IMG/VR virus record: IMGVR_UViG_3300021425_000117
Coordinates: 1-30,549 of that record
Source: a virus
DNA length: 30,549 nucleotides
Reading direction: 5' to 3' (one strand)
In this document: positions 1 to 30,549 of the stretch, piece by piece
Numbering within the stretch: position 1 is the first letter of the stretch
Layout of the letters: every line of letters starts with the position of its first letter
The notes under the pieces: generated by a model
Seen by the model: the letters and a program-made list of their open reading frames with translations, nothing else
Told to the model about the DNA's origin: nothing
The model's database searches: none
Position numbers and translations under genes: made by a program

Positions 1-3000
1 GTAACGCCTGAACGTGCCGCGCAGATGGCAAAGGAGCAGGGTAATTGGGTTAGTGCAACATTATCTGCAAATCCAAACGGATTATCTAAGGAGGGTTCAC
101 ATCTTTTTACCAGTATGATGCCATCTGTAGATCCTAATTATGGCGGTATTAAGAATATCTCAGCCAGAGAGAAAGTCCTATATGGACCCACTGGCATTCC
201 AACTCCGTCATATAGACCAGATCCAAGATTTAGTGATCCTATATATGGATGGGATGATCCAATGGGAGAATTTGCTGATCTTCCCGGCACAGTTCCAGTT
301 GACAATACAGAACAAGCGCCAGAACAAGCCGGTTTAACGGATTGGATATCAGAAAGACTTAATAATTTTACACCTACCGGGATTAATAATTACATAGATA
401 AATTAACCAATGAATTTGGTAATTTTGCAAAAGATATACCCGGATATGAAACATATCAGCTTGTCACTGGCCAACGAGATATGATGACTCCGCAGCAGGC
501 AGATGAATCATACAAAAAGAAAGCATGGGAAATAGCTAATGATCCATCATTAGTTATGAACAATATAGCCACATCTGCTAAACGTGGAGGATGGCCTGCT
601 GGTATAGATAATGCAATATTAAATGGATACCTAAAAGAAGCTCAGGCAAATCTACAAGCCAGAAAAGAATTTGATCAAGCAGATCTTGATATGGCTTTGT
701 CAAAACCAGTTAGCTCAGAGCCATATAATGAATGGAGTGCGTCTAAATATCCATCTATTATGGCAAATGAGTTAGATCTTGAAGATGAGGATATAGGTAA
801 ATCTTTAAGTAAAGTTGTTGATAGCCAGTCAATTAATAGCCCCGCTAATCAAGCAGAAATACAAAGCATCTATGAAAAGCAGATGGCCAGTATCGACCCT
901 GCTAAAAGACAGGATAGAATCACCGACACCCCAACTTATATGGGGCTACCGGGATATGCTGCTACGATAGCAACTCAGTCTATTGCCCCTAACAAGGTGT
1001 CTGCATATAGTATTCGTCCGTCTTCTCCTGCTTCTATAAACACTATTACAAATGAAGCATTTAATGGTGTTCCGGGACGGAGAGACGATCTCTATAGCCT
1101 AGCTCAAAGCTTGGGTGATATTTCGCCACTTACTACCAATATTAATGAAGCTGCTTTAACATCTTACCTTAATGAGCCCTATGATCCAAGCCAAGCTAAC
1201 CGCCTGACTAAGGGTGCTAACAATATGGGAACAGTATGGGAGCGACAGGCACTACAAAAATATGAGATGGAGAAAAAAGCTTCCGAATTAAACGCCGCAG
1301 ATGAAGCGGCCTATCAAGCTGCAGTTGCAAGAACTTTAACACCAAGTAGAGTAGAAAGAGATCCATATTTAGCTGCCAGACTTTCTTCTGGCCTTGATAT
1401 TGATAGCATTGGTCTAGACATAGGCACAGACAGCCTTGGAGGGGTGCCTAGGGCATTAGATCCTGTAGATGTTATGGGGGTGCGTAATGCTCCTCAATCC
1501 TACTTAGAAGCTCCCCCACGGTCTAATCCATATAATGCAATCTCTCCTAATGTGCCGAAACCGGATGAGAATTTTCTTACAGCCACTAATCAAGCGTTTA
1601 ATGCTGCGCAAAATCTGGCTGCAGCGGCTCGTATGAACGCTCCGCAAGCTGCTCTAATTACCTCTACTATCACTGCTCCACAGGTACAATCTACCATTTC
1701 ACCTGATTTGCAGCGGGGTGTTGTTAGCCAGTCTCCATATCCTGCTGCTCCTCGCCCCAATATGCCTCCTAGTCAGGTGCCGACGCGACCAGACTTCAAT
1801 GTGCCTAACTTAGTAACAGAGGCTATTAAGTCTAATCCAGTAGCTGATATATATGGAATGCCGGGAACAGGCCCATTTACATCAGTTAAGCCATCTCTTA
1901 GCCCGGTTACTCAAAAAGGCTTTGGGTATGTTTCTCCTATGGGCAATGCTATTAGTCAGATGAAAGCCAAAACACCTACTGGTGAAATCTCTTCAATTTC
2001 CACTCCAACTAGCACAGTAGATGCCAGAGCATTAAATAGCTACAATTCTGTGTTAAATAAATCACAGCAAAATATTAATACAGAATATGGCAAAGCCATT
2101 GCAGCGGCAAATGCTATACAACCTAATGGTGTTAGCAATGTCAAAATGCAAAACCTTAAAGGTAATATGCCTAGGATGGATTTGGTAAGGCCAACAATTG
2201 CCGCAGATACAGTAGTTGGGTATAGAGGACCGGCTACTACATTAGGTATTAGTAGCCAATCTGCCAGTTTACCCACTATAAGCTCTACTGGAGTCACTGG
2301 AGATATAACACCACAAAATAGAATTAGTCCATCTGAGATAAGACAGAATAATGAAATTTCTTCTTCTCCATCTATAGCTGATAAAATGCCTAGTATTCCA
2401 CGTGAAAGTCCAATGAAGCCCGGAGAATATAGAGGGCCTCCTTCAATGGGACGGGCTGACAACTACACACCCGGACCTAAAAAAGATCAGAGTAGAATGC
2501 AAGAATATGCTATTCCTGCTGGCAGACAGGAAATGGATCAAGCAGAAATAGACTTTGGTAATAGCTGGTCTGGGCCACTTACACCAACTGTAAAGGCAGA
2601 AGGTCCATCACCATCCACTGGCGGCGGTAGAGGTGGAGGGGGAAGCGCTGGCAAATCGGCTTCTGCTGCGCTCACTGAGGCTATAGCACGATCTCAAGCT
2701 CCATCTAGAGCGCAATCTTATACATCACCAAAATCACCATCTGGAACTAAATCTATTAGCGCCTCTGGTAATGTTGTATCTAAAGGCTATGCTGTAGGAT
2801 ATGAACCAGAAGATGATGTAAATGATCTTTTAGGAGGATGGGACACACCTATCACTGACGGTGTACTACCGGGAGCTACAACATCAGTGCCGCAAAAAAC
2901 TTACACCCCCGCTCCTGTACAACCGGCTGTAGTAGGTCGCTCTAGTGCCTCTGTACCTAGAACCTCATCTTCTGTAGCTGCTCGCGGGGCTAATGGCCCT

Positions 3001-3585
3001 GCTGGTCTAGCTGGAACTGGCGGTAGTATGTCAAGTAGAAATGCATCTTATAGTAATAATCAAAACGCGCCATCCGGTAGAACCTCTAACTCGCAAACCT
3101 CTTACGATAGCAAAGGAAATGTCACGGGTCGGTCATATACCGACTCAAAAGGACGGACCCATTCAACAACCGTGATTGGTGGTAGAGAATACACAAATGC
3201 TAGTGGGTCATCTGGTGCTGGTTCAGGTGGTGGCTCTACTATTCTCTGCACATACTTTATGAAAAAGGGATGGCTTCCTGTTAATATATGGAAAGCCGAT
3301 ATGACACATGCCAAAACTGTCAACCCAATCATGCGTGAAGGTTATTATGCTTGGGCGGAACCTTGCATCAAAAGAATGAAAGTGGGAGACAAAAAATCCC
3401 GGATACTAGAATATGCACTATGGCAAGTAGTGAAGGGATGGTCATATGAAGCAGCATATATGTCTGGATATCTTCCTTCCGGCACAATATATGGTAAGAT
3501 CATTAGAGCTATATTTGAGCCAATGTCTTATGCAATAGGAAAGTTTAAGAGAATGAAAAATTCTAATAAGAAGGTAGAGGTTTAA
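1..3585 (+). CDS. Putative virion protein with disordered body and conserved C-terminal domain (5' end missing)
   Basis: The frame is open from base 1; the first internal ATG is at 25, but the eight codons before it read smoothly into it, so the true start is probably upstream of the window. About 1194 residues are visible. The middle and later part are rich in Pro, Ser, Thr, Asn and Gly, look intrinsically disordered, and hold no enzyme motif I recognise. After a Gly/Ser linker near residue 1070, the last 110 residues are compact and aromatic-rich (CTYFMKKGWLP, then IWKAD, GYYAWAEP and a Trp/Tyr-rich helix). I recall this type of terminal domain from phage and prophage structural proteins of alphaproteobacteria; its function is unknown. 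The stop is one base from the next gene, so it is probably co-transcribed with the two large genes downstream. A tail, fibre-related or internal virion role is inferred from position only. Confidence 0.75.
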   Translation, partial: VTPERAAQMAKEQGNWVSATLSANPNGLSKEGSHLFTSMMPSVDPNYGGIKNISAREKVLYGPTGIPTPSYRPDPRFSDPIYGWDDPMGEFADLPGTVPVDNTEQAPEQAGLTDWISERLNNFTPTGINNYIDKLTNEFGNFAKDIPGYETYQLVTGQRDMMTPQQADESYKKKAWEIANDPSLVMNNIATSAKRGGWPAGIDNAILNGYLKEAQANLQARKEFDQADLDMALSKPVSSEPYNEWSASKYPSIMANELDLEDEDIGKSLSKVVDSQSINSPANQAEIQSIYEKQMASIDPAKRQDRITDTPTYMGLPGYAATIATQSIAPNKVSAYSIRPSSPASINTITNEAFNGVPGRRDDLYSLAQSLGDISPLTTNINEAALTSYLNEPYDPSQANRLTKGANNMGTVWERQALQKYEMEKKASELNAADEAAYQAAVARTLTPSRVERDPYLAARLSSGLDIDSIGLDIGTDSLGGVPRALDPVDVMGVRNAPQSYLEAPPRSNPYNAISPNVPKPDENFLTATNQAFNAAQNLAAAARMNAPQAALITSTITAPQVQSTISPDLQRGVVSQSPYPAAPRPNMPPSQVPTRPDFNVPNLVTEAIKSNPVADIYGMPGTGPFTSVKPSLSPVTQKGFGYVSPMGNAISQMKAKTPTGEISSISTPTSTVDARALNSYNSVLNKSQQNINTEYGKAIAAANAIQPNGVSNVKMQNLKGNMPRMDLVRPTIAADTVVGYRGPATTLGISSQSASLPTISSTGVTGDITPQNRISPSEIRQNNEISSSPSIADKMPSIPRESPMKPGEYRGPPSMGRADNYTPGPKKDQSRMQEYAIPAGRQEMDQAEIDFGNSWSGPLTPTVKAEGPSPSTGGGRGGGGSAGKSASAALTEAIARSQAPSRAQSYTSPKSPSGTKSISASGNVVSKGYAVGYEPEDDVNDLLGGWDTPITDGVLPGATTSVPQKTYTPAPVQPAVVGRSSASVPRTSSSVAARGANGPAGLAGTGGSMSSRNASYSNNQNAPSGRTSNSQTSYDSKGNVTGRSYTDSKGRTHSTTVIGGREYTNASGSSGAGSGGGSTILCTYFMKKGWLPVNIWKADMTHAKTVNPIMREGYYAWAEPCIKRMKVGDKKSRILEYALWQVVKGWSYEAAYMSGYLPSGTIYGKIIRAIFEPMSYAIGKFKRMKNSNKKVEV

Positions 3586-3586
3586 G

Positions 3587-4618
3587 ATGGCTACAATGAC
3601 TGCAGAAGAACAGGCTGCTATGATTGCGGCTCAAAGAGAAAATATGCGTAAACTTAGCTCGCCAGATAAATTTGCTGTAGATCCTGTAACTGGCCAACCA
3701 CTTTCTAGCGCGGGCATAGCTGGCATTACATCAGGCTGGCCAGAAAAAGGCATTTTAGGTGGCTTTGGTGATTGGCTTAAGAACGCATGGGAAGCTAGTA
3801 GTAAAAATTCTCAAGAATATTATGACAATAGTAATAAAGAATATGATAAACTATTATGGGGTGAAAAATTTGCTAATGAAGAAGAAGCTCAGCGTAAAGT
3901 TCAGAGGTCACTAGCGGCTGCTGCAAAGCAGAATACTACACCAGCACAACTAGCAGAACTTGATGCTCAAGACGCGGATTTTGGGAAATCAATGACTCCT
4001 CCCCCTGAGTATACAAGTAAACCGTCAGAAACCCCTCCAGAAGCCCCTCAGAGCCTCGCTGACCAGCTTAATGAATACAAGGCAGCTTTGGGTGGTTCTG
4101 GTGGACAGACCGCTGAGAACCCATATATGGCCCAACTAGCGGCTGCTGCTAAACCACAGACCAAGGGGCAGTTCCTTATGGCTCTTGGAATGGGTATGAT
4201 GGGTAAACCCACATTCTTTGAAGGTGCATCTGCTGGCCTTGCTGCAGCTATGGAGCAGGGTGATAAAGCAAAGGCTTCCTATTATGATGCTCTTGGGGCG
4301 CTTGCTGGATCATTTGAAAGCCAGCAGAACCGGGCTGCTGAAGTGGAAAATAATCGCCAAAGGAATGCGATTTCTTTTTATGAGGCTATGAATCCAGCAC
4401 CATCGGATAAGCTGAATCCATTAGTAAAGTATAGTATGGATCAAAGAAACAAAGCATGGGAAATGGCATCTAAAGAGATTACTGAAGGTGTAGCTCAGGG
4501 GAGGATTGATATTCCACCCGGAGAAATGGGTGCGGCTATTAGTCAGCTTGCTTTTGAGTTTCTAAACGGGAGGCCAGAAGGTAATAGAGTGATTAATGTA
4601 ATGGACACAGAAGAGTAA
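3587..4618 (+). CDS. Putative internal virion protein, 343 aa
   Basis: No named family was recognised. The ATG lies one base after the upstream stop, with an AGGT-type ribosome site. The protein is Ala- and Gln-rich. It has a disordered Pro-rich stretch near residues 135-155 and a small hydrophobic, Met/Gly-rich segment near 195-225 (ALGMGMMGKP, then an Ala-rich helix), and a helical C-terminal half. Such an amphipathic Ala/Gly segment is common in small phage proteins that sit beside giant ejected proteins. Here it lies between the cut 1186-plus-residue protein and the 2403-residue polyvalent protein, four bases before the latter. A role as an internal virion or ejection component is inferred from this context alone. 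There is no signal peptide and no convincing full-length membrane helix. Confidence 0.7.
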   Translation: MATMTAEEQAAMIAAQRENMRKLSSPDKFAVDPVTGQPLSSAGIAGITSGWPEKGILGGFGDWLKNAWEASSKNSQEYYDNSNKEYDKLLWGEKFANEEEAQRKVQRSLAAAAKQNTTPAQLAELDAQDADFGKSMTPPPEYTSKPSETPPEAPQSLADQLNEYKAALGGSGGQTAENPYMAQLAAAAKPQTKGQFLMALGMGMMGKPTFFEGASAGLAAAMEQGDKAKASYYDALGALAGSFESQQNRAAEVENNRQRNAISFYEAMNPAPSDKLNPLVKYSMDQRNKAWEMASKEITEGVAQGRIDIPPGEMGAAISQLAFEFLNGRPEGNRVINVMDTEE

Positions 4619-4622
4619 TTTA

Positions 4623-7600
4623 ATGGCAATTATTTCTCAGACTGACAAATACGGCAAAACACACCAGTTTCAGATTGCCGGAAATGTTCCGTCTGAAACA
4701 GAATCCGCTCGCGTTCAATCATATATGAACAGAGCTAATGGGGTCAGCGCACCAGAAGAAGCCCCAAAAGCCGGTTTAATTCAGTCTGGTAAGGCTGGTA
4801 TTCAAGGACTGCAATCTGATTTCTATGGCGGCTTGGAAACTATTGGACAGAGTGCCGGAAGTGATTGGCTGCAGGAAATTGGTAGGGCTGGCAGAGAGCG
4901 TAATGCTGCAGAGCAACAGGCCATATTGCCAGATGAGCAGAGAGCAGATCCCGGATTTAATGCTGCCTATGCTAAACAGGCTGTTGGTGAAACTGCACCC
5001 TATATGGGGCTTGGACTAGCGGGTGGTTTTGCTGGTCAAGCCATCGGTGGTGCCATTGGTACTGCCTTATTGCCCGGTCCCGGCACCGTAGCTGGTGGAC
5101 TTGCAGGCAGAGGAATTGGTGCGCTATTAGGCTCTGCTGCTTCTTATTTCCTTCCTCAAACTGGTAGCGCCGCTTCTAGGCAGAGAGATGCTTATGGCAC
5201 TGTAATTAATCCAGAATCAGCTATGGCTGCTGGTGCTTTAACATCTTTAACTGAAGCGGTTATGGATAAATTCCTATTATTGGGTAGATCCAAACTTCTT
5301 AGTGCCGCTGCATCAAAAGGAATACAGATTCCTGAGAAGGTGGTTAAGAGCAAGGTTGCAAATATTCTTGCAGACACCGCTGCTGGTGGTGGCATTGAGG
5401 CCGCTCAAGAAGTCAGTCAGGCTATGATTGAGCGCATTAGCGCTGGCCTTCCTCTTGATGACGAAGAGGCTATGTATGAATACAAGGTCGCTGGCCTCAC
5501 TGCTGCTGGTATCGGCGGTGTTATGGGTGGTGGTGCCGGTGTAATCAAGCATGGGCTTTATGGCAGAAAAGATCGTAAGAATGCTAAAATAGATAAAGCT
5601 ATTAATGAGGATATCGCCAAGCGCACAGATAAATTCAGAGAATTTGCACAACCTGAAAGTTTGAGGATTGAAAATCAAGCTGCAGCATTTGCGCCAGACT
5701 CCAATGAGGTTCGCGGACCTGATGATCCAATGAAGGAAGGCATTGATATTGTTGATCATTCTAGAAGCGCAACCAATAAAAAATATGCCTTGGAAATTTT
5801 TGGGTCTAAAGGCCCATCAGTTGGTGAATATAGCTGGCAGAATGATTCTGGCAAACTGGTAAACCCCGATGGGAAATACACCACACGGGCAGAAGCTGAA
5901 TATGCGGCGAGACAAGACCTAGCCACATTAAAAGAAGAAGAGCGCCAGAGAACGGAAGCGTCTGAAATTATTAGTAAGCAGCTTAATCTTGGTGAAATAA
6001 ATACACCAAGAAGGGCTTTTGGCAGAGAAGATGCTAAATTTAAAAAGCTTGAAGATGTTCAAGAGGCTCTTAAAAAGAATCCCACAACTTTCAGAGATGA
6101 AAATGGAAATGTTGTAAAGGTTAAGCCAAGCGATATTAGCAAGAGCAAAATTAAGGCATTGCATGAAAAGGCTTTACCTAATATTAAACCTGAAGTAAGG
6201 GACAATACTGATCCAAGACTATTGGCTCTTGAGTATCTGTCCAAGCTTGAGCAGAACAATATTGACTGGCGCATTAATGAAGCACAGAAAGCCCTTGAAA
6301 AATACCGCACTGGCAATAAGGCTCTCAACGACAGCACTAAACAGCTTATTGACACCGCTGGTGAAGCTGGTGTTCCTGAGTCTAAGCTTATTGATATCCT
6401 TAAAAACAACAAAACTCAAAATCTCACTCAACAAACCAATGATGCACGAAAGGAGATCAAAAATCTTCTTGATGCTGGAGTGATTGTTCCGGCAACCCCT
6501 GTTAGTCAGGACGGTAGCGAAACTAATTATAAGCTATCTCTCAATAAATCCTACAGAAGAATGTTCCAAATTACGGAGCAGGAAGACACAAAGGGTAGAA
6601 ATAATTTTGTTGTTACTAGCCCAAATGGTGATGTTAATCAGGATATAAATCAAGTCGGTGGAATCCCTGAAGAGCTTAATAAACGAGAAATAACGCCAGA
6701 ATCTCAGGGTGGTGGACCCACCGTCACTCCTCAAGAAAAATATGAAACAGATCGCATTAGAGCAAGCGCTCCTATTAGGGCATTTTCTACTAGACAAGAA
6801 GCTGAAGACTTTATCAAGGAAGAGCTTGGACGAGTAACCACTAAAGAAAGAATAGATCGTGAGAAGAAGCTTGAAGCAGAGCGACAGGCTAAAAACTACG
6901 ACACAATAGAAAATACCAACTTAAGAGCGCAGAAGCTTGGTATTAACAGTGTTAGGCAACAGTTTAGGCGTATTTTGGACCAGATGGGCTTGCCTGATGC
7001 GGCACTTAAGCTTGAAGCTGCATATGATAAGCATAATTCTGGACGCACTATTGAAGGCTCTTACGAACACGACACTATAACAATATTTTGGGATATCTAT
7101 CAAAAGGGCATCTCTGAGGGTGAAATTAAAGCAGAGCTTGCTAAGGTGATGAACCATGAAGTTATTCATGCTGTTCGTCAATTCCTTAAGCCTAATGAAT
7201 GGAAAGATCTGACAAATCACGCTGCCAAAAAGAAGCGGGTGGTTGATGGTGTTGTCCGTCCATACACATATCTTCAGTGGGTCACAAAAACCAATTCCAA
7301 TGAGCAGGGTGTTTTGCGGGATGGAATGACCAAAACTCAGCTTGAAGAAGAAGCTGTTGCTGAAATGTTCCGTGACTGGAATGATAAGCCAGCCGCAATC
7401 ACTGGTCGTCCTGCATCTCTTTTGAACAAAATTGTCAAATTGTTTAAAGCTCTGTTTAGAATGGCAGATGATGACAGGATGAACCAGATCTTCCGCGAGA
7501 TTTTAAGCGGTAAGGTTGCATCGCGCACCGCTGCAGACGGGGTTGAGGGCCGCTCTGAACTGAGACAAACGCTATACAATGCAATTAATAATTATGGTAA

Positions 7601-10600
7601 GCTAGATAAGGAGTTAAAGGATAAAAAGGCAGAGTTTGAAACATTCAAATCTACCTCTTTGGAAGATGCCAGAAGCGGGAAATATGGTCGTGAAACCATC
7701 CCCGGACCTGACGGCACCACCATCAACAAACAGATTGATGAAATCACCAAACAATATGAAACGGACATTGCCACACTTACCGAGCAGGTAGATAACGCCA
7801 ACGCAGCCAAAAATGCCGCTCAGGTAGCGCAAACCACATATATCCAAGATGAACGTATTAAGGAGATCAAAGAAAAATACTCTGGCGCTAAGCTGTCTTC
7901 AATGCCACTTACAATCAATAAGGCTGCTATTCGATTGGGAGATGGTACTATCATAGAATCTCCCGGTAAGGATATTGGTACACACTTTAATGCTATTGTG
8001 AAGTTGTCTGAAACCAGAGATGATCTGGTAAATGATAATGGTGAAATTGATTTTGGCGCTATTGATCCAGAAGAAGGCTTCACCCTTAGCGATGGGTCTT
8101 GGGCTACCAGACAAGAAGCAGCAACCATCGTTAGACAGACAGATGAGAAGCTATATCAAAGACTTAGAAAAGAAATTGGTATAGTTGGCGAAACAATTGA
8201 AGATGATGAAATCACATCTGAAGGTATTAGTAAATTCCAAGATCGGCAAAGGGCTGCTGACGAGCTTAGAAATCGAGTAGCTCGTGCCGCAGCAGACGGA
8301 CAGAATCCACGCAGAGTTCTTCTCCATGCTTCCAATGTTAATAGCAAAGCTGGTAATGCCGGTGATATTGATCCTGATATTTTGGAAAAAATCAAGCAGG
8401 ATGATATTGCCGCACAGCTTGAAATGAAGGAAGCTAGATCAAAGGTCAATCAGGCTATTGAGGAAAACAATAGAGAGATAATCAGATTCTCTTCTATGCC
8501 AATTGAAAATGGTAGGGGCAAGCCCGATGAGTCAGATATGCGTGACTTCATGGGAAATCAGCGGTCGCGCACTGCTGAAGACATGGCAGCGGCAAGTGTT
8601 GAAGAGCCAAACAACGCACAAAGAGAGAACGCTCAGCACGCAGCCACTATCAACGCCTTGTCAGACCATATTGAGAACTACATCAGAAACATTGCATACA
8701 ACTTTACAGAAGAGCAGAAGGCTGCTGAAATAGCACTGAAGATTAGAAATGGCCTTCATGCTTCACTCACATGGACTCAGGAAAGATTCCAAGACCAATA
8801 TGCTCATGTTGGCCAGTTCATGTATGATGTTATGAAGTCTGGTGGGATTATTGTTGAGGGCAACGATCCTAGGAGGCTGCTTACACTATTCCGCTCTAAA
8901 GCTGGTGAAGCTATCAATGCCCGTAAAGATAAGGGTGGATTGTATTGGGTAGCCTCAACTCTTGTAAATGCAGTTAAGAATGATAAGAGTCAGGTTGAGC
9001 CATTAGCTAAACTCATCAAGGCAGTAGATGAATTTGTTAAAGCTAATGAACCCGGTCCAAATGGACCTGCACGGGCAGCGTACACAATTCTAGGCACCAT
9101 AAAACAAAAAGCTGGCACTTCCGGCATGAGCTATGGAGCGATACTTACAGAGTTATACGCAATCGCTAAACACGCGCCACACAGAAATGCTATGGTTCGA
9201 GGTAGACAAGTATGGAGTGTGAATGGGACTGAATATTTGGATAAAAATACCGCTAGAGAAGAAGCATCTGCTAAAAATACCACAGCACAACCAGTTGAAG
9301 AAAGAACAGTTGGAGAGAAAGGATCTGGACTAACAGATGCAGAAGCCGCGCAGATTGTCAGTTACATAGAAAGCCTTCCTAATTTCAACGAGATCTCAAA
9401 AGCCTACGAGGCTATGAGGGATATTATCCGTGACACAAACCGCGTCAGGCGGGCTCAGGGCTTGGTGCCGACATTCTTTGATGACGGTATGGATAACTTC
9501 TATGTTCCCCTCCGTGGTCATGCAGATCCCTATCTTGAAGGATTAGACCTAGAAGGTGAGCAACTATTAAATGAGTATATGCCTAGGGTTGGGAAGGGGT
9601 TGCAGACAAGAGGTCCAGAAGATAAAGCCGTGCTTGGTAGAACTACAATGCCCACTGACATACTTTACACTATAATGGTGCAGAATAGTGAAACCATTGT
9701 CAGAGGTGCAAAGAATGAAATTGGAATGTCACTTGCCAGAATGATTCGTCAGAACTGGAAACTATTCGGTAAACTAATCACATCCACAGATAACTTTGGT
9801 AATGAATTTCAGATGGTGGTTGGAGACTATGATAAGGGTGGTCTTGGAGACAACTCACCTGCAGTTGAAATAGACCCTAAATCTGAAAAACACTTTATTG
9901 ATAAAATCGTTTATGTCATGGAGAATGGGAAAAGGGTTCCAAAGAAGAAAAGAGTTGTAGATAATCAATGGAAAAACAGAGCAGGCGAGGGTGAATATCT
10001 TTTTGAGTTTAAAGAAAATGGTCAATCCCGCCTTATAAGATTTAATGATAAAAGAGTAGCGCAATCACTCACAAGATCATCCGGTGAGATGGGGAATAAC
10101 TGGTTCCTTAAAGGAGCAGCAACAGTCAACCATTATCTATCTATGGCCAATATCACATATAACCCTGAGTTTATTCTGCCAAACTTTATCAGGGACACTA
10201 TGACTGCCGCTATCAACATCAATCAGTTTGAGATGCCAGATCTTACTAAAGATGTTTTGAGTAATATCAAAAGCACTAGCAAGGCACTAAGACAACTTTA
10301 CAGGGAACTTCCTCCTACTGCTGAAACTGAAGAAGCTCATAAATTCATTAAGGAAATGAATGACTTCGGTGGTATCACATCGTTTGCCGGATTGCGTGAT
10401 CTTAACACAGTGATGAAAGATGCCTTGGCTTGGAACGCTACCAACCTTGGTTCCCCCGATGCTGATATTGCTGGCAACCTTGCGCAGAAGGGTGCTTACA
10501 AATTCACAAAGATGATGGAGGATTACAATAGGGTAGCTGAGAACACCACAAGGGCTGCTGTATTTATGGCTCTAAGGAAGAGAGGTTTCTCGGCACAAAA

Positions 10601-11834
10601 GGCTGCTGATGCATCCAAGAGAATGACCGTTGACTTTAACGCTGGTGGTACATGGAAGCCAGCCTTCAACTCACTCTATCTTTTCTATAATGCTAGTGTG
10701 CAGGGTTCTGCCGCTATCCTTGGTGGCTTTGCTAAATCCAAGAAGGTACAGAAGATTGTTTACAGCATTGCAGCCGGTGGAGCAATGTCTGACTTTATCA
10801 ACTCACTGATTAGCCCGATAGATGATGATGGTGAGCCTATCTATGACAAGATTCCAGATTATGTTCTTGAACATAACATTATTATGCTGGATTTCTTTGG
10901 CGTCACTGATCGCGGTTATTTTGCCATTCCATTGCCTTATGGCTACAATGCAGTGTGGAACGCTGGTCGCCACGGAATGAAATCCATGATGGGACGCGAG
11001 ACTGTTGCGGAGGCATCGTTTGGTTTGGTTAGTGGTTTGGTTAATGCCTATAATCCATTTGGTGGAATGAATAGCTTACTAAACTTTGTGGCTCCTACAG
11101 CGATGGACCCTTTTGTGGATTTGAGCCTTAATAGTGATTTTGCCAGCAGACCTATCTATAAAGAAGAGAGCCCCTTCGGAGCAGATGTGCCGGATAGCCA
11201 ACTCTATTGGAATTCGACAAGCGGGCTTGCAAAGGGTGTTGCTGAACTACTGGCTGATCCTCTTGGAGTCACTGGCCTTAGAGATCCAAAGGGGAATGAA
11301 ATTCCGGGAATGATTGAGGTGCATCCAGATTCCATTGAGTATGGATGGGATGCTCTTACTGGCGGTCTTGGTAAATTTATCAGAAGGATGTATGATCTTG
11401 GTGATAAGGCAGTCACCCCCGGTGGGTTTGATGATTTCTCCACAAACACGATACCAATTTTCCGGCGCTTCTATGGTAACATCACCACAAGGAACGATCT
11501 AACATCATATGTTGAGAAGCGTGATTGGGCACTCACTCTCTTGAAAGAGGAGAAGTCCGCAATTGATAATGGTGAGTTTGAGAGACTGAGATATGTTCGT
11601 CAGAACTATAAAGAAGATTTGAAGATTGCCCGTAAGGTTAAGGCACTTAACTCTCAGAGAGTTGCCCTGCAGAGACAAATCAGAAAGATAGTTAATAACA
11701 CCCGTATTCCCCAAGCCGAAAGAGACAAGCGTATCAAGCGGCTCAGGGAAAGACAGGATGAAATTGTGCTAAAGGCTAACACAATGATGAATAAAGAGAA
11801 ATTTGATAAGCCAGCCCTTATGAATGTTATTTAA
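4623..11834 (+). CDS. Giant polyvalent (probably ejected) protein with HEXXH motif and LPD38-like C-terminus, 2403 aa
   Basis: Phages and conjugative elements carry very long polyvalent proteins that are packaged and enter the host with DNA; this one fits by length and by its C-terminal part. Seen in the sequence: Gly/Ala-rich, glycine-zipper-like hydrophobic segments near residues 125-185 and 285-310, which could insert into a membrane. A zincin-type HEVIH motif sits at residues 845-849, and an acidic helix near 907-916 (LEEEAVAEMF) could give the third metal ligand. Long charged helical stretches follow. Around residues 1960-2030 is a block of the LPD38 type (NRVAENTTRAAVF, then MTVDF, then LYLFYNASVQGS). 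A basic coiled coil ends the protein after residue 2290. I see no ADP-ribosyltransferase, helicase or methylase motif. Substrate and timing of the putative protease are unknown; proteolysis inside the virion or in the entered cell are both possible. Confidence 0.85.
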   Translation: MAIISQTDKYGKTHQFQIAGNVPSETESARVQSYMNRANGVSAPEEAPKAGLIQSGKAGIQGLQSDFYGGLETIGQSAGSDWLQEIGRAGRERNAAEQQAILPDEQRADPGFNAAYAKQAVGETAPYMGLGLAGGFAGQAIGGAIGTALLPGPGTVAGGLAGRGIGALLGSAASYFLPQTGSAASRQRDAYGTVINPESAMAAGALTSLTEAVMDKFLLLGRSKLLSAAASKGIQIPEKVVKSKVANILADTAAGGGIEAAQEVSQAMIERISAGLPLDDEEAMYEYKVAGLTAAGIGGVMGGGAGVIKHGLYGRKDRKNAKIDKAINEDIAKRTDKFREFAQPESLRIENQAAAFAPDSNEVRGPDDPMKEGIDIVDHSRSATNKKYALEIFGSKGPSVGEYSWQNDSGKLVNPDGKYTTRAEAEYAARQDLATLKEEERQRTEASEIISKQLNLGEINTPRRAFGREDAKFKKLEDVQEALKKNPTTFRDENGNVVKVKPSDISKSKIKALHEKALPNIKPEVRDNTDPRLLALEYLSKLEQNNIDWRINEAQKALEKYRTGNKALNDSTKQLIDTAGEAGVPESKLIDILKNNKTQNLTQQTNDARKEIKNLLDAGVIVPATPVSQDGSETNYKLSLNKSYRRMFQITEQEDTKGRNNFVVTSPNGDVNQDINQVGGIPEELNKREITPESQGGGPTVTPQEKYETDRIRASAPIRAFSTRQEAEDFIKEELGRVTTKERIDREKKLEAERQAKNYDTIENTNLRAQKLGINSVRQQFRRILDQMGLPDAALKLEAAYDKHNSGRTIEGSYEHDTITIFWDIYQKGISEGEIKAELAKVMNHEVIHAVRQFLKPNEWKDLTNHAAKKKRVVDGVVRPYTYLQWVTKTNSNEQGVLRDGMTKTQLEEEAVAEMFRDWNDKPAAITGRPASLLNKIVKLFKALFRMADDDRMNQIFREILSGKVASRTAADGVEGRSELRQTLYNAINNYGKLDKELKDKKAEFETFKSTSLEDARSGKYGRETIPGPDGTTINKQIDEITKQYETDIATLTEQVDNANAAKNAAQVAQTTYIQDERIKEIKEKYSGAKLSSMPLTINKAAIRLGDGTIIESPGKDIGTHFNAIVKLSETRDDLVNDNGEIDFGAIDPEEGFTLSDGSWATRQEAATIVRQTDEKLYQRLRKEIGIVGETIEDDEITSEGISKFQDRQRAADELRNRVARAAADGQNPRRVLLHASNVNSKAGNAGDIDPDILEKIKQDDIAAQLEMKEARSKVNQAIEENNREIIRFSSMPIENGRGKPDESDMRDFMGNQRSRTAEDMAAASVEEPNNAQRENAQHAATINALSDHIENYIRNIAYNFTEEQKAAEIALKIRNGLHASLTWTQERFQDQYAHVGQFMYDVMKSGGIIVEGNDPRRLLTLFRSKAGEAINARKDKGGLYWVASTLVNAVKNDKSQVEPLAKLIKAVDEFVKANEPGPNGPARAAYTILGTIKQKAGTSGMSYGAILTELYAIAKHAPHRNAMVRGRQVWSVNGTEYLDKNTAREEASAKNTTAQPVEERTVGEKGSGLTDAEAAQIVSYIESLPNFNEISKAYEAMRDIIRDTNRVRRAQGLVPTFFDDGMDNFYVPLRGHADPYLEGLDLEGEQLLNEYMPRVGKGLQTRGPEDKAVLGRTTMPTDILYTIMVQNSETIVRGAKNEIGMSLARMIRQNWKLFGKLITSTDNFGNEFQMVVGDYDKGGLGDNSPAVEIDPKSEKHFIDKIVYVMENGKRVPKKKRVVDNQWKNRAGEGEYLFEFKENGQSRLIRFNDKRVAQSLTRSSGEMGNNWFLKGAATVNHYLSMANITYNPEFILPNFIRDTMTAAININQFEMPDLTKDVLSNIKSTSKALRQLYRELPPTAETEEAHKFIKEMNDFGGITSFAGLRDLNTVMKDALAWNATNLGSPDADIAGNLAQKGAYKFTKMMEDYNRVAENTTRAAVFMALRKRGFSAQKAADASKRMTVDFNAGGTWKPAFNSLYLFYNASVQGSAAILGGFAKSKKVQKIVYSIAAGGAMSDFINSLISPIDDDGEPIYDKIPDYVLEHNIIMLDFFGVTDRGYFAIPLPYGYNAVWNAGRHGMKSMMGRETVAEASFGLVSGLVNAYNPFGGMNSLLNFVAPTAMDPFVDLSLNSDFASRPIYKEESPFGADVPDSQLYWNSTSGLAKGVAELLADPLGVTGLRDPKGNEIPGMIEVHPDSIEYGWDALTGGLGKFIRRMYDLGDKAVTPGGFDDFSTNTIPIFRRFYGNITTRNDLTSYVEKRDWALTLLKEEKSAIDNGEFERLRYVRQNYKEDLKIARKVKALNSQRVALQRQIRKIVNNTRIPQAERDKRIKRLRERQDEIVLKANTMMNKEKFDKPALMNVI

Positions 11835-11843
11835 TATTATCCA

Positions 11844-12314
11844 TTAATCAAATGGATTGAGCATATCTTGAGATATCCAAATAGCCGGACGACCAGTATT
11901 GAACTTGTCACTAATAGGAACTTTCAGGGCTTCTTTTCCCCAAATCCATCCACATATTTCAAATTCTAGACCGCTTTTTGTGGTGAGGAGTACATAGCGA
12001 TGGTCAGGTATCGTATCATCCTGTAGGATAAGATGTGCATCTGACCTGTCTCTCGCTTTTACCTCCCAATTTGGTGCAACATCAGCAGCCCGAAAATCAA
12101 ACATGCCTGTTGCGTATGAACCAATAAATTTTGCGAATGCTAATTCACCTAAACATCCAACAACATGTTTTTTCAAACCACCGGCAATAGTTTCACAAAG
12201 ATTGTTGCGAGGTTTACGATCAAGAGCTACATTTTGTGCTTGCCGTATGATTGCTGCCTGACAACCCCAAAGATATTCCCCTGAGTTTAGTATGACTGTT
12301 GGCTTGGTTTTCAT
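11844..12314 (-). CDS. PD-(D/E)XK-like protein, 156 aa (paralogue A)
   Basis: Last gene of the leftward operon; its ATG overlaps the upstream stop as ATGA. The order of conserved blocks suggests the PD-(D/E)XK nuclease fold: GELAFAK around residues 56-62 (E57), ADV with D78, and an E84-V-K86 strand, followed by a beta-rich half and an Arg/Asp segment (KARDRSDAHLIL). It resembles the 163-residue product encoded at 18668-19159 through four aligned blocks: E-[LI]-A-x-A-K, R-A-[AD] plus ADV, [DG]-x-L-I-[LI], and a final W-I-x-Q. This copy keeps the E-x-K signature and is therefore the better candidate for an active enzyme. It could be a phage recombination or anti-host nuclease. Family-level confidence is moderate and no biochemical role is claimed. 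Its stop lies nine bases from the convergent giant gene with no strong terminator between. Confidence 0.8.
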   Translation of the reverse strand: MKTKPTVILNSGEYLWGCQAAIIRQAQNVALDRKPRNNLCETIAGGLKKHVVGCLGELAFAKFIGSYATGMFDFRAADVAPNWEVKARDRSDAHLILQDDTIPDHRYVLLTTKSGLEFEICGWIWGKEALKVPISDKFNTGRPAIWISQDMLNPFD

Positions 12315-12520
12315 TTTTCACTATTGTCTAATTTCATTTCATTAAAAGTCTCTATAGCATTCATTAGGTATGGAGATATCTTATCAATGATGTCCTTATG
12401 CTGATTTGTTATATTGATTAGATCAGATATTTCGCTTTCTAAACGCTCAATTTGCACCTTCTGAATTTTATATGCCTCAATATGAGCATCAAGAAAAGGA
12501 TTTGTTTCTTTCTGTGACAT
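12311..12520 (-). CDS. Small helical protein, 69 aa
   Basis: Not recognised. A longer in-frame reading up to 12649 exists, but it would lie inside the diphosphohydrolase gene. I prefer the ATG at 12520, which gives only a 32-base overlap with the end of that gene and a protein beginning MSQKETNPF. The product is almost entirely predicted helix with a heptad-like pattern (IQKVQIERLESEISDLI), so a short coiled coil or dimer is likely. There are no cysteines or metal-binding motifs. It is coupled to the following gene by an ATGA overlap. Its small size and position among nucleases would suit an accessory or inhibitor protein, but that is a guess. Confidence 0.6.
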   Translation of the reverse strand: MSQKETNPFLDAHIEAYKIQKVQIERLESEISDLINITNQHKDIIDKISPYLMNAIETFNEMKLDNSEK

Positions 12521-12905
12521 ATTGTTTAAGGAGCCACTCAACATCGTCTTCGCAGGGTGAAAGGTTTTCTCGTAGTCTGACACATCTGTTGTGCAGGATT
12601 CCTTGGGCGTTGAAGATGACCGCGCAAAGAGCTTCTTCAATATCTTCATTGGGTGTTCCTTCTTTTAGGATAGCCTTCCAAACGTCCATAACGTGGCGTA
12701 GAAGGGATTTGAGATAAACATCATCATCCATACCTTTCTTCCAATCATCGGCTTCCCTGACGCTCCCATCGCCTCTAGTGCGGTGTTTATGCATGTACTG
12801 AGCAAAACGCTCCAGAACTGCCGGGGAAAGGAAGCCTGAATAGTCCAGTTTGCCTTCCTCAGTATCTCTTGTGGCCCCTGATGGGAATTGTCTATATCTA
12901 GACAT
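12489..12905 (-). CDS. dATP/dGTP diphosphohydrolase-like protein (DUF5664 family), 138 aa
   Basis: The product begins MSRYRQFPSGATRDT and continues with EGKLDYSGFLSP, an ALERFAQYMHKHR-like helix, DDWKKGM and EALCAVIFNAQG. This matches the phage family annotated as dATP/dGTP diphosphohydrolase N-terminal or DUF5664, related to the all-alpha MazG-type NTP pyrophosphatases. Such enzymes split dNTPs to dNMP and pyrophosphate. Relatives (MazZ) serve 2-aminoadenine phages, but most carriers have no such base, and no PurZ gene is visible here. An ATG at 12971 would extend the protein with unrelated residues; the start at 12905 gives an eight-base overlap with the upstream nuclease gene and begins at the conserved region. 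It sits with a DUF4406 gene, suggesting dNTP-pool adjustment during phage DNA synthesis. Confidence 0.85.
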   Translation of the reverse strand: MSRYRQFPSGATRDTEEGKLDYSGFLSPAVLERFAQYMHKHRTRGDGSVREADDWKKGMDDDVYLKSLLRHVMDVWKAILKEGTPNEDIEEALCAVIFNAQGILHNRCVRLRENLSPCEDDVEWLLKQYVTERNKSFS

Positions 12906-13389
12906 CAATCTTCCACTCCTTACTGCCAAGCATGTTAATATATGAATTTGTCCTAACTGCTTTGCCCCCATTTACTGTAGCTTGAGTTTTTGTAGCTTCA
13001 AGGCGCAGCCTACAATTAATTAAGCCGTCTTTGTTGCTAATCTTTTGGACTAGCAATACCCTAGACGGGACTAGAAACAAAAATCCGACAAAGGATACAC
13101 ACAAGTCTGCTGCCATTCTTATGCCTGTCTCTACTTTATCCCAAGTTACAAGCCATTCGAAATTATATGGATCAGATTTTAGCTGCTCAATTGTCATTTG
13201 TCTACATTTTGTTTCAGCTACTGATATAATTACACCGTTCTTAACAATCATTGCGTCTATACGGGAGGCTTCATTTTTAGGAGTTTCAATATAGCTGATA
13301 TCATATTGTTTTTCTACAAAATTCTTGACTTGCTGCTCCTCAATTAATGTTTTCTGCCCGGCCACTGTGTTAACATCCAAGCTACTCAT
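12898..13389 (-). CDS. PD-(D/E)XK-type nuclease, 163 aa
   Basis: The N-terminal half has the layout of a restriction-endonuclease fold: a helix with acidic residues (E18/E19), then RIDAMIVKNG with D45, then a strand VAETKCR giving E59-x-K61. The spacing D45 to ExK is 13 residues, normal for this superfamily. The C-terminal half contains a hydrophobic strand pair and basic residues, with no second domain recognised. It overlaps eight bases with DUF4406 upstream and eight with the diphosphohydrolase downstream, so the three are a translational unit. Similar small nucleases in phages act in recombination, junction or flap processing, or host DNA degradation; which applies here cannot be told. 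It does not look paralogous to the pair at 11844 and 18668 beyond the shared fold. Confidence 0.75.
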   Translation of the reverse strand: MSSLDVNTVAGQKTLIEEQQVKNFVEKQYDISYIETPKNEASRIDAMIVKNGVIISVAETKCRQMTIEQLKSDPYNFEWLVTWDKVETGIRMAADLCVSFVGFLFLVPSRVLLVQKISNKDGLINCRLRLEATKTQATVNGGKAVRTNSYINMLGSKEWKIDV

Positions 13390-13783
13390 AAATTATCTCC
13401 AATCCTAACGCGCAAGCAATGCAATGCTCAGCCCTAGCTCCACGACTTTCCTCCCATCCTCTGAGCATATACACTCCGTCAGCATTGTCAATAAGCCATT
13501 TACAGCTATTACCAAACACCACTCTGTAGGAAATATCCTGTAAAGCATCATCATCTTTTTCCGGCACCCAATCAACCGCCTTTTCCAAGAACGCCCGATC
13601 AACATCTGGTGGTGAGTAGATTACAGAATACCCCAAACCAGCTAACATATTCCTAGCCTTGTCAAAGGCGGGGAAATTAAAGTGTTCAATACCAGTCATT
13701 GGTCCAGCTATATATATAGAATAGTCTTTTGCTTCATTTCGTGATTTCTGTTTAATTTCAAGCTTAATTATATTGTTGTCCAT
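13382..13783 (-). CDS. DUF4406 nucleoside 2-deoxyribosyltransferase-like protein, 133 aa
   Basis: The motif order YIAGPMTG (residues 24-31), FNFPAF, a G-Y-x-V strand, SPPDVD, W-x-P, ADGVYMLRGWE near 101-111 and a final ESRGARAEH helix is that of DUF4406. Its fold is related to nucleoside 2-deoxyribosyltransferases. Such proteins move or release bases from deoxynucleosides or their phosphates. In phages they often sit near nucleotide-metabolism genes, as here with the dATP/dGTP diphosphohydrolase. The family's exact substrate is not settled. The acidic segment around residues 73-84 may be a substrate loop. The ribosome site is weak; the 34-bp dyad element at 13825-13858 lies about 40 bases upstream and is the best candidate for its control signal. 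Confidence 0.85.
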   Translation of the reverse strand: MDNNIIKLEIKQKSRNEAKDYSIYIAGPMTGIEHFNFPAFDKARNMLAGLGYSVIYSPPDVDRAFLEKAVDWVPEKDDDALQDISYRVVFGNSCKWLIDNADGVYMLRGWEESRGARAEHCIACALGLEIIYE

Positions 13784-13824
13784 TTGTTTGTCTTATGCTC
13801 CTATCTGGACTCTTGGTATCGACG

Positions 13825-13858
13825 CGATGGTAAAATATATGTTACTAGAGTTAATCAG
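13825..13858 (-). promoter_or_regulatory. 34-bp dyad element, copy 1
   Basis: This stretch matches 24960-24993 at 32 of 34 bases. Its centre, GTAAAATATATGTTAC at 13830-13845, is a 16-bp dyad with one mismatch; the flanks CGATG and CTAGAGTTAATCAG are also conserved. It lies in a 141-base gap upstream of the DUF4406 gene, in the same orientation and at a similar distance as copy 2 to its gene. I see no good sigma70 -35/-10 pair inside it. It may be an operator or a phage-specific promoter. The rest of the gap (13859-13924) shows nothing I can name. Confidence 0.6.
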
Positions 13859-13924
13859 TTGACCAAAGTTTCTATACAAATTTTGGTCAGTAGCCGCCGA
13901 CGATGACGCCAAGGCAAAAGGCTG

Positions 13925-14548
13925 TCATCCGACAGACACCGCGTCCTTGGTAAATGCAGTTTCCTGTGGGTTACGACGCCCAACCTCAGCGTGCCACGTC
14001 ACAGGGGCCATTGTTCGGTAATCAATCGGGAGACTATGATCTGTGAATGAATCATCTCTCCATCGAATCCGGTTGTTGGGTTGAGCCGCTATCTGTCCGC
14101 TTCCGTCCTCAAGCAAGAGGAAATGGTAGCATTTATGTTCTGGAGGATATTGGCTAAAACCATTGTCTGTATGATCAAGCGTGAACCAGTACGCCGCTGG
14201 AACCATCGTCCCGTCCGGCTGGCGATATTCGCACCCCATCTCACGCAAAAATTCATATTGGCAGACTGAAAAATCCCACCCGTGACAATCCCATGATTGC
14301 AAATCATGTAAATCGTGCCGAGTGGCGGTATCTTCGGGAGTATCCCATAAGAGCATATGCAGCGGTATGCGAGCAAATTGCGCACCGGATTCGCACATGA
14401 TCGAAAAGTGCAAGGCTCTGGATGGAATGCTGGTCACGCCAAATATGACGCAACGCTCCGTTTCACCAACCCCGGATTCTAATCCTTGCAAAATTTCACG
14501 GCGGACATAACCATAAAGATGCTGCGGAATAGATGCGTTCATTTTCAT
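13925..14548 (-). CDS. Conserved phage protein of unknown function, 207 aa
   Basis: The pattern LQSWDCHGWDFSV (near residues 83-95), a YRQPDGTMV strand, ...YWFTLDHTDN and IAAQPNNRIRW is one I recall from hypothetical proteins of podovirus-like phages of marine and alphaproteobacterial hosts. No enzymatic role is known to me. The protein is beta-rich, soluble, with no signal peptide. The first ATG at 14548 has an AAGG ribosome site eight bases upstream and is preferred over the one at 14542. By eye, the gene is clearly richer in G and C than both neighbours, suggesting a different history. It starts 21 bases after the 66-codon gene. A 10-base string, GTCCAGATAG, occurs just before its ribosome site and again upstream of the DUF4406 gene. 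Confidence 0.75.
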   Translation of the reverse strand: MKMNASIPQHLYGYVRREILQGLESGVGETERCVIFGVTSIPSRALHFSIMCESGAQFARIPLHMLLWDTPEDTATRHDLHDLQSWDCHGWDFSVCQYEFLREMGCEYRQPDGTMVPAAYWFTLDHTDNGFSQYPPEHKCYHFLLLEDGSGQIAAQPNNRIRWRDDSFTDHSLPIDYRTMAPVTWHAEVGRRNPQETAFTKDAVSVG

Positions 14549-14569
14549 CTGAACAGCCTTCTATCTGGA

Positions 14570-14770
14570 CTAGTGTTTTCTGCGTGGAATTGGAATTTGA
14601 TCACAACTAACTGTACCGGAAGTATCGGGATGTTCAAGCATTTTGTCTAATATCCGCTCCGCCTGAACAGCACATTCCACCTCAGAAAGATTGTGAGCTA
14701 GAACTGTTCTATTCTCTTCAAATCCACCATAAAACAATACTGTAGTTACAGTAAGTACGAGATTAAACAT
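14570..14770 (-). CDS. Small protein with N-terminal hydrophobic segment, 66 aa
   Basis: The first 15 or so residues (MFNLVLTVTTVLFYG) form a short hydrophobic stretch that could be an uncleaved membrane anchor or a signal peptide without an obvious lysine-rich start. The remainder is acidic and contains two cysteines (residues 33 and 56 by my count) that could form a disulphide if exported. The start codon shares one base with the upstream stop (TAATG), indicating coupled translation. I recall similar short 'gFeE'-type proteins in alphaproteobacterial phages, all without function. An envelope location is plausible but uncertain. Confidence 0.6.
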   Translation of the reverse strand: MFNLVLTVTTVLFYGGFEENRTVLAHNLSEVECAVQAERILDKMLEHPDTSGTVSCDQIPIPRRKH

Positions 14771-15024
14771 TAGACTTCCCTACCTGTTTGTTCTATCCAG
14801 TTCTTTGAAAGCTCAATCACAGCATTCCTTCTAGTTTTGAATGCGGGGTCTTTCATTCTACGATCATAATGCATCCTAGTCGCACGCTCTGATTTACCAA
14901 CCTTTTCAGCTACTTCCCTAAAAACATAACCTTGATGCCTATAATACACAATCCTATCAGTGAGTTCTTTGTATTCCTGCTCTTTTAACTTGCGCTTAAG
15001 AGCGGCTCTATCTTCTCTGTTCAT
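14770..15024 (-). CDS. Small helix-turn-helix protein, 84 aa
   Basis: A basic N-terminal helix (residues 1-28) is followed by a helix-turn-helix candidate around residues 33-57: GYVFREVAEKVGKSERATRM has the spacing of sigma70 region 4 or phage-type HTH motifs, and basic recognition residues follow (HYDRRMKD). It could be a transcription regulator of the leftward operon or a small DNA-binding accessory protein. Its ATG overlaps the upstream stop as ATGA and its own stop shares a base with the next start, so it is embedded in the operon rather than being an autonomous repressor gene. No ligand domain is present. Confidence 0.65.
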   Translation of the reverse strand: MNREDRAALKRKLKEQEYKELTDRIVYYRHQGYVFREVAEKVGKSERATRMHYDRRMKDPAFKTRRNAVIELSKNWIEQTGREV

Positions 15025-15242
15025 ACCGAGTCCTTAGCGATTGTTACCCAATAATTATATGTTTCTACAGGTACTTCTTCCCATGTATATACCTGTTTAA
15101 TCCTGTCACCTCTCTTGATTTTCCCAATTTGGGAAATAGCTGATAGGAACATTCTTTTAGCTCTCTCCTCTTCATTAGGTGAGGCTTTAATCTTAATGGT
15201 TTCACGCGACATATTATCTGTAACATTGATATTTGTATTCAT
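15021..15242 (-). CDS. Hypothetical protein, 73 aa
   Basis: Not recognised. The frame extends further upstream, but the ATG at 15242 comes one base after the stop of the previous gene and gives a protein beginning MNTNINVT; an internal ATG at 15212 is an alternative. The middle is basic and helical (ERAKRMFLSAISQIGKIKRGD), and the C-terminal third is Trp/Tyr-containing beta-like sequence (VYTWEEVPVETYNYW). It overlaps the HTH gene by ATGA. Position within the operon suggests a nucleic-acid or regulatory accessory role, with no direct evidence. Confidence 0.55.
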   Translation of the reverse strand: MNTNINVTDNMSRETIKIKASPNEEERAKRMFLSAISQIGKIKRGDRIKQVYTWEEVPVETYNYWVTIAKDSV

Positions 15243-15243
15243 A

Positions 15244-15696
15244 TTATAAATCCCCAACTTGAACTGAATGCATGAAGTCAGCAACCAATCTATCCCAACC
15301 AAGCCTCGCGCTCGGGTCTGATTTTAGATCGGAACGGGACTCGATGTCAAGCAGAAATTTGAGAGCCTCCACGGCTGGTTCCTCGCTGTCGATGATTTCA
15401 TCAGTTTTATTTGCAAGGTATTGCCAGAATCGAGGATTCCTACATAATCTTCCTGCTGCAGCAACCGCCTTAGCCCCTTCTCTAGTGTCTGGCCCTGCAA
15501 CTGGTTCATCTTGGTCATTAAGCTGAACCATAGCCGTTGTGTAGCGTGTTCCTACCCAACTGTTAATCAGATCATGCGGCACCTCATTAGGGTGAATGGA
15601 CAGCTTTAGAATCCATCCATTCTTGTCTTGATTCATGGCTATCTTAACCGCTTCAAAATGGATAGCCTTGTCTCTGATCTCACTATCATCATTCAT
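15244..15696 (-). CDS. Conserved phage protein of unknown function, 150 aa
   Basis: The N-terminal half has a characteristic block, WILKLSIHPNEVPHDL followed by GTRYTTAMVQL and DDEP-like sequence. I recall this from many phage and prophage hypothetical proteins of alphaproteobacteria, where it often lies in recombination or early regions. The segment after residue 65 is Ala-rich and helical (EGAKAVAAAGRLCRNPRFWQ). The block ordering suggests a small alpha/beta domain with a charged central strand. No catalytic residues can be assigned. The gene overlaps its upstream neighbour by ATGA and is followed one base later by the next start. Co-conservation with ERF/SSB genes would be the first thing to test for function. 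Confidence 0.7.
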   Translation of the reverse strand: MNDDSEIRDKAIHFEAVKIAMNQDKNGWILKLSIHPNEVPHDLINSWVGTRYTTAMVQLNDQDEPVAGPDTREGAKAVAAAGRLCRNPRFWQYLANKTDEIIDSEEPAVEALKFLLDIESRSDLKSDPSARLGWDRLVADFMHSVQVGDL

Positions 15697-15860
15697 TGGA
15701 TCATAAACTCTGGTATCACAAAGTTGTGATTCTTTAGCTTGCAGTGTTTGTCTATCTCTCTACGAAGCTCTGCATGGATTACCCTATAATGCTCAGGAAT
15801 AATAACACGATCACCATCGACATGAGATATAAACACTTGTGGAACTTTAATTTTGCTCAT
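15693..15860 (-). CDS. Hypothetical protein, 55 aa
   Basis: Not recognised. The frame contains earlier start codons, but AAGGA at the end of the upstream gene lies eight bases before the ATG at 15860, giving a protein that begins MSKIKVPQVF. It overlaps the upstream gene by 14 bases and the downstream gene by ATGA. The product is small, mixed charged and hydrophobic, with a basic centre (HAELRREIDKHCKLKNH) that could be a single amphipathic helix. No metal-binding or membrane segment is evident. Confidence 0.5.
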   Translation of the reverse strand: MSKIKVPQVFISHVDGDRVIIPEHYRVIHAELRREIDKHCKLKNHNFVIPEFMIQ

Positions 15861-16032
15861 TTTCATATTCCTTATAATCAACTGAATGATCATGCAGGAG
15901 ACCTACTTCTATCTCTTTGAAATCACTTATATATTCACCATGATTATATTTACTGCATATATTCATGGCATCTTGTAATAGCTCTAGGAGCTTGAATCGC
16001 CCTTTAGCTCTCAATAACTGAAGTTCATTCAT
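15847..16032 (-). CDS. Hypothetical protein, 61 aa
   Basis: Not recognised. The ATG at 16032 overlaps the last codons of the HNH-type gene; the frame's upstream extension would run deep into that gene. The first 30 residues form a leucine-rich basic helix (ELQLLRAKGRFKLLELLQDA), and the rest is acidic with several Asp, Glu and His residues. It may form a helical dimer. Overlap on both sides shows it is translated as part of the operon. Confidence 0.5.
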   Translation of the reverse strand: MNELQLLRAKGRFKLLELLQDAMNICSKYNHGEYISDFKEIEVGLLHDHSVDYKEYENEQN

Positions 16033-16315
16033 TCGATCTCTCCTTGTAAAAACGTTCTGCCCAAGCAATAGGATCTATCCCTTCCAAGTCCCACCATAAT
16101 CTTTCATCTCCAAATGCATGAAGTAGCATATGGCATTTATGGCATAATGGAACTGTGTATTGATCTCCAGTTTTTAAACTCTTCGCCCTAGGTTGTGCGA
16201 ATTGTAAATGATGAGCAGATGGATAGGGGGAACCACACCGCAAACATGGCTCCCCCCTAACCGCCCTTAGATGAGCTTGGCTCCTAACTCTTTCGGGGCG
16301 GTCATGTATCTTCAC
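16025..16315 (-). CDS. HNH-type zinc-finger nuclease-like protein, 96 aa
   Basis: Two CxxC pairs, C24/C27 and C58/C61, flank H35-H36 and are followed by H66, the usual arrangement of a zinc-stabilised HNH (His-Me finger) fold. The block HHLQFAQPRAKSL and the C-terminal WWDLEGIDP-like sequence resemble phage proteins of the DUF968/Ref-like type that sit in recombination modules. It probably nicks or cleaves DNA in recombination. The likely start is GTG at 16315, sharing a base with the SSB-like gene's stop (TAGTG). Upstream are SSB-like, ERF and RecB-like genes, so it belongs to that set. An alternative is a non-catalytic DNA-binding zinc finger. Confidence 0.75.
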   Translation of the reverse strand: MKIHDRPERVRSQAHLRAVRGEPCLRCGSPYPSAHHLQFAQPRAKSLKTGDQYTVPLCHKCHMLLHAFGDERLWWDLEGIDPIAWAERFYKERSNE

Positions 16316-16671
16316 TAGAATGGAATATCATCATCTGCTTCATTAGCAGCATGATGTTCCTGCAACCTCTTGGACGCATTCCTATCTATCCTATGAGGTA
16401 CTCCGTTAGTTCCCTGCTTTACTGCGTATGGAACCTGCGGAATAAGGGAATAGAATGTTTTGCCAGCCTTACTAACAAACTTCCAAGCAGCAACCTCCAC
16501 CCTAAGCTCCTGTCCAGCCTCAGCAGCCGTGACAAGATAATCAAGGATCTCCGCATTAAGGTTCACATAACCCTGCAGCAATGGCTTCTTATCATTAGGA
16601 TCATTCACATCTTTACGTTCATTGCGGAATAGTTTACCAAAATCTTCATATTGTTTTGTAGGCATATTCAT
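16315..16671 (-). CDS. Putative single-stranded DNA-binding protein, 118 aa
   Basis: The last six residues, DDDIPF, are identical to the C-terminal tip that bacterial SSB proteins use to recruit partner proteins, and they follow an acidic, disordered tail. The body (residues 25-95) is beta-rich: VNLNAEILDYLV, LRVEVAAWKFVSKAGKTFYSLIP. This is compatible with a small OB-like fold but is not classical SSB by sequence. It sits directly after the ERF annealing gene, the place where phage recombination operons often carry an SSB. The start may be 16671 (ATGA coupling) or 16665, which has GGAG at better spacing. I infer it coats ssDNA and recruits recombination or host repair proteins. Confidence 0.7.
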   Translation of the reverse strand: MNMPTKQYEDFGKLFRNERKDVNDPNDKKPLLQGYVNLNAEILDYLVTAAEAGQELRVEVAAWKFVSKAGKTFYSLIPQVPYAVKQGTNGVPHRIDRNASKRLQEHHAANEADDDIPF

Positions 16672-17441
16672 TCTCCGGTTTGGGCCGCTTTACGACCGGG
16701 CTTTTTATCCATAATGGCAAGATAGCATGATGTATATAGCTCTTCATCATGTTGCTTCATAGCTTGCATTGTGTCCTGATTGTTAGTCCACAATTGCTTG
16801 ATATCAGGCCATCTATGAATTTCTGCAAATGTTTTGACAATAGTTGCGGTGGATTGCCATCCAGCCTCTGTAGCAGGCACAGGCAGGATTGTATCAGGAT
16901 CTACAGTTTCCCTAGTAGGAGTGTCTACAGCCTGTACAGCAAGCTCTGTGATGCTCTCAGGGGCCTTTAAAGGGCGAGTCAGTACCTCCTTAACCGATAC
17001 CTTTTCCGGCACCACTTCATTGCCAACTCCTGAATGAACCTCTGGATCATCACCAGTTTCAATCTGAAATAGCTTGAAGAGAAGATACTTATTAGCTCCA
17101 GTCAGGGCTTTGTACACACCCTTGTCTCCAACCATACCATTCTTAGCACGATCATTTCCACAACCAGCCATACGAATCTTCTCAGGCCACACATCACCGT
17201 TCTTGTGAACCAGTGTGTATTCTACCTGAATTGTAGTGTTACCAAAATCATCAATCTGTTCTACTTGTGACACACTAGGAATAAGGATTAGTCCTTCCTC
17301 AATCATAGCTGGTCGCAACACAGCCAGAAGGTCAGCTTCTCCTGCATAGTTGTATCTATGGAAATCGTTTGTTTGTCCCTTCTGCACATAAGAAACCTTA
17401 GTCATAATGTTGTGCAGTGCGGTAGCGATTGTCTTGCTCAT
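16668..17441 (-). CDS. erf: ERF-family single-strand annealing protein, 257 aa
   Basis: The N-terminal two thirds match the ERF family: helix MSKTIATALHNIMTKV, F-H-R-Y-N-Y-A near residue 30, LRPAMIEEGLIL near 43-54, a V-x-Y-T-L strand, and the diagnostic ALTGANKYLLFKLFQIETG near 112-130. ERF proteins anneal complementary ssDNA, rebuild or circularise phage genomes and stimulate recombination. The C-terminal third is Pro/Thr/Val-rich and probably a linker before a small helical end. It overlaps the RecB-like nuclease upstream and the SSB-like gene downstream by ATGA, giving an exonuclease-annealase-SSB set. Length is within the family's range. Confidence 0.92.
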   Translation of the reverse strand: MSKTIATALHNIMTKVSYVQKGQTNDFHRYNYAGEADLLAVLRPAMIEEGLILIPSVSQVEQIDDFGNTTIQVEYTLVHKNGDVWPEKIRMAGCGNDRAKNGMVGDKGVYKALTGANKYLLFKLFQIETGDDPEVHSGVGNEVVPEKVSVKEVLTRPLKAPESITELAVQAVDTPTRETVDPDTILPVPATEAGWQSTATIVKTFAEIHRWPDIKQLWTNNQDTMQAMKQHDEELYTSCYLAIMDKKPGRKAAQTGE

Positions 17442-18319
17442 ATACTTCCCTCGTTAATTGGATCATTAGCCCACTGAGAACAGAACCTGTTTACTAGGCA
17501 GTAGTTGCCCTTGCATCTCCGTGGCTCACCGGGACGGTAGCTTATACTCCCCTCCCCAATGCGTGTCAACTCTTTCTTTGCGGCGTCTTGTGTGGAATAT
17601 TTGCGCCACACTCTTTTGGCGTTCGGCTTCTCGACCAGCCAAAACCCTTCTGACCTCCACTGCTCTGATTCCGTGCATTGTGGTAATTCTCCTCCAAATT
17701 CATGCTGAACATTAGCATCCATATGGGCTCTTACTCTATCAAGTAAATACTTATCCCTTTTAGCTTTTCTCCATATTGGAATATCAAGCATAACAATTGG
17801 AACTTCTGGGTAGTTCTTATCTAGTCGCGCTTCGTATGCTTTCCAGTCTCGGAGTATGGCGCATATTTGAAGGCTTTTAACCTTCTTGCCTTTATTTTCT
17901 TCTGATAACAGGGCGTAAACATTTAGCTGTTGCTCCCATTCTATTTTTTCACTCATGTATGCATAAGTGCTAGTGACCTTAAAATCAATAATGTCAATAA
18001 AATTACCATCAATGTTTTGATAATCCACCCCTCCACTAACAACCACACCATTAATTGAGTGATAAAGTCGCTCCTCAGATATTCCATCTTCACTTGAAGC
18101 CTCCTCTATAATCTTATGAACTGCTGTTCCAAGGAGCGACCATATCCTATCAGTTATGTCAACCTCAATTTCATGGTCATGCTCTCTATTGAGAATAGCT
18201 ATTCTAGGAGATGAAATTAATTCAGTCACTGAGAAATCTGCATCTCCCTTGCTATAAGGATCATGTTTTGCGGCACGATCAAGAACCTCTGGAAGGCCGT
18301 GTTTGTTAGTGATTATCAT
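17438..18319 (-). CDS. RecB/Cas4-like PD-(D/E)XK exonuclease, 293 aa
   Basis: Motifs in order: H68 in LGTAVHKIIEE, G-G-V-D99, D112-F-K114, and Q131-xxx-Y135 in QLNVYALL. These are the hallmarks of RecB-type PD-(D/E)XK exonucleases. Four cysteines at 215, 269, 274 and 280 near the end resemble the metal or iron-sulphur clusters of Cas4/AddB-like nucleases, although the first is not N-terminal as in Cas4. The start at 18319 has AAGG upstream; the frame runs further but through a structured non-coding leader. It probably resects DNA ends to provide ssDNA for the ERF protein encoded next, with which it overlaps by ATGA. Confidence 0.87.
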   Translation of the reverse strand: MIITNKHGLPEVLDRAAKHDPYSKGDADFSVTELISSPRIAILNREHDHEIEVDITDRIWSLLGTAVHKIIEEASSEDGISEERLYHSINGVVVSGGVDYQNIDGNFIDIIDFKVTSTYAYMSEKIEWEQQLNVYALLSEENKGKKVKSLQICAILRDWKAYEARLDKNYPEVPIVMLDIPIWRKAKRDKYLLDRVRAHMDANVQHEFGGELPQCTESEQWRSEGFWLVEKPNAKRVWRKYSTQDAAKKELTRIGEGSISYRPGEPRRCKGNYCLVNRFCSQWANDPINEGSI

Positions 18320-18341
18320 GTTAAACCTTATTGTTGGAATA

Positions 18342-18403
18342 GCCCCGTTATGGGCCGATTCGCATCCAATCCTTGGGACAAGGGAGATACACCATAACGG
18401 GGC
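18342..18403 (-). repeat. Perfect 12-bp inverted repeat in the leader of the nuclease gene
   Basis: GCCCCGTTATGG at 18342-18353 is the exact reverse complement of CCATAACGGGGC at 18392-18403. The 38-base interval holds a small hairpin (CCTTG/CAAGG with a 3-base loop). The whole element lies in the 206-base gap 18320-18525 between the 53-codon gene and the RecB-like nuclease. The remainder of this gap shows an AT-rich imperfect hairpin near 18493-18527 and no convincing promoter. In RNA the repeat would form a stable stem just upstream of the nuclease ribosome site. Confidence 0.6.
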
Positions 18404-18525
18404 CGTTACCAAGTTATTGTAAGGGTGCGACAGCGCCTCCACCTCGGAGTCGGGTACAATAAAAGGTAGATCCCTACAACAACGTTACAGGAATAATTAA
18501 GATAAGCCAGCAAGCCCTTACTTAA

Positions 18526-18687
18526 TTACCCCTTTCTGGCGCTTATCAACGCCAAAACTTGTCCACATACTCGCTTGTTAATAGCGTTTCTCATTGTGGT
18601 TAAATCTGAATTTTTATGGGCTGAAAGAGCGTCTTTTACTGCACCGTCGACAACATTCCAGAGAAGCTTATAAGCTGATTTGTTCAT
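18526..18687 (-). CDS. Small conserved-type phage protein, 53 aa
   Basis: The reading frame begins at an ATG with GAAAGG upstream (spacing about six) and overlaps the end of the upstream gene by 20 bases. The product is a two-helix-like protein: WNVVDGAVKDALSAHK, then MRNAINKRVCGQVLALI. The pattern 'AV-DA---H' followed by 'R-I-KRV-GQ-LAL' is one I recall from short phage and prophage hypothetical proteins, so I regard it as real. Function unknown. The structured gap to the next gene follows it. Confidence 0.6.
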   Translation of the reverse strand: MNKSAYKLLWNVVDGAVKDALSAHKNSDLTTMRNAINKRVCGQVLALISARKG

Positions 18688-19159
18688 GGCAACCTTTCAA
18701 ATTTTGATATAACTCATTTTGTGGAATCCACCAACAATCTTCATGCTTAAATTTATCGCATTTTGCTTCCTTACACAATATAGATCCGATTATATGTAAG
18801 GTAGGCAAATTACCTGTTGTTATAAAAACAAATATTTCATCTGGATTATTGTCATTTTCTCTTATAATTAGCCTACCATCTAATCTCGGTGTAGATCTAA
18901 CCTGATATTGTCCAACATCTGCTCTTTTAAAAGAATTTACTGATCCATCCCAATAAATATTTAAATACTTTGCTAAGGCTATTTCTGAACAAGCTCCATC
19001 AAAATCCGTATTCCAATCAGATTTATATGTGTGTTTACCGGCATTATAGCCTTGATTCCTTGACTTTACCCTTCGCATCGTTCCTACTTGCCCTGCAATC
19101 ATCATCTCAACAGGAGTTAAAGTGATTGTGGAGATCTTTTGATTACCTTTTATTGACAT
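18668..19159 (-). CDS. PD-(D/E)XK-like protein with altered core, 163 aa (paralogue B)
   Basis: First gene of the long leftward operon, behind a promoter and dyad at 19184-19232. It aligns by blocks with the product at 11844-12314: E59 in SEIALAK, ADV with D81, then Q86-V-R88 where the paralogue has E-V-K, then DGRLIIRE, a FVFITT strand and a final WWIPQ. The substitution of E-x-K by Q-x-R may be a family-typical variant or may signal loss of catalysis with DNA binding kept. I remember many phage proteins with a similar 'DVG-x-x-VR-T' segment but no tested function. Being the first gene made from the operon, it may act early, for example as a nuclease or as a decoy or inhibitor. Confidence 0.75.
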   Translation of the reverse strand: MSIKGNQKISTITLTPVEMMIAGQVGTMRRVKSRNQGYNAGKHTYKSDWNTDFDGACSEIALAKYLNIYWDGSVNSFKRADVGQYQVRSTPRLDGRLIIRENDNNPDEIFVFITTGNLPTLHIIGSILCKEAKCDKFKHEDCWWIPQNELYQNLKGCHEQISL

Positions 19160-19183
19160 AGTTATTTATACCATATACAGATT

Positions 19184-19202
19184 GTTTTCTCGACTCGAAA
19201 AC
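19184..19202 (-). promoter_or_regulatory. 19-bp dyad overlapping a transcription start (operator candidate)
   Basis: GTTTTC at 19184-19189 and GAAAAC at 19197-19202 are perfect inverted arms around TCGACTC. The dyad lies immediately downstream of the -10 box of the leftward promoter, over the expected start site. It contains a GANTC site (GACTC, 19192-19196), the sequence methylated by CcrM in alphaproteobacteria. It is a likely repressor or activator site. Confidence 0.5.
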
Positions 19203-19203
19203 C

Positions 19204-19232
19204 ACGATACACCAGCCGGATTTCGATGTCAA
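19204..19232 (-). promoter_or_regulatory. Sigma70-type promoter of the leftward recombination operon
   Basis: On the minus strand TTGACA (19232-19227) is followed after 17 bases by TATCGT (19209-19204). The -35 is perfect and the -10 keeps four of six bases. The expected start is near 19197, about 40 bases before the ATG at 19159. Confidence 0.65.
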
Positions 19233-19275
19233 GAAAAAAATGAAAACCGCAGAAAACAGCCATTTTGGAGATCAA

Positions 19276-19647
19276 ATGACCAGATTCGATTTCACTATCA
19301 TGGGTGAGCCAGCATCCAAATCAAACTCACGTAGACTTGTGAGAATGAAGAATGGACGCACAGCAGTTATTAAATCACAAAAAGCTCTTGATTATCAGAA
19401 AGCATTTATAGAACAATGTACTGTACTTGACAATCTGCTTGATGGTGATCTATCAACTACTATCACTATCTATTATGCAACCAGAAGGCCAGATTTAGAT
19501 GAATCTCTAATACTGGATATAATGCAGGGGAGAATATACGAGAATGATCGCCAAATCAAAGAAAAGCATGTATTCCATAGACTTGACAAGGAGCATCCCC
19601 GAGCAGAAATATCCGTTTCTAAAATCACAGAAAAGAGCAAAAGCTGA
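19276..19647 (+). CDS. rusA: RusA-family Holliday junction resolvase, 123 aa
   Basis: Motifs: F-T-I-M-G-E-P-A-S-K-S-N-S-R-R near residues 6-20, IKSQKALDY near 32-40, then RRPDLDESLILD with acidic residues at 73, 75 and 81, and IYENDRQIKEKH with D91. These are the metal-binding aspartates and the basic 'D-x-x-x-x-K' tail of RusA. RusA cuts four-way junctions symmetrically. In phages it resolves recombination intermediates before packaging. I chose the ATG at 19276, which has GGAG five to six bases upstream, over one at 19240 with no ribosome site; length is then normal for the family. It is divergent from the recombination operon. Confidence 0.92.
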   Translation: MTRFDFTIMGEPASKSNSRRLVRMKNGRTAVIKSQKALDYQKAFIEQCTVLDNLLDGDLSTTITIYYATRRPDLDESLILDIMQGRIYENDRQIKEKHVFHRLDKEHPRAEISVSKITEKSKS

Positions 19648-19675
19648 AGGTTCCAATGTATGGGTTGAGGAGTTA

Positions 19676-19993
19676 ATGCATACTAACTACACAGAAACCA
19701 AAGAAGCATCTTTATGGCGTGCGGTTTTGTGTAGGGCTGTTATTGATGCTGCCTCTGGCAGTGGTGCCGAAAAGCTAGAGGTAGCACAGTGGGTTGAAGA
19801 TAAGGATTCAACAGATGATTTCAACACTGTATGTCATTTTTGCGGTGTTGATAATGATTTTATGTCAAGAGTGTTTGCTAGTATCTTAACAGCGCCGGAG
19901 GCAGTAGCGTCTGTACTATCCAATCAGGTTCGTTCAGCTATTATGTCATATGATGGTGGTGCATTGAAGAAGATATTTGACGGGGATATGTGA
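19676..19993 (+). CDS. Conserved phage protein of unknown function, 105 aa
   Basis: The product has an N-terminal helix ASLWRAVLCRAVIDAAS, an AQWVEDKDSTDDFNTVC segment and a CHFCGVDNDFMSRVF helix. Proteins with 'W-A-V---A--DA' followed by 'A-W----DF--VC--AG-D---V' recur in phage genomes, usually beside replication or recombination genes; none has a known function to me. The ATG at 19676 has GAGGAG just upstream. The open frame extends further left, but only across the end of the RusA gene. The two cysteines C-x-x-C near the middle may bind metal but no second pair is evident. Confidence 0.65.
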   Translation: MHTNYTETKEASLWRAVLCRAVIDAASGSGAEKLEVAQWVEDKDSTDDFNTVCHFCGVDNDFMSRVFASILTAPEAVASVLSNQVRSAIMSYDGGALKKIFDGDM

Positions 19994-19997
19994 TCTC

Positions 19998-20011
19998 CGC
20001 GCGCGCGCGCG
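19998..20011. repeat. (CG)7 alternating tract
   Basis: Fourteen bases of strict CG alternation lie in the 22-base gap between convergent gene ends, in otherwise AT-rich DNA. It is fully self-complementary and is followed on the plus strand by TTCTTT. It could form a terminator hairpin for the rightward gene, or Z-DNA. Confidence 0.6.
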
Positions 20012-20015
20012 TTCT

Positions 20016-20276
20016 TTACAATGGCAGCGTGCCGGAAGTGGCGTCTGTTTCTTCTGGCCAATAATTAGTTTTATCTCCTCTTGTGGCTAAATGCTCTAAT
20101 GCTGTTACATCATGTTCGTTTCGATCTATTGTTTCCATTATTTTTCTGATATCATCAATATGCATAATCGCTAATTTAGTTGTTAGTGCATCTAACATCC
20201 AATGAGTACCAGAAGTATTGTCTAAATAATTTACATAAAATCTAATAAGATCATATCGAGACTTTATCCATTTCAT
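20016..20276 (-). CDS. Hypothetical protein, 86 aa
   Basis: Not recognised. The ATG at 20276 has AAAGG seven bases upstream. The product is mostly helical (KWIKSRYDLIRFYVNYL, then LTTKLAIMHIDDIRKIMETI), with a disordered acidic end. No cysteines or known motif are visible. It is the only leftward gene between rightward ones and faces away from the CTTACT repeat array. The minus-strand promoter at 20474-20502 would transcribe through the whole array before reaching it, so its expression and the array are probably linked. A regulator or replication accessory protein is possible but unproven. Confidence 0.55.
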   Translation of the reverse strand: MKWIKSRYDLIRFYVNYLDNTSGTHWMLDALTTKLAIMHIDDIRKIMETIDRNEHDVTALEHLATRGDKTNYWPEETDATSGTLPL

Positions 20277-20296
20277 TAAGAAGCACCTTTCAAATT

Positions 20297-20468
20297 AAAG
20301 TAAGAGAAGATCTCTTACTTAAAGTAAGAAATCATATCTTACTTTATTTCTTCTTTTTTCTTCTCTTACTTTTTTTCTTCTCTTACTTTCTTTTCTTTTT
20401 TTTGTTTTCTTACTTTTTTTCTTCTCTTACTTTCTTGATTAGTAAGAAAAGAACTCTCTTCTTACTAA
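20297..20468. repeat. Array of ten CTTACT/AGTAAG repeats in a polypyrimidine tract (origin or operator candidate)
   Basis: CTTACT occurs at 20314, 20338, 20365, 20382, 20409, 20426 and 20461 and its complement AGTAAG at 20299, 20323 and 20441, nearly always inside a longer TCTTACTTT-like unit. Two perfect 10-bp inverted pairs are AAGTAAGAGA/TCTCTTACTT (20298-20320, 3-base gap) and TTAGTAAGAA/TTCTTACTAA (20439-20468, 10-base gap). Between 20345 and 20440 the plus strand is almost pure T and C. This fills most of the 366-base gap before the primase-helicase gene; the remaining part, 20503-20642, is AT-rich with nothing else named. Confidence 0.8.
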
Positions 20469-20473
20469 TTATA

Positions 20474-20502
20474 GACATATCACGTTTCGAGACCTGTGTC
20501 AA
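20474..20502 (-). promoter_or_regulatory. Sigma70-type promoter reading leftward through the repeat array
   Basis: On the minus strand TTGACA (20502-20497), a 17-base spacer and TATGTC (20479-20474). A TATAAT-like string lies just downstream at too long a spacing. Transcription would start near 20467, giving a leader of about 190 bases that contains the array before the ATG at 20276. Confidence 0.5.
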
Positions 20503-20642
20503 GATGAAAATTGCCAGAAAATTGAGAAAATACCAAGAAAATGGTATGTTCTTGATTTTTCTCGACATTTTTTTCACAAAAAGATTTCTTGCTTCCGGCA
20601 CCAAAATATGGTTGATTGCCGGGACCAAACGACGGAGGTGCT

Positions 20643-22403
20643 ATGACGATTGAGAAGCTAATCAGCAAATTTTCACATGGACAACACAGGACAGTTTGCC
20701 CGTTTTGTTCACCACACAGAAAACCTATTCACAAGCGAGAAAAATGTCTATCTATCGACGTACAACCAAACAAAGTTTTATGGAATTGTCACCATTGCGG
20801 TGAGACAGGGATGAATAAATTGACAGAAACGGTGTTCTCTTCCGGCACAAAAGCCGATCCAACAGCAGCAACTGAGTATTTCCTGAAAAGAGGTATATCA
20901 CAGATCACCATTGATGAGTGTGGTGTTTCTGCAATGAATAAATATATCAATGTAGCTGGGAAAGAGGTGGCTTGCATTGCTTTTCCATATTACAACCAAG
21001 ACGGGAATAAAGAAGCTGTAAAATTCCGATCAATCAACGGTAAAGGATTCTCATGCGAGGGTTCTCCTAAAGGGTTATGGAGAATTGAAACATATGTAGA
21101 GGGCGATATATGGATTACCGAAGGAGAGATTGATGCAATGTCTCTCGTTCAGGCTGGGATTGATAATGCATTTAGTATCCCCAATGGTGTGCCGGGGAAA
21201 CCTACCAAGGGTTACTCAGAAGATGCCTTTGGATGGCTCTGGAGCGCTCAGGAGGCGATTAAATCAGCGGAGAGGGTGATTATCTGTGGTGACAATGATG
21301 AGCCCGGTAGAGCCTGCTCTGAGGAGATTGCAAGGCGGGTTGGAAGGGATAAATGTTGGAGGGTTGTGCTACCTGAAAACATCAAGGATCTCAACGAAGC
21401 CCTTGTGAAGCTTGGAAACGCCGAATTTAGGAGGCTTATTGGTCGAATAGAGCCTTGGCCAGTATCAGGATTGTATGATGCAGGACATTTTTATGAGGAT
21501 ATTCAAAAAATCCGCAAAGAAGGGCTTGATAAAGGCGTTAGCACTGGTTATAGTGGTGTAGATAAGATATACCGCATTGGATCTGGTATGTTATCGGTTG
21601 TCACTGGTAATCCTAGTGCGGGTAAATCGGAATTTGTTGATCAAATCATGTGTAATATAGCTGAAAGAGAAGATTGGAAGTTTGCATTATGTTCTTTTGA
21701 GAATGATCCTCGATTTCATATCACAAAATTGATTTCAAAGCGTTTGAGATCAAGTTTTTGGGAAAATCAGCCTACAGATGAAGATTTTAACACTGCTTTT
21801 GATTGGGTAAAACAACATTTCTCATTTTTGTATCATTCTGATGGCTCTTTGAGTGATCTAAAGAGTATTTTGGAGCGTTTAAGGGTAGCAGTAATGCGTT
21901 ATGGCATAAGAGGTGCTGTAATTGATCCATATAACTATATTATGAAAGAAAAAGGTCTATCTGAAACAGATTGGATCAGTCAGATGCTTACAGAGATCAA
22001 AACATTCTGTATGGCACATGATGTTCATGTATGGTTTGTTGCTCACCCGACCAAACCGGCTTCCAGAGGCCAAGATGGTAAGCCTCCGATGCCAAAGGGA
22101 TATGATATATCAGGTTCAGCGGCTTGGTGGGCTAAAGCAGATCAGGGTATCACAGTACATAGGGATTCTGATCAACCAAACCTAACTCTGATTAATATAT
22201 GGAAAATGAGATTTGCATGGCTTGGAGCAGAAGGTAGTTCAGTTTTAGAATATCATCCAAAGCAATCCATATTCACTGAGGGTGAGTCACTTGATTTTGA
22301 TCCTACTATCATAACTGGTACTGAGTATGACGCAGACCACACAGACTTTGAGGCCGAACTAAAGAAGCTGCAATTAGAGGCCGAAATTACATACGCAGCG
22401 TAA
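20643..22403 (+). CDS. T7 gp4-like DNA primase-helicase, 586 aa
   Basis: Domains in order: a zinc-binding module with C19, C22, C49 and C52; a Toprim primase core with E160-G-E162 and D217-N-D219; and a RecA-type DnaB/gp4 helicase with Walker A G322-NPSAG-K328-S, a hydrophobic strand and acidic residue in GAVIDPYNYI, and a FVAHPTKP strand near residue 475. The size is close to T7 gp4 (566 residues). One polypeptide therefore unwinds the fork and makes primers. The ATG at 20643 has GGAGG upstream and is preferred over an earlier in-frame ATG at 20616. No DNA polymerase gene is seen nearby. The repeat array upstream is the obvious place to look for the origin it serves. Confidence 0.95.
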   Translation: MTIEKLISKFSHGQHRTVCPFCSPHRKPIHKREKCLSIDVQPNKVLWNCHHCGETGMNKLTETVFSSGTKADPTAATEYFLKRGISQITIDECGVSAMNKYINVAGKEVACIAFPYYNQDGNKEAVKFRSINGKGFSCEGSPKGLWRIETYVEGDIWITEGEIDAMSLVQAGIDNAFSIPNGVPGKPTKGYSEDAFGWLWSAQEAIKSAERVIICGDNDEPGRACSEEIARRVGRDKCWRVVLPENIKDLNEALVKLGNAEFRRLIGRIEPWPVSGLYDAGHFYEDIQKIRKEGLDKGVSTGYSGVDKIYRIGSGMLSVVTGNPSAGKSEFVDQIMCNIAEREDWKFALCSFENDPRFHITKLISKRLRSSFWENQPTDEDFNTAFDWVKQHFSFLYHSDGSLSDLKSILERLRVAVMRYGIRGAVIDPYNYIMKEKGLSETDWISQMLTEIKTFCMAHDVHVWFVAHPTKPASRGQDGKPPMPKGYDISGSAAWWAKADQGITVHRDSDQPNLTLINIWKMRFAWLGAEGSSVLEYHPKQSIFTEGESLDFDPTIITGTEYDADHTDFEAELKKLQLEAEITYAA

Positions 22404-22411
22404 CCCGGCAA

Positions 22412-22449
22412 TCGACACTACCTTTGAATGTTGACACTGCCTTTGAATG
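22412..22449 (+). repeat. Two tandem 19-bp repeats before a small gene
   Basis: Bases 22412-22430 and 22431-22449 are adjacent copies with 17 of 19 bases equal (core GACACT-x-CCTTTGAATG). They fill the gap between the primase-helicase stop and the ribosome site of the next gene. The string TTGACACTG recurs at 30440 and 30517, so this could be a shared binding site. Confidence 0.6.
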
Positions 22450-22458
22450 GAGACTAAG

Positions 22459-22722
22459 ATGAAAGAGATTAAACGATACGTTAATGATATTAGAGCATTA
22501 GGTGCTTGGCTAAAGAATTCTAATAAAGGAGATCGTATGATTTACCATACTGGTTTGCTTATGAAGGATCGAATCATATCACAGGATGGGCGCATTATGG
22601 AGAATAGCGCATTGGATAAGATGGCCCGTGATATATGGAATGCTTATGAGATGGGCGATGTTAAGCTAGTCCAGAAGAAATCATGCGAAGGTATTTATGA
22701 TTACATAGCTATTAGGAATTGA
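22459..22722 (+). CDS. Conserved-type phage small protein, 87 aa
   Basis: The start at 22459 has GGAG at six-base spacing; an in-frame ATG at 22447 would add four residues but has no ribosome site. The pattern 'YHTG-L--DR' near residues 29-40, a middle helix, and a final 'G-V-L-Q-x-x-x-x-G-x-Y-D-Y-I-A' is found in many phage small proteins and resembles a winged-helix module ending in a beta hairpin. I infer a DNA-binding role with low confidence. It is followed one base later by the next gene and is probably co-transcribed with the primase-helicase. Confidence 0.65.
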   Translation: MKEIKRYVNDIRALGAWLKNSNKGDRMIYHTGLLMKDRIISQDGRIMENSALDKMARDIWNAYEMGDVKLVQKKSCEGIYDYIAIRN

Positions 22723-22723
22723 T

Positions 22724-23182
22724 ATGAGTAAGCAGGAACCAAGAGACACGGGTACACCTGAGCTATCGCGCCAACACACAGTAATCCCGCGCTTAAGGCC
22801 GATAGGTGGATACAGTTATGATCTCTATGTAGCAGATGGTTCTGAGCCTGATAGGCTATTACTAAAGGGGGTGATTAGTGTGAATGAGCACGCAACCCTC
22901 TTAGCCTTTGTGATAATGCTACACAAGGCACGGATGCTCGGCCCGAAAGGGCCGAGCTTTGAGGTGGGTTCATCTAGTGATCCCGCTTATATGTCGGGGA
23001 AAATGGCAGAGGCAATGGGTAAGGTAGGGGCAATAACTAAAGAATTAGATAAATCAGTTGGTAAAAAAGCCAGATATGAATTGATAAATGTGTGTATGTC
23101 TATTAGCACATTGGATAAAAATAGAGAGCCGATGTTTAGTAAGTCGGTAGATGCGCTAAGGAATGCGCTTGATTCTACTTAA
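22724..23182 (+). CDS. Hypothetical protein, 152 aa
   Basis: Not recognised beyond a vague likeness to hypothetical proteins of alphaproteobacterial phages that begin with a disordered 'DTGTPEL' segment. Residues 24-75 appear alpha/beta (GGYSYDLYVADG, then VNEHATLLAFVIMLHKA), and the C-terminal half is helical with several lysines. No active-site motif is visible. The coding sequence contains a 9-bp GC-rich hairpin with a GAAA loop (22936-22957). The ribosome site is weak, so it may depend on translation of the upstream gene. It ends convergent with the leftward gene at 23220, with no terminator seen in the 37-base gap. Confidence 0.6.
   Translation: MSKQEPRDTGTPELSRQHTVIPRLRPIGGYSYDLYVADGSEPDRLLLKGVISVNEHATLLAFVIMLHKARMLGPKGPSFEVGSSSDPAYMSGKMAEAMGKVGAITKELDKSVGKKARYELINVCMSISTLDKNREPMFSKSVDALRNALDST
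22936..22957 (+). other. Perfect 9-bp GC-rich stem with GAAA tetraloop inside a coding region
   Basis: GCTCGGCCC (22936-22944), loop GAAA, then GGGCCGAGC (22949-22957), followed by TTT and then G. The stem and a GNRA loop make a very stable RNA hairpin, terminator-like but with a short U run, lying in frame inside the 152-codon gene. Confidence 0.65.
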
Positions 23183-23219
23183 TCATAGCTGCCACCTACG
23201 ATGTATGACATAATGCACG

Positions 23220-23564
23220 TCAATGAACAGTGGTATGGAAGTAGGCTTTACGGTCCTCAGTTAAGAGAGACATAAGGTTTTCCGGCACTTGTAGATTCTT
23301 AAGGTAGCCATTAGCTGCAAGGCTATAACACATTGCCCTAAGAGGGTGATACAACCTATCAAGATTGCCTCCATCAATGATTGCCTGACATACCGATAGC
23401 GTTTGATCTTTATCAACCATCTGTATTTCAAACTGAACCATAAGAGATAGGGATGGTATTCCATATTGCTTAATTATCTTGTCACTAGATTCTACTGCAA
23501 TATGCAAGTCTTCCATCACTTCCATTTGAATTTCGTTGATATGATCTTCTGTATCTTCTTCCAT
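23220..23564 (-). CDS. Hypothetical protein, 114 aa
   Basis: Not recognised. It is the last gene of the leftward early operon, three bases after the GcrA gene, with AAAGG before the ATG. The N-terminus is strongly acidic (MEEDTEDHINEIQMEVMEDL). The remainder is predicted helical with several Met, Leu and Tyr residues and an NGYLKNLQVPENL segment. The acidic start could be a protein-binding or DNA-mimic surface, a common feature of phage regulators, but nothing beyond composition supports this. Linkage to GcrA suggests a possible partner. Confidence 0.55.
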   Translation of the reverse strand: MEEDTEDHINEIQMEVMEDLHIAVESSDKIIKQYGIPSLSLMVQFEIQMVDKDQTLSVCQAIIDGGNLDRLYHPLRAMCYSLAANGYLKNLQVPENLMSLLTEDRKAYFHTTVH

Positions 23565-23567
23565 TGT

Positions 23568-23999
23568 TTATCCTTTATGAACAAGAGCTTGATGATATTC
23601 ACACCATGACCCTATAGGTGAAGCTGACCTATTCCCACAAAACAAATGGACAGAAGCATCATCTGGTGTTGTGGGATATCTACAGGTGGATGGCTTAAGA
23701 TCTAATATACCAACCTCCAAAGACACGGGTATAGGTATGTCTATAACTTTGCGCTTAACAGGTGTAGCTGGAAACTTAACATTGCGCGTGGAGTTTTTCT
23801 TAATATATCTTTTGATTTTCCTATCGTTGCCCCTAGGTGCGCGCGCTGGCCATTTCTGCCTATGCCACATACCAATCACTGAGTTCCTAGTACGTCCCGG
23901 TAAAGTATCGGCTATTACTTGAGCGGAAGCACCATTATCAAATAGCTCTCTAGCAATTTTCAATTCAAGAGAAGTCCAAGGATTGTCAACTGTTTTCAT
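23568..23999 (-). CDS. gcrA: GcrA-family transcription regulator, 143 aa
   Basis: The N-terminal helix-turn-helix (residues 8-50; SAQVIADTLPGRTRNSVIGM, then a W-H-R) matches GcrA, whose typical form is 'SA-IA--LG--TRNAVIGK-HR'. A basic linker (56-85) leads to the C-terminal module C106RYP, F-C121-G and W-C133-E-Y-H, also typical of GcrA. Cellular GcrA of Caulobacter is about 173 residues, so this is somewhat short. GcrA binds sigma70 and activates promoters near CcrM-methylated GANTC sites. A phage copy could divert host RNA polymerase to phage genes or disturb the cell cycle. Start at 23999 has GGAGG upstream. A consensus extended -10 promoter lies just before it. Confidence 0.9.
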   Translation of the reverse strand: MKTVDNPWTSLELKIARELFDNGASAQVIADTLPGRTRNSVIGMWHRQKWPARAPRGNDRKIKRYIKKNSTRNVKFPATPVKRKVIDIPIPVSLEVGILDLKPSTCRYPTTPDDASVHLFCGNRSASPIGSWCEYHQALVHKG

Positions 24000-24038
24000 T
24001 TGATCCTCCATAGGTGATGGGAATAAATCCCACCACCC

Positions 24039-24047
24039 ATTATACCA
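24039..24047 (-). promoter_or_regulatory. Extended -10 promoter before gcrA
   Basis: On the minus strand TGG directly precedes a perfect TATAAT (24047-24039). No good -35 box is seen at 16-18 bases. The wider string AGTGTGGTATAAT resembles the terminase promoter at 29489-29501 (AGTGTGGTATACT). Start expected near 24032, about 33 bases before the gcrA ATG. Confidence 0.6.
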
Positions 24048-24049
24048 CA

Positions 24050-24157
24050 CTAACGGTTATGTCGTAGCTTATTGTACTTAATATGTGGCTGTCCGTTTCT
24101 CATAACTCTGGAAATAACGGCAACCATTTTACCATTCTGGTATAGGTAAGATCCCAT
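24050..24157 (-). CDS. Possible 35-residue micro-protein
   Basis: An ATG shares a base with the stop of the 251-residue gene (TAATG) and opens a 35-codon frame, MGSYLYQNGKMVAVISRVMR and then a basic end, stopping at TAG. It fills most of the gap before gcrA, and TAATG coupling is used elsewhere in this genome. It is basic, has no cysteine and no recognisable motif. Its end lies close to the extended -10 promoter of gcrA, so the gene would be read only from the upstream transcript. Confidence 0.35.
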   Translation of the reverse strand: MGSYLYQNGKMVAVISRVMRNGQPHIKYNKLRHNR

Positions 24158-24912
24158 TACAACATTTCTCTTTTAACAGCACCAATAACCACTCGCTTCA
24201 ATGCGGTGCGTGAAGTTTTGGCAGTTTTACCTAGACCTGTATATGGTATTGATGTTTTACCATCAGGTCTATCTTCAATTTTAAGCCAGCTTAAGTGCAT
24301 AGGCTCTATGGTTAGTTGTGGTTTTGAATTATATTCCTTGATATTACTAATGTCTAATACCAACGCTTCAGCAATTTTAGCTCCTTCAAAATCTGAATTA
24401 TCCTGTATATTATTTATATCCATTATAAACTTACCACTAACAATAGATAACTTTTGTTGATAAACCTTTTGAACATAGCCAGCCCTAAAGTTTAATTTTA
24501 TTGTCTGGCCTCGATATGTTGGTTTAGGTAGTTCATTTGGATCTCCTAGCTGAACATCCCACCTCACTGTAGGTTTCCATGTATCAAGTGCTGTGTTAAT
24601 GCTTGACATTGTATTGTTTATTCTAGTTTGTAGTAAGGTTTTATCTGAGGTTTCAGATATTCTTTCCCTATAATTACTAATAGAATTTCTCATTTCTCTA
24701 AACGCTTCTGCAATGTCGTATAAAAACCTATCTTCATTTAAGTGTTTTATTGAATTGTTAGAGTATGCTAGAACATCTTTAACGATCTTCACCTTACCAT
24801 TGAGAAATGTATTATATAGTTGCTGTAAAGATTCTTTTTGCCTTTCCATGTACTTAAATGCTTCTATTGGTCCGGCTTGAGAATAGTCTTTAAGGCTATA
24901 TTTGCTGGTCAT
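24157..24912 (-). CDS. Hypothetical protein, 251 aa
   Basis: Not recognised. I prefer ATG 24912 (MTSKYSLKDYS, GGA upstream) over 24927. The first 120 residues are helical and Asn/Gln-rich, with a possible coiled coil (EAFREMRNSISNYRERISE). The second half is beta-rich and basic, with WDVQLGDPNELPKPTYRG and LNFRAGYVQKVYQQKL, and ends in a very basic tail (TSRTALKRVVIGAVKREML). It follows the VWA/metallopeptidase gene, with a GC-rich hairpin and the second 34-bp dyad element between. It may be a substrate or partner of that system, or an unrelated DNA-binding early protein; nothing decides this. Confidence 0.65.
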   Translation of the reverse strand: MTSKYSLKDYSQAGPIEAFKYMERQKESLQQLYNTFLNGKVKIVKDVLAYSNNSIKHLNEDRFLYDIAEAFREMRNSISNYRERISETSDKTLLQTRINNTMSSINTALDTWKPTVRWDVQLGDPNELPKPTYRGQTIKLNFRAGYVQKVYQQKLSIVSGKFIMDINNIQDNSDFEGAKIAEALVLDISNIKEYNSKPQLTIEPMHLSWLKIEDRPDGKTSIPYTGLGKTAKTSRTALKRVVIGAVKREML

Positions 24913-24938
24913 TTCTAATCCAATCATATAAGGGTGAT

Positions 24939-24960
24939 GCTAGGCCATGACTGGCCTAGC
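24939..24960. other. Perfect 9-bp hairpin between leftward genes
   Basis: GCTAGGCCA (24939-24947), loop TGAC, TGGCCTAGC (24952-24960). It directly abuts the 34-bp dyad element. There is no T run on either side, so it is not a classical terminator; it may be a processing site, a pause site or a protein-binding site. The remaining bases of the gap hold the dyad element and the upstream stop. Confidence 0.6.
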
Positions 24961-24993
24961 GATGGTAACATATATGTTACTAAAGTTAATCAG
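24960..24993 (-). promoter_or_regulatory. 34-bp dyad element, copy 2
   Basis: It matches 13825-13858 at 32 of 34 bases. Here the centre GTAACATATATGTTAC (24965-24980) is a perfect 16-bp palindrome. Its upper end covers the last codons of the VWA gene and its lower end is 47 bases before the ATG at 24912. Position and orientation relative to the downstream gene match copy 1, supporting a regulatory role. Confidence 0.65.
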
Positions 24994-26104
24994 CGGGGAT
25001 TTTAATCACCTCCCCAAAAGGAGCCTCCTCGCTACCGGTAGTGGCCCACAATACAGGGTAGTTAGGGGCAATACCAGCTAGATCACTGTGATCTATATAC
25101 AAATCAGTAAAAAAGATTAAGGAATCAGGTTGAATACCCTGATCTTCAACCCACTTAAACACAGGTGCTAAGTTAGTGCCACCGCAGGCATACCTACGCT
25201 TATCATCGAATTCCTCATCAGCCTCATAAGTTTGTGTATGGGCAATTACAGTATCGCACCATACAACATGAGTCTTATATGGCTTCAACTCATTGTGTAT
25301 GTGACGCAAGTTACCAAGGAACTTAGACAATTCAACCTTACTCACTGACCCACTGGAATCAATACCAATCACAATTTCACCGGGACATTTATAATCAACC
25401 ATAGGAACACAAGCACCCTGATAAACTGCATAGATAGAATTAAACCTACGATAACTCCAATCATCAGGATTAGTGCCGCCGATAAATGTTTGCATACGCT
25501 CCTCCCAATCAATAGAAGGTTTGGAATATTCATCAATTAATCCATCAAAGCCTTGTGGCATTTTACCATGAGCTTTAGCAGATTGTGCAGCCTGTAATAC
25601 ACTCACCTTAATGTTAGCTTCTTCCATAGATGTTTTAGCTGCATCACCTACTGATTCGCTATCTTCTACCATACCCCATTCACAAGGTTGACGGCGTTTA
25701 GCCTCCTCTTCTATTTCGGGTTGATTATATATCTTCTCAGCAGTCCAGCCTCTATATTTCTCATCAATCAACCCACCTTCAGGCAATTTAAAGCCATTAT
25801 CAACCAACATAACATTGATTGCATAATCACAGGCAATGTTCCATCTAACGGGATCTCTATCGCCGCGCCTTAGATGGTGGAGAAAGGCAATGTGCATAAC
25901 CTCATGCGCCATAACCCCAACAACTTCTTCCTTAGTTAAGGAGTTTACCCATTCTTCGTGATACCAGATATATTTACCGTCAGTAGCCATAGTATATACA
26001 CCAGCTTTTTGACTGGATGGATACCGCATAGCTAATGACCCAAAGAAAGGATGTGAAGTAATAAGCTTCACCTTAGCTAATGTTATGTTGTCATATTTAG
26101 CCAT
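24986..26104 (-). CDS. VWA-domain protein with zincin-type metallopeptidase domain, 372 aa
   Basis: N-terminal metallopeptidase-like domain: AHEVMHIAFLHH with H67-E68-x-x-H71, followed by RWNIACDYAINVML, typical of the putative metallopeptidase that accompanies VWA domains (DUF2201/PF13203-like). C-terminal VWA-like domain: MIDAS residues D249-x-S251-x-S253 in GIDSSGSV, T310 in CGGTNL and D334 in FFTD. The segment between (residues 130-200) is charged and probably a linker. VWA proteins paired with MoxR ATPases act as adaptors for remodelling target proteins, and here a protease-like domain is fused. The gene is third after the MoxR-like and partner genes, spaced 12 bases, with GGAG upstream. 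Cellular target unknown. Confidence 0.88.
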   Translation of the reverse strand: MAKYDNITLAKVKLITSHPFFGSLAMRYPSSQKAGVYTMATDGKYIWYHEEWVNSLTKEEVVGVMAHEVMHIAFLHHLRRGDRDPVRWNIACDYAINVMLVDNGFKLPEGGLIDEKYRGWTAEKIYNQPEIEEEAKRRQPCEWGMVEDSESVGDAAKTSMEEANIKVSVLQAAQSAKAHGKMPQGFDGLIDEYSKPSIDWEERMQTFIGGTNPDDWSYRRFNSIYAVYQGACVPMVDYKCPGEIVIGIDSSGSVSKVELSKFLGNLRHIHNELKPYKTHVVWCDTVIAHTQTYEADEEFDDKRRYACGGTNLAPVFKWVEDQGIQPDSLIFFTDLYIDHSDLAGIAPNYPVLWATTGSEEAPFGEVIKIPAD

Positions 26105-26116
26105 AGTTCTTATCTC

Positions 26117-27010
26117 CTATGCTGCCAGCAAACTATTGATATATTTAGCCATATCGTCAGCCTTCTGAGCTATGGCATCACGCTCCCACTTAGACTCCTT
26201 CAATTCATCAGCACCCATTGAACAAAGATCCTCCTTAATCTTCTCGCTAAGGCTATCTAGCTCAGGGTCTTTAGCTATATTAAGAAATGGCAAGGTGTTA
26301 GCTAGTTCATTCATGTTTGTGATAAGGGATTTCCTAAAGTTACCCTTGAATGTACCGCGCTTATGATCATCAGGTTTCTCATAAGCGAGAAGCCTATCCC
26401 GCATATCTTCAATAGCATCCAACGCCCTGATAAATGCAGCCTTAGATGCTGAGCCTAGTGTATCCCTAACCTCCTCCTCAATATCGGATCGCAATGCGTC
26501 CATGTTATCGCTATCCAGATCCAATATCCAGTTACTAGCTTCCGGCATTGGGTAATATTTAATGTCAAAGTAAAAGGCATTAAGGATTTCCTGAGTGCCG
26601 GGAAACTCATGCTCCTTCCACATACTGCCTAGCTCATTGATCCTAGCACTCCTAATAGTGGGGAGAACATTACCAAGGGCTTCAACAGCAGCCTCATATT
26701 GATCTTTATATTTACCCATCTCCTCAATGTGTTTGTCAAAGCCCACTGTAGCTAGAATCCTTGGACCCTTATGAGCAAATCCCGGAAAGGTGAGGTTATA
26801 GTGGGCCATACGAGCCTGACCACTGATGTAGGTAAGATCCTTAAGATGGTGTGGTCCAATGATGTTCTTGACATATGTTCCCGCATCATTAGACGCTCCC
26901 TTATCGGTGACAACTTCCTGAGTTACATCCTTATCAACTTTCTTAGGGTTGAACGCACCGATGTTAATATCGGCAAGCATTGCACGCTCTGTAAGTTTGA
27001 AGCTAGTCAT
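26117..27010 (-). CDS. MoxR/VWA-associated protein, DUF3150-like, 297 aa
   Basis: Located between the MoxR-like ATPase and the VWA/metallopeptidase genes, the place where phage and prophage copies of this system carry a protein annotated DUF3150-like. Visible features: an N-terminal segment with LADINIGAF and KKVDKDVTQEV; an amphipathic central block GKYKDQYEAAVEALGNVL with a SARINELG turn; and long C-terminal helices ending in a basic-acidic repeat (SKWERDAIAQKADDMAKYI). No enzyme motif was seen. It may bridge the AAA+ ring and the VWA protein or be the substrate selector. Family naming rests on recall of neighbourhood and of the helical layout, so confidence in the family is moderate. Confidence 0.7.
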   Translation of the reverse strand: MTSFKLTERAMLADINIGAFNPKKVDKDVTQEVVTDKGASNDAGTYVKNIIGPHHLKDLTYISGQARMAHYNLTFPGFAHKGPRILATVGFDKHIEEMGKYKDQYEAAVEALGNVLPTIRSARINELGSMWKEHEFPGTQEILNAFYFDIKYYPMPEASNWILDLDSDNMDALRSDIEEEVRDTLGSASKAAFIRALDAIEDMRDRLLAYEKPDDHKRGTFKGNFRKSLITNMNELANTLPFLNIAKDPELDSLSEKIKEDLCSMGADELKESKWERDAIAQKADDMAKYINSLLAA

Positions 27011-27032
27011 TGTGTAGTTCCTTTATGTTAAA

Positions 27033-28091
27033 CTATTCACCAAGAATAAGATCACGACCGTTAGTGGCAAGCCATTTAGTGCCTTCCTTAGTAGCAGTCA
27101 GCGTCTTGTCACGGGTAAAAGCATCCTTCATCAACAGCATACCCCATTCACCGGGCATCCTAGCTGCATATTGAAGGATAGCACCAATATTCTTTCTGTT
27201 CATGTAAACACTAAGCATACCAATCACGGCATACAAAAGATCTGGCCTATCTGTGCCGAAGATAGGTGCATTATCAGGGTCATTAACAATGCTCTCAGGA
27301 CGGGGTAGATCTTGATATACCTGACGGAATCCTTGAAAGGCTCCAGCAGGGCCAGCCCCTATCTGTCCGGCAATGCAAGCCATTTCACCATACTGACTAA
27401 GTCCCATCTTGATAATCTCACTAACCTTAGTCCATGAGCGCTGAGTAGCGTTCTTATCCAATGCAGGGTCAAAGTTATTCCATTCGGCTTGAGCAAACTG
27501 TAGGTATGCCGTCACCATAGGATGCACACCATTAGCTTTGGCCATTTCAACCCATTCTTTAAAATCAGGCTGAATGAATAGATCAGTGGTGCGATCACGG
27601 ATCTGACTAGGTGTTGCGGTAGTGCCAGCTTTAGCTGATGCCGGATTAGATGCCAGCATCAATGTGGCGCAATCACTGAGTTGATATGGACCCATCTTAT
27701 GCTCATTAAGGGCTTCACCCATAATGTTCTTAGCCATGAGGCTACATTGTGCCCATTCATCAAACAGGATAAGCCATTTACCCTCAGTCTTGAGCCAATC
27801 AGGTTTGTTGGTATACATTTCTCTAGCAGCTTCATCAAAGAACTGCATACCCCCGATAACAATTGGATCCATCTGAGTTAAACAACGTGAATAAAACTCC
27901 ACACCAGCTTTCTTAGCTGCGCTCTTACTCATCGCAGTTTTACCAATACCCGGATCACCAATCAACTGAAGGACAATCCTATCCCGCCATCCCTTAATGG
28001 GGTTTTCTGCGAGGTGATTATTATACTCAATAGCACCAAGAATAATCTCTTCAGCCTGCTTGATGGTGACATTCCAAGTGTTATTAGACAT
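27033..28091 (-). CDS. MoxR-like AAA+ ATPase, 352 aa
   Basis: Walker A at G45-DPGIG-K51-T52, Walker B LILF-D111-E112, sensor-1 LMLASN149 and RDR (165-167) as arginine-finger candidates place it in the MoxR branch of AAA+ ATPases. These proteins form hexamers and act with VWA proteins to mature or remodel other proteins using ATP. The size and the C-terminal alpha-helical lid (residues 230-340) fit. It is followed by its two partners with short gaps and similar ribosome sites (AAGGAACTA before both this and the next gene), so the three are expressed together. In this phage it could remodel the host transcription or replication machinery or a virion part. Confidence 0.92.
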   Translation of the reverse strand: MSNNTWNVTIKQAEEIILGAIEYNNHLAENPIKGWRDRIVLQLIGDPGIGKTAMSKSAAKKAGVEFYSRCLTQMDPIVIGGMQFFDEAAREMYTNKPDWLKTEGKWLILFDEWAQCSLMAKNIMGEALNEHKMGPYQLSDCATLMLASNPASAKAGTTATPSQIRDRTTDLFIQPDFKEWVEMAKANGVHPMVTAYLQFAQAEWNNFDPALDKNATQRSWTKVSEIIKMGLSQYGEMACIAGQIGAGPAGAFQGFRQVYQDLPRPESIVNDPDNAPIFGTDRPDLLYAVIGMLSVYMNRKNIGAILQYAARMPGEWGMLLMKDAFTRDKTLTATKEGTKWLATNGRDLILGE

Positions 28092-28138
28092 TGCTTAGTT
28101 CCTTATGTTTGCCGGATTGGCAGGGTATCCTCGCACAA

Positions 28139-28546
28139 CTACGCCGCTTTGTCATGCGACAAATCGTCGCGCATTGCTTTAAGTTCTTCTATAGTTTCCC
28201 AACATTTTACAGTAGCTTCTCTCTTAGTGCTGACCTTAATAGGGTATCCTAGTTGAGTTAAAAGAAGCAGTTTCATGTCGTCTAAAGTGAGATTCCAATT
28301 AGTGTGAGTTGATTGTACGTTTTTGCCTTCAATAATTTGATACCCATATACTGAGTAGTCTCCCTCTTTTATATAATTACCCTTTTTATAATCGTTTATT
28401 GACTGAAATGCTGAATTTGTTTTTATAGAATGATTAATATAATATATCATTCTTCCAGTTCTGATCTTGAAATGATGCCAATGCTCAACACTCCAATCTG
28501 AAAACATACGAGAAACCCTATAGGGTAGTTTATGTAATTCAGTCAT
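28139..28546 (-). CDS. Hypothetical protein, 135 aa
   Basis: Not recognised. ATG 28546 has AAGGA eight bases upstream. The product has an aromatic, basic N-terminal part (FSDWSVEHWHHFKIRTGRMIYYI), a YSVYGYQIIEGK strand and a helical end (TIEELKAMRDDLSHD). The last codons contain a 17-base string that recurs, with the same spacing to TTGCTT, upstream of the terminase promoter (29453-29478). No known active-site motif is present. Its position just before the MoxR-like gene suggests an early gene. Confidence 0.55.
   Translation of the reverse strand: MTELHKLPYRVSRMFSDWSVEHWHHFKIRTGRMIYYINHSIKTNSAFQSINDYKKGNYIKEGDYSVYGYQIIEGKNVQSTHTNWNLTLDDMKLLLLTQLGYPIKVSTKREATVKCWETIEELKAMRDDLSHDKAA
28154..28179. 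repeat. 17-base repeat with TTGCTT, copy 1 (inside a coding end)
   Basis: ATGCGACAAATCGTCGC at 28154-28170 is followed, after three bases, by TTGCTT; the same arrangement occurs at 29453-29478. Here it lies in the C-terminal codons of the 135-residue gene. Its GCGAC/GTCGC arms can pair. No -10 box follows at a suitable distance here. Confidence 0.6.
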
Positions 28547-28550
28547 TGCA

Positions 28551-28727
28551 TTATTCCTTTTCGGATTTGCTTGAGATGTTGATGTTTATATATCGTTCTG
28601 CTGTTTCAATGAACTGTTCATGTAGGGCATGATAATCCCGTATAATGGTTTCTTCATCCGGCACATTAACAGAATATTCTACATATTGACCTTCTAGTTG
28701 GCCAACGATTTTCAATTTATCAGACAT
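28551..28727 (-). CDS. Hypothetical protein, 58 aa
   Basis: Not recognised. GGAGG lies six bases before the ATG at 28727, which begins MSDKLKIVGQ; other in-frame starts lie upstream within the previous gene. It overlaps that gene by eight bases. The protein is acidic with a strand (LEGQYVEYSVNVPD) and a helix (ETIIRDYHALHEQFIETAE), a simple alpha/beta layout. It has no cysteine. It belongs to the run of small early-type genes. Confidence 0.6.
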   Translation of the reverse strand: MSDKLKIVGQLEGQYVEYSVNVPDEETIIRDYHALHEQFIETAERYININISSKSEKE

Positions 28728-28977
28728 TTTCATCCTCCAATTGATAGACACCCATAACAAAGAGTAAAAACTCAGTTTCATTAAGGAATCTAGCATCCTC
28801 CAAGTCTATTGTTTCCCAATTCATCATCTTTTTAGCTTCCTTCATGCTATTAAACACAGTGGCTTTATTGGGATCAGAAGTCCAAGGCCAATGATGCGAA
28901 TTACCATCAACATAAAATCCATCATGTAGATAATATGGCTCTTCATCTTTACGGATGATGGATACAATGCGTATCAT
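28720..28977 (-). CDS. Hypothetical protein, 85 aa
   Basis: Not recognised. Its ATG overlaps the Zn-ribbon gene's stop as ATGA. The layout is a beta-strand start (MIRIVSIIRKD), an aromatic centre (YYLHDGFYVDGNSHHWPWTS), a helix (NSMKEAKKMMNWE) and a hydrophobic end (FLNETEFLLFVMGVYQL). The pattern 'W-W-x-x-D-x-x-x-A-x-x-F-x-x-x-x-x-A' suits a small ligand-binding fold, but function cannot be named. It also overlaps the next gene by eight bases. Confidence 0.55.
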   Translation of the reverse strand: MIRIVSIIRKDEEPYYLHDGFYVDGNSHHWPWTSDPNKATVFNSMKEAKKMMNWETIDLEDARFLNETEFLLFVMGVYQLEDENV

Positions 28978-29219
28978 TTAATCACCTCATTTAAGAACTC
29001 ATTGATTGTTTCTTTTGATATTTTATCAGTGTCGTCTACAAATGCGGTAAACTCATCAATCTCTTTATAAGAGTAAGAACATTCCCCATCACAGGTTTCA
29101 CAATAAGCGTCATCAAAGACATTCTGTAATACCCATTGTTTACCATCCCACTGTGACCAAGCATCTCTAAGAACCGAGTCATTACCACAAGTATTACAAA
29201 CAACTGTAACCTTTTTCAT
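28974..29219 (-). CDS. Small zinc-ribbon protein, 81 aa
   Basis: Two CxxC pairs (C8/C11 and C40/C43, with C47 nearby) form a zinc ribbon: VVCNTCGNDS and YCETCDGEC. The insertion between them is Trp/Asp-rich (DAWSQWDGKQWVLQNVFDD). The C-terminal 30 residues are acidic and helical. Such ribbons in phages often mediate protein-protein or protein-nucleic-acid contacts, and I recall similar small proteins in other phages without assigned role. A TTG start is possible upstream, but ATG 29219 has a perfect AAGGAGG seven bases before it. Confidence 0.7.
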   Translation of the reverse strand: MKKVTVVCNTCGNDSVLRDAWSQWDGKQWVLQNVFDDAYCETCDGECSYSYKEIDEFTAFVDDTDKISKETINEFLNEVIK

Positions 29220-29221
29220 AA

Positions 29222-29380
29222 TCAATCCTCCTTATTCATATTATGTCTAAGAACATGCTCATATTCCCATTGAGCATCATAACCATCACTATATGTGAAG
29301 GACATATAATCCTCAGCTATGTCGTGCTCCTCTACCAGTTGGCGATCAGTCATGTCACAGGGGCGTGATAACTGTTTCAT
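29222..29380 (-). CDS. First gene of the leftward early operon, 52 aa
   Basis: A short reading frame with a strong ribosome site (AAGGAG, about eight bases before ATG 29380) and a TGA two bases before the next start. The product, beginning MKQLSRPCDMTDRQLVEEHD, is acidic with an aromatic middle (YMSFTYSDGYDAQWEYEH). No family was recognised. The tight spacing to the Zn-ribbon gene and the ribosome site support it being translated. No clear leftward promoter was found in the gap 29381-29452. Confidence 0.6.
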   Translation of the reverse strand: MKQLSRPCDMTDRQLVEEHDIAEDYMSFTYSDGYDAQWEYEHVLRHNMNKED

Positions 29381-29452
29381 TTCAAAGTCTCCTTATCGGT
29401 TGGTATCGGCTAATTCCGACACGCAGTTTGCAGGAATGGCGGAAACCTGTCG

Positions 29453-29478
29453 ATGCGACAAATCGTCGCAGGTTGCTT
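29453..29478. repeat. 17-base repeat with TTGCTT, copy 2 (over the terminase promoter)
   Basis: The same 17 bases as at 28154-28170, followed by AGG and TTGCTT. Here TTGCTT is the -35 box of the promoter at 29473-29501. The outer bases also pair as AACCTG/CAGGTT. A protein binding this dyad would sit at the -35 region. Confidence 0.6.
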
Positions 29479-29501
29479 AATGCTAATAAGTGTGGTATAC
29501 T
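29473..29501 (+). promoter_or_regulatory. Sigma70-type promoter of the terminase gene
   Basis: TTGCTT (29473-29478), a 17-base spacer, then TATACT (29496-29501) preceded by TGG as an extended -10. Start expected near 29508; ATG at 29595, with GGAG-containing ribosome site just before it. Best promoter in the window. Confidence 0.75.
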
Positions 29502-29594
29502 ATAGAGATTAGCTAGGGATAGCCCCTAAAAACCCCGCAAGAGGCTGGACGATAGGACAGCCGAGATACATTGCGCTCATAGGAGATAACACAT
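29502..29594 (+). other. Structured leader of the terminase transcript
   Basis: Within about 90 bases two small stems can form: TAGGG/CCCTA with a 5-base loop and GGCTG/CAGCC with a 10-base loop, followed by AGGAGATAAC before the ATG. No known riboswitch pattern is recognised. The sequence may only be an ordinary stable leader. Confidence 0.35.
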
Positions 29595-30155
29595 ATGGAT
29601 GAAACAAAGAAACCATCCTTCACAGTGATTGAAGGAGGTATATCAATTGATAATAAAAATAACCATATCAGAACAGAAAAAGATCATCCCAACAAGGGTA
29701 ATGCAGGTAAAGGCAAGATCAGGAATGAATATGGATGCACTGAGAAGGAAGAAGCATTTTGTCAGCTATTAGCAGTTGGGGATAAGCCAATGGTGGAATG
29801 CTATAAAGCTGTTTATGATGTTAAAACAACCAATATGAATAGTTTATACAGGATGGCTAACACAGTCTGGAGCAGGGATCATGTAAAATCACGAGTGAAA
29901 GAGCTAAAGGGGGATATAAAGAAGGATGCAAGGCTTGATGCCGTACAAACGATGAACTTTATCATCGACAGACTATGGATAGAAGCTAAGGATTCCGCCA
30001 ATCGCGCTAGTGAACGCCTTAAAGCTATCGAACTACTTGGTAAGCTAGAACATATAGGTGCTTTCCGTGAACGCAGTGAGGTTATTACTAAAGAAGCTAG
30101 TACACCTGATGCTATCAAGGCTCGTATTGAGGAATTGATGCAGAAGGTGAGTTAG
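29595..30155 (+). CDS. Terminase small subunit, 186 aa
   Basis: After a disordered basic start (residues 1-45) comes CTEKEEAFCQLLAVGDKPM, then a CYKAVY helix, SLYRMANTVW and DHVKSRVKELKGD: the arrangement of small terminases, with an N-terminal helix-turn-helix for DNA binding followed by helices for oligomer formation. The C-terminal part (ALDAVQT-like helix, ERLKAIELLGKLEHIGAF, ERSE) matches the family closely. Small terminases form rings that recognise the packaging site and feed DNA to the large subunit. The large subunit should be downstream, but the next 390 bases show no gene. The gene has its own promoter and structured leader. Confidence 0.9.
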   Translation: MDETKKPSFTVIEGGISIDNKNNHIRTEKDHPNKGNAGKGKIRNEYGCTEKEEAFCQLLAVGDKPMVECYKAVYDVKTTNMNSLYRMANTVWSRDHVKSRVKELKGDIKKDARLDAVQTMNFIIDRLWIEAKDSANRASERLKAIELLGKLEHIGAFRERSEVITKEASTPDAIKARIEELMQKVS

Positions 30156-30167
30156 AATACCCCGTAG

Positions 30168-30261
30168 GAGGGCTTAGGAGCGTTATAGAGCGGTTTAATT
30201 GGCAAGAATAGGGAATCATCCATGATCAATGCTAACAGCCCTCTATGGCGCTCTATGGGCT
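30168..30261 (+). terminator. Terminator-like hairpin with competing upstream pairing
   Basis: AGCCC (30237-30241) pairs with GGGCT (30257-30261), followed by TTTA, giving a weak intrinsic terminator for the terminase gene. Upstream segments compete: GAGGGCT (30168-30174) complements AGCCCTC (30237-30243), and GAGCGTTATAGAG (30178-30190) complements CTCTATGGCGCTC (30241-30253) with G-T pairs. CTCTATGG occurs twice in tandem. Alternative RNA folds are therefore possible. Confidence 0.5.
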
Positions 30262-30549
30262 TTTATACATAAACACAACCTATGAGTTGTAATATGCTCG
30301 AAAACACGGGTTTATACAAATGAATTACAACCATAGATATAAATTCAATCACGAATTGTTACAGTCTGTAATATATCGTATATATGTTTCTATATATATG
30401 CACCATTGAAATCATTGAATAATCCGGTTATCAATTCAATTGACACTGCTATATGTGATTCTAGTGTGGTGGTTATGGATGATGGTTAATGGAGCTTCCT
30501 TACGGGTGCGCGAGTATTGACACTGTCTTCTACTATCATAGGTCCGGCT
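30262..30549. other. AT-rich non-coding segment with small dyads after the terminase gene
   Basis: No convincing gene was found. The stretch contains GTTGTAAT with a distant ATTACAAC (arms of 8), ATTGAA repeated in tandem with period 9 near 30404-30420, TTCAAT-type dyads near 30343 and 30430, and AT runs (ATATATCGTATATAT). TTGACACTG occurs at 30440 and 30517. TTGACA at 30440 could be the -35 of a rightward promoter, but its -10 is poor; AGTGTGGT, shared with two other promoters, follows. It is a candidate packaging recognition region, or a second control region. Confidence 0.5.

Follow-up and report, generated by a model that had tools for sequence, protein, structure and literature searches.

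Phage P4 possesses a two-locus origin of replication (ori1/crr) and the alpha primase-helicase. Lambda-type operator arrays are composed of several symmetric sites at promoters. The RepA_N iterons of the phage satellite PLE are an example of an iteron-type replication origin (PMC7145576). In phi29, the phage proteins p4 and p6 act on early and late promoters via DNA sites in the early-late switch (PMC3100819).

In this study, an array of short repeats next to a primase-helicase gene was analyzed in the complete IMG/VR record IMGVR_UViG_3300021425_000117 (30,549 bp, classed as linear, probably a fragment), hereafter the window. The array occupies the place of an element found in related phages (E1), which usually have a counterpart (E2) before the large terminase. 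As in P4, the relatives combine two separated iteron-like loci with a primase-helicase as a main replication protein; however, E2 is located at the terminase, E1 is not universal and the motif is unrelated. Iterons at two separated loci were seen in the relatives and not in the window fragment. The several symmetric sites at promoters recall lambda-type operators; in contrast to those, ten half-site-like units, some in tandem, surround a low-stability core, and no repressor gene was found beside the array. Short direct repeats with internal inverted symmetry and A/T-rich DNA beside replication functions are shared with iteron-type origins such as that of PLE (PMC7145576), whereas the array described here is linked to a promoter, and the relatives have two loci per genome with the second at the terminase. 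The proposed action of a phage protein on promoters through DNA sites resembles that of phi29 p4/p6; the phi29 sites form one compact region (PMC3100819), whereas here two loci are ~11 kb apart and have many more sites.

The repeat array in the window

CTTACT or its complement AGTAAG was found ten times between 20299 and 20466, in the plus orientation at 20314, 20338, 20365, 20382, 20409, 20426, and 20461 and in the minus orientation at 20299, 20323, and 20441 (Table 1). An earlier note on this DNA had reported ten 6-base copies, seven against three in orientation; the count agrees, and all ten units share the longer form TCTTACT. The same note described two perfect 10-bp inverted pairs. The pairs are indeed perfect, but there are three of them, with arms AAGTAAGAGA/TCTCTTACTT (pair A, 20298–20321, 10 bp), TAAAGTAAGA/TCTTACTTTA (pair B, 20320–20346, 10 bp), and ATTAGTAAGAA/TTCTTACTAAT (pair C, 20438–20469, 11 bp). 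The reported run of about 95 bases nearly free of purines was recovered as the polypyrimidine tract of Table 1, and the most strand-asymmetric stretch of the window is 20347–20436 (94% pyrimidine). The 100 bp at 20320–20419 are the second least stable of the window. The location upstream of the primase-helicase was also confirmed, with the ATG (20643) 176 bp past the end of the array.

Table 1. Features of the array locus and its neighboring genes in the window.
Feature	Position	Strand	Basis or remark
RusA-like Holliday junction resolvase	19240–19647	+	conserved left neighbor
ORF149, small conserved helical protein	19544–19993	+	presence does not track E1
Terminator-like CGCGCGCGCGCGCG hairpin, 3′ of ORF149	19998–20011	+	terminator-like hairpin call
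ORF86, orphan 86-aa frame between ORF149 and array	20016–20276	−	relatives without ORF86 at this place
E1 array, ten TCTTACT units	20299–20466	both (7+/3−)	repeat counting and 8-mer clustering; putative binding sites
Inverted pair A, AGTAAG-N9-CTTACT	20299–20319	both	sequence
Inverted pair B, AGTAAG-N9-CTTACT, 24 bp from pair A	20323–20343	both	sequence
Polypyrimidine tract, 8 purines in 97 bases	20344–20440	+	base count
Tandem pair, 17 bp start to start	20365–20387	+	repeat spacing
Tandem pair, 17 bp start to start	20409–20431	+	repeat spacing
Inverted pair C, AGTAAG-N14-CTTACT	20441–20466	both	adjoins inferred start of minus-strand transcript
Putative promoter TTGACA-17-TATGTC, through array into ORF86	20474–20502	−	not listed by standard scan
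Putative promoter TTGAGA-17-TATGTT (9/12, extended −10) toward primase	20522–20550	+	promoter scan
Primase-helicase (TOPRIM and DnaB-like; PHROG 239)	20643–22403	+	domain and family matches

At most five copies of the repeat appeared when the array region was mononucleotide-shuffled locally or simulated with a first-order Markov model, and whole-window shuffles never arrived at the 27 copies of CTTACT/AGTAAG counted in the entire window. Ten copies were reached once in 5000 runs of a second-order Markov model, which was trained on the array itself. The array was also the top cluster (8 copies; next best, 3) in blind 8-mer clustering of the whole window. It is real, beyond a chance effect of base composition. 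Replication slippage in the T-rich tract could in principle have produced a non-functional repeat expansion, as suggested by the tandem units, their 17-bp period and the near-identical flanks in the core; the presence of both orientations and of exact inverted pairs, and the positional conservation of equivalent arrays in relatives with a matching second element, make this extremely improbable.

The order of the locus is RusA, ORF149, hairpin, ORF86 (minus strand), array, two divergent putative promoters, and primase-helicase. Of the two promoters, TTGACA-17-TATGTC had been noted before. Its sequence is present (20502–20474); however, the standard scan omits the site, and predicted four promoters in the array region against 6.2 in shuffles, that is, no excess. 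No relatives of ORF86 were detected in IMG/VR or sequenced phages.

Outside the locus, a promoter-like site (TTGACA-17-TATCGT, minus strand, 19204–19232) was identified in the divergent intergenic gap that precedes the recombination genes of the minus strand (exonuclease, Erf, SSB-like). Genes for a VWA-type metallopeptidase-like protein, a 297-aa protein, and a MoxR-like AAA protein are located at 24986–28091 (minus strand); relatives of the VWA-type and AAA genes are found in the same order in related phages.

Position-equivalent elements in related phages

About 66 distinct relatives with primases 30–49% identical, all of them uncultivated contigs, were compared; the records given G-numbers may be fragments. 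In the first relatives, recovered by a single-sequence search (L001, L003, L004), the primase is not preceded by a gap; two profile scans added further relatives. The closest relatives from the profile scans keep RusA, often ORF149, a gap of ~90–235 bp, and the primase. In many relatives the AT-rich E1 lies just upstream of the primase and consists of another repeat, which is specific to the clade: ACTAGTTATA, AGTACATATGTACT, AGTTCATATGAACT, ATACTAGTAT, AGTACA/TGTACT, AATCTATATAGATTAT, and others. An excess of repeats over shuffles (7-mer count) was clear in part of the relatives only; the others consist mostly of TATATA. For 46 of the 66 distinct relatives, the 60-bp stretch of lowest stability in the locus lies no more than 320 bp upstream of the primase, and this position supports the earlier claim of easily melted DNA as a property resembling an unwinding element. 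E1 is missing from many relatives with the same replication genes, and little or no gap precedes the primase in G022 and G018.

A near-consensus promoter, TTGACA-N17-TAtcgt, usually follows the gap in the relatives. With E1 (AT-core) called by stability thresholds chosen in this analysis and primase starts placed by rule, 27 of 68 loci have both E1 and a TTGAC-N17-TA promoter, 31 have neither, and 10 have one alone (shuffle rate, 2%). The center of the core is a median of 69 bp upstream of the −35 and not over the promoter. At the usual place of the near-consensus promoter in the window a weaker candidate was found instead.

Position-equivalent arrays are present in relatives, but those that keep this gene order all lack CTTACT itself. 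A pattern search of IMG/VR for tandem CTTACT arrays returned 43 hits, about the chance expectation, and the clusters that were inspected contained nothing comparable. No such array was seen in the stretches read of the cultured phages HTVC027P, HTVC023P, 023Pt_psg01, and DSL-LC04, which have related terminases, or of MinM2, whose terminase and primase are both related. Based on position, architecture, and gene order, and not on shared sequence, the array of the window appears to be a local version of the relatives' E1. A search for inverted AGTAAG pairs retrieved L290 (13893–13946) and L281, distant phages with a VWA-type gene related to that of the window; AGTAAG-N9-CTTACT and AGTAAG-N14-CTTACT, the pair geometry of the window, are present there upstream of a minus-strand operon that includes this gene.

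The window is distinguished by its polypyrimidine core (TATATA in relatives), by the insertion of ORF86 on the opposite strand, by the putative minus-strand promoter through the array, and by a plus-strand promoter weaker than that of the relatives. Among the loci read, only the window has ORF86 at this place, and pair C lies directly beside the point where the minus-strand transcript is inferred to start. These features would fit a private operator of an inserted ORF86 cassette, at which a repressor, perhaps ORF86 itself, binds at and downstream of the minus promoter and shuts ORF86 off. Such an arrangement is unlikely: relatives without ORF86 have equivalent arrays at the same place, and ORF86 has no match to a DNA-binding family and a poor structure model (pLDDT 58).

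Purine RNA on a pyrimidine template is suited to R-loops. R-loops are used at T4 origins (PMC3016281). The purine-rich minus-strand leader of the window could form hairpins or an R-loop and in this way regulate ORF86 or prime replication, and it folds more stably than shuffles (z −5.1). We regard an element acting at the RNA level as very unlikely. Low z-scores follow from any inverted repeats, so that the value obtained is the expected one and not evidence of function; moreover, the arrays of relatives have no polypyrimidine asymmetry, and no minus-strand promoter was seen in the E1 elements that were read.

The second element before the large terminase

In whole contigs of the relatives, E2 is a second low-stability repeat element ~10–12 kb from E1. 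In G001, G009, and G002 the clade motif clusters at E1 and E2 and nowhere else. Blind 8-mer clustering of whole contigs ranked E1 and E2 at or near the top in G001, G009, and G016, and E2 at the top in G002 and G022. In 18 representatives, E1 and E2 share a mean of 7.0 9-mers within a genome and 2.1 across genomes, a difference reached in 0 of 20,000 permutations; at 9 bases no shared motif was found in G004, G005, G006, G018, and G023. Downstream of E2, several relatives have a −10-like TATACT and a covarying structured leader RNA ahead of the terminase operon. Because of the −10-like sequence and the leader, E2 is probably located at a transcription start. Since the window record stops at 30549, with TerS ending at 30155, the expected site of E2 falls beyond the record end; no CTTACT cluster was seen at the right end of the window.

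The leader RNA between E2 and the terminase operon was identified near 16330–16420 in L224 (G001) and near 17230–17330 in L233 (G002), with equivalents in G004, G011, G012, G015, and G017. This conserved leader has two hairpins, the first with seven pairs, six of which show two-sided compensatory changes. The invariant loop of this hairpin (TCTCCC) is complementary to the downstream ribosome-binding site GGGAG, which suggests translation control. No Rfam match was obtained at the gathering threshold. In G022, which is without E1, five TAGACTAC units, three of them as GTCTAGACTAC, are spaced by 15–26 bp before the terminase region (L255, 2090–2185).

Transcription control and replication start as candidate functions

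A motif that differs between clades but agrees between the two loci within a genome suggests a sequence-specific protein encoded by the phage. We give about even odds (probability roughly 0.5) that the array is a multi-site binding array of such a putative DNA-binding protein, set beside the primase-helicase promoter and controlling the primase and terminase promoters. The repeats are candidate docking sites, most likely for transcription control and possibly for replication start. A single protein, probably a dimer given that most cores are palindromes, would bind cooperatively to inverted pairs and tandem half-sites. At E1 it would set the transcription of the primase-helicase and, in the window, also that of ORF86, which would start by pair C; at E2 it would set the transcription of the terminase operon. 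One protein at both elements would put the replication and packaging operons on one switch. Shared transcription control of this kind is the simplest account. The easily melted core may help to open the promoter or to bend the DNA, or may also act as an unwinding element.

Repeated, mostly palindromic sites were observed beside a promoter, clearly in the relatives and with weaker candidate promoters in the window, and the same motif recurs at a second promoter region in the relatives, a site that the window record stops short of. The second motif copy at the terminase fits an origin no better than it fits a regulatory protein shared by the two loci. Several points count against the shared array: in the relatives it is tens of bp upstream of the −35, an uncommon place for the site of a simple repressor; the window has a weaker candidate in place of the conserved promoter; CTTACT is absent from relatives with this gene order, and no cluster of it was seen at the right end of the window; and linkage to a promoter would also fit an origin that needs transcription.

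The TCTTACT units could instead be iterons for a phage initiator or for the primase-helicase, with the T-rich core melted for helicase loading and E2 serving as another origin or as a partner site that is required. This is the main rival reading, possible but less probable than transcription control. The array of short repeats is beside the primase-helicase, array and least stable DNA coincide at the same place in relatives, the 17-bp tandem spacing is typical of iterons, and an AT-rich stretch adjoins the repeats, usually the stability minimum of the locus in relatives. A strand-skew switch is a supporting, not strictly defining, feature of iteron-type origins, and the earlier note had looked to one here. 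Plain GC skew in the window follows gene strand. Fourfold-site skew does flip at E1 at the level of zones, but the flip was lost when neighbors on the same strand were compared (RusA versus primase across E1, difference −0.04 ± 0.05 in 31 loci with E1). It is best explained by gene identity, because these two genes, on the same strand on either side of E1, do not differ. E1 is furthermore absent where the replication genes are retained, tracks the promoter instead, and has its partner site at the terminase operon. A PF00476 polymerase was not found in the window or in six relatives. From the earlier alternative of an origin or multi-site repressor control, a functional binding array appears to be conserved in place, as supported by the position-equivalent arrays, while the origin is left without specific support.

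None of the candidates examined for the binding protein of the shared array tracks E1. ORF149 was set aside, having no structural match and a presence independent of E1. GcrA was rejected as a shared factor; it occurs in the window and in none of 24 related phage records. The GcrA-like cell-cycle regulator gene of the window (23568–24050, minus strand; Pfam E 2.5e-15) hints at an alphaproteobacterial host.

A broader reading, which we consider rather doubtful, is that of a two-site system in a large uncultivated group of aquatic phages. Here a single fast-evolving phage protein, together with the repeats specific to its clade, would link the start of replication at E1 to the terminase operon at E2. 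If this is true, the same complex would switch replication and packaging. No description of this element was found in the literature. It is a first candidate control element for a large, almost uncultured phage group, and it is defined by position and motif sharing, not by sequence. With E1 and E2 as paired sites, the protein can be sought directly, and the idea that a single factor connects the replication and packaging genes becomes directly testable.

Follow-up and report, generated by a model that had tools for sequence, protein, structure and literature searches.

The DNA analysed here (the window) is a 30,549-nt fragment of a viral genome with a G+C content of 42%, for which no nucleotide relatives were found in the phage collection. 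Two of its segments, at positions 13825-13858 (copy 1; CTGATTAACTCTAGTAACATATATTTTACCATCG in the mRNA sense) and 24960-24993 (copy 2; CTGATTAACTTTAGTAACATATATGTTACCATCG), both read on the minus strand, are identical at 32 of 34 positions, and the sequences aligned on either side of them are unrelated. The mRNA-sense consensus is CTGATTAACT[C/T]TAGTAACATATAT[T/G]TTACCATCG. Copy 1 is placed in the 141-bp gap that separates a phrog_3704 gene (13925-14548, minus strand), with PurM-annotated relatives in cyanophages and pelagiphages, from a gene for a DUF4406 protein resembling nucleoside 2-deoxyribosyltransferases (13382-13783, minus), whose start at 13783 lies 41 nt away. Copy 2 is found between the gene for a DUF2201 metallopeptidase/VWA protein (24986-26104, minus) and that for a 251-aa protein (24157-24912, minus), 47 nt from the start of the latter at 24912. 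Copy 2 overlaps the last bases of the VWA gene (24986-24993), which places a TAA stop codon inside the conserved element and makes copy 2 partly coding. A preliminary description of this DNA was accurate about the match, the shared strand sense and both distances. Its term "intergenic" suits copy 1 but does not wholly fit copy 2, with its stop codon, and of the "two leftward operons" to which it assigned the element, the leftward genes are present but both copies occupy internal gaps of leftward runs rather than positions ahead of an operon's first gene.

Two further features of the gene complement can be recorded. The phrog_3704 protein shares 62% identity with a PurM-annotated protein of Pseudanabaena phage Pam5, a much closer match than other window proteins gave in comparisons with the phage collection, and on this resemblance the gene has possibly been exchanged with cyanophages. 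The run of recombination genes has a phrog_18407 gene at either end (11844-12314 and 18668-19159), the two being paralogues.

By our own arithmetic, about 1e-7 such pairs of 34-mers are expected by chance in 30.5 kb, and the window's sole other pair agreeing at 32 of 34 positions belongs to a pyrimidine tandem of low complexity (20354/20398). Because the VWA stop codon of copy 2 is kept in copy 1, where none is needed, the duplication is real and not driven by coding. The core of copy 2 (24965-24980) is a perfect 16-bp palindrome, GTAACATATATGTTAC, as had been reported, and the equivalent core of copy 1 (13830-13845; GTAAAATATATGTTAC on the plus strand) contains one mismatched pair. When up to three mismatches to GTAACATATATGTTAC were allowed, exactly two matches were obtained in the contig, with 0 and 1 mismatches, and a search of the window for degenerate further copies yielded no intergenic near-palindrome within five mismatches. 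A perfect 16-bp palindrome somewhere in the window is not rare (simulated mean 0.7); its occurrence within a given 34-mer of the same composition is rare (201 of 200,000 shuffles). Adjoining the core, a 13-bp flank is conserved on one side only. As one of the two differences between the copies falls in the palindrome, the dyad has not been preferentially preserved.

Other repeats occur in the window. A second duplicated inverted repeat, ATGCGACAAATCGTCGCnnnTTGCTT, is present at 28154-28179 and 29453-29478 (23 of 26 positions identical); one copy precedes the AAA gene by about 62 bp, and the other lies upstream of the terminase small subunit gene. The region 20277-20615, just before the primase gene, combines pyrimidine-rich 17-bp tandem repeats with overlapping inverted AAGTAAGAG/CTCTTACTT repeats, and is a candidate replication origin. 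A site for site-specific recombination, considered for the 34-bp element by analogy with loxP, was rejected: the element lacks 13-bp arms, and no recombinase was recognised among the window proteins scanned.

A palindrome of this kind could act either as DNA or as a hairpin in the transcript, where it might terminate or attenuate transcription or mark a site of processing. Copy 2 can indeed fold a 6-bp hairpin beside a strong 9-bp hairpin, and a hairpin, CTAGGCCA-GTCA-TGGCCTAG, is located between copy 2 and the start of the 251-aa gene (24940-24959, minus) and is absent at copy 1. In copy 1, however, a single unpaired change removes the hairpin and the element alone yields -0.8 kcal/mol (z +0.99), which weakens the RNA reading; the copy 2 element itself folds no better than its shuffles (z -0.23). 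Neither a T run nor an Rfam match accompanies the element. We therefore consider action through RNA very improbable, and the loss of the hairpin from copy 1 argues that the palindrome functions at the DNA level.

Searches of IMG/VR, phage and bacterial records did not turn up the 34-bp sequence anywhere else as a recognised element of non-coding DNA. An exact scan of IMG/VR returned four matches (L003-L006), all inside long open reading frames in which the match encodes DG[N/K]IYVT, and these are thus taken to be coincidental. A corresponding scan of bacterial genomes gave one match, in a Bacteroidales genome, and blastn of the element against the phage collection gave matches at E >= 0.8 only. 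The preliminary description had recommended a search for further copies, and the outcome is mixed: the exact sequence was found in no other phage, but related phages do keep an element of the same kind.

These relatives were fetched with the VWA protein, which identified about 80 IMG/VR loci at 35-41% identity; searches with the 256-aa, AAA and 297-aa proteins returned no loci. In relatives represented by long contigs, the window gene order is mirrored: a MoxR ATPase and VWA gene are accompanied by a primase-helicase gene on the opposite strand, followed by RusA, exonuclease, SSB, HNH and 150-aa genes and a convergent giant protein. The window encodes homologues of the AAA, VWA, primase, RusA, exonuclease, SSB, HNH, 150-aa and giant proteins in this mirrored order. 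In most members of this syntenic group, a palindrome particular to the lineage recurs, in up to 37 copies, typically about 10-30 nt upstream of start codons. Repeats inspected in a few relatives proved to be lineage-specific palindromes ahead of ribosome-binding sites, and a systematic scan of the relatives obtained through VWA showed the pattern in dozens, each lineage having a single class of repeated palindrome. The classes comprise GTTCAATTGAAC-like palindromes, which are the commonest, together with GTTCTATAGAAC, GTTACATGTAAC, GTTAACGTTAAC, ACGCATATGCGT and GGTGCAACTTGCACC; the open-access literature searched contained no paper presenting any of the six as a phage element. With at most one mismatch, GTTCAATTGAAC sites number 5-14 in each of nine records of 27-62 kb; the reversed pattern, used as a control, had 0.

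In palindrome count, most genomes of the syntenic group lie above simulated controls. No excess of repeated palindromes was detected in five phages outside the syntenic group: the pelagiphages HTVC027P and HTVC023P, DSL-LC04, 023Pt_psg01 (related through its terminase only) and CRP-7. Within the group, one genome (G004, locus L067) lacks an excess and two others (G005 and G006) show only a weak one, so the repeated palindrome is common but not universal. Simple open reading frame calls on 19 loci assign about 10% of the DNA to gaps, yet 74 of the 135 sites are found there; as the calls were crude, the number of sites counted within genes is probably inflated. The gaps with sites include those of co-directional and of convergent gene pairs, and the sites often extend over stop codons. 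One A+T-rich relative (L079) additionally contains clusters of CTAGTTATAACTAG palindromes at 5613-5672 and 17335-17405.

The primase and terminase led to a cultured relative, Planktothrix phage Pag-Yong1 (OL906435). It has the gene order of the group and an annotated AlpA-family regulator that matches PF05930 at E 2e-4; no paper naming this phage was found among the open-access papers searched. Its genome (L109, L110) contains 37 sites of the GGTTCAGCCTGAACC type that differ from GGTTCAG[C/G]CTGAACC at no more than two positions, including 14 perfect matches, whereas 200 palindromes with scrambled arms gave no matches. Of the 37 sites, 19 lie between genes, where 9% would be expected (p 2e-11), and many are positioned 9-28 nt before an annotated start. 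One site (27423) occupies the gap between the VWA gene and the next gene, and another lies 10 nt upstream of the AlpA-family gene. The Pag-Yong1 gene that follows VWA is not detectably homologous to the family of about 250 aa that follows VWA in other relatives.

That family (A2) provides a link between the window and its relatives. Comparison of the window 251-aa protein with A2, a single-pair hhalign alignment, gave a probability of 73 and E 3e-5 over 95 columns, relative to E 0.2-0.3 for unrelated window proteins. Because hmmsearch with the family did not recover the 251-aa protein, the homology is suggestive only, and we describe this protein as a putative remote relative of the family. 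The ~250-aa gene has 39 distinct leaders in relatives, of which 15 contain the palindrome class of their lineage with at most one mismatch and 17 with at most two; the sites in those 15 lie 8-53 nt, mostly 8-29 nt, upstream of the gene start. Copy 2 resides at the VWA/~250-aa junction, where many relatives carry their repeated palindrome. No orthologous counterpart of the copy 1 junction was identified in the relatives. The distance from palindrome to start codon is 46 nt at copy 1 and, depending on the start chosen, 37-52 nt at copy 2, outside the 8-29 nt usual in relatives, and the fragment holds two copies, one imperfect, in 30.5 kb against 5-37 in relatives' records. No relative of the element was found at the DNA level: its sequence matches none of the relatives' palindromes, and its conserved 13-bp flank lacks a counterpart in them. 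The window element may plausibly be a divergent instance of the dispersed palindrome set.

The junction also bears on whether the element is simply a short mobile or recombinational boundary sequence, recently copied between two junctions with no regulatory role. Such an origin would account for the sharp ends, the 94% identity between unrelated flanks, the dyad broken by one of the two differences and the failure of the exact non-coding element to appear in any other phage or genome searched. It fits poorly with the co-orientation of both copies in the leaders of leftward genes and with the palindrome that relatives keep at the copy 2 junction, and a target-site duplication is visible at neither copy. 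We consider this origin improbable.

A candidate for the binding protein is suggested by gene order. In most relatives covering the stretch, the gene directly behind the 150-aa gene encodes an AlpA-like helix-turn-helix (HTH) protein (PF05930/PF12728), and in several lineages a palindrome overlaps or abuts the stop codon of this gene. AlpA-like and other HTH proteins are, from this position, candidates for binding the palindromes. The Pseudomonas antiterminator that shares the name AlpA (PMC7969949, PMC9371919) was weighed as a possible model for the mechanism. In one relative (L007), the region of this slot contains a weak Cro/CI-like candidate (E 0.065). A profile of the relatives' AlpA-like proteins found no match in the window fragment, where the slot is filled by an unrelated HTH protein of 84 aa (14770-15024, minus). 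This protein is predicted to be all-helical with a helix-turn-helix (pLDDT 87.7), and its matches in the PDB are weak HTH matches only (best E 0.2). It is not AlpA-like, and its position alone makes it a candidate binder of the element. An HTH_3 repressor, entertained as a common regulator, was discarded after being found in only 3 of 17 records and not in the window.

The element might instead be a phage-specific promoter, in which the whole 34-bp block, given direction by its one-sided conserved flank, is read by phage-modified or phage-encoded machinery to start transcription of the DUF4406 and 251-aa genes. The element is promoter-sized, and its co-oriented copies stand 41 and 47 nt upstream of the starts. 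A sigma70 scan (-35/-10 hexamers, 16-18 nt spacing) gave no match overlapping either copy, which upholds the preliminary description in its failure to fit standard boxes. Its further proposal of a dedicated factor stays conjectural: no single-subunit RNA polymerase (PF00940) was found in the window fragment or in 14 relatives' records, the enzyme being present in CRP-7 only. In addition, the comparable palindromes of relatives also lie between convergent genes, where they could not start a gene, the copies number just two, and promoters do not usually have a dyad at their core. We regard the promoter reading as unlikely.

Host cell-cycle regulation offers another conceivable role, in which the element would be a binding site for CtrA or for GcrA. 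The phage encodes a GcrA homologue (23568-24050), suggesting an alphaproteobacterial host, and CtrA-bound sites of alphaproteobacterial phages (PMC9437464) are likewise short A+T-rich inverted repeats in regulatory gaps, with TTAAC also occurring in the element. On direct reading, however, the CtrA motif TTAA-N7-TTAA is missing from both copies. GANTC is contained in neither; a single GACTC lies at 13808, and there is none near copy 2. Among the 17 records searched, GcrA is confined to the window phage and is absent from its 16 relatives. The earlier nomination of GcrA as binder therefore finds no support, and we consider a site for either regulator very improbable. As a separate observation, AGTGTGGTATA, an extended -10-like motif, occurs at 24041-24051 (minus) and 29489-29499 (plus), followed by AT and CTAT, respectively. 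Since the former overlaps the GTG start called for GcrA, the true GcrA start may lie downstream.

On balance, we lean, by a little over even chances, towards the 34-bp element being a cis-acting operator at two internal junctions, through which a phage HTH dimer, most likely of the 84-aa protein, controls the leftward gene behind each copy. The preliminary description had offered an operator or a promoter, and the operator is the better supported by the DNA-level palindrome, the shared junction and the HTH slot. In the mechanism we envisage, a dimeric phage DNA-binding protein would bind the dyad GTAACATATATGTTAC, perhaps also contacting TTAAC, a neighbouring half-site within the conserved 13-bp flank. 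Once bound, it would stop or gate RNA polymerase, either at the junction itself or at a promoter nearby, so that transcription of the gene behind would be controlled. The flank could hold TTAAC as a third half-site, or could mark recent duplication. Protein binding, the identity of the binder and the sign of its effect are what we infer. The presence of relatives' sites at convergent gene ends favours roadblock or stoperator-like action, or a broader role in DNA organisation, over promoter function.

The stoperators of cluster A mycobacteriophages (L5 and its relatives) are asymmetric sites of 13 bp to which the repressor binds as a monomer, halting elongation (PMC9283540). One phage protein there acts at many short sites in short intergenic gaps genome-wide, and the window copies share with these their transcription sense and gap position; the number of Pag-Yong1 sites is likewise comparable. 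In contrast to stoperators, which number twenty or more per genome, the window sites are palindromic dyads, two in a 30.5-kb fragment, and are known from sequence. Operators of the CI/Cro type also present an inverted repeat sized for an HTH dimer, and the window copies have a small HTH gene nearby, within the same run of leftward genes. Unlike CI/Cro-type operators, they are at internal junctions, with neither an adjacent promoter detected nor an HTH_3 repressor in the window. With the palindromes of the MoxR-VWA group, the window has in common the gene order, a palindrome between VWA and the next gene and an HTH gene in the slot, but differs in sequence, in its 16-bp A+T-rich core with conserved flank, in having two rather than 5-37 copies and in its greater distance from the start codon.

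Good descriptions of operators dispersed across a whole phage genome exist for few groups, mainly the mycobacteriophages. Although such operators are thus already known from stoperators (PMC9283540), the palindromes of the MoxR-VWA group seem to be undescribed. More tentatively, and with less confidence than for the operator itself, we suggest that this group may control its genes through genome-wide palindromes whose sequence changes by lineage along with the HTH protein in the slot; Pag-Yong1 would be a member, and the window phage a divergent one in which regulator and operator have both been swapped. The window element on its own would be an ordinary, minor regulatory site. Pag-Yong1, as a cultured phage with 37 candidate sites, offers a direct test case for group-wide control. 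If such control exists, a second, unrelated group of phages with palindromic, lineage-specific sites would show operator and regulator diverging together, and these sites might define immunity groups among uncultured phages.

Follow-up and report, generated by a model that had tools for sequence, protein, structure and literature searches.

Locus Organization

The window, i.e., the complete stretch of 30,549 bases of an IMG/VR virus record analyzed here, contains on its minus strand a triad of genes running from 28091 to 24986. The genes and the associated features are as follows.

27033..28091, minus strand: MoxR-type AAA+ ATPase, 352 aa (open reading frame, phrog_1297, motif residues, profile relatives)
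26117..27010, minus strand: DUF3150-like helical partner, 297 aa (open reading frame, profile–profile comparison, AlphaFold2 fold, position in the locus)
24986..26104, minus strand: metallopeptidase-like and VWA protein with a complete MIDAS, 372 aa (PF13203, PF09967, phrog_1314)
25892..25906, minus strand: HEVMH codons of the peptidase-like domain, residues 67–71 of the open reading frame starting at 26104 (sequence)
28154..28170, minus strand: palindromic 17-mer GCGACGATTTGTCGCAT, located 62 nt upstream of the start of the ATPase gene, candidate control element
29453..29469, minus strand: exact repeat of the palindromic 17-mer, located upstream of small genes preceding the triad

All three open reading frames are intact and separated by gaps of only 22 and 12 nt, in agreement with the preliminary description, which had treated the ATPase, partner, and peptidase-VWA genes as one co-oriented unit. 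As read from the sequence, the ATG start codons are preceded by AAGGA (ATPase and partner) and GGAG (peptidase-VWA protein); overlapping stop/start coupling between the triad genes, counted across homologous loci, is seen in a minority of them. Scans of the window for promoters and terminators yielded nothing above chance. The palindromic 17-mer occurs twice in the window without a mismatch, which is not reproduced in any of 100 shuffles, and is a possible control element. Genes encoding a primase-helicase, Erf, and an exonuclease are located elsewhere in the window, and the early-type setting previously ascribed to the triad is borne out by such early and replication genes on the same record.

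MoxR-Type ATPase

The window ATPase matches phrog_1297, annotated as “ATPase” (E 1.7e-58), its Pfam AAA_3/AAA matches being weak and under the cut-off. Its motifs comprise Walker A GDPGIGKT (G48, K51), Walker B FDEW (D111), the sensor-1 residue N149, and R167, which is a putative arginine finger judging by its position. These five residues are invariant in 30 viral relatives, and the intact Walker A/B and sensor-1 motifs noted previously are confirmed. When a profile of the 30 sequences was compared with solved structures, the AAA modules of Midasin were the best match (E 6e-32), followed by Clp ATPases and CbbQ-type proteins. In the window and its relatives the gene of a VWA protein adjoins that of the ATPase, as expected for the MoxR type. 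Unlike the window protein, the aligned ATPases of Burkholderiales plasmids mostly have DD, not DE, at Walker B, and thus ATP turnover may differ in the plasmid versions.

Peptidase-VWA Protein

The peptidase-VWA protein scores above the Pfam cut-offs for both PF13203 DUF2201_N (E 2e-45, 156 bits vs. 23.2) and PF09967 DUF2201 VWA-like (E 4.4e-22, 78.9 bits vs. 26.4), and matches phrog_1314 (E 2.3e-92); the “HNH endonuclease” label of the latter was rejected, as the domains are those of DUF2201. In the AlphaFold2 model (pLDDT 86.7) the VWA domain aligns with integrin I domains (Z 13.8, 131 residues, 2.7 Å), and the sequence similarity of the peptidase-like domain to M48 peptidases is weak. HEVMH (residues 67–71) and the full MIDAS (D249, S251, S253, T310, and D334) are indeed combined in one protein, as had been proposed.

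The MIDAS is nearly invariant: D249, S251, and S253 are present in all 163 homologues, T310 in 161, and D334 in 162, at least one of the T310/D334 exceptions being a locus with a split reading frame (L161). The DxSxS pattern was not used in the searches, hence its conservation is not built in; one genome-scan pattern contained the last MIDAS aspartate. H67 is found in 160/163 and E68 in 159/163 homologues, and the HExxH motif is kept in approximately 97% of relatives, a value that is partly built in, since HExxH was among the search patterns, and that is based on a fixed residue range, so that proteins with longer N-termini may be miscalled. Phage loci picked by BLAST carry the motif too.

Four losses of HExxH were read residue by residue: SATVLH in L017, LKVMQ in L144, QLILH in L171, and HSVMH in L072. 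All four loci retain the partner gene and the MIDAS. The expectation that active-site residues are conserved in homologues thus holds for the MIDAS and fails for HExxH in at least four partner-bearing homologues, which weakens the case for cleavage as an essential activity and suggests that remodeling, rather than cleavage, is the core function. On the other hand, clear loss of the motif is rare (4/163), and most copies may therefore be active peptidases; for the window copy, having a zincin-like domain with intact HExxH, cleavage is possible. L144 is also altered at other residues and may be decaying.

DUF3150-Like Partner

The window partner has no Pfam or PHROG match of its own and falls below the gathering cut-off of PF11348 (DUF3150). 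Still, in profile–profile comparison the partner alignment matches the canonical DUF3150 alignment with a probability of 90% (E 1.8e-6), and a wider partner set, with 93%; the controls, namely, the reversed partner, the other third-gene types S1 and S2 (see below), and the peptidase-VWA protein, all have probabilities under 1% against the DUF3150 profile. One relative of the partner, from L077, is barely above the DUF3150 cut-off (25.2 vs. 24.9 bits). The AlphaFold2 model of the partner (pLDDT 85) consists mostly of long helices, and a structure search of BFVD with this model retrieved viral proteins, one of them named DUF3150 (TM 0.76, E 1e-15); a fold search of PDB gave no significant match. 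VIA rows for the partner fold represented generic helical bundles (best Z 9) and were not used. Taken together, the L077 score, the profile–profile match, and the fold agree with the earlier “DUF3150-like” label, Pfam being blind to the window protein, and we regard the partner as a probable distant relative of DUF3150 and not as a member of the Pfam family.

A scan of viral contigs with the single partner protein returned nothing and the mixed partner alignment is too diverse to serve as a scan query, so partner relatives were reached via the peptidase-VWA alignment. The idea that third-gene types P, S1, and S2 are alternatives in one slot was cut back, because the Nmad5-like S1 also occurs downstream in P-type phages; S2, whose distance from the ATPase gene reaches 4 kb, may be an unrelated neighbor.

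Distribution of the Triad

Relatives of the peptidase-VWA protein were identified in 539 of 50,697 phage records and on 63 plasmids. Of the first 600 candidates from the scan of viral contigs, 526 proved to be relatives, and 80 of these were kept. A DNA-level search of phages yielded nothing. The ATPase gene is present in the kept viral loci wherever the contig reaches far enough upstream, and, more generally, in nearly all viral, plasmid, and bacterial loci with sufficient upstream sequence.

Partner genes were detected in 33 viral loci, among them the window and MinM2, on 5 plasmids, and in 58 bacterial loci, and the order ATPase, partner, peptidase-VWA protein on one strand is observed in 30, 5, and 56 of them, respectively. 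As this order is kept in 91 of 96 partner-bearing loci, the triad is not a chance association. Bacterial triads come from chromosomes of Burkholderiales, Acidobacteria, Desulfosarcina, and Dechloromonas, and also from Cloacimonadota. The Burkholderiales plasmid triads, annotated as ATP-binding, hypothetical, and VWA-like proteins, match the window in gene content and order, with identity to the window proteins of 30–36% for the VWA protein and 26–29% for the partner; they differ from it in the Walker B residues mentioned above, in the absence of HExxH from some of them, and in their surroundings: some plasmid triads have PRTRC genes close by, and two plasmid triads have type IV secretion genes in their vicinity. 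Hence the triad is not specific to phages, in which respect the preliminary description is not supported as stated.

Lineage and Gene Neighborhood

A quick tree built from 94 peptidase-VWA proteins places the window inside an 18-row viral set with support of 95, the window branch being long and its exact position unsure. No DUF3150-like gene was recognized near the other members of this set, whereas most viruses that have the partner cluster with sequences from plasmids and bacteria. That such a partner is paired with the window clade hints that it is exchangeable.

The genes adjacent to the triad or sharing a record with it are often involved in replication or recombination. After the triad, L063 carries an Nmad5-like gene, a gene for a 354-aa protein, and the genes of a peptidase of the HslV family, a DNA polymerase, an exonuclease, and a helicase, the terminase gene being on the opposite strand. 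The CRP-7 record contains polymerase, exonuclease, and primase genes, the SBP1 record, helicase and polymerase genes, and MinM2 also has replication genes on the same record as the triad. A terminase scan of the relatives was uninformative. This gene content favors an early, DNA-linked role, as far as neighborhoods can suggest one; the early genes of phages are generally clustered, and for this reason we treat the neighborhood as weak evidence.

Canonical DUF3150 Cassettes

Canonical DUF3150 occurs in 9 genomes of a set of 398 drawn from one phylum. In four loci (L189, L190, L191, and L195) it is flanked by an ATPase-sized gene on one side and a long gene on the other, and the Pfam domains of such cassettes, where tested, are AAA_5/CbbQ_C, DUF3150, and CobT/VWA; the ATPase-sized gene of L195 has no Pfam match. 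Canonical DUF3150 is also present on 1168 plasmids, 978 of which are predicted to be conjugative. In three annotated plasmid examples the ATPase, DUF3150, and VWA genes are found together, and on an IncC plasmid ssb, bet, and exonuclease genes are located between those of the ATPase and DUF3150. Similarly, ORF100–103 of pCAR1 include MoxR and VWA genes and are conserved in R478, Rts1, SXT, and R391, with a suggested role in transfer (PMC2642839).

The cassettes of the IncC plasmid, other plasmids, and pCAR1 resemble the window in that a mobile element carries ATPase and VWA genes together with a gene of the DUF3150 family. The canonical plasmid cassettes differ from it in having a CobT-like VWA protein without the DUF2201 peptidase domain and an ATPase with the CbbQ C-terminus.

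Comparison With Known Systems

In phages, the ATPase/peptidase-VWA pair has been described before. The AAA ATPase gp24 and the vWFA protein gp25 of N4 are encoded by middle genes of this phage that belong to the core set of N4-like phages (PMC4193335; PMC2784036). In group 2.2 jumbo phages, Iyer et al. (2021) found MoxR together with an N-terminal metallopeptidase fused to vWA and proposed a role in virion assembly and processing (PMC7824862). The N4 genes are homologous to those of the window and likewise are close together in an early/middle region, but their identity to the window is approximately 29–31% and they belong to a different part of the peptidase-VWA tree. Moreover, in the Schitoviridae loci read, no DUF3150-like gene, such as that of the window, is found between the ATPase and vWA genes, and thus the partner is not universally needed. 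The jumbo-phage pair has the same two-protein architecture as in the window, with no third component described there (PMC7824862).

More distant precedents exist for the proposed machine. In the archaeal virus ATV, the MoxR protein p618 binds the VWA protein p892, and a role in tail development has been inferred (reviewed in PMC4124505). Structures of NorQD demonstrate the VWA protein in the MoxR ring and a twisting mechanism (PMC13036017). NorQD and Midasin/Rea1, like the proposed machine, couple an AAA+ ring to a VWA/MIDAS domain (PMC13036017), but have cellular targets, no peptidase domain, and no DUF3150-like subunit. For the ternary MoxR-vWA conflict systems, whose third component is VMAP, iSTAND, FtsH, or a beta-propeller protein, the comparison covered Pfam, where the window partner has no match of any kind.

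We found no functional experiment on the ATPase/peptidase-VWA pair in a bacterial phage in the literature searched, nothing there that describes the third gene as part of this system, and no paper on DUF3150 in a full-text search, most subscription journals being outside its coverage. Within this coverage, the three-gene form common to phages, plasmids, and bacteria appears to be undescribed. In N4-like phages the ATPase/vWA pair belongs to the conserved genes without an assigned function, and the finding of a conserved third gene offers a testable three-protein complex.

Possible Function

The triad probably builds an ATP-driven machine that pulls a target protein apart and, perhaps, cuts it. 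The MoxR ATPase would assemble into a ring, with the VWA domain docking on it and holding the target via the MIDAS metal; the DUF3150-like helical protein would act as a dedicated subunit or a substrate adaptor; ATP turnover would twist or unfold the target, and the zincin-like domain may clip it where HExxH is intact, as in the window. The likeliest targets would be a replication or recombination protein or a factor acting on incoming DNA, encoded by the host or by the element itself. This reading is supported by NorQD, where a VWA protein sits in the MoxR ring and the mechanism is one of twisting (PMC13036017), and by the MoxR–VWA binding of ATV p618 and p892 (PMC4124505), as well as by the shared gene order, the invariant MIDAS, the occurrence of canonical DUF3150 also beside an ATPase and a VWA protein, and the replication and recombination neighbors. 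We give about an even chance to the triad being a three-component protein-remodeling cassette of mobile elements, with an early DNA-metabolism protein of the host or element, and not a virion protein, as the likeliest target.

An alternative is virion assembly or maturation, the ATPase and the peptidase-VWA protein folding and cutting structural proteins. This was proposed for jumbo phages by Iyer et al. by analogy with tail development in ATV (PMC7824862), where p618 and p892 provide a precedent (PMC4124505); besides, the record of the PA5oct ATPase bears an “ESI-MS/MS” note, as do those of PA5oct structural proteins, and in N4-like roseophages a second structural module is located near the gp24/gp25 homologues (PMC4193335). 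However, the N4 pair consists of middle genes and is absent from the virion proteins listed (PMC4193335). Triad genes sit with replication genes, in L063 on the strand opposite to the terminase, and are found on conjugative plasmids and in bacterial genomes as well. Plasmids produce no virions, which makes it unlikely that triads of this type serve virions alone, and the existence of a shared cassette on plasmids and in bacteria shifts the likely function away from virion building, which we consider improbable. Even less probable is a metallochaperone that loads a metal ion or matures a metalloenzyme: NorQD is one of the MoxR/VWA pairs acting in this way (PMC13036017), with CobST-type systems a further parallel, and canonical plasmid cassettes do have CbbQ_C ATPases and CobT-like VWA proteins, but an unsystematic look at viruses, plasmids, and bacteria revealed no common metalloenzyme gene beside the triad, and the peptidase domain would be left unexplained.

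Host takeover or counter-defense, with the machine unfolding or cutting a host defense protein, seems unlikely, though less so than these two. Phages and conjugative plasmids, both carrying the machine, face identical host barriers, and a gene of a different family, Nmad5-like, occurs in or beside the third slot in related phages, mutation of nmad5 in Dhillonvirus altering sensitivity to the Tmn defense (PMC11846954). The same study does not demonstrate inhibition of Tmn by Nmad5, and most S1 matches to Nmad5 are under the cut-off; an anti-Tmn role of Nmad5 was dropped from consideration, since it is the nmad5 mutation that gives escape and the gene is not the inhibitor (PMC11846954). In addition, the pair is core in N4-like phages, which is more reminiscent of housekeeping than of patchily distributed counter-defense genes (PMC4193335).

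The remodeling reading may be extended to canonical cassettes, albeit tentatively and with well under an even chance of being correct: DUF3150-family proteins would serve as a third, dedicated subunit in a general unfoldase of mobile elements, common to phages and conjugative plasmids and containing a VWA protein of either the peptidase-VWA or the CobT-like type, that remodels a host or element protein as incoming DNA establishes. The third slot would then be exchangeable, yielding related phage machines acting on different targets. As the DUF3150 component links phage gp24/gp25 with the plasmid ATPase-DUF3150-VWA cassettes, a result obtained in one system would inform the other.

Family labels and HExxH motif of the peptidase-VWA gene

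The family of the peptidase-VWA gene (24986-26104) is labelled "HNH endonuclease" or "homing endonuclease" in phrog_1314 and in many RefSeq phage records. Despite these labels, its domains are a DUF2201 metallopeptidase-like domain and a VWA domain, and the endonuclease names are probably a propagated misannotation.

The peptidase-VWA genes of four partner-bearing relatives (L017, L144, L171 and L072) lack HExxH, while the MIDAS and the partner gene are retained.

Repeated palindrome upstream of the triad

The palindromic 17-mer GCGACGATTTGTCGCAT occurs twice in the window in identical form, a pair that is not expected by chance:

28154-28170, minus strand: copy 1, 62 nt before the ATPase start
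29453-29469, minus strand: copy 2, upstream of the small genes that precede the triad

Neighbouring genes in related loci

An Nmad5-like gene is found near triad-type genes in two viral loci (L063:9227-9907 and L040:7364-8041) and about 40 others. Its position differs between clades: in partner-type phages it lies downstream of the peptidase-VWA gene, and in another viral clade, between the ATPase and peptidase-VWA genes. In L063 (10971-11435) and nine other viral loci, the triad is followed, a few genes further on, by a gene for an HslV-family peptidase (phrog_1040, 2.4e-21), that is, a second protease close to an unfoldase-type ATPase.

On plasmids and some Burkholderiales contigs (L016, L018, L019, L106, L121 and L127), the triad has PRTRC ThiF-family genes no more than about 9 kb away.

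In the phage PA5oct, the record of the ATPase (L005:978-2093) carries an "ESI-MS/MS" note, as do those of structural proteins, so this ATPase may have been detected in virions.

Other genes of the window

Three further genes were described:

4623-11834, plus strand: 2403-aa protein, LPD38 domain (1.6e-31) near the C-terminus
23568-24050, minus strand: GcrA-like cell-cycle regulator (PF07750, 2.5e-15)
24157-24927, minus strand: 256-aa protein downstream of the triad

No matches were obtained for the 1186-aa and 343-aa proteins adjoining the LPD38 protein, and the 256-aa protein has no relative among all loci fetched for comparison. The GcrA-like regulator suggests an alphaproteobacterial host.
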